From NCBI GenBank assembly GCA_022821845.1, contig JAJECT010000033.1, positions 40,803 through 104,802 on the forward strand: DNA of 64,000 nt. Reading direction: 5' to 3'. Under the pieces are notes generated by a model. It saw nothing but the letters and a program-made list of their open reading frames with translations. It was not told the DNA's origin and made no database searches. The DNA is from Rhodothermales bacterium. GTDB taxonomy: Bacteria > Bacteroidota > Rhodothermia > Rhodothermales > VXPQ01. The translations under genes and the position numbers were made by a program. Shown in pieces: positions 1 to 64,000 of this stretch; positions within the stretch are counted from its first letter, which is position 1, and each line of letters starts with the position of its first letter.

Positions 1-2
1 CC

Positions 3-794
3 TCTGCGACGGCGCGGGGGCCGTCCCGGATCAAGAACGCCGCTCGCGAGCCGGACGTCGCGACGTTCGGAGAGATGCTCCGCAAAATGGGCGCCTCTAT
101 CGAGGGACTCGGAACGGACACGATAGAAGTGGAAGGCGTGGATGCGCTTGCTCCGGTGCATTTTTATAATGCCTCGGACCGCATCGAACTGGGGACCTTT
201 ATGATTGCGGCCGCCATGGCGGGCGAACCGGGCCGGGCCGTGCGCCTGACCGATGCGGCGCCCGAACATCTGGGCCCCGCTTTCGTCGACGCCTTTACCG
301 AAACAGGCGCAGGCTATCGTCCGGGAGACGACTACGTAGAGGTTACGGCGCCGGACGAGTTGCAGCCCGTATCCATAGAAACCGCCGTGTATCCGGGTTT
401 TCCCACCGATTTGCAGGCGCAGTGGACGGTGCTGCTGACGCAGGCGCGCGGCAATGCGCGGGTCCGCGACACGGTGTATTACGACCGGTTCAAGCATATC
501 CCCGAACTGCACCGCATGGGGGCGAACGCCATTGTCGTGCAGAACGAAGTTTTCGTGGCCGGGGGCAAACCGTTGCAGGGCGCCACGGTGATGAGCACCG
601 ACCTGCGGGCGGGCGTGTCCCTCGTGCTGGCCGGCATGGTTGCCGAAGGCGAAACGCATGTACTGCGCGTCTACCACCTGGACCGGGGGTATGAAGACCT
701 GGACGGTAAACTCGCCCGCGCCGGCCTTGCGATCCGGCGCGTACAGTACGACGAATTTGCAGGCCCGTCCGGGCAAGAGCAGGCTACGGAGTAA
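3..794 (+). CDS. murA: UDP-N-acetylglucosamine 1-carboxyvinyltransferase (MurA), 5'-truncated by window edge
   Basis: Open frame continues to the left edge (..[23 protein letters not shown]..); MurA-type EPSP-synthase fold motifs such as [11 protein letters not shown] and [14 protein letters not shown]. Confidence 0.93.
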
Positions 795-873
795 CGCCGC
801 CGCGCTGCCTGTTTCCCGCCAATCTGTTCCGTCGTCGGATTTCTGCGCCGCCCCTGCGCAGGACGGGGAGCGG

Positions 874-1845
874 TCAGGACGGGGAGAGCGCCGCGTCCAT
901 GCGCCATGCGATTTCTTCGAGCCGCTCGCGTCCGCCTCCCGGAATTTCCGCCGTGGCCCACCCTGCATATCCGATGCTGGCGAGCGTTTCGCGCACGGCG
1001 GGCCAGTTTACGTCGCCTTCTCCCAGCGGAACGCGGAAGCCTTCGTACATTCCTTCCTCGTTGCGTTTCTGTCGGCTGAATTCCTTCACGTCCAGCTTCA
1101 GGATGCGCGAGCCCAGAATGCGAATCCACTGCTCCGGCCATCCGAACGTGACCGCGTTGCCGATATCGAAATACGCCCCCACCCAGTCGCTCTCGAACGC
1201 GTCGATGTAGCGGGCGAATTCAAGCGGGCTCATCAGGAAATTATTCCATACGTTTTCGATCGCAATGCGTACGCCGAGCGCGCGGGCTTCCGGCAGGACC
1301 TTGCGGATTTCGGCCTGCGAGCGGTTCCAGGCGTCGTCGTAGGAAACGTCTTCCAGCACGACCGCGGGCACGAGCAATACCGTGGAGGCGCCGTACGCCG
1401 CGGCGTCTTGCAGGGCGGTGCGGAGCCCTTCCAGCCCTTCTTCCCGGATGGTCGGGTCCGGGTCCGACAGGGTTTTGTCCCAGTGAATCATGTCTACCAC
1501 GCCATGGATCGGCAGCGCGGCGGCCCGGGACGCCGCCGTCACTTCTTCCTGCGCGAGGTCGTTCGGACTGCCCATTTCCACGCCGTCGAACCCCAGTTCC
1601 GCAAGCAGCATGAATTTGTCCTCGATGGACCCTTCCGTCTCCACCATGCCGTATTTCACGGCTTTGGAAATAGCAGGCCGCCCGGATCTGGAGGCGTATG
1701 CGCGGGCCGCCGAACGCCTTGCGTCGTATTGCCCTGCGCTCCCTGTCCTTCCCGCGCCCGCCGCCAACCCGGCGATCGCTCCCGAAAGGCCCGCCGCGCC
1801 GCCCGAAGCGGCGCCAAGCATCCCCATAAAATGTCTTCTGTTCAT
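874..1845 (-). CDS. Sugar phosphate isomerase/epimerase-like TIM barrel with Tat-type signal
   Basis: Starts MNRRHFMGMLGAASGGAAG (RR motif); AP-endonuclease-2-like barrel motifs (GFDGVEMGSP, IENVWNNFLMSP, YFDIGNA, GEGDVNW). Start set at ATG 1845 inside the longer ORF. Confidence 0.85.
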   Translation of the reverse strand: MNRRHFMGMLGAASGGAAGLSGAIAGLAAGAGRTGSAGQYDARRSAARAYASRSGRPAISKAVKYGMVETEGSIEDKFMLLAELGFDGVEMGSPNDLAQEEVTAASRAAALPIHGVVDMIHWDKTLSDPDPTIREEGLEGLRTALQDAAAYGASTVLLVPAVVLEDVSYDDAWNRSQAEIRKVLPEARALGVRIAIENVWNNFLMSPLEFARYIDAFESDWVGAYFDIGNAVTFGWPEQWIRILGSRILKLDVKEFSRQKRNEEGMYEGFRVPLGEGDVNWPAVRETLASIGYAGWATAEIPGGGRERLEEIAWRMDAALSPS

Positions 1846-1886
1846 TGCGTACCGTCCGTGGTTTCGATGAGCGTATCCGGCGCTTC

Positions 1887-3260
1887 TTATTCGGGGGCGT
1901 TTGCCGCAAGGAAGGACCTGTTGAGCCGCGTCCGTCCCGGCGCAGGCACGGGCGCGTCCGGCAAATCGCCAAAGGCCAGCGCAGGCGGCGCCAGGTCCAG
2001 GTCGGCGGCCAGCATATCCTCCCAGGTCAATTGCTGTCCCGTGTAGGCGCTTTCCCGCCCCAGGACGGCAATCATGGTGCTGTCCGCAATCTGGCGCGTC
2101 TCGTTCATGGGCCGCCCGCTCCGAATGGCCGCAATAAGGTCCGTATGCTCGACGACATAGGCATTGTTGCCCTTTTCCGAGCGGCGGAAAAGGACCTCCC
2201 CGTCGCGCGAGCGTATGATCGAGCTGTCGGGATGCAGGTCGGCGACGCCTTTCTCGCCCACGATGCGGTTCGTAACGCGCCCGGTCGCCCCCTCGAACTG
2301 GCGGCATTTCGCTTCTACGCGGACGTCGCCCGGAAAAGCGTATTCCACGGAGAAATGGTCGTAAATATGTCCGTAGGAAGGATCGACGCGCACAAGGCGC
2401 CCGCCCATGGCGAGGGCGCTTTCGGGGACGCTCCCCATGACCCACTGGATCACATCGAGGTTGTGCACGAATTGCTCGACGATGTGGTCTCCCGAAAGCC
2501 AGGCGAAGTAATACCAGTTCCGGCATTGCCATTCCATATCCGACATGCCCGGAAGGCGCGGGCGCAGCCAGATGGGGCCGGTCATGTAATAGGCGGAGGC
2601 GCTGGTGATTTTCCCGATCAGTCCGCCATGAATCTCTGCGACGGCGTCCATGAAGCTGGGTTGCCGCCGGTAGAGCGTGCCGGCCACCACGGAAAGCCCT
2701 TTTTCGTCGGCGACGGCGCCTGCTTCGATTATGGCGTGGTAGCCCGCCACATCGACCTGCGAGGGTTTTTCCATGAATACGTGCTTGCCGGCGTCCATTG
2801 CATACCGGAAGTGCGCGGGACGAAATCCGGGCGGCGCGGCGAGAATGACATACGCTACGTCGCTGTCGATGACATGCCGGTAATTGTCGAAACCGGCGAA
2901 CGCGCGTTCGTCCGTAACGTTGAGGCGGTCTCCAAGGTGTTCCTTCAGGCGGCCCCGGGAATCGTCCAGCCGATCTTCGAACAGGTCGCCGAGGGCGTAT
3001 ATTTCCACGCCTTCCGCTGCCTCCACGGCGTTTACGGCGGCGCCCGTACCGCGTCCGCCGCACCCCACCACGCCAACCCGCAGGGTATCCGATCCCCCCG
3101 CGTACGCGAAATCCCCGGAGCGCATAAGCGCCGAAACGCCCGCCGCGGCCGCCGCGGACGATTGGATGAACTTGCGCCGGGTCAGTCCGGCGTTTTTTGC
3201 GTTCGTGTTTTCCATGGTTGTTGCCGATTGGTCCATGAGCATGTGGCGTAACGCATGCAA
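1887..3260 (-). CDS. Gfo/Idh/MocA-family oxidoreductase with Tat-type signal
   Basis: LTRRKFIQSSAAAAAGVSAL then LRVGVVGCGGRGTGA Rossmann motif; EKP motif (HVFMEKPSQVD). True start may be an internal Met (e.g. MENTNAKN). Confidence 0.88.
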   Translation of the reverse strand: MHALRHMLMDQSATTMENTNAKNAGLTRRKFIQSSAAAAAGVSALMRSGDFAYAGGSDTLRVGVVGCGGRGTGAAVNAVEAAEGVEIYALGDLFEDRLDDSRGRLKEHLGDRLNVTDERAFAGFDNYRHVIDSDVAYVILAAPPGFRPAHFRYAMDAGKHVFMEKPSQVDVAGYHAIIEAGAVADEKGLSVVAGTLYRRQPSFMDAVAEIHGGLIGKITSASAYYMTGPIWLRPRLPGMSDMEWQCRNWYYFAWLSGDHIVEQFVHNLDVIQWVMGSVPESALAMGGRLVRVDPSYGHIYDHFSVEYAFPGDVRVEAKCRQFEGATGRVTNRIVGEKGVADLHPDSSIIRSRDGEVLFRRSEKGNNAYVVEHTDLIAAIRSGRPMNETRQIADSTMIAVLGRESAYTGQQLTWEDMLAADLDLAPPALAFGDLPDAPVPAPGRTRLNRSFLAANAPE

Positions 3261-3461
3261 TATAACGGGACGAGCGCATTATTGCCCGGTCGAAAAGCGG
3301 ACAACGAACGGAACCGGTGGGCGGGCGCGGCGCGGCGGTCGGAAACCTCATGCGGCGCAGCGTGTTCGCCGGGAACGTTCCTGCAAGGATACGCGGGTCG
3401 GAACCGCTTCGCTTTCGCGCGTCGCGTTCGCCTTTCAAGTACATGCTGAATCTGCAAACGC

Positions 3462-4616
3462 ATGCCTCCCGTCTACCTCGACCATGCCGCCACGACGCCG
3501 CTTGACCCGCGCGTACTGGAGGCCATGCAGCCTTTTTTCGGGGCGCAATTCGGGAATGCGTCCTCCGTGCACGCGCTGGGCAGACAGGCGCGTTTTGCAG
3601 TGGAAGCCGCGCGCGAGAAGGCGGCGGGCTTGCTGGGGGTCGAGCCGGGCGGGATTGTGTTTACGAGCGGGGGGACCGAATCCAACAACATGGCCCTCGC
3701 CGCCGCCGGGGGTTTGCTGACGTGCGCCGCCGAACACGAATCCGTGCTTCGTTCCGCGGAAGCCCTGCGCGCGCTGGGCAGGACCGTTTGCGTACTGAAG
3801 CCGGGCGAAGAGGGGGCTGTCCGAATCGAAGATATTTTCCAGGCACTCGATAGCGAGGCGGGCGCAGGGGTTACGATGACGTCCGTACTGCATGCGAACA
3901 ACGAGACGGGCGCGCTGTCGCCGGTGCGGGACATTAGCGCGGCTTGCGGCGCGCGCGGCCTCCTGTTCCACTGCGACGCGGTGCAAACGGCGGGATACGC
4001 CCTGGTCCCCGCCGCGGACCTCGTCACGATTTCCGGACACAAGTTTTATGGCCCCAAAGGAGTTGGCGCGCTCATCGTCCGTGCAGGCGTCGATGTGGAG
4101 CCGCTTATGCGGGGCGGCAAGCAGGAACGCGGGCGGCGGGCGGGGACGGAGAATGTGGCGGCCATTGTAGGGTTCGCCCGCGCGCTGGAACTGGCTTTCG
4201 AGGAGAAGGCGTTCCGAACGCGGCATGCCGAAGCCATGCGGGATCGGCTCCGGGACGGCGTCCAGGCGGCCTGCGGCCAACGGGTTCGCCTGGTTACGCC
4301 GCCGGATTCGGGCGCGGCGGCTCCGCATATTCTGGGCGTGGTCGTTCCGCCGGTCGAGGGGCGCCCCATAGACGGAGAAATGTTGCTGCTGAATATGGAT
4401 ATGGAAAATATCTGCGTATCCGCCGGGTCGGCCTGCACGAGCGGCGCCATCGAGCCGAGCCACGTGCTGCTGGCTATGGGGCTGGATCGCGATACGGCTT
4501 CGGCCTTCCTGCGTTTTTCGGTGGGCATGCGCACGACGGAGGAAGCCGTGGACCGCGCGGTCGAAGCGCTTGATCGCGTATTGCGCCGGATGATCCGCAA
4601 GGCCTTGGCGCCATGA
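3462..4616 (+). CDS. Cysteine desulfurase (NifS/IscS-like, class V aminotransferase)
   Basis: VYLDHAATTPLDPRV, GTESNN, SGHKFYGPKGVGAL (PLP Lys), SAGSACTSG (catalytic Cys loop). Confidence 0.92.
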   Translation: MPPVYLDHAATTPLDPRVLEAMQPFFGAQFGNASSVHALGRQARFAVEAAREKAAGLLGVEPGGIVFTSGGTESNNMALAAAGGLLTCAAEHESVLRSAEALRALGRTVCVLKPGEEGAVRIEDIFQALDSEAGAGVTMTSVLHANNETGALSPVRDISAACGARGLLFHCDAVQTAGYALVPAADLVTISGHKFYGPKGVGALIVRAGVDVEPLMRGGKQERGRRAGTENVAAIVGFARALELAFEEKAFRTRHAEAMRDRLRDGVQAACGQRVRLVTPPDSGAAAPHILGVVVPPVEGRPIDGEMLLLNMDMENICVSAGSACTSGAIEPSHVLLAMGLDRDTASAFLRFSVGMRTTEEAVDRAVEALDRVLRRMIRKALAP

Positions 4617-5302
4617 ACGCTGCGCTCGTTGTCTTTGCCAAGCCGCCGGTTCCGGGCCGGGTCAAAACGCGCCTTACGCCGACGCTTGCTCCGGAGGACG
4701 CTGCCCGCCTCTATGGCGCGTTTCTGCGCGACGCGCTGGATCAGTACCGGGGGCTTGGGGCGACGCTTCGCTTGTACCTTGCGCTGGACGAAGAGGCCCC
4801 GGCTTCGCCCCGGGACGCGGCGTATCCGGAATGGATGGCGGGCAGCGTATTCCGGCAGGAGGGCGCCGGGCTCGGCGAGCGCATGAAACATGCTTTCGAG
4901 GAAACGTTTGCGGCGGGCGGCCGCCGCGCCGTCCTGATAGGGACCGACCACCCCACCTTGCCGTCCGCCTGGATACGGAAAGGGTTTTCGTTGCTCGAAA
5001 CGCCGGATCGCGTCGTGCTGGGTCCTACCGCAGACGGCGGCTTCTACCTGCTCGGCATGAACCGGTTTTACCCGCAGCTGTTCGAAGGCATGACCTATAG
5101 CCACGAGGCCGTGTTCGAGCAGACCGCCGACCGCGCAGTCCGGTGCGGCGCTTCGCTGCATGCGCTTCCGGCATGGTACGACGTGGACACCTTCGACGAC
5201 CTGAAGCGACTGACCGAGGATTTGCGGCGGGAAAACGCCGTCGCGCGGCGGACGCGCCTCATGCTCCGTCGCCTTGCGGGGCGGTACGAAGGGCTGGCGT
5301 AG
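4613..5302 (+). CDS. TIGR04282/DUF2064-family glycosyltransferase-like protein
   Basis: ALVVFAKPPVPGRVKTRLTPTL, GTDHPTLP, GPTADGGFYLLG; ATGA overlap with upstream gene. Confidence 0.85.
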   Translation: MNAALVVFAKPPVPGRVKTRLTPTLAPEDAARLYGAFLRDALDQYRGLGATLRLYLALDEEAPASPRDAAYPEWMAGSVFRQEGAGLGERMKHAFEETFAAGGRRAVLIGTDHPTLPSAWIRKGFSLLETPDRVVLGPTADGGFYLLGMNRFYPQLFEGMTYSHEAVFEQTADRAVRCGASLHALPAWYDVDTFDDLKRLTEDLRRENAVARRTRLMLRRLAGRYEGLA

Positions 5303-5382
5303 GGAAATTGCCCGGAGCGGCGCGAATCGCCTGGCCAGCGCGTCCTTATCTGTACATCCCTTACCCTATTCGGGAAAAGGGC

Positions 5383-5418
5383 GAAGCGCGCCGGCGCCTT
5401 GCGGCCCCGGCGCGCTTC
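5383..5418. terminator. Strong intergenic hairpin, possible bidirectional terminator
   Basis: Perfect 12-bp inverted repeat GAAGCGCGCCGG / CCGGCGCGCTTC with 12-nt loop; no clear T-tract. Confidence 0.5.
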
Positions 5419-5460
5419 TGTATTCCTCGCGATAATTCTGCCTGGACAGCGAGGAGATTT

Positions 5461-5719
5461 AAGGATACTCTGATTAAAGCCACTTCGCTCAGCGCGTCAC
5501 TGTCGCATGTCAAGGGTGTCATGCTTGTATCGTTGAAATCAGCAGAAAAACACCGTAGATTCGGGTGGCAGGGGGCGTGACGCGCCCTTCGGGAGGCTGC
5601 GAGCGGCACGCTGGCTGTGTCATTCCTCATTATGTGGGGCCTACCACATTGCTTCGTCATTCCTTGCCAGCGCACCCCTCGCAGCCTCTGAGCTTCGCGG
5701 ATTTAATCAGAGTATCCTT
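5461..5719. mobile_element. MITE-like element, copy 1
   Basis: Terminal inverted repeats AAGGATACTCTGATTAAA / TTTAATCAGAGTATCCTT; internal long inverted repeat GGAGGCTGCGAGCGGCACGCTGGC..GCCAGCGCACCCCTCGCAGCCTC; second near-identical copy at 27672-27928; no transposase ORF. Confidence 0.8.
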
Positions 5720-5731
5720 AATCGGCGTATC

Positions 5732-6481
5732 CTACAGGGAAATGCCGAAAACGAGGAAGCTCTTCTCGGCCGTGGGGTTCATAATGTACGAAATGCTTAC
5801 GGGCAGTTCGAACTTGTCCGTGATCGGGATGCTTTTCGAGGCGCTCAGCGCCCAGTCGATGATGCTGAAGCCGTCGGTGCCGTACCAGTCGCTCTCGCCC
5901 GCGGAAGCCCCGATCCCGAAAGACATGTCCACGCCGCCCACGGCGAAGGGCATCGAGGCATTGATATACAGCGACTCATCCGGGTCGTTGTGCATATTGT
6001 ACGCCACATAGAGCGTCACCGGGAAGGATTCCGTCCCGGTGAAGGAGAAATAGGGCTCGATTACGTGTTGCCCGTCTTCGCCGAAGTCAAAGAATCCGAT
6101 GATTTCCTCGTTTTCTTCTTCCTCGTGGTCGTGTTCGTCTTCTTCGTGACCGTGCTCGTCTTCGTGCGCAACGGCGGCGTTCGGGAAGTAGTAATCCGTG
6201 ATCCCAATGGAAATGGGACCGTAGGAGTACCCGGCCCACAGGTCGTGTTCGTTGAAGCCGGCGGAAGCGGGGTTCGTGGCGTACGACGCCCAGGTGCCTA
6301 TCTCCAGTCCGTTGTAACTGAACGTGAGGGCGGGCTGCACGCTGGCGGATTCCCCGAAATCGATGCCTCGCCATACGTACCGGCTGACAAGGTCGGCGCC
6401 AAAGTCGAATTCCTGCGCGGAAGCAGGCAGGGACCAGGCGAGGGCGAGCGTTAGAAACAGGGGAGCAAGAAGCTTTTTCAT
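5732..6481 (-). CDS. Outer-membrane beta-barrel-like protein with His/Glu/Asp-rich loop
   Basis: Signal peptide MKKLLAPLFLTLALAWSLPASAQ; amphipathic strand pattern; VSRYVWRGIDFGESASVQP resembles TorF-type (TIGR02001) proteins; C-terminal FGISL; loop HEDEHGHEEDEHDHEEEENEE. Confidence 0.75.
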   Translation of the reverse strand: MKKLLAPLFLTLALAWSLPASAQEFDFGADLVSRYVWRGIDFGESASVQPALTFSYNGLEIGTWASYATNPASAGFNEHDLWAGYSYGPISIGITDYYFPNAAVAHEDEHGHEEDEHDHEEEENEEIIGFFDFGEDGQHVIEPYFSFTGTESFPVTLYVAYNMHNDPDESLYINASMPFAVGGVDMSFGIGASAGESDWYGTDGFSIIDWALSASKSIPITDKFELPVSISYIMNPTAEKSFLVFGISL

Positions 6482-6991
6482 GACGGATAGCCGTTTGGTG
6501 GTGCGGAATGCGGTTCGGACGCAGGATGCCTGAAAAGGCGGTCTGCATGCTGCGATGGTTAATAAAATAAGGCTTTCTGGCTTAATATACCTGAAAAATT
6601 AAGAAATAAATATGAAAATTCCTAATAAAAATGTGTTTTGCGGGTCATGGCGCCGATGTATCGCCCTGTTCCGGCACGTTTGCGGGGCCTGCCCGCGCGG
6701 TTTAAGCGTCTGTTGAAACAGCGCGGGCGGCGCGCCCAAGGTGAATAACTTGCAAAGCCTTCGCTTTTATGCTTGCTTGATTGGTCCGAAATTGCGATAT
6801 TGTGCAATCTGTAGCGTTTGCGGCGTTCGCAGGCCCTTTTGCGGGCTGTGTCCGTCGCCGATTTCGCCGGAGCGTCCGCCGCCGCTTTTGGGGGCTGGCC
6901 GCCTGGATCGTTTTCGGGAAAGAAACGTTCATTCGCTACGGACGCAGTATAAACGCGAAAAGGACAAGACACACCAAACGACGGTTTGGAC

Positions 6992-7138
6992 ATGACGCAG
7001 CACTCCTTCAAGGCGATAGCGCTTCGGCGCGCCGCCAAGGGCGTTTCGAGCGCTCTGCGGACAGCGGCCCGCGTGGCCGACGGGATACTTGCGCCGGTGG
7101 TCTTCGTCCTTCCCGGTCTCGTTATTATTACGATTTAG
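6992..7138 (+). CDS. Candidate branched-chain amino acid leader peptide (48 aa)
   Basis: ATG..TAG encodes MTQHSFKAIALRRAAKGVSSALRTAARVADGILAPVVFVLPGLVIITI; 11 of the last 17 residues are I/L/V; lies upstream of ilvB. Not in the supplied ORF track (too short). Confidence 0.55.
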   Translation: MTQHSFKAIALRRAAKGVSSALRTAARVADGILAPVVFVLPGLVIITI

Positions 7139-7332
7139 CCAGGACCGGCCAATCCTTCGCACCTCTCCAGCATGCATGATGGCGTCAAGCGGGCAGTGAA
7201 GGAATTGGCCTTCGCCCCACGTTAATCCGATGCCCATGTACGCTCCCGAAGAAACGCGCCCGAACGTTGACGTCGGCGTTTCGTATTTTGTCAAGTCTGC
7301 CCGGCTTTTGCGCCGACGAGGCGCGTTCAACG
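7113..7332 (+). promoter_or_regulatory. Candidate ilv attenuator/structured 5' leader
   Basis: CCGGTC(7113-7118)/GACCGG(7143-7148); GGCCAATCCTTC(7147-7158)/GAAGGAATTGGCC(7198-7210); terminator-like GAAACG..CCGA/TCGG-CGTTTC (7251-7282) then GTATTTTG; competing CGTTGA-GTCGGCG(7265-7278)/CGCCGAC..TCAACG(7311-7332). Confidence 0.5.
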
Positions 7333-7371
7333 GAGCGCCACATTCACGAAGGACCAAACAGGTCGTAATCC

Positions 7372-9132
7372 ATGCCTGATATGCAAGCAAGCAGCATGAC
7401 GCACCATGCGCCGCCAGTGAACGGCGCGCAACGCATGAGCGGCGCGGAGATTTTTCTGCGCTCGCTGGACGCGGAAGGCGTAGAGGTCGTATTTGGCCAC
7501 CCCGGAGGGGCCGTGATCAAGATTTACGACGAGATGGCCCGCATCCAGCCGAAATTCAAGCATGTGCTGGTGCGGCACGAACAAGGCGGCGCGCACGCCG
7601 CCGAGGGGTACGCCAAGGCGACGGGCAAGGTCGGCACGGTGCTTGTCACCAGCGGACCCGGCGCCACGAACACGGTTACCGGCATAGCGGACGCCTATAT
7701 GGATTCCGTGCCCATTGTCGTGTTTACCGGACAAGTCCCGACCCAGTTGATCGGGAACGACGCGTTTCAGGAGTGCGACACGATAGGCATTACGCGCAGC
7801 ATCACGAAGCACAGTTTCCTGGTGCGCGACGTACGCGACCTGGCGGCGGCGGTGAGAAAGGCGTATCACATTGCGCGCACGGGTCGCCCGGGTCCGGTCG
7901 TGGTGGATCTGCCCAAGGACGTCCTCCTGGCCGAAACCGAGTTCGAATATCCAAAGGAAGTCAACTTGCGCGGCTACCGTTTCAAGGCCCGGGGAGACGA
8001 CGCCAAGATCCAGCGCGCCGCGGCCATGATCGCCGAGGCGGACAAGCCGCTTTTCTACGTGGGCGGCGGGGCCGTCGGCGCGGATGCGGCGGATGTGCTC
8101 ACCCGGATCGCCCGGACGGCGCGCATTCCGGTGACCACGACGCTGCACGGACTCGGCGCCTTTCCCGAGGACGACGAACTTTCGGTGGGCATGCTCGGGA
8201 TGCACGGCACATGGTACGCCAACATGGCCGTGCAGAACGCCGACCTCCTGATTGCGGTCGGCGCGCGGTTCGACGACCGGGTGACGGGCAAGCTCGAATC
8301 CTGGGCGCCCCACGCAAAGATCGTGCATATCGATATCGATCCGTCCTCGATCTCCAAGAATGTGTATGTGGATTGCGCCATCGTGGGCGACGTGCGCGAT
8401 GCGCTCATGCGCCTGGAGCCGCTTACAGGAGCGTGTCGTACGGAGGCATGGCTTGCGCAGGTGCAGGCCTGGAAGGCGGAATGTCCGCTGGTCTACGAAC
8501 AGGGGGACGGGCGCCTTCGGGCGCAATACGTGCTCGAACGGCTTCGGCGGCATACGAAAGGGGAGGCGATCGTGGTGACCGACGTGGGCCAGCATCAGAT
8601 GTGGGCTGCCCAGTATTTCCAGTTTTTGCATGCGCGTACGCACATTACGTCGGGCGGGCTCGGCACCATGGGTTTTTGTTTTCCCGCCGCGATGGGCGCC
8701 GCGTTCGGCCGGCCGGACAAGACGGTCGTTTCGATCAGCGGGGATGGCGGGTTCGTCATGAACGCCCAGGAACTGAGCGTCGCCGCGGCGCACGGACTGC
8801 CCATCAAGGTGGTCATCATCAACAACAAGTTCCTGGGCATGGTGCGGCAGTGGCAGGAGTTGTTTCACGACGAGCGCTTCAGCCATACCGACCTGTCCGA
8901 TACGAACCCGGATTTCGTCAAGCTGGCCGAGGCGCATCATTGCGTGGGCCTGCGCGCGGAAACGCCGGACGAGGTGGACGGCGTTATTCGGGAAGCCTGG
9001 GCCGTTTCCGACCGGCCCGCCGTGATGGAATTCCGCGTCGCCAAGGAGGAGATGGTGTTCCCGATGGTGCCTGCGGGCGCTTCCACGGACGAAATGATCA
9101 CGAAGCGCCTGACGCCCAACGCCTTCGTATGA
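7372..9132 (+). CDS. ilvB: Acetolactate synthase large subunit
   Basis: ThDP enzyme: EVVFGHPGGAVIKIYDEM, GTVLVTSGPGATNTVTGIADAYMDS, GDGGFVMNAQELSVAA..NNKFLGMVRQWQELF. Confidence 0.96.
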   Translation: MPDMQASSMTHHAPPVNGAQRMSGAEIFLRSLDAEGVEVVFGHPGGAVIKIYDEMARIQPKFKHVLVRHEQGGAHAAEGYAKATGKVGTVLVTSGPGATNTVTGIADAYMDSVPIVVFTGQVPTQLIGNDAFQECDTIGITRSITKHSFLVRDVRDLAAAVRKAYHIARTGRPGPVVVDLPKDVLLAETEFEYPKEVNLRGYRFKARGDDAKIQRAAAMIAEADKPLFYVGGGAVGADAADVLTRIARTARIPVTTTLHGLGAFPEDDELSVGMLGMHGTWYANMAVQNADLLIAVGARFDDRVTGKLESWAPHAKIVHIDIDPSSISKNVYVDCAIVGDVRDALMRLEPLTGACRTEAWLAQVQAWKAECPLVYEQGDGRLRAQYVLERLRRHTKGEAIVVTDVGQHQMWAAQYFQFLHARTHITSGGLGTMGFCFPAAMGAAFGRPDKTVVSISGDGGFVMNAQELSVAAAHGLPIKVVIINNKFLGMVRQWQELFHDERFSHTDLSDTNPDFVKLAEAHHCVGLRAETPDEVDGVIREAWAVSDRPAVMEFRVAKEEMVFPMVPAGASTDEMITKRLTPNAFV

Positions 9133-9157
9133 CACGCATTTTACCAGGACGTCGCAC

Positions 9158-9736
9158 ATGAGCGAGCAAAACACACTGACCCCGCAACAGATTCTTCGGA
9201 AGAAGGCCCAGGGGGAGGCTATCGGGCCGGGCGAGCAAACGCACCGCCATCGGCATATTATCGCCGTGTTGCTTGAGAATTCGATTGGCGCGCTGAATCG
9301 CGTCGTCAATCTGTTCGCCGCGCGCGGTTTCAATCTCGAAAGCGTGACGGTGGGGGAAACGGACGACCCTTCGATTTCCCGCATGACCATCGCCACCACG
9401 GGAGAAAGCCGCATCATTGCGCAGGTGAACCGGCAATTGAACCGGCTGATCGATGTGCTGGAGGTGGAGGATTTGACGTCGGAGGAATACGTCGAGCGGG
9501 AGTTGTGCCTGCTGAAGGTGCCGTACGCCTCGGACAATCGGGTCGAACTCCTCGACACGCTCAAGATTTTTCAGGGCAAGGTCGTGGACGTCACGACGAA
9601 CACGATGACCTTCGAAATCACCGGCCCCGCCAAGAAGATCAATGCGTTTATCGGCATGATGAAGCGCTACGGCGTCGAAGAAATTGCGCGGAGCGGCCGC
9701 GTGGCCATGAAACGCGCGCTTCTTTTCGGCGATTGA
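9158..9736 (+). CDS. ilvN: Acetolactate synthase small (regulatory) subunit
   Basis: ACT domain: [46 protein letters not shown]; directly downstream of ilvB. Confidence 0.95.
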
Positions 9737-9806
9737 GCCGGTTTTTCGAGCGGTCCCGCGCGGCCGCGCGCCACTGCAAAACGACCATAACAACCACATA
9801 ATAACA

Positions 9807-10823
9807 ATGGGAGTAAACGTTCATTATCAGGCGAATCCCGATCTGGTCCGTTCGCGGCGGGTCGCGGTCATTGGATACGGAAGCCAGGGGCACGCCCATG
9901 CGCTGAACTTGCATGACAGCGGCGTGGACGTGGCGGTCGGATTGCGGGCGGGGTCGGCCTCGCGCGCGGAAGCCGCCGCCAGGGGGCTGCGCGTCATGGG
10001 TATTTCCGAAGCCGCCGCATGGGGGGACCTGGCGGTGTTGCTGGTGCCGGATCAGCATCAGAAGCGGGTGTACGAGGAGCATATGGTCGAGCATATGAAG
10101 CCCGGCAAATCCCTTGTTTTCGGGCATGGCTTCAATATTCATTACGGCCAGATTGCGCCGCCAGAAGGCGTTGACGTGTTCATGGTGGCCCCAAAGTCGC
10201 CGGGGCACCTGGCGCGCCGGGTGTTCGAGGAGGGCAAAGGCGTGCCCTGCCTGGTGGCGGTGGCGCAGGACGCTTCGGGGACGGCGCTGGACATGGCGCT
10301 GAGTTATGCGGACGGCATAGGCGGCATTCGGGCGGGCGTCATCGAAACGACTTTCAAGGACGAGACGGAGACCGATCTTTTCGGCGAACAGGCCGTGCTT
10401 TGCGGCGGCGCCGAGGAGTTGATCAAGGCCGGATTCGAAACGCTGACCGGCGCGGGGTATCCGCCCGAATTGGCGTATTTCGAATGTTTGCACGAACTCA
10501 AGCTGATCGTCGATCTGATTTACGACGGCGGGCTGGAGTACATGAACTATTCGATCAGCGATACCGCCGAGTACGGGAATTACACGCGCGGTCCGCGGAT
10601 CATCGACGAGGCGGCGCGCGAGCGCATGCGGGAGATTCTCGCCGAAGTGCAGGACGGGACGTTCGCGCGGGAATGGATTGCAGAGAACGAGGCCGGGGGC
10701 AAGCAGTTGCTCGCCTTGCGCGGCAGGTCCCGGGAGCATCCGATCGAGCAGATTGGCAAGCGGCTGCGCGGCATGATGAGTTGGCTGCGCGGCGAAGGAA
10801 ACAAAGAAGCGAACGCCGTATAA
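9807..10823 (+). CDS. ilvC: Ketol-acid reductoisomerase
   Basis: [60 protein letters not shown]. Confidence 0.96.
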
Positions 10824-10825
10824 CC

Positions 10826-11947
10826 TTGGCTGAAAGGAAAACATATCGCGTCGCCTGTTTGCCGGGGGACGGCGTCGGGCCGGAAGTGACCCGGGAGGCG
10901 CTGCGCGTTCTGGCGGCGGCGGGCGAGCGGTTCGGTTTCGCGCTGGCGCACGAAGAATTTCCCGTAGGCGGCAGCGCCATCGACGCGCTGGGCGCCCCGC
11001 TGCCGGAATCCGTCAAAGCGGCCTGCCTTGCGTCGGACGCCGTGCTGCTTGGCGCCGTTGGCGGGCCTGCCTGGGATGCGCTGCAAGGCGATTTGCGCCC
11101 GGAGGCCGGTTTGCTTGCGTTGCGCAAGGCACTGGGCGCGTACGCCAACCTGCGTCCGGTGGCGGTGCCGGATTTTCTGGCGGGCGCCTCGCCGCTCCGG
11201 CGGGAGGTGGTGGCGGGCACGGACATGATGATCGTGCGAGAACTGACCGGCGGCATTTATTTTTCGGGCCCCAAAGGGCCGGTCGAGGGAACAGAGGGCA
11301 AGGAAGCGCGCAACACGATGCGCTATTCGGAAGCGGAGATCGCGCGGATCGCGCAGGTGGCGTTTACCTGGGCGCGCCGGCGGCGGGGCCGGGTTACGTC
11401 CGTGGACAAGGCCAATGTGCTGGAGGTGTCGCAGCTATGGAGGGCGGTGGTGACCCGGGTGCGCGAGGCGGATTATCCCGACGTGGAACTGGAGCATTTG
11501 TATATCGATAACGCGGCCATGCAGATTGTGCGCCGCCCGTCGGATTTCGACGTGGTGGTTACGGCCAACCTGTTCGGCGATATCCTGTCCGACCTGGCCG
11601 CCACGCTGCCGGGTTCGCTGGGCCTGTTGCCGTCGGCTTCGGTAGGCGGCGCTACCGGGTTGTTCGAGCCTGTCCACGGCAGCGCGCCGGATATTGCCGG
11701 ACAGGGGAAGGCGAACCCCGCGGCGGCCATCCTGAGCGGCGCCATGATGCTCGAACAGTGGGGCGAGGCGGACGCGGCCCGGGCTATTCGGCGCGCCGTG
11801 AACGAAACGCTGGCCGAGGGCGCGCGCACGGCGGACATGCGGGAAGCCGGTTGCCGGGTTGTGTCTACCGGCGAGATGGGCGCCCGCATTGCTTCCCGCA
11901 TACGGCAGGAAACGGGTCGGAAGCAGCCCGTGGAGGCGGCGGCATGA
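10826..11947 (+). CDS. leuB: 3-isopropylmalate dehydrogenase
   Basis: TTG start proposed (LAERKTYRVACLPGDGVGPEVTREAL); ELTGGIYFS, NLFGDILSDLAATLPGSLGLLPSAS, EPVHGSAPDIAGQGKANP. Upstream part of ORF 10400 is an out-of-frame shadow of ilvC. Confidence 0.93.
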   Translation: MAERKTYRVACLPGDGVGPEVTREALRVLAAAGERFGFALAHEEFPVGGSAIDALGAPLPESVKAACLASDAVLLGAVGGPAWDALQGDLRPEAGLLALRKALGAYANLRPVAVPDFLAGASPLRREVVAGTDMMIVRELTGGIYFSGPKGPVEGTEGKEARNTMRYSEAEIARIAQVAFTWARRRRGRVTSVDKANVLEVSQLWRAVVTRVREADYPDVELEHLYIDNAAMQIVRRPSDFDVVVTANLFGDILSDLAATLPGSLGLLPSASVGGATGLFEPVHGSAPDIAGQGKANPAAAILSGAMMLEQWGEADAARAIRRAVNETLAEGARTADMREAGCRVVSTGEMGARIASRIRQETGRKQPVEAAA

Positions 11948-11989
11948 CGCGCCGCTGGATACATACCGTTTTCCCCGGTTTTCTTCGAC

Positions 11990-12078
11990 TTACAAGGCGC
12001 CCGACGCGATATGTGCAAGACGACATCGGTTCGTCGGCGTATCGGGCGCGTACGATCCCTTCCGTACTCCACTTGTAA
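11990..12078 (+). promoter_or_regulatory. Candidate structured RNA (three-way junction) between leuB and leuA
   Basis: TTACAAG(11990-11996)/CTTGTAA(12072-12078); GCGCCCGA(11997-12004)/TCGGGCGC(12042-12049); GTACG(12050-12054)/CGTAC(12063-12067); helices abut exactly. Confidence 0.4.
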
Positions 12079-12102
12079 AGAAACCGCCGAGAGAAATTCC
12101 CC

Positions 12103-13713
12103 ATGAAAGACAAGGTAACCATATTCGACACCACATTGCGCGACGGCGAACAGGCGCCGGGCGCATCCATGACGATTCACGAGAAGGTCCGCATTGCCCG
12201 GCAACTCGTGAAGCTCGACGTGGACGTGATTGAGGCCGGATTTCCGATTTCGTCTCCGGCCCAGTTCGAAGCCGTGGCAAGCATCGTGCGCGACGTGCCA
12301 GGACCGGTGATTTGCGCGCTTGCCCGCGCGCTCGAGAACGACGTACATGCGGCGGGCAAGTCGCTGGCCGGAGGCAAACGGACGCGGATTCATACGTTCA
12401 TCGCCACGAGCGACATTCACATAGACGCGAAATTCGGCAGCGACCGATACGGCGCGACGCTCGCAGAGAAGCGGCAGAGCGTGGTGCGCATGGCGCGCGA
12501 GGCGGTGCAACTGGCCCGCACCTATACCGACGACATAGAATTCAGCGCGGAGGACGCCGGGCGCACGGAACACGGATTCTTGTGCGAGGTGATCGCAGCG
12601 GCGATAGCGGAGGGCGCCACGACCGTCAATATTCCCGATACGACCGGGTATTGCACGCCCAGCGAGTACGCCCGTATGTTCGAAGCGGTGCGGGAGGGCG
12701 TGCCGTTGGCCGAAAAGGTCGTACTCTCGGCCCATTGCCACGACGATCTCGGCCTGGCCGTGGCGAATTCCATCGCCGCCGTATGCGCGGGCGCCCGGCA
12801 GATCGAGTGCACGATCAACGGTATTGGCGAGCGAGCGGGCAACGCCGCGCTGGAGGAAGTGGTGATGGCGCTGCGCGTTCGGGGCGAGCAATTCGGCGCA
12901 GATACGCGCATCCAGGCCACGCACCTTACGGAAACGAGCCGCATGGTGTCCGTAGCGACGGGATTTCCGGTGCCGCCGAACAAGGCGATCGTGGGCCGCA
13001 ACGCGTTTAGCCACGAAGCCGGCATTCATCAGCACGGGGTGCTGAAACGGCGGGATACGTACGAAATCATGCAGGCGGAGGACGTGGGTCAGACGAGCGA
13101 GCAGATACGGCTGGGCCGGCATTCCGGGCGCCACGGCTTTTTCAGCCGCCTGAAGCGGATAGGCTTGCACGTGGAGGAATCGCGCAAGGACATTCTCTAC
13201 GAGTTATTCGTGCGGCTTGCGGATCGCAAGAAAGAAATCCACGACGCGGACCTGATTCATCTTGTCCAGGGGAATGCGGAGCATGCCGTTTTGCAGCATT
13301 ACCGGCTTGATCACTTGTCCGTGAAGGTCGATACGGGCAAGCGCCCCCAGGCGGAAGTCTCCGTGTTCAATGTGTCCGAAGAGGAGAAGTTGACTGCCGA
13401 GGCCACCGGCGACGGGCCTGTGGATGCGGTGTACCGGGCCATCAACCATGCCCTTGGCTGCTCGCGCAAGCTGGAAAGTTATTCTATTCGATCCGTTTCC
13501 GAGGGGGCCGGCGCAATTGGCGAAGTCACCGTGCTTGTTCGGGAAAGCGGCGCCTTTTTCAGAGGGCAGGCGCAAAACACCGATGTGATCCGCGCTTCCG
13601 CGGACGCGTATATCGATGCGCTCAACAATCTCGAAACCTGGCGATCCGACGAGGAGAACATGACCTTCGTCGGCAATGGCATCATGAGCTCGTTCGAAGG
13701 AGGCGTAGCATGA
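12103..13713 (+). CDS. leuA: 2-isopropylmalate synthase
   Basis: [71 protein letters not shown]-terminal LeuA regulatory domain. Confidence 0.95.
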   Translation: MKDKVTIFDTTLRDGEQAPGASMTIHEKVRIARQLVKLDVDVIEAGFPISSPAQFEAVASIVRDVPGPVICALARALENDVHAAGKSLAGGKRTRIHTFIATSDIHIDAKFGSDRYGATLAEKRQSVVRMAREAVQLARTYTDDIEFSAEDAGRTEHGFLCEVIAAAIAEGATTVNIPDTTGYCTPSEYARMFEAVREGVPLAEKVVLSAHCHDDLGLAVANSIAAVCAGARQIECTINGIGERAGNAALEEVVMALRVRGEQFGADTRIQATHLTETSRMVSVATGFPVPPNKAIVGRNAFSHEAGIHQHGVLKRRDTYEIMQAEDVGQTSEQIRLGRHSGRHGFFSRLKRIGLHVEESRKDILYELFVRLADRKKEIHDADLIHLVQGNAEHAVLQHYRLDHLSVKVDTGKRPQAEVSVFNVSEEEKLTAEATGDGPVDAVYRAINHALGCSRKLESYSIRSVSEGAGAIGEVTVLVRESGAFFRGQAQNTDVIRASADAYIDALNNLETWRSDEENMTFVGNGIMSSFEGGVA

Positions 13714-15002
13714 CGATTACGGAAAAAATACTGGCGCGCCGCGCAGGGCGGGACCGGGTGGCTCCCGGCGACAACATCTGGGTAGACGTGGACATTCTTA
13801 TGACCCACGACGTGTGCGGTCCTCCGACCATCGACATTTTCCGTCGCGAATTCGGGGCCGACGCCGCGCCGTGGGACAAGGAAAAGCTGGTGATCATTCC
13901 CGATCACTACATTTTTACGAAAAACCACCACGCAAACCGGAACGTGGAGTTGTTGCGGGCCTTCGCCGCCGAGCACGATCTCCCGTATTACTACGATCCG
14001 GGGACGCCGAACTACAAGGGGGTATGCCACATGGCGCTGGCCGAGGAAGGGTTCAACCTGCCGGGTTCGCTGCTGATCGGGACGGACAGCCATACCTGTA
14101 CTTCCGGCGCGTTCGGGATGTTTTCGACCGGCGTGGGGAACACGGATGCGGCGCTGATCATGGGCACCGGGAAAATATGGCTCAAAGTCCCCGAAACGAT
14201 GCGGTTCGTGTTCGAGGGGTCGTTGCCGCCGTACCTCATGGCCAAGGACCTGATCCTTCAGGTTATCGGCGATATCGGGACGGACGGGGGGACGTACCGC
14301 GCGCTTGAGTTCGACGGGGAAGCGGTCTACGACTTGCCGGTGCACGAGCGTATGACGCTGACGAACATGGCCATCGAGGCGGGAGGCAAAAACGGGATCA
14401 TTCCCCCGGACGAAAAAACCTTCGAGTACGTTCGGGAGCGTACCGACAGGGCGTTCGAACCGGTTTACGGCGATCCTGGCGCGCGCTGCCATTCGGTCCG
14501 GCGTTATCGCGTCGAGGAGATTGAGCCGCTGGTGGCCAAGCCGCACAGCCCGGACAATCGGGCGACCGTGTCGGAAGTCGCCGGGACGCGCCTGGACCGG
14601 GCGTACGTGGGCAGTTGCACGGGAGGCAAGCTGGAAGATTTCGTGGCCGCGGCGAACATTCTGCGGGGACAAGAGGTCGCGATCGATACCTACATCGTGC
14701 CCGCGACAACCTGGATTGGCGAGCAGTTGCACTCGACCCGGGTCGAAGGCGACACCTTGTACGAAATTTTCGAGCGGTCCGGGTGCAAGCTGGGACAGGC
14801 TTCCTGCGCGGCCTGTCTTGGCGGACCGTCGGATACGTTCGGCAGGACGCACGGCTCGGAAGTCGTGATTTCCACCACGAACCGGAATTTTCCCGGACGC
14901 ATGGGCAGCAAGCAGGCTTCGGTTTATCTGGCGTCGCCCTATACGGTGGCGGCGTCGGCGCTTTCCGGAAGGATTACGGATCCTCGCGAGGCGCTGGTAT
15001 GA
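13710..15002 (+). CDS. leuC: 3-isopropylmalate dehydratase large subunit (shorter-type LeuC, 430 aa)
   Basis: Aconitase-family motifs: GTDSHTCTSGAFGMFSTGVGNTD, GSCTGGKLEDF, ASCAACLGG, STTNRNFPGRMGS. Confidence 0.93.
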   Translation: MTITEKILARRAGRDRVAPGDNIWVDVDILMTHDVCGPPTIDIFRREFGADAAPWDKEKLVIIPDHYIFTKNHHANRNVELLRAFAAEHDLPYYYDPGTPNYKGVCHMALAEEGFNLPGSLLIGTDSHTCTSGAFGMFSTGVGNTDAALIMGTGKIWLKVPETMRFVFEGSLPPYLMAKDLILQVIGDIGTDGGTYRALEFDGEAVYDLPVHERMTLTNMAIEAGGKNGIIPPDEKTFEYVRERTDRAFEPVYGDPGARCHSVRRYRVEEIEPLVAKPHSPDNRATVSEVAGTRLDRAYVGSCTGGKLEDFVAAANILRGQEVAIDTYIVPATTWIGEQLHSTRVEGDTLYEIFERSGCKLGQASCAACLGGPSDTFGRTHGSEVVISTTNRNFPGRMGSKQASVYLASPYTVAASALSGRITDPREALV

Positions 15003-15562
15003 AAAAAATCATTGCAGGCGCAGCCTACGTAGTGGGCGACGCCATCGATACGGACCAGATTATTCCGGCGGAGCACCTGGTGTACAGCCTGTCCGACGCG
15101 GAGGAGCGCAGATATTACGGGCGCTATGCGCTCAGCGGCGTTCCGCAGGGCCAGCAAGGGCTTCCCTACGGGGATCGCCCGTTTACCGCGCCGAATGCGT
15201 TTCGGAGCGAGTATGCGATTGTGGTGGGCGGTTCTAATTTTGGATGCGGTTCTTCGCGGGAGCACGCCCCGTTCGCCTTGCAGGAAGCCGGCTGCGCGGC
15301 GGTGGTGGCCGAGAGTTACGCCCGCATTTTTTATCGCAATGCGGTGGACGGGGGCTTTATCGTCCCCTTCGAATCCATAGAGCGGCTCCTCGAACGGGTG
15401 CGCACGGGCGACCTGCTCGAAATCGATACGTCGCTCGGCAAACTTTCCAACCGCACGACAGGCGAGGAGTTTTTGCTCAAGCCGCTGGGCGACGTGGCGG
15501 ATATACTAAAGGCGGGCAATGTGTTCGAATTTGCCCGCCAAGCCGGATTCATGCCCGCCTGA
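14999..15562 (+). CDS. leuD: 3-isopropylmalate dehydratase small subunit
   Basis: DTDQIIPAEHLV, VVGGSNFGCGSSREHAPFAL, SYARIFYRNAVDGG; ATGA overlap with leuC. Confidence 0.93.
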   Translation: MKKIIAGAAYVVGDAIDTDQIIPAEHLVYSLSDAEERRYYGRYALSGVPQGQQGLPYGDRPFTAPNAFRSEYAIVVGGSNFGCGSSREHAPFALQEAGCAAVVAESYARIFYRNAVDGGFIVPFESIERLLERVRTGDLLEIDTSLGKLSNRTTGEEFLLKPLGDVADILKAGNVFEFARQAGFMPA

Positions 15563-15623
15563 CATGGCCTGTTGACAAACAAAACCCGCCCCGACGCCTT
15601 CGGGCTTTTCGCGGCGATCCCCC

Positions 15624-17270
15624 ATGGACCCAACGGACACCTTCATGCCAGCACATGCCGACGGATCGACTCTGGTGGAGCTCTTCGACACGACGCTCCG
15701 CGACGGTACGCAAGGCGAACATGTTTCGCTGACGGCCCGCGACAAGTTGCGGATCGCAAAACGCCTCGATCGCTTTGGCATTGACATTATCGAAGGAGGC
15801 TGGCCTGGTTCGAATCCGAAAGACCAGGAATTTTTCGAACTGGCGCGGGACGTGGAATGGACGCAGGCGCGCATTTGCGCTTTCGGGTCTACGCGCCGCG
15901 TACAGTACGCCCCCGAGGACGATCCGAACTTGCGGGCCATGCTGGCTGCGGATACGCCTGTGGTGTCCCTCTTCGGAAAAAGCTGGACGCTGCACGTGGA
16001 AGTGGCCCTCGGCGTGACGCGGGACGAAAACCTGGATCTGATTCGCTCTTCGGTGGCGTACCTGAAGGCGCATGGCAAGCATGTGGTGTACGACGCCGAG
16101 CATTTTTTCGACGGGTACCTGAATGATCGCGCCTACGCGCTGGAAACGCTTGCGGCGGCGGCGGAGGCGGGCGCGGACGCGCTGGTCCTGTGCGATACGA
16201 ACGGCGGCACGTTGCCCGATGCGCTGGGGCGCGTCGTTCGGGACGTGGCGAGCCGGTTCGATACGGGGCTTGGCATTCACGCGCATAACGACGCCGGATG
16301 CGCCGCGGCCAATTCGCTGGTGGCGGTGCAGGCGGGCGCCCGGCACGTGCAGGGGACGATCAACGGCATCGGGGAGCGTTGCGGCAACGCGGATTTGACA
16401 GCCATCGTGCCCGGACTCCAGCTCAAACTGGGGTATGCGTGCGTTCCGCCGGACCGCTTGCGCGAAATCGCGGACCTTTCGCATTTCGTGTACGAGGTGG
16501 CGAATCTCGACCCGGTGGACCGGGCGGCGTACGTAGGCCGGAGCGCTTTCGCCCACAAGGGAGGCATTCATGTGTCGGCGGTCATGAAAGACCCTGCCGC
16601 GTACGAACATCTTGCGCCCGAAGAGGTGGGCAACAAGCGTCGGGTGCTCTTGTCCGACTTGTCCGGGCGCAGCAACATACGCTACAAGGCCGAGGAACTG
16701 GGCCTGGACCTGGATAAGGCCGACGACGCGGCCCGCGCCGTGAAGCGCATCAAGGACCTTGAGCATCTGGGCTACGAATTCGAAGGAGCCGAAGCCTCCT
16801 TCGAGTTGTTGCTTCGCCAGATCCAGGGCGAGGAAACCGAATTCTTTTCCCTGGAGCGGCTCCGGGTTCAGAGCGAACTCAGCGACGAGGGCGCGGACGC
16901 TACCCAGGCGACGGTCGCCTTGCGGGTGAATGGCCGCAGGGAATTGCTCGTGGCCGAAGGCGTAGGGCCCGTAGACGCCTTGTCGAATGCCTTGCGCGGG
17001 GTGCTGATCGCGTTTTATCCGAGTCTCGTCGAGGTGCATCTTGTGGATTACAAGGTGCGCGTGGTGAGTCCCGAGGACGGCACGGCGGCGTATGTTCGCG
17101 TGCTCATAGAACATATGAACGGAAACGAAACCTGGAATACCGTGGGCGTTTCCACCAATATTCTCGAAGCCAGCTGGCAGGCTATCGCAGACGGTATCCG
17201 GTATGCGTTGATGCGCGCAGGCGCTCAGCCGATCCACTCGATGAAAGAAGCCCTTGTTTCACTGGATTGA
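15624..17270 (+). CDS. cimA: Citramalate synthase (LeuA-like, CimA type)
   Basis: [84 protein letters not shown]-like segment, LeuA dimer domain at C-terminus. Confidence 0.9.
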
Positions 17271-17287
17271 GGAAGGACGAAGTAGGT

Positions 17288-20200
17288 ATGCAATTATCAC
17301 CTGTTCGAGAAGGCCTTTACGACTCGTTTTACGAGCACGACGCATGCGGCGTCGGTTTCGTTTGCACGGTGCAGAACGAACCGAGCCACGATATTGTGCA
17401 AAAAGGGCTCGAAATGCTGAACAACTTGTCGCACCGCTCGGCCTGCGGATGCGACGACAGGACGAGCGACGGCACGGGCATTCTGATTCAGACGCCGCAC
17501 GCGTTTCTGGCGCAGGCGCTGAAGGAATTGGGCGCGGGCGCGCGGGCCCCGGGGGCGTATGCGGCCGGCATGATTTTTTTGCCGAGGGACGCGCGGGCGC
17601 AAGCGTTTTGCCGCAGCGCGGTGGAAGAAACCGTCCGGGCGGAAGGGCAGCAGTGGATCGGGTGGCGCCGCGTCCCGGTTCGCGCGGATTCCGCGGGGGA
17701 GGCGGCGGCGGCCATGCAGCCGGAACTCTGGCAGGCGCTGGTGGGGCGGGGCAAGCAGACGCCGGATCAGCAAGCGTTTGAGCGCAAGTTGTACGTTATC
17801 CGGAAGGTGATCGAACATACTGTGGCGAAGGCCGATATGGCCGAGGCCAGCGCGTTTTACATTTGCTCGCTCTCTTCCCGAACCCTCGTCTACAAGGGGA
17901 TGTTGCTGGGCGAGGATTTGCCCCGTTTCTATACGGACCTGGTCGATCCGCGCATGGAAAGCGCGCTGGCTATGGTGCATGCGCGGTTCTCGACGAACAC
18001 GTTGCCGCAGTGGTCGCTGGCGCAGCCTTTTCGCTTTTTGTGCCACAATGGCGAGATCAATACGCTTCGGGGCAATTTCAACTGGATGAACGCCCGTCAG
18101 TCGCTGTTCGAATCGGAACTCTTCGGCGACGATATGAAGAAGCTGCTGCCCATCCTGACCGAGGGCGTCAGCGATTCGGCCATTCTCGACAATGCGCTCG
18201 AACTGCTCTACTTTACGGGGCGCTCGCTTCCGCACGCAATGATGATGCTGGTGCCGGAAGCCTGGGAATACACCCGGGAGATGAGCGAAGAGAAGCGGGA
18301 TTTTTACGAATATCATTCCTGTTTGATGGAGCCGTGGGACGGCCCGGCCGTGCTGCCTTTCACGGATGGGCGGTACATTGGCGCGATTCTGGACCGGAAT
18401 GGCCTGCGGCCCTCGCGGTATACGGTTACGAACGACGGGCTGGTCATTCTTGCCTCCGAAACGGGCGTACTCAATACGGATCCGGCCAACGTGGTGGCGA
18501 AGGGGCGTTTGCAACCCGGCAAGATGTTTCTGGTCGATCTGGAAGAAGGCCGGATCATCGAGGACGAGGAAATCAAGCAAACGCTTGCTACCCGCCGTCC
18601 TTACGGCGAATGGCTGCGGGATCACGCCGTGCGCTTGCAGGATTTGCCAGACTATGGCCGCCCGCCGCGCTATGCTCCCGAGGAACTTCATGTCCGGGAG
18701 AAAATGTTCGGCTACACGCTGGAAGACGAGCGCCTGCTCATGAAGCCCATGGGGCTGCACGGGAAAGAAGCCCTTGGCTCGATGGGCGACGATACCCCGC
18801 TCGCCGTGCTTTCGGACAAGCCGCGCCTTCTGTACGACTACTTTCGGCAGCTGTTCGCCCAGGTGACCAATCCCCCGCTCGACGCCATCCGCGAAGAGAT
18901 GGTGACGTCCCTGTTCACCCAGTTGGGCGCGGAGCGGGACCTTTTCCAGGAGACGCCGCACCATTGTCGCAAGTTGATGCTGAAACAGCCCATTTTGTCG
19001 GATCGGGACCTGGCGCGCATTCCGAATTCGGGGATCGAGGAGCTGAAAACGCAGAAGATCGACATGACGTTCGAGGCCGGAAGCGACGGAGAAGGGCTGC
19101 GGAAGGCGCTCGACGCCTTGTGCGACGAAGCAGAGCGGATGGTGCGGGTGGGGCGGTCCGTGCTCGTATTGTCGGATCGGGCGGCGGGCCCGGACCTGGC
19201 GCCCATACCCGCCTTGCTGGCTACGGGGGCCGTGCACCATCGGCTGATTCGGAAGGGGATACGTACCCGCGCCTCCATTGTGGTCGAAAGCGGGGAGCCT
19301 CGGGAAGTACATCATTTTTGCGCGCTTATCGGGTACGGCGCCGACGCCGTGAATCCGTGGCTGGCGTTGCAGGTGATCGAGCGGTTGCTTGCCGAGGAAG
19401 AAATTTCGGACACCAAGGCCCGCGTCGGATACATAAAATCGGTCGGGACGGGCATTCTCAAAGTCATGTCCAAAATGGGCATTTCGACTGTGCAGAGTTA
19501 TCGAGGCGCCCAGATTTTCGAGGCGGTCGGGCTGGCGCAGGACCTCGTAGACCGGTATTTCGCGGGGACGGCCAGCAGGATAGGCGGCGTCGGCCTCGAT
19601 ACGATAGCCGAAGAAGCGAATATGCGGCACCGTCAGGCCTGGCCCGACGTCCGCCTTGCTTTTTCGAAGGACCTGGACGCAGGGGGGCGCTATCTATGGC
19701 GGCGCAACGGAGAACATCATTTGTTCAATCCCATGACCATTGCGCGCCTGCAACAGGCCGCTCGTTCCGGGGAGCCTTCCGCCTACGAGGAGTATGCCCG
19801 CATGGTCAACGATCAGACGAAGCAACTGGGCACGTTGCGCGGCTTGCTTGCGCTGGACGAATCGGGCGCCGCCCCTGTGCCGCCGGGCGAAGTAGAGCCG
19901 TGGACGGAGATCGTCAAGCGGTTCAAAACGGGCGCCATGTCGTACGGCTCCATATCGAAGGAAACCCACGAGACGCTGGCCATCGCCATGAATCGCCTCG
20001 GGGGCAAGAGCAATACGGGCGAAGGCGGCGAGGATCCGGAACGCTACGACCGCCGCAGCGAAAAGCGGAGCGCGATCAAGCAGGTGGCGTCGGGGCGCTT
20101 CGGGGTGACCATAGACTATCTTACGAGCGCGGACGAGATTCAGATCAAGATGGCGCAGGGAGCCAAGCCGGGGGAAGGCGGGCAATTGCCGGGCGAAAAG

Positions 20201-21820
20201 GTATATCCCTGGATTGCCAAGACGCGCCATTCGACGCCGTACGTGGGCCTGATTTCGCCGCCGCCGCACCACGACATTTACTCGATCGAAGACCTGGCGC
20301 AGCTGATACACGATCTTAAGAATTCGAACCCGGACGCGCGCATTACGGTCAAGCTGGTTTCCGAAGTGGGGGTGGGCACGATAGCGGCCGGCGTGGCGAA
20401 AGGCAAGGCCGACGTCGTGTTGATTTCCGGCCACGACGGGGGCACCGGCGCGTCCCCGCAAACGTCCATCATGCACGCCGGATTGCCCTGGGAGCTGGGC
20501 CTGTCCGAAACGCATCAGGTGCTGGTGCGCAATGGGCTTCGGAGCCGCATTCGGGTGGAATGCGACGGACAACTCAAGACGGGGCGGGACGTAGCGGTCG
20601 CCTGCCTCCTCGGCGCCGACGAATTTGGCTTCTCGACGGCGCCCCTGGTGGCGATAGGCTGCATTATGATGCGCAAATGCCATCTGAACACATGCCCCGT
20701 CGGCATTGCCACGCAGGACCCGGAGTTGCGGAAGAAATTCGAAGGGCAGCCGGAAGACGTGATCAACTATTTGCACTTCGTCGCGGAAGAGTTGCGCGAG
20801 ATCATGGCCCGCCTCGGATTCCGTTCGGTGGACGAAATGGTTGGGCAAGTGGACCGGCTGCGGGTGCGTCCCGGCGTCGATCACTGGAAGGCGAAGCATC
20901 TGGACCTGTCGCCGATTCTGGTCAAATCGGAAGTGCCCGAGGCGTTGCGCAAGTTCCATGCGACGGCGCAGGATCACGGCCTGGACGGGGCGCTGGACCA
21001 TCGCCTGATCGAACTGGCCCGTCCCGCGCTCGATACCAAAGCCCCGGTGGAGATCGACATACCCGTTCGGAATATCAACCGGACGGTCGGGACGCTGCTT
21101 TCCGCCGAGGTCAGCAAGCGCTATCCCGGGGGGCGCCTTCCCGCGGATACGATTCGGATCAACATGACCGGCTCGGGCGGGCAGAGTTTCTTCGCATTCG
21201 GGGCGCCGGGCATTACGGTTCGCCTGCAGGGCGACACGAACGATTATTTCGGCAAGGGACTTTCCGGCTCCTGCCTTGTCGTGCAGCCGCCGGAGAACGC
21301 CGGATACGACGCGCACAGCAACATTATCGTGGGCAATGTGGCGTTGTACGGCGCAACGAGCGGGGACGTGTTCGTGCGCGGACGCGCCGGGGAGCGTTTC
21401 GCCGTGCGCAACAGCGGCGCGCGCGCGGTGGTCGAAGGCCTTGGCGACCATGGGTGCGAATACATGACCGGCGGGCGCGTGGTTGTGCTGGGGCCCACCG
21501 GACGGAATTTCGCTGCGGGCATGAGCGGCGGCGTGGCGTATGTCCTCGACGGAACGCTGGAGTTCAGGACGTTGCGATGCAACGGCAAGATGGTGGACCT
21601 CGAAAAAGTGGAGGACCCTGCCGATATGGAGGAGTTGCACGGGATGGTCGAGAAGCACTATCGCCTGACCGGGAGTTCCGTGGCGGAATGGGTGCTTGAA
21701 AACTGGGAGGCCGCGCTGGAAGAATTCGTCAAGATCATGCCGGTCGAATATCGGAATGCCCTTCTTCGGCTGGAAGAAGAAGCGCGCGAGACGATTGCGC
21801 CGGAACACGCCGTCGTATAG
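17288..21820 (+). CDS. gltB: Glutamate synthase large (alpha) subunit
   Basis: [13 protein letters not shown]-terminal nucleophile, [65 protein letters not shown] 17288 preferred over TTG 17267. Confidence 0.96.
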
Positions 21821-21847
21821 ACGGGGATGCCATACACGAGAAGTAAT

Positions 21848-23317
21848 ATGGGTAAGATAACCGGATTTATGGAATATGCCCGGGAGCTGGCTCCGCGTCG
21901 CCCGGTGGAGGAACGCAAGCGCGACTACCGCGACGTGTACCTGGAACTTCCCGTCAGGAAGGTGAAGCAGCAGGCTGCGCGTTGCATGGATTGCGGGGTG
22001 CCTTTCTGCCAGGCGGGCTGTCCGTTGGGCAACATTATCCCGGACTGGAACGACCTGGTGTACCGGGGGGCGTGGGAAGATGCGTTCTGGCGGTTGCGCG
22101 CAACGAACAATTTTCCCGAGTTTACGGGCAGGATCTGTCCGGCTCCCTGCGAGTCTGCGTGCGTGCTCGGCATTAACGAACCGCCTGTTACGATCGAGCA
22201 GATCGAGAAAAGCATTTCGGACCGCGCCTGGAAGGATGGCTGGTACGCGCCCCGCCCCCCGGAAACGAGGACGGGCCGGCGCGTGGCGGTCGTGGGGTCG
22301 GGCCCGGCGGGACTGGCCGCCGCCGATCAGCTGAACAAGGCGGGCCATTCGGTCACCGTCCTGGAGCGGGACGACCGCATCGGCGGCTTGCTTCGCTACG
22401 GCATTCCGGACTTCAAACTGGAGAAATGGATCGTGGATCGCCGGATCGACGTGATGCGCGAGGAAGGGGTTCGGTTCGTTACGAATGCCGAGGTGGGCAA
22501 GAATTATCCCGTGTCCGCGCTTGCGGATTTTTGCGCCGTCGTGCTTGCCGGAGGCGCTACGAACCCCCGCGACATACCGGTTCCGGGCCGGGAACTGGAG
22601 GGCATTCATTTTGCCTGGGATTATCTATGGAGGCAGAACAAGATCAATGCGGGGGACGCTATGGACGATGTGGCGCCGATTACGGCGGCGGGCAAGGACG
22701 TGATCGTGATTGGCGGCGGCGATACCGGAAGCGATTGCGTGGGCACCGCCAACAGGCAAGGCGCGAAATCCATTACGCAGTTCGAATTGCTTCCAACGCC
22801 GCCCGAAACGCGTCCGTCGCATCAGCCCTGGCCGTACATGCCCATGGTGTTCCAGACGTCTACTTCCCACGAAGAAGGCGCAGACCGCCACTGGAGCCTG
22901 CTGACGAAGGAGTTCAGCGGGGACGACGGGTGCGTGCAGGAATTGCGTACGGTGAATGTGCTGCCGAAGAAGGATGCTGCCGGGCGCATGCGTTTCGTGG
23001 AACAGCCCAATTCGGAGCACCTGTGGCCGGCCGATCTCGTACTGCTTGCCGTGGGGTATCTGGGACCCGAACCGGACGGCGCGATCGCCCAGCTGGGCGT
23101 CGAACTGGACGAGCGAGGGAATATTCGCACGGACGAGAACTATATGTCCTCGCAGCCGGGCGTGTTTGCGGCGGGCGATATGCGCAGGGGGCAGTCGCTC
23201 GTGGTATGGGCCATTGCAGAGGGCCGGGAGGCAGCCCGCGGCGTGGACGCCTTTCTGCGCGAAGAAGCGACGATGCTTCCCGCCAAGGGCGAGGGCGACC
23301 TCCCCGTGTTGCGGTGA
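21848..23317 (+). CDS. gltD: Glutamate synthase small (beta) subunit
   Basis: [82 protein letters not shown]. Confidence 0.95.
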
Positions 23318-23381
23318 TTCATACCCTTAATTCATTGCAAGGCAATAGATTAACAACATTTTCCTAATGTAAAAATCATTC

Positions 23382-24362
23382 ATGCCGCTTCACGCTGTGG
23401 ATTATATCGATGTTTTTGGTCCGGCTTCCTTGTCCAACCTTGGGCCGGGGTTCGATGCGCTGGGCTTGTGCGTTTCGGGGATTGGCGACGTGGTTCGGGC
23501 GCGGCGGACAGACGGTCCGGGGGTTCAGCTTCTGCACGAGCCGGGCGCCGTACCGCTGGAAGCCCTTCAGGATTCCGAAAAAAATACCGCCGTGATCGCG
23601 GCCCGGGGCGTACTGGATTTGCTGGGCGTGGACGGCGGGATCGAACTTACGCTCACGAAAGGGATTCCGCTTGGGTCCGGGATTGGCGGTTCGGCGGCCA
23701 GCGCCGTGGCGGGCGCCTGGGCCGCGAATATGCTTTTTGGAAGGCCTCTCGAAAAAGAAGCGCTTGTCGAGGCCGTGCTGGAGGCCGAAGACATTGCTTC
23801 CGGCGGGCGGCACGGGGATAATGCGCTTCCGGCCTTGCTGGGCGGACTCATTCTGGTTTCGTCGAGCAACGCGGCGCGCTATCGTCGCATCGAATTGCCG
23901 GATTCGCTGCACATCGCCCTGATTTTGCCGAACGTACAGGTGCTGACCCGGCAAGCCCGCGCCATGTTGCCGGATCGCGTATCCCTCCAGGACGCGGTGG
24001 GCAATGCGTCCGAACTGGCGTTTCTGGTGGACGCATACCGTTGCGGCGATTGGGAAACCGTTGGGCAATGCATGATGCGGGACCGTCTTGTGGAGCCGGT
24101 GCGGGCTTCGCTGGTGCCGTGTTACCATGCCGCGCGGAATGCGGCGCTCGAAGCCGGCGCGTTCGGATGCGCCTTGACCGGTTCGGGTCCGGCCATGTTC
24201 GCCCTGGCGCCGTCCGCCGAAGAGGCGGCTTCGATACGGGACGCCATGGTTGCGGCCAGCCTGTCCGAGCGCGTCGAGGCCAGAGGACTGGTTGCCGAAG
24301 TAAACGACGCCGGCGTCGTGGACCGGATGGAACAGCGCGCGCGCGTACGGCAGCCCGCATAG
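23382..24362 (+). CDS. thrB: Homoserine kinase (GHMP family)
   Basis: VFGPASLSNLGPGFDALGLC, IPLGSGIGGSAASAVAGAWAAN, GCALTGSGPAMFAL. Confidence 0.93.
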   Translation: MPLHAVDYIDVFGPASLSNLGPGFDALGLCVSGIGDVVRARRTDGPGVQLLHEPGAVPLEALQDSEKNTAVIAARGVLDLLGVDGGIELTLTKGIPLGSGIGGSAASAVAGAWAANMLFGRPLEKEALVEAVLEAEDIASGGRHGDNALPALLGGLILVSSSNAARYRRIELPDSLHIALILPNVQVLTRQARAMLPDRVSLQDAVGNASELAFLVDAYRCGDWETVGQCMMRDRLVEPVRASLVPCYHAARNAALEAGAFGCALTGSGPAMFALAPSAEEAASIRDAMVAASLSERVEARGLVAEVNDAGVVDRMEQRARVRQPA

Positions 24363-24380
24363 CGAGCGCAGGGCGAGCTC

Positions 24381-25691
24381 ATGGCGATTTTCTACCGCAG
24401 CACGCGCAGCACGGCCCCGGAAACCGTATCGTTCGGAGAGGCGCTTTTGCGCGGCCTGGCGCCCGACGGCGGTTTGTACGCGCCCGCAACGCTCCCCCGC
24501 GTGGATTTTGCATCGGTATTTCGGGAAGATGCGTTGCCGGACATGGCGTGCAGCGTCCTTTCGGAATGGATCGGCGACGAAATACCCGCGCCCGACCGGG
24601 ACCGGATTGTCCGGGACGCCCTTGATTTTCCCGTGCCCCTCGCGCCGCTTGCTTCCGGGGGGGACGCCTGCTGGCGCGATGTTTTCGTGCTGGAACTGTT
24701 CCACGGCCCTACGCTTTCCTTCAAGGATTTCGGGGCCCGGACCATGGCCCGGTGGATGGGCTATTTGCTGGAGCGGCGGGACGAACAAGCCACCATCCTT
24801 GTGGCCACCTCGGGGGATACGGGCAGCGCGGTGGCCGACGGGTTCGCAGGGCAGCGCCGCATCCGGGTTGTGTTGCTCTATCCCGGAGGCAAGGTAAGCC
24901 CGGTGCAGGAGCGCCAGCTGATCGCCGCGAGGCCGGGCGTACAGGCGCTCTGCGTGGACGGGGATTTCGACGATTGCCAGCGCATGGTCAAGGAGGCGTT
25001 CGTGCACCCGGCCTATGCAGCGGCGCGCCTTTCGTCCGCCAATTCCATCAATATCGGTCGTTTGTTGCCGCAGATGATGTATTATGTGCTTGCAGCGAGC
25101 CGCTTCGCCGGGGAAAAGCCGTGGTTTTGCGTACCAAGCGGCAACCTCGGCAACCTGACGGGAGGCGTCCTCGCGTATTTGTCCGGGCTCCCGGCGGCGG
25201 GTTTTCTGGCGGCCCACAACGCCAATGATTTTTTTCCTCGCTACCTGTCCAGCGAAGGCGCTGCGTTCGCGCCGGTGATCCGAACCCTTTCCAACGCCAT
25301 GGACGTTGGCGCGCCCAGTAATTTCGAAAGGCTGCGGGCGTTGCTGGATCGCGCCGCCCTGCGGCGATTGATCGCTGCGGAGCGCGTTGCGGACGACGAT
25401 ACCGTGGCGTCCATGCGGCGGGTCTACGAAGCCACCGGCTATGTGGCCGACCCGCACACGGCTGTGGGGCTCGAAGCGGTTCGGCGGCAGCGCGAACGGG
25501 GCAAAATGCAGGGGCCTGTGGCGGTGCTTGCTACGGCGCACCCGGCCAAATTTCCCGAAACGGTCCGTGCCGCGCTTGGTTTCGAGCCGGAGGTTCCGGA
25601 GCGGCTGGCGTCGCTTGGGGCGCAGGGCGCGTCCGTCGAGGACGCGGCGCCTTCTGCAGAAGCGCTTCGTCCGTATCTTGGGATACGCTGA
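24381..25691 (+). CDS. thrC: Threonine synthase
   Basis: FHGPTLSFKDFGARTMARWM (PLP Lys), VATSGDTGSAVADGF, FCVPSGNLGNLTGG. Confidence 0.95.
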   Translation: MAIFYRSTRSTAPETVSFGEALLRGLAPDGGLYAPATLPRVDFASVFREDALPDMACSVLSEWIGDEIPAPDRDRIVRDALDFPVPLAPLASGGDACWRDVFVLELFHGPTLSFKDFGARTMARWMGYLLERRDEQATILVATSGDTGSAVADGFAGQRRIRVVLLYPGGKVSPVQERQLIAARPGVQALCVDGDFDDCQRMVKEAFVHPAYAAARLSSANSINIGRLLPQMMYYVLAASRFAGEKPWFCVPSGNLGNLTGGVLAYLSGLPAAGFLAAHNANDFFPRYLSSEGAAFAPVIRTLSNAMDVGAPSNFERLRALLDRAALRRLIAAERVADDDTVASMRRVYEATGYVADPHTAVGLEAVRRQRERGKMQGPVAVLATAHPAKFPETVRAALGFEPEVPERLASLGAQGASVEDAAPSAEALRPYLGIR

Positions 25692-25784
25692 TTCAAGCCC
25701 TTGCCGGGCCCCCGCTGCCCGCATCGCAAACGACGCCTCCTTTTCGTGCCGGTTCCTTCGCCCGATATAGCGGACGCCCTGCCT

Positions 25785-26621
25785 ATGCCGTTCTATCTGG
25801 ACGGATGGAGCCGGAAACAGCTTCCGCACGCGCAGGCGCTGTGGGATTTCCGCCGGGCGCTTGCCCGTCCCGCCGTCGTGCTCGCCTTGCCCTCCGCAGC
25901 GCATGCCAGCGCCGCTTCCGGCTCCCCCGCCAGCGCTTTTTTCGACGAAGAGCGGGACCGCCTTATGGCCGGAAAGCCGCTCCGCGTGGTTTCGGAAGCC
26001 GTGGCGAGCCGGGCGCTTGCCGCCTGCGAGGAGGCCGGACTGCCCCGGGAATTACTGGGCAGGCAACTGTCTGCGGCGCGGATATGGACAGGCCCCGCAC
26101 GCTTCCCGGATGATCGCGCCGTGGGCGCGTTCATCTCAGAGTGGGCGTGTTCGCACGCACGCCTCCTGGCCCGCCTTGCTGGCGTTTCCGGGTCGTGGCA
26201 GCGCGAGTACATCGACGAACTGGCCCGCGGATTTTTCTGGACTGCTCGCCTCATGGCCCTGAAACGCGATGGGGCCGAAGGGCGTTTTTTCATTCCCGAA
26301 ACGGACCTTGCGCAGCATGGCGTGTCCCGGGAGCAACTTGCCGAGGGGCGGGTAGACGAGCCCATGAAGCGGCTTCTTTGGAAACAAACCATTCGCGCCC
26401 GGAATGCGTTTGCGCTGGCCGAGCCGCTGGCGCTCGAATTGCCGCGCCGCAAGGCGGGCGCGTTCAAGCGGTGGTGGCTGGGGGCGCTGGAGGCGCTGCA
26501 CGAAATCACTCGCCGCGAGTACGACGTATGGAGTCGCCCGGTCGCGCTTTCGGCCCGCAGCCGGATGCAGGTTCGCATACAGGCCCGATTCGGACGCACC
26601 GCGTTTCGTTCGCGCGGCTAA
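25785..26621 (+). CDS. Squalene/phytoene synthase-like protein
   Basis: RALLARLAG..QREYIDELARGFFWTARLMALKRDGAEGRFFIPETDLAQHGVSREQL pattern; Asp-rich motifs appear partly degenerate. Confidence 0.55.
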   Translation: MPFYLDGWSRKQLPHAQALWDFRRALARPAVVLALPSAAHASAASGSPASAFFDEERDRLMAGKPLRVVSEAVASRALAACEEAGLPRELLGRQLSAARIWTGPARFPDDRAVGAFISEWACSHARLLARLAGVSGSWQREYIDELARGFFWTARLMALKRDGAEGRFFIPETDLAQHGVSREQLAEGRVDEPMKRLLWKQTIRARNAFALAEPLALELPRRKAGAFKRWWLGALEALHEITRREYDVWSRPVALSARSRMQVRIQARFGRTAFRSRG

Positions 26622-26644
26622 TTTCATCATTGCAGGGAAACGAC

Positions 26645-27643
26645 ATGACCACATATCGAGACGCCGGCGTAGACATCGACGCAGGCGAAGAAACCTTGCG
26701 CCGCATCAAGCCGCTTCTGCGGGAGACGTTTACGCCCGGCGTGGCGGCGGATATCGGCGCGTTCGGCGCCTTCTTCGAACTGGGCGCCGGGTACGAACGG
26801 CCGCTGCTTGTTTCTTCGGTGGATGGCGTGGGCACGAAACTCAAGGTGGCCTTTCGGACGGGCCGCCACGACACCGTGGGGCAGGATCTGGTCAACCATT
26901 GCGTAAACGATATTGCCGCGTGCGGCGCGCGCCCGCTCTTTTTTCTGGATTATTTCTCGACGGGCGCCCTGGATCCGCAGGTGGCGGAGGAGGTGGTGCG
27001 GGGCATGGCGACGGCGTGCAAGGAGAACGGATGCGCGCTGATAGGCGGGGAAACCGCGGAAATGCCGGGCCTGTATGCCAAGGGCGAGTACGATCTGGCG
27101 GGCGCCATCGTGGGCGTCGTGGAAAAAGCGGAGATCGTGGACGGTTCGGCTATCGAGGCGGGCGACGCGCTGCTGGGCTTGCCTTCCACCGGCTTGCACA
27201 CGAACGGCTATTCGCTGGCCCGCGCCGTCCTGTTCGCGCATTTTGGCGTCGAGGATCGCCCGGACGAACTGGGCGGCGCGAGCGTCGGGGAGGCGCTGCT
27301 TGCCGTCCATCGATCCTACCTGAGGCCCATTCGCGCCCTTGTCGAGCAAGGGACGGCGCGGGGTTTCGCGCATGTTACGGGCGGCGGCATTCCGGGCAAC
27401 GCGCCCCGTATCGTTCCGGACGGACTTACTTTCGATATCGATTACGACGCCTGGGAGCGCCCGCCGCTTTTCCAGCTGATACAGCGTCTCGGGAAGGTGC
27501 CGGAAGACGATATGCGGCGTACGTTCAACCTGGGCATGGGACTCCTCGCCGCCGTGCCGGCGAGCGAGGCGGATCGCGCCCTGCGCATGCTTGAGAATCT
27601 GCGAGCGGCGCCGAAACGGGTCGGGGAGATCCGTTCGGCGTAG
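26645..27643 (+). CDS. purM: Phosphoribosylformylglycinamidine cyclo-ligase
   Basis: YRDAGVDIDAGEETLRRIKPL, SVDGVGTKLKVAF, VNDIAACGARPLFFLDY, GGGIPGNAPRI. Confidence 0.95.
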   Translation: MTTYRDAGVDIDAGEETLRRIKPLLRETFTPGVAADIGAFGAFFELGAGYERPLLVSSVDGVGTKLKVAFRTGRHDTVGQDLVNHCVNDIAACGARPLFFLDYFSTGALDPQVAEEVVRGMATACKENGCALIGGETAEMPGLYAKGEYDLAGAIVGVVEKAEIVDGSAIEAGDALLGLPSTGLHTNGYSLARAVLFAHFGVEDRPDELGGASVGEALLAVHRSYLRPIRALVEQGTARGFAHVTGGGIPGNAPRIVPDGLTFDIDYDAWERPPLFQLIQRLGKVPEDDMRRTFNLGMGLLAAVPASEADRALRMLENLRAAPKRVGEIRSA

Positions 27644-27671
27644 CGAGGCGGGCGTTGCGGCATGTATTTTT

Positions 27672-27928
27672 AAGGATACTCTGATTAAATCCACTTCGCT
27701 CAGCGCGTCACGTTTGCCTGTACAAGTCGTCATGCTTGTATCGATGAAATCAGCAGAAAAATCGTAGATTCGGGTCGCTGGGGACGTGACGCGCCCTGCG
27801 GGAGGCTGCGAGGGGCACGCTGGCTGTGTCATTCCTCATTACGTGGGGCCTGCCACGCTGCTTCGTCATTCCTTGCCAGCGCACCCCTCGCAGCCTCTGA
27901 ACTTCGCGGATTTAATCAGAGTATCCTC
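27672..27928. mobile_element. MITE-like element, copy 2
   Basis: TIRs AAGGATACTCTGATTAAA / TTTAATCAGAGTATCCTC; same internal hairpins as copy 1 (5461-5719). Confidence 0.8.
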
Positions 27929-27989
27929 AATGAAGCCGCGGTTTGTTCGGGGGCTTGTTCCGTCCTGGCCGCCGGACTTGCCCCGGGCG

Positions 27990-28021
27990 TTTGCAATTCT
28001 TGTTCCGATGCGTTATATTTG
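27990..28021 (+). promoter_or_regulatory. Bacteroidota-type housekeeping promoter
   Basis: TTTG (27990-27993), N20, TATATTTG (28014-28021) matches TTTG/N19-21/TANNTTTG consensus; upstream of CDS at 28160. Confidence 0.6.
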
Positions 28022-28159
28022 CATTACGTTTTGGGAACGATATCCTCAAACGATATCCTCAGTTGGGCAATGCTTCGCCCGTCTTTACATTGATGCGGAT
28101 CGCAGAGCCTCTGGGTTTGTTGTTCGCCTTCTCATTCCTTAGCAATCAGGTCATAAGCC

Positions 28160-29587
28160 ATGGTAAAAAACGCTGCCTTGACGACGAAACGCCTTCCTTT
28201 TCGCGTTGCCTTGCCCGTTCTCTTTTCTCTGATGCTTCTGGCGCCATGGTCTGCGCAGGCACAGGTATCCGACGCGGAAAGGCTCCAGGGAAGCTGGAGA
28301 CTGTCAGAAATCACGGACGCTTCGGGAGATCGGTCTGGAGACATCGCCAAATACGCGTATGTGTCCACCCTGTCGTTTCACGACCAGAAAAGCGACGCTC
28401 CGCCCCAGGCCGATATTTTTATTGCGCCCATCGTTTCCGTGTCCGACACGCTGTTTTTTTCGGGCACCTATGCCGTGAACGAGGACAAGGATAGCCTTAC
28501 TGTAAACATCGGTACGCTTGCCTCGCTATCGTCCGCCTATGCGTTTCCAGACGATAGCACGGTGACTTTCTCTGTCGATGTCGCTGTGGTTAACGGGCTT
28601 TTTGGTTCGCTAAGCCTCGCCGGGCCGCTACTTGCCCCGAATCTTAAAGAATTCTTTGATAGACTCAAGTTCCCGCCCGACGGCGATTTCACTCCGTTCG
28701 ACGGGCAGACGGTTGATTTTACCTACAAGGCCGTCGCGGGCCCGGAGAAATTCCTGGGGAACTGGGAATTATCCTCGTTCGAGGACGAATCAGGCACTTC
28801 CGCAGAGGAGAATGCAGCCAATCTCGAGCGCGTCATAGAGGAAGCCAGCCTGAATTTCCTGGCCCAGGGCGCCGATCAGAGGCCTGGAATAAAAAGCGAA
28901 GGGCCGCTTGCGTATTACAATCCCGATCCTGAGGATCCTGCTACCGTAAGCGTATGGGAACTCGGTATACGGTTCAAGGGTGTGTCGGTTTTCGAATTGA
29001 ACGAAAACAATAACTGGAGCACCTATGTCGTAGATCCCGGCAAAAGCCTGATCGGCTTGTTAATGCGTCCTGTGCCTCCGTCAGAACGCGTGTGGGCGTG
29101 GCTGTATTATGCTTTCGAAGACGATAGCACGGTGGTCTTCACGGTGCCCGCTCCACTGACGGAACGGGCCCTGATACCGCTGTGGAATAGTTTTAAGCAA
29201 ATTCTCGCGGCTTTTTCGCCCGACCTTGAATTGCAGGACCCTGAAGGTTCGGTGCGGTATACCTTTAAGATGGTCGACGAAATGGTAACCTCTGCCGACC
29301 GGGCGGACGAGCTTCCCGAAACCGCCGCGCTGGCACAGAACTATCCGAACCCGTTCAATCCGTCCACGGAAATCACCTGGCGCCTGGAGGAATCCGGCCA
29401 TGTCCGCCTTGACGTCTTCGATATGACGGGCCGTCGGGTCGCCACGCTGGTGGATGGCGTACTGCCGCAAGGCGAGCATGCGGCGCAGTTCAATGCGGAA
29501 GGGTTGTCCACCGGAAGTTACGTGTACCGACTGATGCTCGGAGGCGGCGCCCGGACGCTCACCCGAACCATGACGCTCATCCGGTAG
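28160..29587 (+). CDS. Secreted protein with two lipocalin-like internal repeats and T9SS type A C-terminal sorting domain
   Basis: Signal peptide; QNYPNPFNPSTEITWRLEESGHVRLDVFDMTGRRVATLVDG..GSYVYRLMLGG sorting domain; repeats LQGSWRLSEI / FLGNWELSSF and YAFPDDSTVTFSV / YAFEDDSTVVFTV. Confidence 0.85.
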   Translation: MVKNAALTTKRLPFRVALPVLFSLMLLAPWSAQAQVSDAERLQGSWRLSEITDASGDRSGDIAKYAYVSTLSFHDQKSDAPPQADIFIAPIVSVSDTLFFSGTYAVNEDKDSLTVNIGTLASLSSAYAFPDDSTVTFSVDVAVVNGLFGSLSLAGPLLAPNLKEFFDRLKFPPDGDFTPFDGQTVDFTYKAVAGPEKFLGNWELSSFEDESGTSAEENAANLERVIEEASLNFLAQGADQRPGIKSEGPLAYYNPDPEDPATVSVWELGIRFKGVSVFELNENNNWSTYVVDPGKSLIGLLMRPVPPSERVWAWLYYAFEDDSTVVFTVPAPLTERALIPLWNSFKQILAAFSPDLELQDPEGSVRYTFKMVDEMVTSADRADELPETAALAQNYPNPFNPSTEITWRLEESGHVRLDVFDMTGRRVATLVDGVLPQGEHAAQFNAEGLSTGSYVYRLMLGGGARTLTRTMTLIR

Positions 29588-29618
29588 GGGTCCGTTCGAC
29601 GAGGAAACATACCGGCGC

Positions 29619-30797
29619 ATGAAACTCCAGACTTCGCTTGTCCACGCTGGCGACCGCAAGCGACTCGGCGACCATATTCCGGTGACCACGCCGGTCTATT
29701 CTTCGGCGAGTTTCTTCTACGAGCGCCTGGAGGAGCTTGCGGAGGTTTTCGCCGAGGAGCGCGCCGGAGAGGTTTATTCGCGGATAAGCAACCCGAGCGC
29801 GGAGGCGCTGGAAGAGCAGATCGCCGCGCTCGAAGGCATGGACGGGGCGTTCGCTACGGCCTCCGGCATGGCGGCCGTGCACCTGGCCATCATGACGGCG
29901 CTACTGGATCGTCGGCAGGCCATCGTCGCCGCCGACGTGCTGTACGGGGGCAGCCTCGAACTGCTGGCCAGCGTATTGCGGCCTTCCGGCGTCAAAGTCC
30001 GGTTCTGCGATGTTTGCGACCTGGATGCGGTGCGCCGCGCCGTGGACGAAGTGCGCCCGGCGCTACTCCTCATGGAAACCCTGTCCAACCCGTGTCTGCG
30101 CGTAGCAGACCTGGACCGCCTTGCGGAGATCGCCCGCGGCGCGGGCGCGCTTTTTCTCGTGGACAATACGTTTACGCCGCTGCTTGTCCGGCCCGCCGCG
30201 CACGGCGCCGACCTGGTCATTCACAGCGCCACCAAGTACCTTGCGGGGCATGGGGACGTGCTGGCGGGGGCGGTGGTCGCTCCGAAAGAACGCCACGACG
30301 CGCTTCGGCAGGTCTCCCGCTGCCTGGGGCCCGGCATAGGTCCCTTCGAGGCGTTTCTGGTCATGCGGGGGATCAAGACGTTGCCGCTCCGCATGCGGCG
30401 GCATTGCGAAAACGCCCGCCGGGTGGCCGAGCGCCTGGACGGGCATCCGGCCACCCGGCGGGTTCTGTACCCCGGCGATCCGAACCATCCAGACGCGGAG
30501 GCCATCGCCAAATTGTTTCCCGAGGGACAAAAAGGCGGGGCCGTCGGCGTGGACGTGCGCGGGGGACAGGAGGGGGCGTATGCTTTTCTGGACAGGCTGC
30601 GGCTTGCCGCTACGTCCGCCAGCATCGGGGACCTTACGACGCTGGGACTGCACCCGGCAAGCGCTACGCACCGGATGCTTTCGCCCGAACGCCGGGCGGA
30701 ACTGGGCATTACGGACGGGCTGGTTCGCCTGTCTATCGGCGCGGAGCACATCGACGATATTCTCGCGGACCTCGAACAAGCACTGGAGGCCGTATGA
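29619..30797 (+). CDS. Trans-sulfuration PLP enzyme (cystathionine gamma-synthase/-lyase family), paralog 1
   Basis: YSRISNPSAEALEEQIAALEG, VDNTFTPLLVRPAAHGADLVIHSATKYLAGHGDVLAG. Confidence 0.92.
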   Translation: MKLQTSLVHAGDRKRLGDHIPVTTPVYSSASFFYERLEELAEVFAEERAGEVYSRISNPSAEALEEQIAALEGMDGAFATASGMAAVHLAIMTALLDRRQAIVAADVLYGGSLELLASVLRPSGVKVRFCDVCDLDAVRRAVDEVRPALLLMETLSNPCLRVADLDRLAEIARGAGALFLVDNTFTPLLVRPAAHGADLVIHSATKYLAGHGDVLAGAVVAPKERHDALRQVSRCLGPGIGPFEAFLVMRGIKTLPLRMRRHCENARRVAERLDGHPATRRVLYPGDPNHPDAEAIAKLFPEGQKGGAVGVDVRGGQEGAYAFLDRLRLAATSASIGDLTTLGLHPASATHRMLSPERRAELGITDGLVRLSIGAEHIDDILADLEQALEAV

Positions 30798-31993
30798 AAC
30801 CGGGTACGCTTGCCATTCACGGCTGTATGCCGGCGCCCGCAGACGCGCCCTACGCGCCTTCCGCGCCTGCCCTCGAAATGGCGGCCAGCTTCCATTACCG
30901 CCGCGCGGCGGACATGACGGCCGTGGCCAACGGGGAAATGGAGGGGTTCGTGTATCAGCGCTACGGCAACCCGACCGCCGCCGCCTTGCAGCGTCAGGTT
31001 GCCTTGCTCGAAGGCGGCGACAGCGCACTGGCGTGCAGTTCGGGCATGGCGGCGCTCAACATTGCCTTGCTTGCGGCGCTTCGGGATCGCCCCGCGTCTA
31101 TTCTGACCGCCAACGTGTTGTTCGGGGAGACATTCCAGCTGTTGCGCCTCCTGGAGCAGCAGGACGTCGCGACCCGCTATGCGGACCCCTGCGACCCGGA
31201 GGCGTTCGAGGCGGCGCTCAAGGCTACCGACACGGGGTGCATTCTGGTGGAGACAGTTTCGAATCCCCTGGTTCGCGTAACCCCGATGGACGCTATTTGC
31301 GCCATCGCCAAACGCCATGGCGTACCCGTGGTGGCGGACGCTACGTTCACCACGCCCATCCTGAGCCGTCCGCTCGAGGCGGGCGCCGATATTGTCATGC
31401 ACAGCGCCACCAAGTACCTTGCGGGCCATGGGGACGTACTGGGCGGCCTGGCCATATGCCGAGCGCCCCATGCGGACTGGATGCAGGAACTGGGGCGCCA
31501 TCTGGGTCCGAATCTTGGACCGTTTCATTCGTTTTTGACGATTCGGGGAATCAAGACGCTGCCGCTGCGCATGGAGGAGCACAGCCGGAACGCCTTGCAT
31601 GTGGCGCGTATGCTCGAAGCGCATCCCCGGGTCGGGACGGTGCATTACCCTGGTCTCGCCAGCCATCCGGACCAGGCGGCGGCGGATCGGCTGTTTGATC
31701 GCGGCCCCGACGGCGAAACCTTGTATGGCGGCATGGTGGGTTTTGAAATACTTGACGCCGACGAGGCCGCTGTTTTCCGGTTCGCCAATGCCTTGCGGCT
31801 GGCGGTTCGGGCGACGAGCCTCGGCGACGTGCACTCGATCATGACGCACCCGGCGACCACGACGCACAGGAACATCGGCGCCGGACGGCGGGCGCAGCTG
31901 GGCATTGGGGACAATCTCGTTCGGCTCTCGGTGGGAATCGAGGACCCGGAGGACATTGCGGCGGACCTTGCGCAGGCGCTGGAGCAGGTTTGA
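30794..31993 (+). CDS. Trans-sulfuration PLP enzyme, paralog 2
   Basis: VYQRYGNPTAAALQRQVALLEGG, VADATFTTPILSRPLEAGADIVMHSATKYLAGHGDVLGG; ATGA overlap with paralog 1. Confidence 0.92.
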   Translation: MKPGTLAIHGCMPAPADAPYAPSAPALEMAASFHYRRAADMTAVANGEMEGFVYQRYGNPTAAALQRQVALLEGGDSALACSSGMAALNIALLAALRDRPASILTANVLFGETFQLLRLLEQQDVATRYADPCDPEAFEAALKATDTGCILVETVSNPLVRVTPMDAICAIAKRHGVPVVADATFTTPILSRPLEAGADIVMHSATKYLAGHGDVLGGLAICRAPHADWMQELGRHLGPNLGPFHSFLTIRGIKTLPLRMEEHSRNALHVARMLEAHPRVGTVHYPGLASHPDQAAADRLFDRGPDGETLYGGMVGFEILDADEAAVFRFANALRLAVRATSLGDVHSIMTHPATTTHRNIGAGRRAQLGIGDNLVRLSVGIEDPEDIAADLAQALEQV

Positions 31994-32242
31994 ATACGGA
32001 GAATCTGCTGCCGCAACGCAGCGCTGTCGCGGCCTGGCTACCCCCGCAATCCGCCCGCTTGCCTGCGCCGGGCGGCGTTTTCAGGGATTTTTCGGAAACA
32101 TGCCGGGCGGCCCGGCGTGTTCACTTGTAGCCTGAAAGCCCTGCCGCTTCGTCACTGTTTGCCGACGCGCGCGCCGCAGCCTCCGGGATTCCGAAAATTC
32201 CAGGTACCCTTGAAGTAACGCGCTTCTTTCCCGCCTTGCACC

Positions 32243-32926
32243 ATGTTGTCCCTCTCCGTTATCCTGATTTTGAGTTATCTGGTCGGTTCCGTGCCGGGCA
32301 GCGTCTGGGTAGGCAAGTGGATGCACGGCATAGACATTCGCCTGTACGGGAGCCGCAACGCCGGCGCCACGAACGTTTTCCGGGTGCTTGGCTGGAAAGC
32401 CGGCGTGCTGGCTTCCCTCGTGGACCTGGGCAAGGGGCTGTTGGCCGCAGGAGCCGTCGCCTCGCTTCGCCTGGATATGCTGCCTGCGGGGTTCGCCGTC
32501 TGGCAAATGGAAGTCGTCGTGCGGCTCCTGGCGGGCGTGGCGGCGATCATAGGACATATGTATCCGGTGTGGGCCGGTTTTCGCGGGGGCAAGGGCGTAA
32601 ATACCGCGGCGGGCGTACTGTTTGCCCTGACGCCTGCTACGATGGGGATTACGCTGGCCATTTTCCTGATCGTGCTGATTTCTTCCCGGTATGTTTCTGT
32701 GGCTTCCCTTTCGGCGGCGGCGGCGTTTCCGTCTGTGGTGGCCATTCGGCGCTACGTATTCGACATCGAGCGGGTGGATCCAAGCCTGCTTGTTTTCGGG
32801 ATTGCGATTACGCTGGGCATTGTCGTGGCGCACCGGACGAACATCCGCCGCTTGGTCCGGGGAACGGAGAACCGGATACGTTCCTTCCGTCCGGCGAAAG
32901 GAATGAAGGGCCGGGGCGAATTGTAG
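32243..32926 (+). CDS. plsY: Acyl-phosphate:glycerol-3-phosphate acyltransferase
   Basis: LSYLVGSVPGSVWVGKWMHGIDIRLYGSRNAGATNVFRVLGWKAG, GHMYPVWAGFRGGKGVNTAAG. Confidence 0.95.
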   Translation: MLSLSVILILSYLVGSVPGSVWVGKWMHGIDIRLYGSRNAGATNVFRVLGWKAGVLASLVDLGKGLLAAGAVASLRLDMLPAGFAVWQMEVVVRLLAGVAAIIGHMYPVWAGFRGGKGVNTAAGVLFALTPATMGITLAIFLIVLISSRYVSVASLSAAAAFPSVVAIRRYVFDIERVDPSLLVFGIAITLGIVVAHRTNIRRLVRGTENRIRSFRPAKGMKGRGEL

Positions 32927-32941
32927 GGAGGGCGCGTCATT

Positions 32942-33946
32942 GTGACCAGACGCATAGCCATGCTGGGGGCGGGCAGTTGGGGGACTGCGCTTGCTATCCT
33001 GCTCGCCAAGTCGGGCCATGACGTCGCGCTTTGGGCCCGCCGCCCGGAGGCCGCCGCCGCCATGCGCCGTACGCGGCGGAATCCTTCGTATCTATCAAGC
33101 GCCCGCCTTCCGGACAGCGTTTTCGTGACGTCCGATATTCGGGAAGCGGTCCGGGCGCGGAATATATGGGTTTTTGCGACGCCCGCGCAGGCCGTGCGCG
33201 CTTGCGCCCTGCAGGTTCGCGGCGAGGCGCGGGGCGATGCGGCGTATGTATCGGTGGCCAAAGGCATTGAAATCGGATCGTTGCAGACGACGACGAGCGT
33301 GCTTGCCGATGTGCTTCGGTCCGTCTCGCCCGAGCGGATCGGGGTGCTTTCCGGGCCCAGCCACGCCGAGGAAGTCGCGGAGGAGAAGCCCACCACCGTG
33401 GTGGCCGCCGCAGGATCGGAGGCTACGGTCGGGGAGATTCAGTCCGCATTCGCCGCGCCGCGCTTCCGGGTGTATCGCAATGCGGACCTGCTTGGGGTAG
33501 AGATTGCCGGTTCCGTAAAGAATGTGATGGCGCTGGCCGCCGGGATCGGAGACGGCCTCGGCTATGGCGACAACACGAAGTCCGCCATCGTTACGCGCGG
33601 CCTGGCGGAAATCCGTCGGCTGGGCCTTGCGATGGGGGCGCGGGAGGGTACGTTTGCGGGCCTTGCGGGCCTTGGCGACCTGGTGGTTACCTGCATGAGC
33701 CGGCACAGCCGGAACCGGTATGTCGGCGAGCGCATCGGGCAGGGCGCGCGCCCGGAGGATATTCGCAAGGAGATGACCATGGTGGCGGAAGGGATGAGCA
33801 CCGCCGATTCGGTCTACCGCCTCGCCCGCCGGCATCGGGTCGAAATGCCCATTACCGAGGCGGTGTATCGTATTCTTTTCGAGGAAATGGCCCCCCGGGA
33901 CGCCGTGGAGGAACTGATGGCGCGGGGGTTGAAGGAGGAGGCGTAG
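32942..33946 (+). CDS. gpsA: NAD(P)-dependent glycerol-3-phosphate dehydrogenase
   Basis: IAMLGAGSWGTALAILLAKSGHDVALWARR, SGPSHAEEVAEEKPTTVV, GSVKNVMALAAGIGDGLGYGDNTKSAIVTRGLAEI. GTG start possible at 32942. Confidence 0.95.
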   Translation: MTRRIAMLGAGSWGTALAILLAKSGHDVALWARRPEAAAAMRRTRRNPSYLSSARLPDSVFVTSDIREAVRARNIWVFATPAQAVRACALQVRGEARGDAAYVSVAKGIEIGSLQTTTSVLADVLRSVSPERIGVLSGPSHAEEVAEEKPTTVVAAAGSEATVGEIQSAFAAPRFRVYRNADLLGVEIAGSVKNVMALAAGIGDGLGYGDNTKSAIVTRGLAEIRRLGLAMGAREGTFAGLAGLGDLVVTCMSRHSRNRYVGERIGQGARPEDIRKEMTMVAEGMSTADSVYRLARRHRVEMPITEAVYRILFEEMAPRDAVEELMARGLKEEA

Positions 33947-33964
33947 GGGGTGGCAAAACGGACA

Positions 33965-34010
33965 ACCTTAATTATTTAAGTCGAAAAATTTTCACCTTAA
34001 TTTTTAAGGT
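33965..34010. promoter_or_regulatory. Two 17-bp palindromic boxes, ACCTTAATTATTTAAGT and ACCTTAATTTTTAAGGT
   Basis: 33965-33981 (one mismatch from palindromic) and 33994-34010 (perfect ACCTTAA-TTT-TTAAGGT), 29 bp apart. Confidence 0.45.
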
Positions 34011-34199
34011 TGCCGGTTGATCAGCGTATCCTTAATGCGGTGGACGCGCTATTCAAGTTCCCGCCGCCCTGTCTTGGCTCCGGCGGAAACCGCCGCCGCC
34101 CCGAGGTTTCCAGGTTTCCTCCTTTCCAACCGTTTCCGTATCTTCCCTCCGCTCCGCATTTTTCCTGGCCGCGCGCCCTCGAATCGCTTTCTGATCGCC

Positions 34200-35054
34200 A
34201 TGCATCGCATCGGATTCAACTTGCTTCCCTGGTCCGCCACCGTATCCGAAGCGCTATACCCGAACATCGAACGCATCCGGGAGATAGGGTACGATGGGAT
34301 AGAGTATTCGATGGGGGCGCAGGATGCGGCTGCATACCGGGGCCTCGGGGCGTTTCTGGCTGATCTGGATATGGCGTGCTCGTCGTGTCTTGCACTGGCC
34401 CCGGAGCATAATCCGGCCAGTTCCGACGCTGCTGTCCGGCAACAAGGCCTGGAGAAAATCCAGTGGGCCATTGACCGGTCCGCAGATACCGGCGCGGACG
34501 TGATCTGCGGACCGTTCCACTCTGCCTTTGCCTGGTTTACGAAAGCCGCGCCGACGCCGGACGAGGTCCGCTGGAGCGCCGACGTGCTTCGGGAAGCAGG
34601 CGAATACGCGGAACAGGCGGGCGTAATGCTGGCGCTGGAGGCCCTGAACCGGTTCGAATGCTATCTATGCAACACCATGCAGCAACTCGTCGAACTGACG
34701 CGCAGGGTGGACCATCCGTTCGTTCAGGTCATGTTCGACACGCACCATGCGAATATCGAGGAGAAGTCCTTTGCCGGGGCGATCCGCAGGGCGGCGCCGC
34801 ACCTGGTTCACGTGCATATTAGCGAGAACGACCGGGGCACGCCGGGCGACGGGATCGTAGCCTGGCGGGACGTTTTCGAAACCCTTTCCGAGGTGGGGTA
34901 CGAAGGATGGCTCACCATCGAGTCGTTCACCCGAGCCGATCCGGATTTCGCCAATGCGATCAATGTGTGGCGCAGCTTTTCCGAACCCTGGGACATTGCG
35001 GAGCAGGGGTACGCCTTTATCCGGCGGCAACTTCGCGAAACGGCGAGCGGCTGA
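34200..35054 (+). CDS. Sugar 3-epimerase-like TIM barrel (D-tagatose/L-ribulose 3-epimerase-like)
   Basis: EALNRFECYLCNT, MFDTHHANIEEKSF, HVHISENDRGTPGDGIVAW resemble ketose 3-epimerase signature blocks. Confidence 0.8.
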   Translation: MHRIGFNLLPWSATVSEALYPNIERIREIGYDGIEYSMGAQDAAAYRGLGAFLADLDMACSSCLALAPEHNPASSDAAVRQQGLEKIQWAIDRSADTGADVICGPFHSAFAWFTKAAPTPDEVRWSADVLREAGEYAEQAGVMLALEALNRFECYLCNTMQQLVELTRRVDHPFVQVMFDTHHANIEEKSFAGAIRRAAPHLVHVHISENDRGTPGDGIVAWRDVFETLSEVGYEGWLTIESFTRADPDFANAINVWRSFSEPWDIAEQGYAFIRRQLRETASG

Positions 35055-35117
35055 CCATTTTGCGCGCTTTCCGCTTGCTCCAGGCATAATCTTACACCTT
35101 TTCTTACGCTTTTTCCT

Positions 35118-35957
35118 ATGTCCGGCACGTTCCCGCTTCCCTTTCGTTTCGGCGCCGAGGTGTATACCTGGTTCATGCAAGAAGAGGGCAGGGCCTACGC
35201 GAACCGCCTGGACCATATGATTCGCGTATCCGCGGCGGCGGGCTTTGCGGGCATTGAGCCGGTGCACTCCTGGATGGGCGATTTGTCCGACCCGGCGCGC
35301 CTTGAAGACGAACTCCGCGAGGCGGGCATGGCCCTGGCCGCCGTGGCGCTCGTCCTCGAATGGAACGGTCCCGAAGAAACGGAAGCGGAGCGGCGGCAGG
35401 CCGACGAAACGATCCGCCTGTTGCAACGCTTTCCCGGGGCCTTGTTGTGCACGGTCCAGCTGCCCACGGGCCGCCACGACCTTGCCGTCCGGCAAAAAAA
35501 CCTGGTGTCCAACGTCAACGCGGCGTCGCGCCGGGCCGCCGACGCGGGGGTCGTCGCCACGTTTCATCCCAATTCCCCGCATACCTCGATTCACCGTACC
35601 GAAGAAGATTATCGCGTCGTGCTGGAGAACCTCGACGCATCCGTTACCGGCTGGACGCCCGACGTCGGGCATATCGCCAACGGGGGCATGGACCCGCTCG
35701 CCAAGATGCAGGAGTACGAAAGCCTCATAAACCATGTGCATTACAAGGACTGGGACGGAGATCCGGAGTTCGTCGTGATGGGGGCCGGGAAGATCGACTT
35801 TGCGGGCATTACGAACTGGCTCCTTCGGAAGGGGTACGAAGGGTGGATCATTTGCGAAGACGAAGGCCCCGAGGCCATCGAGGACCCCGACGGGGTGACC
35901 TGCCACGACGGCCGATGGATTCGGGATACGTTGTTGCCCGCCCTGTCGGATTCGTAA
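35118..35957 (+). CDS. Sugar phosphate isomerase/epimerase-family TIM barrel
   Basis: FGAEVYTWFMQEEGRAY, VATFHPNSPHTSIH, GWTPDVGHIANGGMDPL, GAGKIDFAGITNWL. Confidence 0.8.
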   Translation: MSGTFPLPFRFGAEVYTWFMQEEGRAYANRLDHMIRVSAAAGFAGIEPVHSWMGDLSDPARLEDELREAGMALAAVALVLEWNGPEETEAERRQADETIRLLQRFPGALLCTVQLPTGRHDLAVRQKNLVSNVNAASRRAADAGVVATFHPNSPHTSIHRTEEDYRVVLENLDASVTGWTPDVGHIANGGMDPLAKMQEYESLINHVHYKDWDGDPEFVVMGAGKIDFAGITNWLLRKGYEGWIICEDEGPEAIEDPDGVTCHDGRWIRDTLLPALSDS

Positions 35958-35993
35958 TCCATTTTCCTTGCTCTTCTAATCCTGCAATCAAAA

Positions 35994-36797
35994 ATGCCTG
36001 TCGTCCAGACCAACGGGATCGATATGTATTACGGGGAAGCCGGCGACGGCCCGCCGCTGCTCATGATTATGGGCATTACGGCCCCGGGCGCCGTATGGGA
36101 AGCCCACAAGGAGGCCTGGAAAGCGCATTTCAGGTGCGTCATGCCAGACAACCGGGGGGTGGGCCGTTCCTCCAAACCCGGCGGAGCGTATACGAGCGCC
36201 CAGATGGCGGACGACATGGCGGGCTTGCTGGACGCCTTGCAACTGGAGCGGGTGCCTGTCGTGGGCGTATCGATGGGAAGCATCATTGCCCAGCAATTGG
36301 CCATCCGGCATCCCGACCGGGTGCGCTCGCTGGTGCTCATGTGTCCCTGGGCGCGCTGCGACCGCTACGCCGCCAGTATTTTTCGGCATTTGATGGCCAT
36401 CAAGGCGCGGCTGCGGCCCGAAGAGTTCATGGAATACATCCAGCTCCTCATTTTTTCGAAAGGCACCTGGGACGATCTTGAAGGGTACGCCGAGTTGATC
36501 AATGGGCGCACGCACGCATCCGTGGGCGAGGATCCGCAGCCCTTGCATGGGCTCGAAGGACAGGCCCATGCCTGCATCGAACACAATGTGCTGGCTGCGC
36601 TGCCGCAGATTACGGCGCCCACGCTGGTTATCGGGGGCGAGCAGGATATTTTCGTGCCCCCCTGGATGGTCGAAGAAGTGGCTGCGGGGATTCCCAATGC
36701 GGAATTGCATATGTATCCGGGGGCGGGCCATGCTTTTCACTGGGAGCGCATAGAAGATTTCAATCCGCGCGTGGCCGAGTGGCTCCTTGCGCATTAA
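35994..36797 (+). CDS. Alpha/beta hydrolase
   Basis: DMYYGEAGDGPPLLMIMGIT, VVGVSMGSIIAQQLAIRHPDRV (GxSxG), GGEQDIFVPPW, GAGHAFHWE. Confidence 0.9.
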   Translation: MPVVQTNGIDMYYGEAGDGPPLLMIMGITAPGAVWEAHKEAWKAHFRCVMPDNRGVGRSSKPGGAYTSAQMADDMAGLLDALQLERVPVVGVSMGSIIAQQLAIRHPDRVRSLVLMCPWARCDRYAASIFRHLMAIKARLRPEEFMEYIQLLIFSKGTWDDLEGYAELINGRTHASVGEDPQPLHGLEGQAHACIEHNVLAALPQITAPTLVIGGEQDIFVPPWMVEEVAAGIPNAELHMYPGAGHAFHWERIEDFNPRVAEWLLAH

Positions 36798-36818
36798 CCG
36801 GGTAGCATTCCGCATCGC

Positions 36819-38537
36819 ATGGCTTCCGCATACGCCATAGGACTGGATTTCGGCACGAACTCGGTGCGCGCGCTGGTGGCGGACGTGGCCACGGGTCGCG
36901 AGGCAGGCACGGGCGTTTTCGAGTATCCTTCCGGCGAAGAGGGCGTGTTGCTGGATCGGGACCGGCCCGATTTGGCCCGGCAACATCCCGGGGATTACGT
37001 ACGAGGCGTCGAGCGGAGCATTGCCGCCGCCATGGAAGCCGCCGCGCGGGAAGACGACGCCTTCGACCCTGCCCGCGTGATAGGGATTGGGGTCGATACC
37101 ACCGGCTCTACCCCGATTCCGGTGGACCGGGAAGGCGTTCCCCTGGGCCTGTCGGACCGGTTTCGGGATTGCCTGGAAGCGCAGGCCTGGCTTTGGAAAG
37201 ACCACACGGGGCATGCGGAAGCCCGCGCTATCACGGACCGCGCCCGCGCGACGCGCCCGGAATACCTTGCGAAATGCGGGGGGGCGTACAGCTCGGAATG
37301 GTTCTGGGCGAAGATATGGCATTGCTTGCGCGTGGCCCCCGACGTGTTCGAAGCCGCCTGGACCTGGGTGGAGCATGCAGACTGGATTCCGGCGATGCTT
37401 TCCGGCGCGGAGCAGCCGGAGAAGTTGAAGCGGTCAATCTGCGCGGCGGGGCACAAGGCGATGTTTCATACGGATTGGGGCGGCTATCCCGACGAGGAAT
37501 TTCTGGGTTCGCTGGACGAAGCGTTGCTGCGCGTACGGAGGACGCTGCCCGACGAGGCGTTCAATGTGTCGCAGGCGGCGGGCGAATTGACCCCTGAATG
37601 GGCCGGGCGGCTGGGCTTGCCCGTCGGCGTCCCTGTCGCGGTGGGCGCCTTCGATGCGCACCTGGGCGCGGTGGGGTCGGGGATCGCGCCCGGCACGCTG
37701 GTCAAGATCATCGGCACGTCTACCTGCGATTTGATGGTGGCGCCGCTCGACGAGAACCCCCGAGACATTCCCGGATTGTGCGGAATCGTGCCGGAATCCG
37801 TGCTGCCCGGGCACTACGGGATGGAGGCCGGACAGTCCGCGGTGGGCGACATCTTCAACTGGTTCGTGCGTCAGATCCGCCCGGACGGCAAGGGGCACGA
37901 AGCGCTCACGGAGGAAGCCGCCCGGCTCTATCCCGGCGAAAGCGGACTCCTGGCGCTGGACTGGTTCAACGGCAACCGCACGATTCTGGCGGACCCCCGC
38001 TTGACCGGGCTGATCGTGGGCCTGACCTTGCACAGCACGCCGGGGGAAATCTATCGGGCCCTGATCGAGGCGACGGCTTTCGGGGCGCGCCGCATCATGG
38101 AGCGTTTCGAGGCGTACGGCGCGCCGGTCGAGCGCATCGTCAACTGCGGAGGCATATCGGACAAAAACGCGCTGGTCATGCAAATCTATGCAGATGCGAT
38201 GGGGCGCCCGATCATGATTTCGCGCAGCGCCCGGACCTGCGCGCTGGGCGCCGCCGTGAGCGCATCCGTGGCGGCGGGCGCCTCGGCGGGCGGGCATGCC
38301 GATTTTCCGTCGGCCATGCGGGCCATGACGGGCGTGCGTTCGCATGTGTTCGCGCCGGACCCGGAACGTAGCGGCGTCTATGATCGGTTGTACGCCTTGT
38401 ATCGTCGGTTGCACGACGCCTTTGGCACGGGAACGGCGGCGGCGGATGGCGGCGGCGTTTCGGGCGGAGGGGAAACGCCTTGTCTGTTCGACGTAATGAA
38501 ATCCCTGCTGGCCTTGCGCGACGAGGTGCGGACATGA
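36819..38537 (+). CDS. araB: Ribulokinase (FGGY family)
   Basis: IGLDFGTNSVRALVADVATG, GVDTTGSTPIPVD, WVEHADWIPAMLSG, GAFDAHLGAVGSGIAPGTLVKIIGTSTCDL, NCGGISDKNALVMQIYADAMGRP. Confidence 0.93.
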   Translation: MASAYAIGLDFGTNSVRALVADVATGREAGTGVFEYPSGEEGVLLDRDRPDLARQHPGDYVRGVERSIAAAMEAAAREDDAFDPARVIGIGVDTTGSTPIPVDREGVPLGLSDRFRDCLEAQAWLWKDHTGHAEARAITDRARATRPEYLAKCGGAYSSEWFWAKIWHCLRVAPDVFEAAWTWVEHADWIPAMLSGAEQPEKLKRSICAAGHKAMFHTDWGGYPDEEFLGSLDEALLRVRRTLPDEAFNVSQAAGELTPEWAGRLGLPVGVPVAVGAFDAHLGAVGSGIAPGTLVKIIGTSTCDLMVAPLDENPRDIPGLCGIVPESVLPGHYGMEAGQSAVGDIFNWFVRQIRPDGKGHEALTEEAARLYPGESGLLALDWFNGNRTILADPRLTGLIVGLTLHSTPGEIYRALIEATAFGARRIMERFEAYGAPVERIVNCGGISDKNALVMQIYADAMGRPIMISRSARTCALGAAVSASVAAGASAGGHADFPSAMRAMTGVRSHVFAPDPERSGVYDRLYALYRRLHDAFGTGTAAADGGGVSGGGETPCLFDVMKSLLALRDEVRT

Positions 38538-39244
38538 GCGCGACGTACGCCGAACTGAAAGAAGCCGCGTGGCGGGCCAATCTCGACATCGAGGAACTGG
38601 CGGAAAGGACCTGGGGAAACGCCAGCGTGGCGGACGCGCAGGCCGGCGTCATGGCGATCAAGCCAAGCGGGGTTCCCTACGACCGGCTCGCCCCGGACAA
38701 TATGGTCGTTCTGTCCCTGAAAACGGGCAAGATAGTCGAAGGCGCGCTGCGTCCCTCCTCGGATACGCCCACGCATCGGGCGCTGTACCAGGCCTGGCCG
38801 CGTCTTGGCGCGATTACGCATACCCACTCCCGGTACGCCGTGGCCTGGGCGCAGGCCGAGCGGCCCATTCCCTGTTTCGGGACGACCCATGCCGATCATT
38901 TCCGGGGAAGCATTCCCGTGACGCGGCGGATGCGCAAGGACGAGATTGCCCAGGCCTACGAACGCAATACGGGTCTCGTCATTGTCGAGCGTTTCGAGGA
39001 GGGGGAAATAGATCCGCTGGAGATTCCCGCCGCGCTGGTGGCTTGCCACGGGCCGTTTGCCTGGGGAGCGCATGCTGACGAGGCTGTGGAGAATGCGCTT
39101 GCGCTGGAAACCGTGGCTTGCATGGCGTGGCGGACGAGGGCCCTTCGCCCGGAGGCCGTCGCCATAGACGACGCCCTTCGGGACAAGCATTTTTTGCGCA
39201 AGCACGGCCCTGCGGCGTACTACGGACAACCCCGGGAAAAATGA
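38534..39244 (+). CDS. araD: L-ribulose-5-phosphate 4-epimerase (class II aldolase fold)
   Basis: TWGNASVAD, IKPSGVPYDRLAPDNMVVL, ITHTHSRYAVAWAQAERPIPCFGTTHADHFRGSIPVTR, KHFLRKHGPAAYYGQ; ATGA overlap with araB. Confidence 0.94.
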   Translation: MSATYAELKEAAWRANLDIEELAERTWGNASVADAQAGVMAIKPSGVPYDRLAPDNMVVLSLKTGKIVEGALRPSSDTPTHRALYQAWPRLGAITHTHSRYAVAWAQAERPIPCFGTTHADHFRGSIPVTRRMRKDEIAQAYERNTGLVIVERFEEGEIDPLEIPAALVACHGPFAWGAHADEAVENALALETVACMAWRTRALRPEAVAIDDALRDKHFLRKHGPAAYYGQPREK

Positions 39245-39251
39245 GGCCGTC

Positions 39252-40628
39252 ATGCGGGACGATCCCTTTGCCGCGCTGCCTCTGCATGCCGCCCCGCTTT
39301 CTTTTCCGCCCGAGGGATCGGCGATGCGGGCTTCTTTTGCCGGTCGGGCGAGGGATTCCTTGCAGATTTTCCAGGCGGGGATTGCCGCCGTGCAGGCGGA
39401 CGCCTTGCTGGACCGAACGGATTGGCAAGCCAGACTGCCTCGTCCGCTTGCCGAATACGACAAAATCGTGGTGGCGGGGATGGGAAAGGCGTCCATGGCG
39501 ATGCTCGCGGCGCTGCGCCAGCGCCTTGGGCGCAGGATGTATGCGGGCCGGGCGGTGGCGCCCTATGGCTACAAGAATCGAGGGGCTATTGCACCCGATG
39601 CTTTGTCGCCGCCTTGCCGCGTGATCGAGGCGGGGCATCCGTTGCCGGACAAGCGTAGCGAACAGGCTGCGTGGGCCTTGCTGGACGCGGTGTCCGGGCT
39701 GGGTCCGAACGATCTGGCGATTGTCCCTGCTTCGGGGGGCGGCTCCTCGTTATGCGCCCTCTTTCCGCCGGGTATTTCGATGGAGGACGCCCGCGAGGCG
39801 TTCCGGCGGTTGCTTGTGGCGGGGGCGGACATTCACGCGATAAACAAGGTGCGGCGGCGCATCTCGCAAACGGGCGGCGGCGGTTTGGCGCGGGCGGCGG
39901 CGCCGGCCGACGTGTTGACGTTGTGCCTTTCCGATGTGCCGGGCGACGATGCGGAGCATATGTATGTGATTGGCGGCGGCCCTACGCTTCCCGATCCGTA
40001 TACCGCGCAGGACGCGCTGGACGTGCTGAAACGATACGGCGACCAGGTTCCAGCGAGCGTTTGGCGGTATGTAGAGGGCCTCGCCGGTGGCCCGGAGCAA
40101 CCTGCGGGAGAACCTGGACGGGTGCGCGCCGTGCTGCTTGGCAACGTCCGGACGGCGCTGGAGGCGGCCGCGAAAAAAGCGCGTACGCTGGGATATCGCG
40201 CCCGGATCGTTACCGACGCTTTGTCCGGAGAGGCGCGGGACGTTGGGGCGGCCATGGCGCGTCGGCTCCTGGAGGAGGCCCCCGGATCGTGTCTGTTGTG
40301 GGGCGGCGAGACGTCTGTAACGGTTCGGGGAGATGGGCTGGGCGGGCGCAATCAGGAGCTGGCGCTGGCCGCCGCCCTTCGCATGGCGGGAGCGGCGAAG
40401 GACATAAGCCTGATGAGCGCGGGCACGGATGGACGAGACGGTCCCGTGGACGCCGCCGGGGCGGTCGCTACCCCGGATACGGTGGTTGAGGCGCGGCGGC
40501 AGGGGTTGGATCCGGCGGCGTTTCTTGCGCGGAACGATTCGTACGGATTCTGGAAAAGGACGCCGGGATTGCTCCAGACCGGCCCGACGCATACGAATGT
40601 GATGGATATGCAGATCGCGCTTTCGTAA
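39252..40628 (+). CDS. Glycerate 2-kinase (DUF4147/MOFRL type)
   Basis: VVAGMGKASMAMLAAL, IEAGHPLPDKRSEQAAWALLDAV, LCLSDVPGDDAEHMYVIGGGPTLPDP, GGETSVTVRGDGLGGRNQELALAAAL. Confidence 0.9.
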   Translation: MRDDPFAALPLHAAPLSFPPEGSAMRASFAGRARDSLQIFQAGIAAVQADALLDRTDWQARLPRPLAEYDKIVVAGMGKASMAMLAALRQRLGRRMYAGRAVAPYGYKNRGAIAPDALSPPCRVIEAGHPLPDKRSEQAAWALLDAVSGLGPNDLAIVPASGGGSSLCALFPPGISMEDAREAFRRLLVAGADIHAINKVRRRISQTGGGGLARAAAPADVLTLCLSDVPGDDAEHMYVIGGGPTLPDPYTAQDALDVLKRYGDQVPASVWRYVEGLAGGPEQPAGEPGRVRAVLLGNVRTALEAAAKKARTLGYRARIVTDALSGEARDVGAAMARRLLEEAPGSCLLWGGETSVTVRGDGLGGRNQELALAAALRMAGAAKDISLMSAGTDGRDGPVDAAGAVATPDTVVEARRQGLDPAAFLARNDSYGFWKRTPGLLQTGPTHTNVMDMQIALS

Positions 40629-40677
40629 TACGCGCGGATTCATCATATCTTCACTATATCTTCATCATATTTTCAAA

Positions 40678-40792
40678 TTAGCAGGGTATATCCGGCCATT
40701 TTATGTGTCTATAGGGGCGCATTGGTCATGATGCCTTTACCAGGGCCGAGCCGGCGCCGCGCCTCATCCGAGGTCGGCGTCCGGTTCGGCCT
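40678..40792 (-). repeat. REP-like repeat, copy A (inverted)
   Basis: CGGCCATTTTATGTGTCTATAGGGGC core plus GC-rich dyad GCCGAGCCGGCGCCG..CGGTTCGGC; reverse complement of copies B and C. Confidence 0.75.
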
Positions 40793-40883
40793 TTGGGCCT
40801 GGCCATGGTCCGAAGCGTACGGGCAAGCGCGAAACAAAGCGCTGCGAACGATATATTATCCTTGATAACCATCTGCACAAGCC

Positions 40884-41165
40884 ATGGTCAACACACTTGC
40901 CATAGCCCGCAAGCTTTCTGCAGCAGGGGTCGAACAGGCCCAGGCGGAAGCGCATGCCGAAGCGATTGCGAACGCTGTGGAGAAACAGCATGGGGAAACC
41001 GCCACAAAAGATTTTGTGGAGGTAAAAATCAGTGCTGTGGAGGCGAAAATCAGTGCTGTGGAGGCGAAAATAAGCGCCCTTGAAGTCCGGCTTGTGCGCT
41101 GGGTAGTGGGTACCGCCTTCACTGTGGCGGGGCTCTTGTTCGCCGCCCTGCGATTTATACCGTAA
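40884..41165 (+). CDS. Small coiled-coil, C-terminally membrane-anchored protein (DUF1640-like)
   Basis: VEVKISAVEAKISAVEAKISALEVRLVRWVVGTAFTVAGLLFAALRF; heptad repeats then TM. Confidence 0.6.
   Translation: MVNTLAIARKLSAAGVEQAQAEAHAEAIANAVEKQHGETATKDFVEVKISAVEAKISAVEAKISALEVRLVRWVVGTAFTVAGLLFAALRFIP
41016..41078 (+). repeat. Three tandem 21-bp repeats inside the coiled-coil ORF
   Basis: GTGGAGGYRAAAATCAGTGCT x3 (last diverged), encoding VEAKISA heptads. Confidence 0.85.
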
Positions 41166-41325
41166 CGGCCCTGTTTGAAACCCTGCGCGCCGAATAGCGC
41201 AGGTCAGTCAAGCGTACCGAGCATATCTTGCCGAAGCGTCGAACGCCGCTTGCCGAACCGGAAAATGCGCAAAACCATGCCGAACGCAGCGTACGCCGTC
41301 GGGTTGCGTAAAACGGCTGCGTGAG

Positions 41326-41400
41326 CGGTCCGGACGGGACTCGAACCCGCGACCTCCTGCGTGACAGGCAGGCGTTCTAACCAAACTGAACTACCGGACC
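41326..41400 (-). tRNA. tRNA-Asp (GTC)
   Basis: GGTCCGGTAGTTCAGTTTGGTTAGAACGCCTGCCTGTCACGCAGGAGGTCGCGGGTTCGAGTCCCGTCCGGACCG: acceptor, D, anticodon (GTC) and T arms intact. Confidence 0.96.
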
Positions 41401-41552
41401 AACAAAGTACGGGCGCTGTACCCGGAAAATGCGTTGTGGTTCCGTCTTGCCGAGAATTGCAAGAAGAATTTGCAACGCCGAAGCGGGCGTTTGTTTGACG
41501 CGCAAGCCGCTTGAGGTCCGGCTATGTGTTTGCGGGGCGGTTGTTTCCCGGC

Positions 41553-41692
41553 GGCGGAATCAAGGGCCGAAGCCGGGCGCCGCCCCAACCCCCAGAGGCG
41601 GCGCCGGCTTTAACGCAGGCATCATCATACCTGATGCACCCCTATAGACACATAAAATGGCCGGATATACCCTGCTAACGAAAAAAAATTCA
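41553..41692 (+). repeat. REP-like repeat, copy B
   Basis: GGCGGAATCAAGGGCCGAAGCCGGGCGCCGCC..GGCGGCGCCGGCTTTAACGC..CCCCTATAGACACATAAAATGGCCGGATATACCCTGCTAACGAAAAAAAATT; about 140 bp shared with copy C. Confidence 0.85.
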
Positions 41693-41836
41693 GGGGCTGT
41701 CCGCAGAATCGGGCGTATGCGCTTGCATGGGGGGTGCAAATCGTCGATTTTTGGCGAATTCTTCGTACTTCTCATTACCTGGAGGGATTTCATGCCCACT
41801 TTTCTTCTAAAGGATATACCCGGGAGGGACCGCGTC

Positions 41837-43042
41837 ATGGCTTCAGCCCTGCGTCGCGTCTTGCCCGGAATCCTTTTATGTATGTTGTTTTTCGCGAGCG
41901 ACGTCGCAGCGCAAACCGAGCGAACCGGGCCCGTCGTAAAAATCGGCGGCCTGGGCTACATGGATTATTTTTACCGGCTTGCCGACGACGACAAGACTTT
42001 TTTGTGGCAAAATCCCAAAGATAATCTGTGGGACAGCGACCGGGACGCAACCATCAACGACGCATTTCACGGGTTCACGTACAGAAGGCTGTACCTGACC
42101 GCCGACGCGGCGATTTCCGAGCGTTTCAAGGCCCGCTTCCGTCTGGAGGCCAGCGACAGCAAAGTGGGGAGCGGCGGGCCGGTTCCCTTCGTAAAAGATA
42201 TGTGGATCGATTGGAAGTACGCTGGCGATCATTCCGCCAGAATGGGCGTAATGCCGCCTCCGGCGTTTCAGTTATCGGAGGGCGTTTGGGGGTTTCGCAG
42301 CCTGGAAAAGACCATTCTTGACGTGCAGGGGATCAATTCGTCCCGGGATTTCGGAATTCGCCTTGACGGCCCCGTTCCCGTGCGCGGCGATCTGGTTCGC
42401 TATGCGGCGATGTTGGCCAACGGCGAGGGGAATCGCGCAGACAGCGACAAATACAAGAAGGGGTACGCTCTAATTTCCATCCACCCGGTTGGCAAACTGG
42501 TCTTCTCGGCGGGCGTGGATTACGGAAAGCACCAGCTCGCGCCGCAAGAGGATATCTTCATATCTCGCCGCGAGACGCGGATGTCCGTGTTTGGAGGGTA
42601 TGAGGGCGACATTGTCCGATTTGGTCTGGAAGCTTTCCGCTATGAATTAACATGGTTGGATGAGACCTACGCGACCACCGTAAGAAGCAACGAAAACGAG
42701 GCTGGATATATAGAAATACGGCAAAAGTATGAACCAACCATGCGCATTATTGGCCTCAGCGCGTTCGGATCGGCGAAGGTCCATCCGCGGGCGGAATTCG
42801 TAGGTCGGTTGGACCTGACGAGGAACGACGACGATTTCGCGGCAACGTATTCTGACGAGCCGTTGCTTACCGAAAGGCTGGCGCTGGCGGGAATCGCTTT
42901 CTCGCCCCACAAAAACGTGCGCGTCATTCCCAATCTGTGGTGGTTCGGCTCGGAGATCAAGTCGGACGATTACCCCGCCGACGAACTGGTCGGCAAACGA
43001 AAAAACAGGATGCTTCGCGTTACGGTCGAAGCGTCGTTTTAG
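41837..43042 (+). CDS. Outer-membrane porin-like beta-barrel protein
   Basis: Signal peptide MASALRRVLPGILLCMLFFASDVAAQ; YRRLYLTADAAISERFKARFRLEASD..MWIDWKYAGDHSARMGVMPPPAF resembles phosphate-selective porin style; terminal Phe. Confidence 0.75.
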   Translation: MASALRRVLPGILLCMLFFASDVAAQTERTGPVVKIGGLGYMDYFYRLADDDKTFLWQNPKDNLWDSDRDATINDAFHGFTYRRLYLTADAAISERFKARFRLEASDSKVGSGGPVPFVKDMWIDWKYAGDHSARMGVMPPPAFQLSEGVWGFRSLEKTILDVQGINSSRDFGIRLDGPVPVRGDLVRYAAMLANGEGNRADSDKYKKGYALISIHPVGKLVFSAGVDYGKHQLAPQEDIFISRRETRMSVFGGYEGDIVRFGLEAFRYELTWLDETYATTVRSNENEAGYIEIRQKYEPTMRIIGLSAFGSAKVHPRAEFVGRLDLTRNDDDFAATYSDEPLLTERLALAGIAFSPHKNVRVIPNLWWFGSEIKSDDYPADELVGKRKNRMLRVTVEASF

Positions 43043-43070
43043 AAGGCTTTTCCGGTATGTCTTCGGGATG

Positions 43071-43214
43071 CCGGCGGAATCAAGAGCCGAACCGGGCGCC
43101 GCCCCAAGCCCCGGAGGCGGCGCCGGCTCGACCTTAACGCGCACATCAATATCTGATGCGCCCCTATAGACACATAAAATGGCCGAATATAACCTGCCAG
43201 CGAAAAAAAATTAC
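43071..43214 (+). repeat. REP-like repeat, copy C
   Basis: GGCGGAATCAAGAGCCGAACCGGGCGCCGCCCC..GGAGGCGGCGCCGGCTCG..GCCCCTATAGACACATAAAATGGCCGAATATAACCTGCCAGCGAAAAAAAATT. Confidence 0.85.
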
Positions 43215-43358
43215 GCCGCCGAACGAAGGCGAGCCGCTGCATGCGCTGGTTACGTCCGCCAAGACGAGAGGCTGCGAGGGGCGCGCCGGGCGAAGCGGTT
43301 TTGACGGCGTATCCTGAAGAAACTGTTCCGGCGGGGGGACGTACAAGGCGTCCTTTCC

Positions 43359-43431
<73 letters not shown>

Positions 43432-43471
43432 CCGCTTGCGCGCCTGTTTCAAACGCCGCTCCCTGTCCGCG

Positions 43472-43506
43472 CCGATTCCGCCGATTTTTTGGCGGATCGG
43501 TTTTTT
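43472..43506 (+). terminator. Rho-independent terminator downstream of tRNA-Phe
   Basis: CCGATTCCGCC-gattttt-GGCGGATCGG followed by TTTTTT. Confidence 0.8.
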
Positions 43507-43507
43507 A

Positions 43508-44383
43508 TCAGGCCCCCCACATCAATTTGGAGCGCAGCGTATGGAAGTAGTGCTGTTCGGGTAGTTTGACGAGGCGTACCCAGTGGCTGGCTCGGGCGAA
43601 TTGGAACGTTACGGGGCCTTCCTGGGGATGGAAGGGTTGGCTATGGCCATCGAATCCCAGTACGTACGGCGTGTCGTCGCTGGATACTTCGGCCTCGATG
43701 ACCGAATCGGCGGGCAATACGATGGGACGAATCGTAAGGCTGTGCGGGGCAAGCGGAGACAGAATGAACACTTCGCTTCCGGGAACGACGATCGGGCCGC
43801 CTGCGGACATGGAATAGGCGGTCGAGCCGGTCGGCGTGGCGACGATCAGCCCGTCGGCCCAGTAGTCGTTCAGGCGTACGCCGTCCACAATGGTGCGGAT
43901 GGAGATAAGGCCCGCCGACCCGCTTCGCTCCAGCACGAATTCGTTGAGCGCCCAGTATGCCCGGTCGCCATCTGGCGTTTGGACCCGCGCCGCCAGCGGA
44001 AGGCGTTCCTCGATCCGGTAGGCGCCTCGTTCGAAGGACCGAATCGCGTCCTGAAGCTGCGCTACCTCGATATCGGCCAGAAATCCCAGCCGCCCGATAT
44101 TTATTCCCAGAATGGGCGTTCCGTGCGTTCCGGCTTCCTGGGCGCTTGTCAGCAAGGTGCCGTCGCCGCCGAACGACAGGATCATGTCGGATTCCTGCGC
44201 CAGGTCGGGCGTGGCGGCGGCTGCGCAGCGCGCGGCGGGCGCCAGGTTGCGCTCGGCCAGGCCGCGGGCCAGGTCGCTGTTCAGCGTGTAGGAAAGCCCT
44301 TCGCCCTCCAGCCAGGAAACCAGTTCCGCCACCGGTTTCCAGAGGCGGTTCTTGTGCGTATTGCCTGTAATGCCGTACGTCAT
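43508..44383 (-). CDS. nadK: NAD kinase
   Basis: DMILSFGGDGTLLTSAQEAGTHGTPILGINIGRLGFLADIE, NDYWADGLIVATPTGSTAYSMSAGGPIVVPG. Confidence 0.95.
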   Translation of the reverse strand: MTYGITGNTHKNRLWKPVAELVSWLEGEGLSYTLNSDLARGLAERNLAPAARCAAAATPDLAQESDMILSFGGDGTLLTSAQEAGTHGTPILGINIGRLGFLADIEVAQLQDAIRSFERGAYRIEERLPLAARVQTPDGDRAYWALNEFVLERSGSAGLISIRTIVDGVRLNDYWADGLIVATPTGSTAYSMSAGGPIVVPGSEVFILSPLAPHSLTIRPIVLPADSVIEAEVSSDDTPYVLGFDGHSQPFHPQEGPVTFQFARASHWVRLVKLPEQHYFHTLRSKLMWGA

Positions 44384-44432
44384 AGGGATACTCTGATTAA
44401 ATCCGGGAAGCTCAGAGGGTGCGAGGGGTGCG
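44384..44432. repeat. Solo MITE end abutting the nadK start codon
   Basis: AGGGATACTCTGATTAAATCCGGGAAGCTCAGAGGGTGCGAGGGGTGCG is the reverse complement of the right end of the elements at 5461 and 27672. Confidence 0.75.
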
Positions 44433-44508
44433 GATAGTCCAAAAGTAAGAAATATGCGGCTTGCAGGTTATGTTTGCGCGTTTTTCGGGTCTATAGGGAG
44501 ATTCGTTT

Positions 44509-46071
44509 ATGTTTCACCAACCGCGAACCCTCTCTATGCTTTCGCACGTTCGGAGCGCCGCCACCCGCGGCATAGACGCCCTGCCCGTCGAGATTGAAAC
44601 CAGCATTTCCACGGGCCTGCCCAGTTACGCCGTGGTTGGCCTGCCGGACGGGGCCGTTCGGGAGAGCCGCGACCGCATCTATGCCGCATTTCAGAATACG
44701 GGCATCCCGTTGCCGCACGGCAAAATCACCATCAACCTGGCCCCCGCCGATTTCAGGAAAGAAGGCGCCGCGTTCGACCTCCCGATCGCGATGGGGTTGC
44801 TGGCGGCGCACATGCCGGACGCGCGCGGCGAAGCGCTGGCGAGGACATGCGTTGTCGGAGAATTGGCGCTGAACGGCGACGTACGCCCGATTCGGGGCGT
44901 GTTGCCCATGGTGATGCGCGCCAGAAAGGAAGGCATGACGGCGGTGATGGTGCCTTCTGGCAACGCAAGGGAGGCTTCTCTGGTCAGCGATATGGAGGTG
45001 CTTCCCGTGGCGAATATCCGCGAAGGCTATGCTTTCCTGAAGCAAGCGTCCGGGGCGCCGACGCCATTTCGCGGAGACGCTCGGCCACGGGTTCGGGAAT
45101 CCCCTTTGGCGGATTGCGACTTTTCGGACGTGCGGGGGCAGCAGGATGTGAAGCGGGCGCTGGAAGTGGCCGCGGCGGGCGGGCACAATGCGATGATGGT
45201 GGGGCCGCCCGGCGCGGGCAAGACCATGCTGGCGCGCCGAATCGCCACCATTTTGCCTCCGCTAAGCCAGGAAGAAGCCCTCGAAACGACGCAGATTCAT
45301 TCAGTGGGGGGCTTGTTGAGCGAGCAGGGCGTGGTAACGAGCCGTCCGTTTCGGTCGCCGCATCACACGATTTCGGACGCCGGACTCTGCGGCGGGGGCA
45401 GCAATCCCATGCCAGGAGAGATTTCGCTGGCGCACAACGGGGTCCTGTTTCTGGACGAATTGCCGGAATTCAAGCGGCAAGCCCTCGAAGTGTTGCGCCA
45501 ACCGCTCGAAGAAGGGAAAATAACGATCAGCCGGGCGCGCAGCACCGTGGCCTACCCGGCCCGGTTCATGCTTATCGCCAGCATGAATCCCTGTCCGTGC
45601 GGGATGCAGCATAGCCTGAACGGAAACTGTACGTGTACGCCGGCCCAGATTCAGCGATATATCGGGAAGATCAGCGGCCCGCTCATGGACCGCATCGATT
45701 TGCATCTCGAGGTGCTTCCCGTGCCGTTCGACACGCTTGCGCATCGGGGAGAAACCGAAGCGTCGGCGTCGGTTCGGGAACGGGTGATCGCGGCGCGCGA
45801 GGCGCAGCGGAAACGCTTTCGGAGCTTGTCGCGGGCGCATTGCAACGCCCAAATGTCTATGCGCCTTGTCCGAAAGCATTGTGCGCTGGACGCGACGGGC
45901 GAGCAGCTTCTGAAAACGGTTATTCAGCGGCTCGGCCTGAGCGCCCGGGCCTACGGACGCATTCTCAAGGTGGCGCGCACCATTGCAGACCTTGCCGCCG
46001 CCCATGCGATTCGTCCCGAACATCTTGCCGAGGCGATTCAGTACCGGGTGCTGGATCGGCAGGGTCCCTGA
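44509..46071 (+). CDS. comM: YifB/ComM-family Mg-chelatase-like AAA+ ATPase
   Basis: VEIETSISTGLPSYAVVGLPDGAVRESRDRI, MMVGPPGAGKTMLARRIATILPP, RPFRSPHHTISDAGLCGGGSNPMPGEISLAHNGVLFLDELPEF. Confidence 0.93.
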   Translation: MFHQPRTLSMLSHVRSAATRGIDALPVEIETSISTGLPSYAVVGLPDGAVRESRDRIYAAFQNTGIPLPHGKITINLAPADFRKEGAAFDLPIAMGLLAAHMPDARGEALARTCVVGELALNGDVRPIRGVLPMVMRARKEGMTAVMVPSGNAREASLVSDMEVLPVANIREGYAFLKQASGAPTPFRGDARPRVRESPLADCDFSDVRGQQDVKRALEVAAAGGHNAMMVGPPGAGKTMLARRIATILPPLSQEEALETTQIHSVGGLLSEQGVVTSRPFRSPHHTISDAGLCGGGSNPMPGEISLAHNGVLFLDELPEFKRQALEVLRQPLEEGKITISRARSTVAYPARFMLIASMNPCPCGMQHSLNGNCTCTPAQIQRYIGKISGPLMDRIDLHLEVLPVPFDTLAHRGETEASASVRERVIAAREAQRKRFRSLSRAHCNAQMSMRLVRKHCALDATGEQLLKTVIQRLGLSARAYGRILKVARTIADLAAAHAIRPEHLAEAIQYRVLDRQGP

Positions 46072-46090
46072 GGCTGCGCCGGGATACGCG

Positions 46091-48481
46091 CTAAAGAAAA
46101 CGCTTCACGTTGAACCCGATGTGGTAATCGGGTTCGTCGAGCCTGCGGCTGAATCCGATTTGCAGGAATCCGAGGATCCCGTTCAGCGCAATGCTGATTT
46201 CGTGATGCATGCCTTCCGGGGAAAGGTGCAGTTCGGGGCGTTCGACGGTCGCGGAGGAGGATATCCAGGTTCGGGCGTGGCCTCCGCCGACGACGAGGCC
46301 GTAGCCCCGCTTCGCCAGGCCTTGCAGGCCCAGCAGTTCGAAGGGCACGGTTTGAAAATTATGCTCCCAGAAAAGCCCGATATGCCGGTCGCCTTCGTAC
46401 GGACGTCCGTCCAGCGTACGCAGCGTGCCGAAAATAAAGCTGTTTCCAAGGGCCCCGTCTATGATTCCAAACCGCTGCGCGGGCACATCTCCGAGGCGCC
46501 CGCCCGCCGCGAGATGGACGGACAGCGTGTTCGGCAAAAATCGGCGCGAGAAAAAGGTCGGAAAGGTCCAGCGAATATTGGTGGCGGCGCGCAGGTAGTC
46601 CTCGTAGATATTTTCGTCGCCGCCCGTTTCTATTTCCAGTTCGGCGTACCGCCCCCCGCCAAACAGGGCGGCCAGCTTGTCCGCCTGGTCGCCGTACCGA
46701 ACGGTTGCCGACGCAGAGCGCAGTTCCTTGTCTGAAACCGGCGGATTCGGGCGCGGGGCGCCCGATTTGCCCAAAAGATCGTACCCCGTTGCGGGTTCCA
46801 GCGACTCAGGCTTTTCGCGCTGCGCAGCGAGGGTGATTCGCAGGCGGTTTCGGTCGTATTGGCCCCACAACGCTATTTTTTCGTTGCGGAGATAATCAAA
46901 ATAATCTCTGGAACCGAGCAAACTGTACACGGATGCGGGAAATACGCCGTACGATTGCGAGTGGTATCGCCGCTCCGCCCCGCGCGACCAGGTCGCGCCG
47001 ACGAAGCCCTGACGCTTTGCCCCGATCCAGGCTCCGCCCGCGAGCGCCCAGGACCATGGCGCTTCCAGCGCGCTGCTCCAGCCGCCCGTTCCTTCCGCGA
47101 ACAAACGCCTGGATTCGTATTCCATGGACACGCCGCCATGCAATCCCTCCACGCGGTTGAATCGAAGCCGGGGTTGCAGCCAATTCAGATCGAAAAGAGA
47201 GGCGGATGTTTCCGTGTCGTTTGGCGCATCTGCGTCGTCGTCGGTTGCGCCGGGCAGGCGCGTTAGCCACCCTTCCGGCTCGAAGGCCCGCTCGAACGTG
47301 AGCGTGCTGTCTATCCCGGCAAAAGCGACGCGCTCCGGTTCGTCGAGCGGGATGGCGACGCCCGGGCGGTCCAGCAAGGTGTCGGCGGCGACGGCTTCCT
47401 GGTCCGTGCCCACGTATTTCCCCTCGGCGTAGAGCGAATCCGGGAGGGCGGCTTGCAGGTCGTACTCCGTGATGCTGGAGACCTGCCGGACATGAAAGGT
47501 CGGAAACGTCAGCAGCGGGCCGAAGGAGACGTCTATAGCCATCTTGCCCCGAAAATCGACCGGAAGCCATGCGCTGCCTTCGAACGCGTCGTATTGCTGG
47601 TAGAGCGTAACGTCCACGTTCTCTATGGGCGGCGGAAACAGAAAGGCGTCTCCGGGTTCGAGGGCCACTTCGAGCAGGGCGCATTCGTCGGCCAGCACAG
47701 AGATGGTCCCGGCGAAAGCGGTGCCCAGGCGGGTCCTGGGGGCCACGGAAATGTCGTACACCAGGCGGTCGTCCAGCAGCCGCGTATCCTGTAGCGAGAA
47801 GCGGTAGGCGTCCAGCGCATTCGGGTGCGTTACCCCGGTGAAATCATACCCGACCAAGGGGATATTGTCGTCGTAGAGATTGGCCATGAGCAGCGCGGCG
47901 GGCAGATACGCCACCAGGTCCAGATCCAGATTCGAGGTTTGCCGCCGGGATTTGACGAGTTCTCGCATCCCCCGCTCCTTGTCCCAGAAAACGTCGCTAA
48001 GCGTTTCGACGATGGCCACGACGCCCGTATCGTTCGACACGGTGAACCGGGTGTAGGCTTCTGCGGCGTAAGAGGCGAGCGCAGCGCGGCGTTCCTGCTT
48101 TCGGTCTATGACGCAGCGCATGATCCCGATGGCGGGGTTTTCGTCCGTAACGACGATTTCCGGCATCTGGTAGGTGGTGGGCTGCAAGCGGATTTCCACG
48201 AATTGTTCATCGCGGTCCGCAATGGTTCGCCGCGCCGACCGGTAGCCGATGTAGCGGAACAGGAGTTCGGCGGGCAGTTCGGGCAGGGCTATTTCGAAGT
48301 CGCCGTCCGCATTGGTGATGGCGCCGCGATACGTTCCTTCGATGCGAATGTTGGCGGAGGGCAGGGATTCCCCGGTTTGCGCGTCCAGGACTCGTCCGCG
48401 GACGACCTGCTCGGCCTCCTGGGCCTGGGCCCGGGTCGCCGAAGCGCCGAGGAGCGCGACGAAAAGCAGTGTGCGGAACAT
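46091..48481 (-). CDS. DUF5686-type protein with N-terminal carboxypeptidase-regulatory-like domain
   Basis: Signal peptide; VRGRVLDAQTGESLPSANIRIEGTYRGAITNADGDFEIALPELPAELLFRYIGYRS; C-terminal beta-barrel. Confidence 0.85.
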   Translation of the reverse strand: MFRTLLFVALLGASATRAQAQEAEQVVRGRVLDAQTGESLPSANIRIEGTYRGAITNADGDFEIALPELPAELLFRYIGYRSARRTIADRDEQFVEIRLQPTTYQMPEIVVTDENPAIGIMRCVIDRKQERRAALASYAAEAYTRFTVSNDTGVVAIVETLSDVFWDKERGMRELVKSRRQTSNLDLDLVAYLPAALLMANLYDDNIPLVGYDFTGVTHPNALDAYRFSLQDTRLLDDRLVYDISVAPRTRLGTAFAGTISVLADECALLEVALEPGDAFLFPPPIENVDVTLYQQYDAFEGSAWLPVDFRGKMAIDVSFGPLLTFPTFHVRQVSSITEYDLQAALPDSLYAEGKYVGTDQEAVAADTLLDRPGVAIPLDEPERVAFAGIDSTLTFERAFEPEGWLTRLPGATDDDADAPNDTETSASLFDLNWLQPRLRFNRVEGLHGGVSMEYESRRLFAEGTGGWSSALEAPWSWALAGGAWIGAKRQGFVGATWSRGAERRYHSQSYGVFPASVYSLLGSRDYFDYLRNEKIALWGQYDRNRLRITLAAQREKPESLEPATGYDLLGKSGAPRPNPPVSDKELRSASATVRYGDQADKLAALFGGGRYAELEIETGGDENIYEDYLRAATNIRWTFPTFFSRRFLPNTLSVHLAAGGRLGDVPAQRFGIIDGALGNSFIFGTLRTLDGRPYEGDRHIGLFWEHNFQTVPFELLGLQGLAKRGYGLVVGGGHARTWISSSATVERPELHLSPEGMHHEISIALNGILGFLQIGFSRRLDEPDYHIGFNVKRFL

Positions 48482-48544
48482 GGGACGACAGGCTGGCGAG
48501 AACGAAAATGCAATTCGATGATGTACGAACGGAAGCCGCACAGG

Positions 48545-49966
48545 TTACAAAAAAGCAGCCCCAAAGCCAAAGCCGACGCTGTGATCCGGTTTGTCGAGGC
48601 GGCGGGCAAAAAACACGCGCAAAAAACCTGCGATTCCGTTTAGCGAAACGGTTATTTCGTGGTGCATTCTGTCCGGGGACAGATGCAGGTCGGGTCGCGC
48701 GACAAGGGGGGAAGAAGATACCTGGGCGTAGGCGTGGCCTCCGCCGACGATGACGCCATAGCCTCTTTTCGCCAAAGCCCGCAGGCCAAGCAATTCGAAA
48801 GGAATCGTCCGAAAATTATGTTCCCAAAAGAACCCGATATACTGGTCTCCCTCGTAGGGGCGTCCGGTTTGCGTATGCAGCGCGCCGAAGGACCGCGTGC
48901 TTCCTATGCTGCCGAGTATCCTCCCGAAACGATGAATGGGCAAGTCTCCAAAGCGGGTGCCTCCCGTTACGCGAACAGAGAGCGTGTTCGGCAGGGGACG
49001 TCGCGAGAAAAAGGTGTCGAAATTGAGGAAGACGTCGCCGCCAAGGCGTAGATAGGGGTTTTCGACGCCCTTCAGCTTTCCGTATTCGATTTGGAGGTTT
49101 GCGTTGCCCCACGAAAAACGGGGCACTAAAACCATGTCGCTTGCTATATCGAAGAAAAAATACGATCCGGCGAGCGAAACCGAATGCAACCGGTGATCGG
49201 AAACCGGCGGATTCGGGCGGGGGCCGCCCGCCTTGCCCAGCAGATCGTAGGCGGTGATGGCTTCTATCGGACGAGGCATTTCGCGGGACGCGGCAAGCGC
49301 GACGTCGAAACGTTCGCTGAGTGCGTAGCTTCCGAACGCGCGTACGCGCCGGTTGCGAAGATAGTCGGAATAATCCCCGCTTCCCAAAAGACTGAACACG
49401 GTGGACGGGGAGATGGTCAATTGATATCCGTCCTCGCCTCCGAAGCGGTTTTCGATTCCGTCGGAATACGATACGCCGAGCGTCGTGCGCTTCCCGGACC
49501 CCAGGCGGACGCTGGCCCTCGTTCCGTAGCTCCAGGGTTGTTCGAGTTCGCGGCTTGACCGCCCCTGGCTCCATCTTCCGTGGCCCTCGATCTTCAGGCG
49601 CTCCCGTTCTGTTTTCACGGCCAATCCGGGGGCAAACCCTTCCACGCGGTTGAAGCGGAGCCTTGTGTACAGGCCTGGTATGGGCTGGCTTATTCTCCCC
49701 AGGAAGCCGATTCCTGTCTCGTTTTCGTCTCCGTTCGCCCCGGAACCGAAGAGCGTGGCGAATCCGGAGGGCGCAAAGGCCTTGTCGAGCGTCAGCGTAC
49801 TGTCTATGCCTGCGTACGCTGCCTGCTCCGGTTCGTCGAACGGTATGGCGACGCCTGCGCGGTCCAGCAAGGTGTCGGCGGCGATGGCCTCCTGGGCCTG
49901 GGCCTGGGCCGCCGCCGCGCCGAATACCCCCACGAACAAGGCAACCTTAAAAAGTTTACCGCGCAT
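48545..49966 (-). CDS. Truncated DUF5686-like paralog (signal peptide fused to C-terminal barrel)
   Basis: QEAIAADTLLDRAGVAIPFDEPEQAAYAGIDSTLTLDKAF aligns to internal QEAVAADTLLDRPGVAIPLDEPERVAFAGIDSTLTFERAF of the neighbour; C-termini also align (FGFGAAFL / FNVKRFL). Confidence 0.8.
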   Translation of the reverse strand: MRGKLFKVALFVGVFGAAAAQAQAQEAIAADTLLDRAGVAIPFDEPEQAAYAGIDSTLTLDKAFAPSGFATLFGSGANGDENETGIGFLGRISQPIPGLYTRLRFNRVEGFAPGLAVKTERERLKIEGHGRWSQGRSSRELEQPWSYGTRASVRLGSGKRTTLGVSYSDGIENRFGGEDGYQLTISPSTVFSLLGSGDYSDYLRNRRVRAFGSYALSERFDVALAASREMPRPIEAITAYDLLGKAGGPRPNPPVSDHRLHSVSLAGSYFFFDIASDMVLVPRFSWGNANLQIEYGKLKGVENPYLRLGGDVFLNFDTFFSRRPLPNTLSVRVTGGTRFGDLPIHRFGRILGSIGSTRSFGALHTQTGRPYEGDQYIGFFWEHNFRTIPFELLGLRALAKRGYGVIVGGGHAYAQVSSSPLVARPDLHLSPDRMHHEITVSLNGIAGFLRVFFARRLDKPDHSVGFGFGAAFL

Positions 49967-49990
49967 TTTGGCAACCTTAAAAATTTAAGT
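49944..49990. promoter_or_regulatory. Paired ACCTTAA-box motifs at the start of the truncated DUF5686 gene
   Basis: ACCTTAAAAAGTTTACC (49944-49960) and ACCTTAAAAATTTAAGT (49974-49990), 30 bp apart; GGCAACCTTAAAAA direct repeat. Confidence 0.4.
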
Positions 49991-50099
49991 CGGGAAAAGT
50001 AACCCCGCCTGCAAACACCTGTTTATGCAGATATATTTCAGGAGGGAAACGCGCGGCGGATATCCCGCTGCGCGCGACGGCGACAGGCAGCGCGCGGCC

Positions 50100-50501
50100 T
50101 TACGGGCGCCCGCGCTCCGTGGCCATGAGCACCCGAAGGTCCAGCGCCCGCGCCAGGTTCGCCACCAGGGCGAATTGCGCTACGGTGGCCTCTTCGTCGG
50201 CGCGAAGGACGAGGGCGGTGCGGTCCCCTTTCGCTTCGCGGAGGGCCTCGGCGAGTTGCTCGCGCGGCACTGCATTTTGATTCACGTAATACTGGCCGTC
50301 CGCCGTAATGGCCACCGAGACGTAGCGATCGTCCATAGGCGCCGCGGTTTCGGCCTGCGGAAGATTCACCTGAATGCCGAACTGCGGAATGAAATTCGAC
50401 GTGAGAAGAAAGAAGACGAGCAGCAGCAATACGATATCCGTAAGCCCGGCGAGGCTGTACGTCGAAAGCGGCTTGTTCTGGCTGGAAAAGTTGAATTTCA
50501 T
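50100..50501 (-). CDS. ExbD/TolR-family biopolymer transport protein
   Basis: PLSTYSLAGLTDIVLLLLVFFLLTSNFI (TM with conserved Asp), VNLPQAETA. Confidence 0.92.
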   Translation of the reverse strand: MKFNFSSQNKPLSTYSLAGLTDIVLLLLVFFLLTSNFIPQFGIQVNLPQAETAAPMDDRYVSVAITADGQYYVNQNAVPREQLAEALREAKGDRTALVLRADEEATVAQFALVANLARALDLRVLMATERGRP

Positions 50502-50579
50502 GGTCTCGCAGGGATGGGCGGGGTATGGAATGCGGGCGAATCGGGCGGCGGAAGGGGAGGGCGCGAGGGGCCTGGCGGG

Positions 50580-51338
50580 TTACTTGCCGGACGGGGCGGG
50601 TTCCTGCAGCAGGTCGATGAAATCTGTTGCGGAGCGCTCCATGTCGTTCACGAGGCGCCGGATTCTCGACAGGAGAAAATTATAGAAGAAAAAGGCGAGG
50701 ATGCCGACTACCAGCCCTGCCGCCGTGGTGAGCAACGCCTCCCAGATGCCGCCTGCAAGCACGCTTGGATTTACGTTGCCCTCCAGCGCCTGAATTTCCT
50801 GAAATGCCTGAATCATGCCAGTCACCGTGCCGAGAAAGCCAAGCATCGGCGCGATGCCCGCAATGCTGGCGAGCAATTCGGTGCGCTTCTCGAGTTCGAA
50901 GGCTTCGTGTTTGCCTTGCGCCTGCACCGCGTCCTGAATTTCGGAAATAGGCCGCCCCAGCCGTTCCAGCCCGTGCCGCAGAATGCGCGCGACGGGGTTG
51001 TCGCTGGATTCGCAATATCCCATGGCGCCCTGCGCGTCGCCCGCCTGTACGTAGTCGCGTACGCGGCGGGTCAGCGCTTCCGGGTCGGCGTTCGCCTTGC
51101 GGATCGTAACGAGCCGCTCGACGAACAGGTAGATGGCGACGAAGGACAGGAGGAAAATGGGAATCATAATCCATCCGCCCAGCATGAGCGTGTCCAGCAA
51201 ACTGGTTTGTTCGCTGGCGGCTTGCATCATATTCGCCGAGGTGTCGGCGGGCAGGGTAACGGGGGGGGATTGCAACAACATGGAAGGGAGCATGGCGTAC
51301 GGCAAAGGGATTCGATGGAGGATGGCGGCCTGCGCCAT
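50580..51338 (-). CDS. MotA/TolQ/ExbB proton channel family protein
   Basis: GGWIMIPIFLLSFVAIYLFVERLVTI, LASIAGIAPMLGFLGTVTGMIQAFQEI, LAGGIWEALLTTAAGLVVGILAFFFYNFL. Start Met uncertain (51338 or 51293). Confidence 0.92.
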   Translation of the reverse strand: MAQAAILHRIPLPYAMLPSMLLQSPPVTLPADTSANMMQAASEQTSLLDTLMLGGWIMIPIFLLSFVAIYLFVERLVTIRKANADPEALTRRVRDYVQAGDAQGAMGYCESSDNPVARILRHGLERLGRPISEIQDAVQAQGKHEAFELEKRTELLASIAGIAPMLGFLGTVTGMIQAFQEIQALEGNVNPSVLAGGIWEALLTTAAGLVVGILAFFFYNFLLSRIRRLVNDMERSATDFIDLLQEPAPSGK

Positions 51339-51381
51339 CGGGTTAAAGATAGAACTTTGCGGGGTTAAGGATACGGTGATG

Positions 51382-51400
51382 AAGGATACTTTGATTAAGG
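51382..51400. repeat. Degenerate MITE end between SPOR gene and exbB-like gene
   Basis: AAGGATACTTTGATTAAGG resembles TIR AAGGATACTCTGATTAAA; preceded by a further TTAAGGATAC at 51365. Confidence 0.55.
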
Positions 51401-51458
51401 CCGCGAAGGGCGGTGGCTTGCAGGGGCGCGTCGGCAAGAAACGAGGACAAGGCGGGCG

Positions 51459-52385
51459 TCAAATACGCAGGACCCAGGCGCCCTGGGGCAATTCGTTTCC
51501 CATCAGGGCGTCGCGTACGCGGGCGGCCTCTTCAAGCAGGGCGAATTGCCCGACGCCTACGCGGTACAGGATGACGCCGTCCTGCGCATGGGGGAGGACG
51601 GCCGTACGGAAACCCTGTTTGCGCCACCCTTCGGCCCAGCCTTGGGCGCGTTGCTCGTTCGTTTCGGAAGCCACGACGATCGTGTAGCCGCCCAGCGCGC
51701 GGTCTATCGGTTCGGCGCCCCTGAGCGGCGCGTCTGCGTAGGGATGGGCGGCAAGCGGGTCGGCTGTCTCGGCTGCGTCGGCAAGGGTATCGACGGCGAT
51801 ACGTTCATTGGCTGCGCTGGCGGGTTGATCGGTTTCGACGGGGGACAAGGCGGTGGACGGCGGCGCCGCGCCTTGCAGGGAGGAGGCGGGCGCTTCCTGC
51901 GGGGCGGGCGCAGATGTTTCCGAGGGGAAAAAGCGTTCCGACTCTGCGCCGGGGCTTCTTGTACGGTCTGCCAGCAGGAGCCAGGCGCCCGCCGCGACAA
52001 TCGCCAGCACGATTCCGAGGATCCAGCCCGCCCGGGCGCGGCTGCGCGCGCGGGTTTGGCGGCGGGCGGAAGGCAAGCCGCCGCGCGCCGGACCGGGACG
52101 CTCGCCTTGCGGGATTTCGTCCGTTTTCCGGCGGATCGGGGCGGGGTCTGCGAGCGGTATGGCGGTCAGTCCGGCGAACGGCGCGTTGACGATTTCCGCC
52201 AGGCCCGCGTCGGGTTCGAAAACCAGCTCTGCGCCGCGCGCTTCGAAAGCCCCGATATGCCGAAGCTGCGCCGTCTCGCCTTGCGCCGTTTTGCGGCGAA
52301 TATCCCGTACGATCTCTTCCATCAACGCGGCTGCCGTTTCGGGCGAACACCGCAGGCGTTGCGCGATTTCGTGGCCAAGGTTCAT
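51459..52385 (-). CDS. HU-like N-terminal domain + TM + SPOR domain protein
   Basis: MNLGHEIAQRLRCSPETAAALMEEIVRDIRRKTAQGETAQLRHIGAFEARGAELVFEPD; TM WILGIVLAIVAAGAWLLLA; C-terminal GYTIVVASETNEQRAQGWAEGWRKQGF..YRVGVGQF. Confidence 0.8.
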   Translation of the reverse strand: MNLGHEIAQRLRCSPETAAALMEEIVRDIRRKTAQGETAQLRHIGAFEARGAELVFEPDAGLAEIVNAPFAGLTAIPLADPAPIRRKTDEIPQGERPGPARGGLPSARRQTRARSRARAGWILGIVLAIVAAGAWLLLADRTRSPGAESERFFPSETSAPAPQEAPASSLQGAAPPSTALSPVETDQPASAANERIAVDTLADAAETADPLAAHPYADAPLRGAEPIDRALGGYTIVVASETNEQRAQGWAEGWRKQGFRTAVLPHAQDGVILYRVGVGQFALLEEAARVRDALMGNELPQGAWVLRI

Positions 52386-52591
52386 TACGTGCGCGGCGTA
52401 AAACGTATTTCGTTCCGGGGGGGGATAAATTCCGCGCCGCCTTCCTTTGCGGGCCGCCGCAAGGCAGGGCGGCGTTCGATGCAGAAGACGCCGAGGCCGG
52501 GCACCTGCACGGTTTGCCGCGTCGCGAGCGCTTCCCGGACGATTTCCGCAAGCGCCTGTTCCACCTGTTCCTGAAGCGGTTTTCGGGACAT
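52385..52591 (-). CDS. Small HU/IHF-like DNA-binding protein
   Basis: MSRKPLQEQVEQALAEIVREALATRQTVQVPGLGVFCIERRPALRRPAKEGGAEFIPPRNEIRFTPRT; stop overlaps next start (TAATG). Confidence 0.65.
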   Translation of the reverse strand: MSRKPLQEQVEQALAEIVREALATRQTVQVPGLGVFCIERRPALRRPAKEGGAEFIPPRNEIRFTPRT

Positions 52592-52617
52592 GTTCGGCGT
52601 ATCCTTTACCATTTCCT

Positions 52618-54444
52618 TTACCATTGCGTGCGGGCGCCAAGGGTTATGCCGAACGGGGTCCGTTCGTAATGCTCCCAGCGCGCCGCGCTCCCGGCCAGGA
52701 TGTTGTCGAGGCGCAGCAATACCCCGATGCGGCGCGTAACCGGGTACAAGACGCTCAGGTCTACGTCGAAATAGCCGTCCAGCGATTCGGCGCTGTCCAT
52801 GGCGGGGTCCCGCGCGCTTTCGTAGTCCAGCGTGGTTTGCAGGAAGCCGTTTCCATCCCGGAAAAACCAGGAAAGGCCGCCGCGTGCGGTAACCGAACCG
52901 AAATAGGGGATGTCCGCGTCGGTTTCTTTCAATTTCCCGTCGCGGAACCGGAATCCTGCGACCAGGCTCCATTTCGCCGGAAGATGGAAGGACAGGTCTG
53001 CGCCGCCGTAGGCAATGGTGGCGGCGGCGTAGCGGGCGGCGATCATGCCCTGTGCGTATCCGTGGGCCTCGCCGATGCCCGCCGCCTCGAAATAGCGATA
53101 GTTGGGCGCATGGGCGTAGCCTCCGTATACGTCGAGCCCGACGGTTCTTACCTGTACGATGCTGCCCATGCGCAGGTCCAGGGTGTACACGTCTGGCTGT
53201 ACCCTCGGACGGTCCGCGAGAAATGGATTTTCCCGGTGCATGGACCGGGTGGAGCGGCGTTCTGCGCGGGCGTCGTTGCGGGCGTAGACGCGCACGGCGG
53301 GCAGCGCCTGAAAGTCCAGGCGGATGGCGGGCGCAATCCACGAGGAGGCGGCCGAATCGCGCTCGGCGAACGTCATAAAGCGCAGGCCGCCGTCTATTCG
53401 AAGCGCGGGCGCCGGACGCATATGCGCCCGGGCGGCGATATTCAGCATCGATACGCCGCCGGGTTCCTCTTCGCCGAAACCGAGCTGGAGCAATTCCGCC
53501 GACCCCGAAAAGTCGCTGCGACTCGTTAGGGGAAGCATGAGGTTGCTTTCCAGCGCGAAGGCCGATTCGTTGCGCCGGAAGACATTGTCGTCGAGTTCCA
53601 TGCCTTCGGGGAGCGCGTCCGTTTCCCGGGTTTGCACGCTGTACCGCGCACGGGCTTCGAAGCGCGCCCGCCCGGTATCGTTCGTATTGACCCAGACGCC
53701 GCCGCCGCCGCCCTGGCTTCGCCGCATGGGCGCCGTTTGCAAATTGGCGAGCGGTTGCCCGCCGGCGCTATCGTATCGCATGCCGGGGACGGCGCCGTAC
53801 ATGCGCCGCGTCGTCGCGAGGCCTTCGAGGTCGAGGCCAAACGAAACCGGCTCCGTCCGTTGCTCCAGGCCGACCTGCGCCTCGAACGCATTGAACGACG
53901 CCGACAGGTCGTCCGGCATGTTTTCGGGGGCATGTCCTTCGCTGCCTGCGTAATCAAGGCGGGCCCGGAACGCGCCGCGCCGGGCAAGCGGCCCTTCGGC
54001 GCGCAGCCGCGCCAGCCTGCCCAGATAGCGCCCGGCGGCGGCTTCCGCCATGCCCCGGCCCAGCGCCCCGCCGGTCAGCGTTGCCGTCGGGGCAGGTTCG
54101 AGCGTGGCCAGCGGGCTTTCCGGCAAGTCGGCGCTTTGCTGCTTGTAGGTCTCTGCGTAGGGTCTTCGCTCCGCCGGAACGGAAGCGACCCGCGGCGGCG
54201 GATTGAACCCGATCAGGGGCTGCCTTTGCAGCGACGGCAACGAAATATCCAGCCCTGCCCGGATTTCCACGACTTGCGGGGTAATGTCGGGAAGGGCGGG
54301 GGCGGCTTCTTCCGTCTCCTGGGCCTGCGCGGGCGCGGCGAGGCCAGCGCATAGCGCGAGGGCCAGTGTCGCAATGGCGCGTTTGCCGCAGGAGCAGCCC
54401 CGACGGCGGGCGAAAAACAGTCTGTAGCAACAGGTGCGGCGCAT
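52618..54444 (-). CDS. Outer-membrane beta-barrel protein
   Basis: Signal peptide ending AAPAQAQ; alternating amphipathic strands to C-terminal LGARTQW. Confidence 0.7.
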   Translation of the reverse strand: MRRTCCYRLFFARRRGCSCGKRAIATLALALCAGLAAPAQAQETEEAAPALPDITPQVVEIRAGLDISLPSLQRQPLIGFNPPPRVASVPAERRPYAETYKQQSADLPESPLATLEPAPTATLTGGALGRGMAEAAAGRYLGRLARLRAEGPLARRGAFRARLDYAGSEGHAPENMPDDLSASFNAFEAQVGLEQRTEPVSFGLDLEGLATTRRMYGAVPGMRYDSAGGQPLANLQTAPMRRSQGGGGGVWVNTNDTGRARFEARARYSVQTRETDALPEGMELDDNVFRRNESAFALESNLMLPLTSRSDFSGSAELLQLGFGEEEPGGVSMLNIAARAHMRPAPALRIDGGLRFMTFAERDSAASSWIAPAIRLDFQALPAVRVYARNDARAERRSTRSMHRENPFLADRPRVQPDVYTLDLRMGSIVQVRTVGLDVYGGYAHAPNYRYFEAAGIGEAHGYAQGMIAARYAAATIAYGGADLSFHLPAKWSLVAGFRFRDGKLKETDADIPYFGSVTARGGLSWFFRDGNGFLQTTLDYESARDPAMDSAESLDGYFDVDLSVLYPVTRRIGVLLRLDNILAGSAARWEHYERTPFGITLGARTQW

Positions 54445-54461
54445 AAAGGATATCCTTACAA

Positions 54462-57400
54462 TCAGAGCGATTCTTTCTCCCGTTCGGCCATGGCTGCGAA
54501 CGGCGTTTCTCCAAATTCGCCGATCACAAGATCGTATAGCGTGGCGGCCTCCCCGGCGTCGCCAAGGGCCTGAAAGGCGCGGGCCTGTTCGAGGTATCCC
54601 CGGGCGATCCAGTCGCTGAATCCCGGAAACAGCACGGGGAGGCGGCCCAGTTCTTCAAGGGCCTCTTCGGCCTGCCCGGTTTCCCGGAACAGTACGCCCA
54701 GGCGGTACAGGGCTTCCGCGCCCGCCTCGTCCCGACTGCTGCGCGCCACATGCCGGTACAGCGGCTCGGCTTCCTCATGCCGCCCGGCTTCCTGATATAC
54801 GCGGGCAAGGCCCAGGTAGGCCGGATGCGTTTCCGCAGCGTCCGGCGCCGCATCGATGGCGTCCCGGAGCAGCGCTTCCGCTTCCGCCGTTCGGCTGAGC
54901 CGCAAGAGGGCCATGCCCTGGCCGTACCGGGCTTCTGCGACGCGGCGCGGCGTATCCTCGCTGTCGGATTCGAGCAGTTGGAACATGTCGAGCGCCTGTG
55001 CGGGGCGTTCCGATTCCAGATACAGGCTTCCCAGCCGCCCGGCGGCGTCCGGGAAGCGTTCGCTGCCGGCGTAGTCCTCGATAATTCGCTCGAAATGGGA
55101 AATGGCTTCCCCGGCTTCGCCCTGTCCTTCCAGAATCGTTCCAAGGTAGTAATGGGCTTCCGAGCGCAGATATTCGTTCTGGCCTTGCGCAACGAAGTCG
55201 AGTAGCCCGGCCAGCGCTTCGTCCGTTCGCCCGCTTTGCAAGTCGATTTCGGCGCGGCGGAACCGGAGTTCGTCCAGAATCGGGGAATCCGGATGCTGTT
55301 CGGCGAATTCGTCGAAGAACGCGCCGGCCGCTTCGGCGTCCCCCGTCGAAAGCAAGGCGATCTGGATGCCCGCCGCCGCGTCGGATACGTAGGCGCTGCC
55401 CGCGTAGTCTTCGAGCACGACCCGGTAGGCGGCCACGGCTTCGTCCGTGCGCCCGGCGTTGAACAGGGCGTCCCCGACGCCGTATTGCGCTTTCGCCGCC
55501 AGCGGATCCCGGGGCCAGGTTCGGAGAAGCGCGGCGTATTCCTCGACCGCCTGGTCGTAATCCTGATTTCTGAAGAAAATGCGCCCTATGCTGTAGCGAG
55601 CCTCCTGCGCCCATTCGCTGCCCGGGTGGAATTCCAGCAATTCCCGGAACGCGCTGACGGCCTCGTAGGCTTCGCCCGCATGGTCGAATGCTTGCGCAAT
55701 CTGGTATTGCGCGTAGTCGCCGCCCTGGTCGCCTACGAGGCGGTACGTTCGAATGGCGTTCGCGTACTGCTTCAGGGCATAGTAACTATCCGCAAGGCGC
55801 AAGAGGGCGTCGTTGCGATAGGACACAAAGCCTTCGTCGTCGGCGGCGCGGCGCCGATCCAGAAAGGCCTGGAAGGCGTCTGCGGCGTCCGCGTACCGGC
55901 TTCGGCGGAAATGCGTCCAGCCGAGCGCATACCAGGCCGCCGTCTGGTGTTTCCCGTCCGGCGCTTCCTCGATGTATTGCAGGAAGAGTGCTTCTGCCCG
56001 GTCGAGATTATCCAGCTGGTAGACGCTTTCGGCGGCCCAGAACAAGGCTTCCTGTCCGCGATCCGAGCGCGGCGAGCGGTCGTGAATCTCCAGGAATCCG
56101 AGCATGGCTTCCCGATACGATGCGTTCCGGTACGACAGCCAGGCGCGCTGAAAGCGGACTTCTTCCCGCAGGCGTTCGGACGCGGCCCCGGCGTCGACGG
56201 CCTGGTCGAAATGCTGGAAGGCTTCCTCGAAATTGCCCAGCGCAATGGCCGTGTTGGCCCGGTAGTACGCCGCTTCGCCCGCCAGGTCGTGCGCCGGCCA
56301 GGTCTCCCGCATCAGGCCGAAAACCCGCCAGGCGTCCTCCCATCGGTGTTGCCGGTAATACAGGACGGCCAGCTCGAAACGGGCGTGGGCCGCCAGTTCG
56401 TGCGCCGGCCAGTTCGCCAAAAAGTTTTCAAGCAGCGCAATGGCTGTTTGGGGTTCCAGCGCCAGGTCCTGATTGATGGCTTCGTAGTAGGTGGCGCGGG
56501 CGGCGAGGTCGTCGCCTTGCCCTTCCCGGACTTCCGCGAATCGTTCGGCGGCCCACTGATGCACTCCCTCGAAATAATAATTCCAGCCCAATCCGTAGAT
56601 GGCCCGCCGCCGGTACGCGCTGTCGGGATAGCGTTCGAGGAAACGCCGGTACTGCACGATGGCCTGCTCGCTTTCGCGCAACTGATTGAGGGATTCCGCT
56701 TGCAGGAAAAGCGCCCGTTCCCGTCCCGCCTCGTCCAGCCCCCCGACGCGCTGTTCGATTTCGTCCAGCGCCCGGTCGTAATCGTCCAGTTCATAGTACA
56801 CTTCGGCCAGCGCCAGCCCGATATTGCGCGCATGGGGCGATTCCGGGTAGCGCGCGCCGAGCAGTTCGAGCGCTTCGGCGGCCTCGTCGTACCGCTTTAG
56901 CCCGATCAGCGCGTACCCGCTTGCATACAGGGCGACGGGGGCGTACTCGGCGTTTCGGTAGGTTTCGGCGGCCTGCCGGAAATATCCAAGGGCTTCCTCG
57001 GGTCGCCCCAGACGCTGCGCCGACGCGCCCATGCGGTACAGGGTTCTTGTCGCAATATCCGCTTCGGGATTGTCTGCAAGCAGGTTCGAAAATACGCGCA
57101 GCGCCTCCTCGTACTCCTCGTTCAGATAGAAAAAATTGCCTAGCGCGAGGCGGGATTTCGCCGCCAGCGGGTGTCCGGGTCGCTCGGTTTCCAGCTGTTC
57201 GAAGCGAGCGATGGCCTCCTTGCGCAATCCAAGAGCAAGATGCGCTTCGGCTTCGTAGTACAGCGCGTCGATGGCGTGGAGATGGTCGGGGCGATCCCGC
57301 CGGAAGTCGGCGAAGGCTGCGATGGCTTCGCGGTACAGATGCGCGGCGTACAGATCCCGCGCGGCGACGAAAGCGCGCGCCGCCCGATCCGGGGCCGATC

Positions 57401-57488
57401 CGGGGATATCCTGCGCGGTCGCCTCCCCCGCAGGCGAGATACATGGAAAAACAAGCGCCGCGACGAGAAGCGTCAGGAAATACCGCAT
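54462..57488 (-). CDS. Large periplasmic TPR-repeat protein
   Basis: Signal peptide MRYFLTLLVAALVFPCISPAGEATA; many TPR-like repeats (e.g. ARFEQLETERPGHPLAAKSRLALGNFFYLNEEYEEAL). Confidence 0.9.
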   Translation of the reverse strand: MRYFLTLLVAALVFPCISPAGEATAQDIPGSAPDRAARAFVAARDLYAAHLYREAIAAFADFRRDRPDHLHAIDALYYEAEAHLALGLRKEAIARFEQLETERPGHPLAAKSRLALGNFFYLNEEYEEALRVFSNLLADNPEADIATRTLYRMGASAQRLGRPEEALGYFRQAAETYRNAEYAPVALYASGYALIGLKRYDEAAEALELLGARYPESPHARNIGLALAEVYYELDDYDRALDEIEQRVGGLDEAGRERALFLQAESLNQLRESEQAIVQYRRFLERYPDSAYRRRAIYGLGWNYYFEGVHQWAAERFAEVREGQGDDLAARATYYEAINQDLALEPQTAIALLENFLANWPAHELAAHARFELAVLYYRQHRWEDAWRVFGLMRETWPAHDLAGEAAYYRANTAIALGNFEEAFQHFDQAVDAGAASERLREEVRFQRAWLSYRNASYREAMLGFLEIHDRSPRSDRGQEALFWAAESVYQLDNLDRAEALFLQYIEEAPDGKHQTAAWYALGWTHFRRSRYADAADAFQAFLDRRRAADDEGFVSYRNDALLRLADSYYALKQYANAIRTYRLVGDQGGDYAQYQIAQAFDHAGEAYEAVSAFRELLEFHPGSEWAQEARYSIGRIFFRNQDYDQAVEEYAALLRTWPRDPLAAKAQYGVGDALFNAGRTDEAVAAYRVVLEDYAGSAYVSDAAAGIQIALLSTGDAEAAGAFFDEFAEQHPDSPILDELRFRRAEIDLQSGRTDEALAGLLDFVAQGQNEYLRSEAHYYLGTILEGQGEAGEAISHFERIIEDYAGSERFPDAAGRLGSLYLESERPAQALDMFQLLESDSEDTPRRVAEARYGQGMALLRLSRTAEAEALLRDAIDAAPDAAETHPAYLGLARVYQEAGRHEEAEPLYRHVARSSRDEAGAEALYRLGVLFRETGQAEEALEELGRLPVLFPGFSDWIARGYLEQARAFQALGDAGEAATLYDLVIGEFGETPFAAMAEREKESL

Positions 57489-57829
57489 ACGGCGGGCGCG
57501 ATGCGATGATTTGTAATGCCTGGTGTATCCTGGCGCCATATCGCCAATGGGTCGCTAATGTACTCGCGCGAAGGGAATCCGCGTCAGGATCGGAAAAAAC
57601 GCAAAAAACGTTGCCAACCGTACCCCGCAACCGGCGAATATGTTGCAGGAGAATCCCGCTTTTTGGAGAATATCCGCCCGCCTGTGGAAAAAAAACGCTT
57701 TTGGCGCGTGTAACGCCGTCGGGAACGCGCGATCCCGGATAACGCATGGGAATACGTCCCCTGCGTATCGCGCCATGTGTTGTTCCATGCCTTCGCCCCT
57801 GTACCGATCCCATAATCCCGCCTTGCGCC

Positions 57830-58159
57830 ATGCCTGCTCAAAAATCGCCTGAAAGCAACCCGGACGCCGCAGCTTCGCCAGACGCCGCAGCCCATGCCCC
57901 TGGCGCGGCCAACGGGTCGTCCGGGGCGTCCGCCCCCGAATCCGCGCAGCCCAAAGGAGAACGGGCGCTTCTGGAGGATGCGGAGCGCCTGACGACGGAA
58001 GCCTACGAACAGTTTCTCCGTACGGCCTCCCGCGTTTCGGAAGCCGCCGGAGAAGCGACCGGCTCGGTCCGCGAATACGCCAAAAAGCATCCCGGCAGCG
58101 CGTTGCTGGTTTCTTTTCTGGTCGGCGTGGTCCTGGGCGCGCTCACGTCCAGAAGATAG
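57830..58159 (+). CDS. Small C-terminally membrane-anchored protein (DUF883/YqjD-like)
   Basis: EDAERLTTEAYEQFLRTASRVSEAAGEATGSVREYAKKHPGSALLVSFLVGVVLGALTSRR. Confidence 0.6.
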   Translation: MPAQKSPESNPDAAASPDAAAHAPGAANGSSGASAPESAQPKGERALLEDAERLTTEAYEQFLRTASRVSEAAGEATGSVREYAKKHPGSALLVSFLVGVVLGALTSRR

Positions 58160-58169
58160 CGAGAAGACC

Positions 58170-60290
58170 ATGCGCCGGCCGCCCATTCGGCCATCCGTCG
58201 CGCTCGTCCTGCTCGCATGGCTGGCGGGATGCGTCGCAGGGGAGGCGCCGCGTCGCAGCGACGCCTTGTCCCCGGAGGCGCAGGAAGCCGCGTACGTCGG
58301 GGACGAAGCCTGCGCATCCTGTCACGAGGCCTATTACGTGTCGTATCATCGGACCGGGATGGGCCGCTCGCTGTCCCGTTTCGACGCCGCGTCCGCCCCG
58401 GAAGCGTTTCCTGCGCCGCCGGTGCGCCACGAAGGAACGGATTTTTACTACGAGGCCTTCGTGCGCGCAGACACGCTTTTTCAGCGCGAATATCGTCTGG
58501 ACGCATCGGGAGAAACCCTGTACGAGCGGGTCCATCCCGTCGAGTGGGTCATCGGTTCGGGGAACCATACGCGCTCGTATCTGGCTTCCGTCAACGGACA
58601 CCTGACGGAGATGCCGCTTACCTGGTACGTCCAGCGGAGCCGCTGGGACCTGAGCCCTTCCTACGATCAGGAGAACCTGCGTTTTAGCCGGCCTGTCGTG
58701 GCGGAGTGCATGGCGTGCCACAACGGATTTTCGGACCATAGCCGCTACACGTTCGACCATTATCGGGACGTAGCCGACGGCATTACGTGCGAACGCTGCC
58801 ATGGGCCGGGCGGCGCGCACGTGGATTTGCGGCTGGCGGGCCTGGGACCGGCGGGCGGCGCGCCGGATTCGTCCATTGTGCATCCGGCTCGCCTCGCCAG
58901 GGAAGAGCAACTCTCCGTATGCCGCCAGTGCCACCTTTCGGGGACGACCGTGTTCCGGACCGGCGAAACGCCTTCCACCTATCGTCCGGGCGCCCCCCTC
59001 GAAGCCCATCGCAGCATATTCGTTACCGCCGAACAGGCGAGCGACCCGGAGCGCTTCGGCATCGCAAGCCATGCGCTTCGCCTGGAAAAAAGCGCCTGTT
59101 TCCGGGAAAGCGACATGACCTGCACGACATGCCACGATCCGCACGTTCCCGTGGCCGACCTTGGCAACGACCATTTTAACGCGGCCTGCGCAGGGTGTCA
59201 TGGCGCGAACGAGGGAAATGCGGCGGTCGCGGTTTGCGGACGCGGCGGCGCGCATACGGCGGCGGAGGCCATGACCGGGGACTGCGTTGCGTGCCATCTT
59301 CGCTCCAGCGGCGCCAGCGATATTCCGCACGTAACGTTTACGGATCACTGGATTCGCCGCGAACTGCCGCCCGCGGCGGCCCCGGAGGATATCGAGCGCG
59401 CGTTCTTGCGCCCGGACCCGTTCCGGCTGGTGCGGGCGACGGCCCCGCCCGACGCAGGCAACGCGCGCGCGGCGGGCCTTGGGTTGCTGGAAGAGGCGGC
59501 GGCCTATTTCGCGTTCTACGACGAGGTGCATGCCTTGCCTGCATATCTCGACTCGGTCCTCGTCCGGGCGGAAGCAGGTTTCAGGACCGGGGCGGACCAT
59601 GCTGCGGCCCGCCTTGCCCTGGGGCGCGCCTTGCTGGAACAGGGGCGGGCGGACGAGGCGGCGGCCACCTTGTCGGAGGCGGCTGCGGCGTATGCGGAAG
59701 ATGTTTTCATCCGGTATTGGCTGGGGGTGGCCCTGCTGCAGGCGGACCGTCCGGGCGCGGCGGTTGCTGCGCTGGGCCGCGCCGCGGAAATGCAGCCGGC
59801 GTTCGCCGAGGCCCGCCTGAAACAGGCCGAAGCCTTGTACGCCGCGGCGCGCTTCGCGGAGGCCGAGGCCGCCTGGCTGTCGGGCCTGGCCGAAGACCCT
59901 GTGCATCATCCCGCGTCCTGGAACGACCTGGGCTTTTTGTACCTGGAAACGGGGCGATTCGACGAGGCGGGGCCACTTTTCGACCGGGCGCTTGCGCTGG
60001 ACCCGGACCTTGTGCAAGCCCTGGTCAACGCCGCCACGCTGCGCTTGCAGGCGCAGGACTGGGAGGAGGCCCTCCCGTTGCTGGAACGGGCGGTCGGGAA
60101 GCAGCCGGATGCTGCCCCTGCGCTGGGGAACCTGGCCATCGCCTACGCGGAACTCGGGCGCAGGGACGAGGCCATTGACGCCTTGCGCGTATTGTTGGGA
60201 TACCATCCGAACGACCTCCGCGCCCAGGCGTTGCTGGATCATTTGCTGGCCGCCCCTTCGGAAGGCGCCGGGTCCGGGGGCGGGTCGTAG
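58170..60290 (+). CDS. Multiheme c-type cytochrome with C-terminal TPR repeats, putative lipoprotein
   Basis: LLAWLAGC lipobox; seven CxxCH motifs (CASCH, CMACH, CERCH, CRQCH, CTTCH, CAGCH, CVACH); TPRs from about residue 430. Confidence 0.9.
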   Translation: MRRPPIRPSVALVLLAWLAGCVAGEAPRRSDALSPEAQEAAYVGDEACASCHEAYYVSYHRTGMGRSLSRFDAASAPEAFPAPPVRHEGTDFYYEAFVRADTLFQREYRLDASGETLYERVHPVEWVIGSGNHTRSYLASVNGHLTEMPLTWYVQRSRWDLSPSYDQENLRFSRPVVAECMACHNGFSDHSRYTFDHYRDVADGITCERCHGPGGAHVDLRLAGLGPAGGAPDSSIVHPARLAREEQLSVCRQCHLSGTTVFRTGETPSTYRPGAPLEAHRSIFVTAEQASDPERFGIASHALRLEKSACFRESDMTCTTCHDPHVPVADLGNDHFNAACAGCHGANEGNAAVAVCGRGGAHTAAEAMTGDCVACHLRSSGASDIPHVTFTDHWIRRELPPAAAPEDIERAFLRPDPFRLVRATAPPDAGNARAAGLGLLEEAAAYFAFYDEVHALPAYLDSVLVRAEAGFRTGADHAAARLALGRALLEQGRADEAAATLSEAAAAYAEDVFIRYWLGVALLQADRPGAAVAALGRAAEMQPAFAEARLKQAEALYAAARFAEAEAAWLSGLAEDPVHHPASWNDLGFLYLETGRFDEAGPLFDRALALDPDLVQALVNAATLRLQAQDWEEALPLLERAVGKQPDAAPALGNLAIAYAELGRRDEAIDALRVLLGYHPNDLRAQALLDHLLAAPSEGAGSGGGS

Positions 60291-60305
60291 GCCGGGCGAG
60301 ACGCG

Positions 60306-61346
60306 ATGCAAGACAGCCTGCGAATATATCGCTATACCCAAACCATGCGTAATCGCAGCGGCGGCATGAAAATGTTATTTACGGGGACGGTTTCGGTCCT
60401 GCTCCTCTCGGGCTTGCTTTTCGGGTGCGGCGGCCCGGACGAGTCGGACTTGCCCGATTCTTTCGCGCGCCTGGATCTGGACCAGTCCGAGCCGCGCCGC
60501 TTTTTGCAGTATTATTTCGGGGGATATGTTACGCCGCGCCCCGCCGATCCCTTCGAGGCGGGCCTGGTTCGCGAGCGAGGCGGGCATTTTTATCTGGATC
60601 GCGACGCGCTGGCGCAGCATCGCCCGGCGCTTTCGGGGCGTCTTCGGGACGCGAACCGGAACGGGCGCATCGAATGGGAGGAAATGGAGGCGTTCATCGA
60701 CCGTTCGTACAACGAGGCGCGGGCCATTCCGCCTTCCCTTGCGGCGTTCGCAGACAGCGCGGGCTTTGCGCCGGATTCGACCTGGATGGAAGTGGTCGTG
60801 CACGGGGTGATGACGACCGCCGAGCGCCGCATTTACGTGCGGGAAGAAGCGGTGCGGGCCGCGCTGCGCCGGGCGGCGGAGACGGACGGACGCATAGTGT
60901 ACCCGGATGGAACCGTCATCGTGGGCAGGCACTACCTGAACGACGCGCTGGCCGAAACCACCGCGATGCGCAAGCGCCCGGACGGATTCTGGGATTTTTT
61001 CGCGTACGACGGGGAGGGCATGCTGGCTCTGGAAACGTCCACGCCGCCGCGCCCCCTGAAGTCGCCCGTGCAATGCGTGGGATGCCATTTCGGGAACAAG
61101 ACATTCGAGCCGGAGAAGAGTTTTCCGGCGCCGGCGCCGCCTGGACCGCACGGCCCCCGGGAGGCGTATGTCCCGGACGCGCTGCGCGATGCGGAGGTTA
61201 CGCGGCGGCTGGACGAACACCGCCGCCGGGCGGACACGGTGCTGGGCCTGTACGGCACCCTTTTCGCGTCGAAACTGAAGGCGCGGCGGCAGGCCGGTAC
61301 GCTCGACCCTGCGGACGCCGCCTTGCTGGACGCGCTTGGGTTGTAG
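60306..61346 (+). CDS. Putative lipoprotein with one c-heme motif and EF-hand-like loop
   Basis: LLLSGLLFGCGG lipobox; DANRNGRIEWEE EF-hand loop; CVGCH motif. Start may be internal Met (MKMLFTG). Confidence 0.75.
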   Translation: MQDSLRIYRYTQTMRNRSGGMKMLFTGTVSVLLLSGLLFGCGGPDESDLPDSFARLDLDQSEPRRFLQYYFGGYVTPRPADPFEAGLVRERGGHFYLDRDALAQHRPALSGRLRDANRNGRIEWEEMEAFIDRSYNEARAIPPSLAAFADSAGFAPDSTWMEVVVHGVMTTAERRIYVREEAVRAALRRAAETDGRIVYPDGTVIVGRHYLNDALAETTAMRKRPDGFWDFFAYDGEGMLALETSTPPRPLKSPVQCVGCHFGNKTFEPEKSFPAPAPPGPHGPREAYVPDALRDAEVTRRLDEHRRRADTVLGLYGTLFASKLKARRQAGTLDPADAALLDALGL

Positions 61347-61485
61347 GGTCGGACCGCATCCTCGCCATGCATGCCCTTGCCCTGCCCGCCGCTTGGCAAT
61401 ATCCTTGACAACCTGACGCCTTTGAAGCCGTTTCGGGGCGTAAATGTCCTCAATTCCTCCGTTTTTCCAGAGGCGTAAACTGATC

Positions 61486-61595
61486 TATGCAAAAATTGCA
61501 TAGAAGTCCCCCTTTCTATACAAATTTTGCATAAAAGCCTCTTTTGTTATGCAATTTTTGCATAGAAGCGCCCTTTATTATGCAATTTATGCATA
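61486..61595. repeat. Array of four 17-bp palindromes, exact 31-bp period
   Basis: TATGCAAAAATTGCATA 61486-61502; TATACAAATTTTGCATA 61517-61533; TATGCAATTTTTGCATA 61548-61564; TATGCAATTTATGCATA 61579-61595; 14-bp spacers also related. Confidence 0.9.
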
Positions 61596-61717
61596 ATTCC
61601 TTTTTTCGCGTTGCAAGGGGGCGCCTCCGCAGCCAATTTTAGATGAATCGGCCCCGAAGTTTCCTTTGGCGCGTTACATTGCGTCCGTACTCATTTCTTC
61701 GACAGGCCCGGTTATCC

Positions 61718-62083
61718 ATGGCGAACGGAACGGTCAAATTGATCAACGCGGTGTTCTACGCGCATCACGGGGTGATGCAGGAAGAGCACCGCATCGGGGG
61801 GCGCTACGAAGTGGACGTGGCGATGCACCTCGATTTCGAGGAGGCGGCCCGCACGGACGACCTCGCCCATACCGTAGACTACGAGCGCGTATACCGACTG
61901 GTGCAGGAGATCGTTTTGCGCAACCGGTTTTATCTCATCGAAAAACTGGCCGTGCTTATTGCGCGGGAGATTCGGGAGGCGTACCCCGCCCTGGAAAGCA
62001 TCGAAGTTACGGTGCGCAAGCGCAACCCGCCCGTAGGAGGCACCGCCGACTACGCCGAGGCGGCGTATCGTTTGCCCGCCTGA
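61718..62083 (+). CDS. folB: Dihydroneopterin aldolase
   Basis: VKLINAVFYAHHGVMQEEHRIGGRYEVDVAMHLDFEEAARTDDLAHTVDYERVY, ESIEVTVRKRNPPVGG. Confidence 0.92.
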   Translation: MANGTVKLINAVFYAHHGVMQEEHRIGGRYEVDVAMHLDFEEAARTDDLAHTVDYERVYRLVQEIVLRNRFYLIEKLAVLIAREIREAYPALESIEVTVRKRNPPVGGTADYAEAAYRLPA

Positions 62084-62090
62084 GCGCGCC

Positions 62091-62828
62091 TCATCGGGCG
62101 ACCGCCGTTTCGATCAGGAAGTCGTGCAGCAGGCGGTCCGCCGCCGTGGTGTCGGAAAGGGTTGCCTGCAAGGCCTGGAACGTTTCCTCGTTGTCCAGTT
62201 CGGGATAATTCCCCCGGTACTTTTCGAACCGTTCGCGCATTCGGCGCGCATTCAGTTCGCTGTGAAACTGCGTTCCGTAGATCGGCAGGTCCCCCATGCG
62301 GAACGCCTGATTGCCCTGCGTTTCGGACACGGCCAGCTCCACCGCTCCGGGCGGGAGCGCGCTTACCCGGTCGTGGTGCCCCATATTGGCGAGAAACCGC
62401 TTGGATAATTTGCCGAACACGGGGTCTTTTTGGCCCGCCTCGGTCAGCGTCATGGGGCCGCATCCTATTTCCGCCAGGCGGGAATCGTGCACGACGCAGC
62501 CGCCGAGGGCCCGCGCAATGACCTGGTGCCCCCAGCAGGATCCAAAGACGGGCATGCCCCGGTCGGCCATCTGTCGAACGAGGTCCAGCAAGGCGGGCAT
62601 CCAGGGATAGGACCCGGTTGCGGAATATTCTCCGGCGCCGCCGATCATGACCGCGTCCGCATGGTCCAGCCTGTTTGCCCCAAGCGGTTCGCTCTGCACC
62701 TTGACGGCCAGAATCTGGTCGTCGCCCACCCGGCAATGTTCGCGGAAGCAGGCCTGTTCCTGCAAGCGGATATCTTCCGTGTCGCGGGCCTGAAGAAGCA
62801 GAATGCGGAGGTCGGATAATGCAGGCAT
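62091..62828 (-). CDS. Class I glutamine amidotransferase-like protein
   Basis: GMPVFGSCWGHQVIARALGG (Cys nucleophile), MGHHDRVSALPPGA, YGTQFHSELN. Confidence 0.88.
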   Translation of the reverse strand: MPALSDLRILLLQARDTEDIRLQEQACFREHCRVGDDQILAVKVQSEPLGANRLDHADAVMIGGAGEYSATGSYPWMPALLDLVRQMADRGMPVFGSCWGHQVIARALGGCVVHDSRLAEIGCGPMTLTEAGQKDPVFGKLSKRFLANMGHHDRVSALPPGAVELAVSETQGNQAFRMGDLPIYGTQFHSELNARRMRERFEKYRGNYPELDNEETFQALQATLSDTTAADRLLHDFLIETAVAR

Positions 62829-62832
62829 AAGG

Positions 62833-63438
62833 CTATTCGTCGGCGTTTCCTGCAAGAAGATCAGGAAAATATTCTTTCATAATTCGGTAGAATCGGTGAA
62901 GGGGTAGTCCCACGACATTGTAGTAGTCCCCCTCGACGCGCCGGACGAAGAAAGGCCCGCGGCTGTCCTGAATGCCGTAGGCGCCGGCCTTGTCCAGCGG
63001 CGAACCCGAGGCCACGTAGTCCGCGATTTCGGCGTCGCTCAGGGTATGAAACGTTACGTCCGTGCGTTCCGCCGCCTGCGCCGTTCGGTTCGACGGGGGG
63101 TGCACGAGGGCGATTCCGGTATAGACCGAATGCGTGACGCCGCTGAGGCGCCGAAGCATATGCTCGGCTTCGGCGGGGCCGTCCGGCTTGCCCAGGATGT
63201 CTTCCGCCAGCGCGACGACAGTGTCCGCCCCCAGCGTAAGCGCATCGGGGCGGCGCGCCGCCACATGGCGGGCCTTGCGGAGGGCAAGCGCCTGCACAAG
63301 GCGCTCCGGGGACAGGCCGGGCTCGACCTGTTCGTCTATTCCGCTGGGAACCGCCTCGAAGCGAAAGCCCGTCTGTTCGAGCAGTTCCTTGCGGCGCGCC
63401 GAAGCGGAAGCCAGTACGAACGGGGCTTGCAAGGTCAT
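62833..63438 (-). CDS. maf: Maf-family nucleoside triphosphate pyrophosphatase
   Basis: FVLASASARRKELLEQTGF, LGADTVVALAEDILGKP, VASGSPLDKAGAYGIQ, VEGDYYNVVGLPLHRFY. Confidence 0.93.
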   Translation of the reverse strand: MTLQAPFVLASASARRKELLEQTGFRFEAVPSGIDEQVEPGLSPERLVQALALRKARHVAARRPDALTLGADTVVALAEDILGKPDGPAEAEHMLRRLSGVTHSVYTGIALVHPPSNRTAQAAERTDVTFHTLSDAEIADYVASGSPLDKAGAYGIQDSRGPFFVRRVEGDYYNVVGLPLHRFYRIMKEYFPDLLAGNADE

Positions 63439-63837
63439 CGGCAGGGCGGGAGGCTGTGGACGGGCGCGGCGGACGCCATCCAACCGCTATGCGCTCCGAT
63501 TGTGCCGCGATTTCGCGCCCAGGCGGCGTCCAGGCCGGGGCCGGGCGTTCTTCGGGGCGCCGGGGCTTGCCGGTCGCGCTTTATCCTTATTGCGCGCCGC
63601 CTGTATATCCGGGTATTTCGCCCGATTATTTTTTGTCCGTATTTCTGTGCATTTCCCTTGACTTTTGCCCGCTTTTGGCGTATAATTCCCTTGCCGTCCA
63701 CACGCGTTGCCGTTATGGAAACGTTGCCCTGGAAGGCCAAACCCCAAACGCGCCCATCATACCTGTCATCTGGAGACTTCCGTCTGGATGTTTCCCTCCA
63801 GTCAATACCGAATCAAATTCCATTGAGGGGTGTGAAA

Positions 63838-64000
63838 ATGAAAAAGGCGCTTTCGAAAGCAAAGGAATACGGAAGCCTTATAGCGATCCTGATTACGCTG
63901 ATTGGCGTTTGCGCGTTTACGTTTCGTCTCTGGAGCGTTCCGGCGCGGATGGACGCACTCGACGGGCGTATGGACACGCTGGACGGACGCATGGACGAAC
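63838..64000 (+). CDS. TM plus coiled-coil protein, 3'-truncated by window edge
   Basis: MKKALSKAKEYGSLIAILITLIGVCAFTFRLWSVPARMDALDGRMDTLDGRMDE..; 7-residue RMDxLDG repeats; frame open to edge. Confidence 0.55.
   Translation, partial: MKKALSKAKEYGSLIAILITLIGVCAFTFRLWSVPARMDALDGRMDTLDGRMDE

Follow-up and report, generated by a model that had tools for sequence, protein, structure and literature searches.

A putative leader-peptide attenuator of branched-chain amino acid genes in Rhodothermales, another Bacteroidota order and Calditrichota, with translation initiation as its predicted output

Attenuation of ilv operons by leader peptides is textbook knowledge in enterobacteria and is also known in Actinobacteria. 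Older comparative work on attenuation reportedly mentions Bacteroidetes/Chlorobi. The Corynebacterium ilvB-II, ilvB-OMG and Leptospira ilvB motifs have an upstream ORF (uORF) rich in branched-chain amino acid (BCAA) codons in front of ilvB, and attenuation has been proposed for them; ilvB-II carries an intrinsic terminator, and ilvB-OMG is spread over several phyla (PMC10272879). In the LEU element of Actinobacteria, a leader rich in leucine adjoins leuA, and RNA structure is present at the Shine-Dalgarno box (PMC1262725). The Veillonella ilvD motif is confined to that genus (PMC8632094). For Flavobacterium psychrophilum, the main text of one study gives clues to transcription attenuation and leader peptides before amino-acid operons; these are Bacteroidota leader peptides like ours, and the motif found here does not appear in that main text (PMC9723704). 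No description of such a family in Bacteroidota was found in the open-access literature.

The element analysed here lies upstream of ilvB in a Rhodothermales genome, within a 64,000-nucleotide stretch of DNA (the window, Table 1). It resembles the enterobacterial ilvGMEDA and ilvBN attenuators in its I/L/V-rich leader, in its 2:3 and 3:4 pairings, which both use region 3 and exclude each other, and in its position upstream of BCAA genes. However, it differs from them in its leader of about 54 codons with the control codons packed at the end, in having neither a conserved U-tract terminator nor a conserved 1:2 pairing, and in its predicted output, the start codon of the ORF that follows. The ilvB-II, ilvB-OMG and Leptospira ilvB motifs, compared by their descriptions, share the BCAA-rich uORF before ilvB (PMC10272879). 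In the LEU element a run of leucine codons forms a pseudoknot with the Shine-Dalgarno box (PMC1262725), whereas here, in predicted folds, the partner of the start region is the loop that separates arms 2 and 3. The erm-type translational attenuators (ErmCL) are alike in that stalling on a leader ORF refolds the RNA and frees the next start codon. Their signal is a drug-bound ribosome, whereas the signal here would be a shortage of charged tRNA, and the targets are biosynthetic genes.

Table 1. Features of the element and its neighbourhood in the window
Feature	Position	Strand	Remarks
TorF-like putative porin gene	5732-6481	other strand	points away
ORF1, leader peptide	6992-7138	+	48 codons and TAG; translation MTQHSFKAIALRRAAKGVSSALRTAARVADGILAPVVFVLPGLVIITI*
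Control codons (region 1)	7085-7135	+	I/L/V in 11 of the last 17 ORF1 residues
Region 2, 5' arm of the conserved stem, GGUCAAUCC-type	7147-7158	+	covariation; 8 nt past the ORF1 stop
Segment b, in the 2:3 loop	7168-7186	+	pairs with b' as predicted sequestor; minimum-energy fold
Inner 3:4 hairpin, 5' side GTGAAGG	7196-7202	+	predicted; overlaps region 3 and competes with 2:3
Region 3, 3' arm of the conserved stem, GGAUUGACC-type	7198-7210	+	covariation; R2 match 7103-7213
Inner 3:4 hairpin, 3' side CCTTCGC	7209-7215	+	
Segment b', GATGCCCATGTACGCT	7229-7244	+	holds both ORF2 ATGs; predicted to be occluded when b:b' forms
ORF2, candidate second uORF	7236-7379	+	47 codons (alternative ATG 7230); stop TGA 7377-7379 overlaps ilvB ATG
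Terminator-like hairpin and TATTTT, inside ORF2	7262-7292	+	genus-specific; in 6/6 genus members, none in other Rhodothermales families
ilvB, acetolactate synthase large subunit, regulated gene	7372-9132	+	TIGR00118
Rest of operon	9158-15002	+	ilvN 9158-9736, ilvC 9807-10823
Rest of operon, continued		+	leuB about 10826-11947, leuA 12103-13713, leuC 13710-15002

A sequence-only reading of the window had pointed to an unlisted ORF with an I/L/V-rich end as a candidate leader peptide. Both the ORF and its biased end are indeed present, ahead of the genes ilvB-ilvN-ilvC-leuB-leuA-leuC. ORF1 is kept in all six members of the window's genus and in 72 elements overall. Across these 72 elements, I/L/V make up 58-99% at positions 2-18 from the leader stop, ATT alone accounts for 27% of the last 14 leader codons, and a Gly-stop end terminates the leader in 46. 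The leader is about 54 codons long (interquartile range 52-57), with an ATG at 40-70 codons in 69 elements, and its stop lies 4-10 nt before arm 2 in all 72. Leader length and much of the leader itself sit outside the covariance model, which spans only the last dozen codons. Protein-level constraint on ORF1 is weak within the genus (pN/pS 0.69, against 0.74-0.94 in the wrong frames), and the ORF has no Pfam match. The leaders of distant families share a loose motif (e.g., K/E-G-I-A-V or RVVV) about 28-36 residues before the stop; together with the near-constant leader length, this may point to some function of the nascent chain.

The 12-bp stem described by the same reading is likewise present downstream of ORF1 as GGCCAATCCTTC and GAAGGAATTGGCC, with one bulged A. 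When relatives were compared, as that reading had advised, both the I/L/V-rich ORF and this 2:3 stem proved to be conserved, and the stem covaries. In the 72 elements, arms 2 and 3 are paired in 97.7% of cells, with double changes at 8 of 10 pairs; this level was reached in none of 500 shuffles and is far above that of slid versions. Covariation was also computed on a set of 35 sequences. The arms are closely alike across families (GGCCAAUCC/GGAUUGGCC, GGUCAAUCCC/GGGAUUGACC and GUCAAUCCC/GGGAUUGAC), and for a pure helix the degree of sequence conservation in the stem is unusual. The conserved TTGAC of arm 3 was also considered as a promoter, an idea that was dropped because arms 2 and 3 covary. 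The proposed pairing of CCGGTC within the control codons with GACCGG (7113-7118/7143-7148) exists and is used in the minimum-energy fold of the window, but it is not conserved across the family. Such 1:2 pairing was no better than in codon-shuffled controls across the family (median p 0.39), with p about 0.05 in two genus members and 0.19-0.29 in the other four, and it was therefore rejected as a family feature.

The distribution of the family, which the sequence-only reading had not addressed, was mapped with two covariance models built here, R1 and R2. R1 matched in 34 of 113 genomes of the order, including many of family f14 (upstream of ilvB) and several upstream of ilvD, and in four genomes outside the order. 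An ORF ending in I/L/V was correctly placed at each of 19 further loci inspected. R2 matched in 58 of 146 genomes of another Bacteroidota order and in 22 of 245 genomes of that order's class. The element was also found in the Calditrichota MAG DRQG01 (Caldithrix abyssi). In the window R2 has a sole site (E 7.5e-19), and the best other site in the whole genome has E 0.5. Where it could be identified, the next gene was ilvB, ilvD or, once, leuB. Upstream of ilvB, the I/L/V-ending ORF occurs in all six genus members, whose closest representative to the window genome is the MAG JAJDWX01 (IlvB 99% identical), in all seven members of family f3, which includes a Rhodothermus sp. MAG, and in single genomes of f8 and f9. 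Weak model matches were obtained for the Bacteroidetes MAG L033 and for two Balneolales MAGs. The latter, L036 and L047, have the same layout upstream of ilvB with a divergent stem (CCAGAGGUCA/UGACCUCUGG); the family is therefore wider than the models show. At L234-L236 (family f34) the leader matches, the arms are GGUUAUUCCC/GGGAAUAACC, and L235 and L236 have an ilvB-like ORF farther downstream. Upstream of ORF1, the f3 alignment shows TTGACA and, after it, a conserved TTAATTAG at loci L007-L013. This candidate promoter would put the leader on the transcript.

Region 3 can enter either of two mutually exclusive helices, 2:3, which is supported by covariation, and 3:4, which is a prediction. 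It opens with GGG, whose partner is either the CCC of arm 2 or a CCC just downstream. The latter pairing gives a small 3:4 hairpin with lineage-dependent outer pairs (GUGAAGG/CCUUCAC, CCGGGG/CCCCGG, CGAGGGG/CCCCUCG or UUUAGGG/CCCUAAA). Over 11 group medians, this inner hairpin exceeded both controls, natural windows (Fisher p about 1e-5) and shuffled sequences (0.012). In folds of Rhodothermales elements it is enclosed by a b:b' pairing around the next start. In the window, CAGCAUGCAUGAUGGCGUC is predicted to pair with GAUGCCCAUGUACGCU, and in f14 CAGGUAUCG with CGAUGCCUG, together with CGAUGAC and GUCAUCG. In f9, GCAUAGC would pair with GCUAUGU and GCAUAGU with ACUAUGC, and in f3 a b:b' helix of about 14 bp would cover GUGAGGU and the bases up to the ilvB AUG. 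Segment b is kept in all six genus members with one-sided changes only, and b:b' has almost no double compensatory changes within families. In principle, a pseudoknot could accommodate the 2:3 stem and b:b' at the same time.

In the Rhodothermales and Calditrichota elements, the alternative structure is predicted to occlude the next start codon or Shine-Dalgarno region, as in a translational attenuator. In 31 such elements, the mean unpaired probability of the start region was 0.60 with 2:3 forced and 0.31 with arm 2 masked, and the change in accessibility exceeded loop-shuffled controls in 30; p-values over elements are optimistic, since elements within a family are not independent. Segment b' (L147) was predicted to be unpaired at 0.73 in the ON state and 0.33 in the OFF state, and the two states of the window are near-equal in energy (-31.3 and -32.2 kcal/mol). 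The next start codon lies 11-28 nt past arm 3 in most of these elements. Judged by duplex energy alone, direct pairing of the loop with the start was significant against shuffled loops (p 2e-6 over groups) but not against natural windows of the same genes (p 0.12), and a stricter test for ungapped loop-to-start helices was marginal (0.04 and 0.15). The case for burial of the start therefore rests on the accessibility calculation. In the other Bacteroidota order, whose genomes are low in GC, the accessibility switch was not significant against the control (p 0.25); in that order, a conserved AUCUGAAG upstream is often the pairing partner of the Shine-Dalgarno region.

In the window's genus the start codons predicted to be buried are those of ORF2; neither ORF2 nor this burial figured in the sequence-only reading. 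Relative to the first base of the ilvB start codon, the end of ORF2 lies 8 nt downstream in five members and 3 nt upstream in the sixth. ORF2 shows no purifying selection on the protein and no excess of synonymous change, and was rejected as a conserved protein on the latter ground. With its protein unconstrained, the role of ORF2, if any, is therefore in being translated. In f14 the next ORF is also small and, by reading of the DNA, ends near the ilvB start.

Inside ORF2, a hairpin stem at 7262-7281 is followed by GTATTTTG. The hairpin with its T-rich tail had been noted earlier as 7251-7290, a span wider than the actual stem. The second stem said to exclude it (7265-7278/7311-7332) did not hold up, as its 3' arm is shared by the window genome and its closest relative alone, and the other four members are unrelated there. 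Terminator-like sites were found in 9 of 68 elements, against 1.4 expected in all 68: in all six elements of the window's genus and in 3 of the 62 others. In the window's genus the site is not formed by 3:4, and across the 68 elements 3:4 does not take the form of an intrinsic terminator with a U-tract. In the low-GC order, 3:4 had seemed to finish with a run of U, but this failed on examination. A U-tract terminator was thus rejected as a general output outside the window's genus. The earlier proposal of an attenuator analogous to the enterobacterial ones therefore stands in part: its stalling leader-peptide sensor is strongly supported by the uORF, the spacing, the covarying stem and the linkage to ilvB, ilvD or leuB, but a terminator/antiterminator output is not the conserved mechanism, with 3 of 62 elements set against start occlusion in 30 of 31.

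As judged from sequence comparison, the locus very probably encodes a leader-peptide attenuator responding to BCAAs, and in Rhodothermales its main conserved output is probably translation initiation. Our overall reading, which we hold with a probability of roughly two in three, joins these points: a ribosome-sensing BCAA attenuator acts on translation initiation and, in the window's genus, does so through an ORF2 coupled to ilvB. A ribosome translating ORF1 would meet the I/L/V codons just ahead of the stop. When charged Ile, Leu or Val tRNA is short, we infer that it stalls there and leaves arm 2 free, so that 2:3 would form, region 3 and segment b would be tied up, and the next start would be open (ON). 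When amino acids are sufficient, the ribosome would reach the stop, and its leading edge would cover the beginning of arm 2; 3:4, composed of the inner GGG:CCC hairpin and b:b', would then bury the start codon (OFF). In the window's genus this would be the start of ORF2, whose translation is probably coupled to that of ilvB because its stop overlaps the ilvB start. An untranslated ORF2 may let the internal terminator-like hairpin form and add transcriptional polarity, and in this genus a terminator may thus act in addition. If this reading is true, a single RNA element monitors BCAA supply in Rhodothermales, in a second Bacteroidota order and in Calditrichota, and what it controls, at least in Rhodothermales, is translation and not transcription. 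Such an element would supply a regulatory layer so far missing for these bacteria, together with a covariance model for annotation, and would offer a natural series for how one sensor joins different outputs.

Classical transcription attenuation, in which the leader peptide controls the intrinsic terminator upstream of ilvB (7262-7281 and TATTTT), is unlikely. It would fit the I/L/V leader and the hairpin and U-run of all six genus members, whose stem is kept through G-U/G-C changes, but the site is missing from other families, its U-tract is weak and interrupted, the alternative arm at 7311-7332 is unconserved, and the hairpin lies inside ORF2. Moreover, its 5' arm has no overlap with region 3, so that 2:3 is not directly exclusive of the hairpin. 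Less likely again is leader-peptide control with Rho-dependent termination or mRNA decay as the output, where 3:4 or an untranslated ORF2 would expose RNA. The lack of a U-tract in most elements and the non-significant start occlusion in the low-GC order are consistent with such an output; the predicted change in start accessibility in nearly all Rhodothermales and Calditrichota elements and the short distance from arm 3 to the start codon in most of them argue against it.

The conservation of the stem sequence could also suggest a riboswitch or a protein-binding element with GGUCAAUCC/GGAUUGACC as its recognition site. This is highly improbable, considering that Rfam 15, including the T-box and the ppGpp riboswitch, gave no match at the gathering score or, on 15 loci, at E up to 10, that no conserved unpaired core was seen in the loop, and that every element has a uORF with I/L/V codons. 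The least probable explanation is that ORF1 encodes an ordinary hydrophobic small membrane protein lying beside the ilv genes by chance, the stem being unrelated to it. Its hydrophobic C-terminal stretch of about 18 residues and the near-constant leader length would suit such a protein. However, the covarying stem always follows within 4-10 nt, the next gene is one of the three named above wherever identified, protein constraint in the genus is weak, and Pfam gave no match.

A broader scheme is tentative and, in our judgement, rather less probable than its negation: an ancient attenuator family common to Bacteroidota and Calditrichota, in which a single conserved sensor stem is joined to expression platforms that differ between lineages. 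Most Rhodothermales would bury the start of ilvB or ilvD. The window's genus would use a two-uORF relay, with the BCAA-sensing leader gating an ORF2 that is translationally coupled to ilvB and that, by being translated, also controls the internal terminator. At L173-L238, a conserved UAUAUCUGAAG was found 10-30 nt past arm 3, and in the low-GC order it can pair with UUCAGAGG over the ilvD Shine-Dalgarno region, a possible separate expression platform in that order. At four loci upstream of ilvB in the same order (L203, L208, L218 and L219; weaker in L210), the first leader is followed by an ORF whose beginning resembles ilvD (MRS/VRS) and whose end is I-rich (e.g., IIILNLIIPGI*). This suggests a second leader in tandem, possibly marking a site where ilvD was lost or moved.
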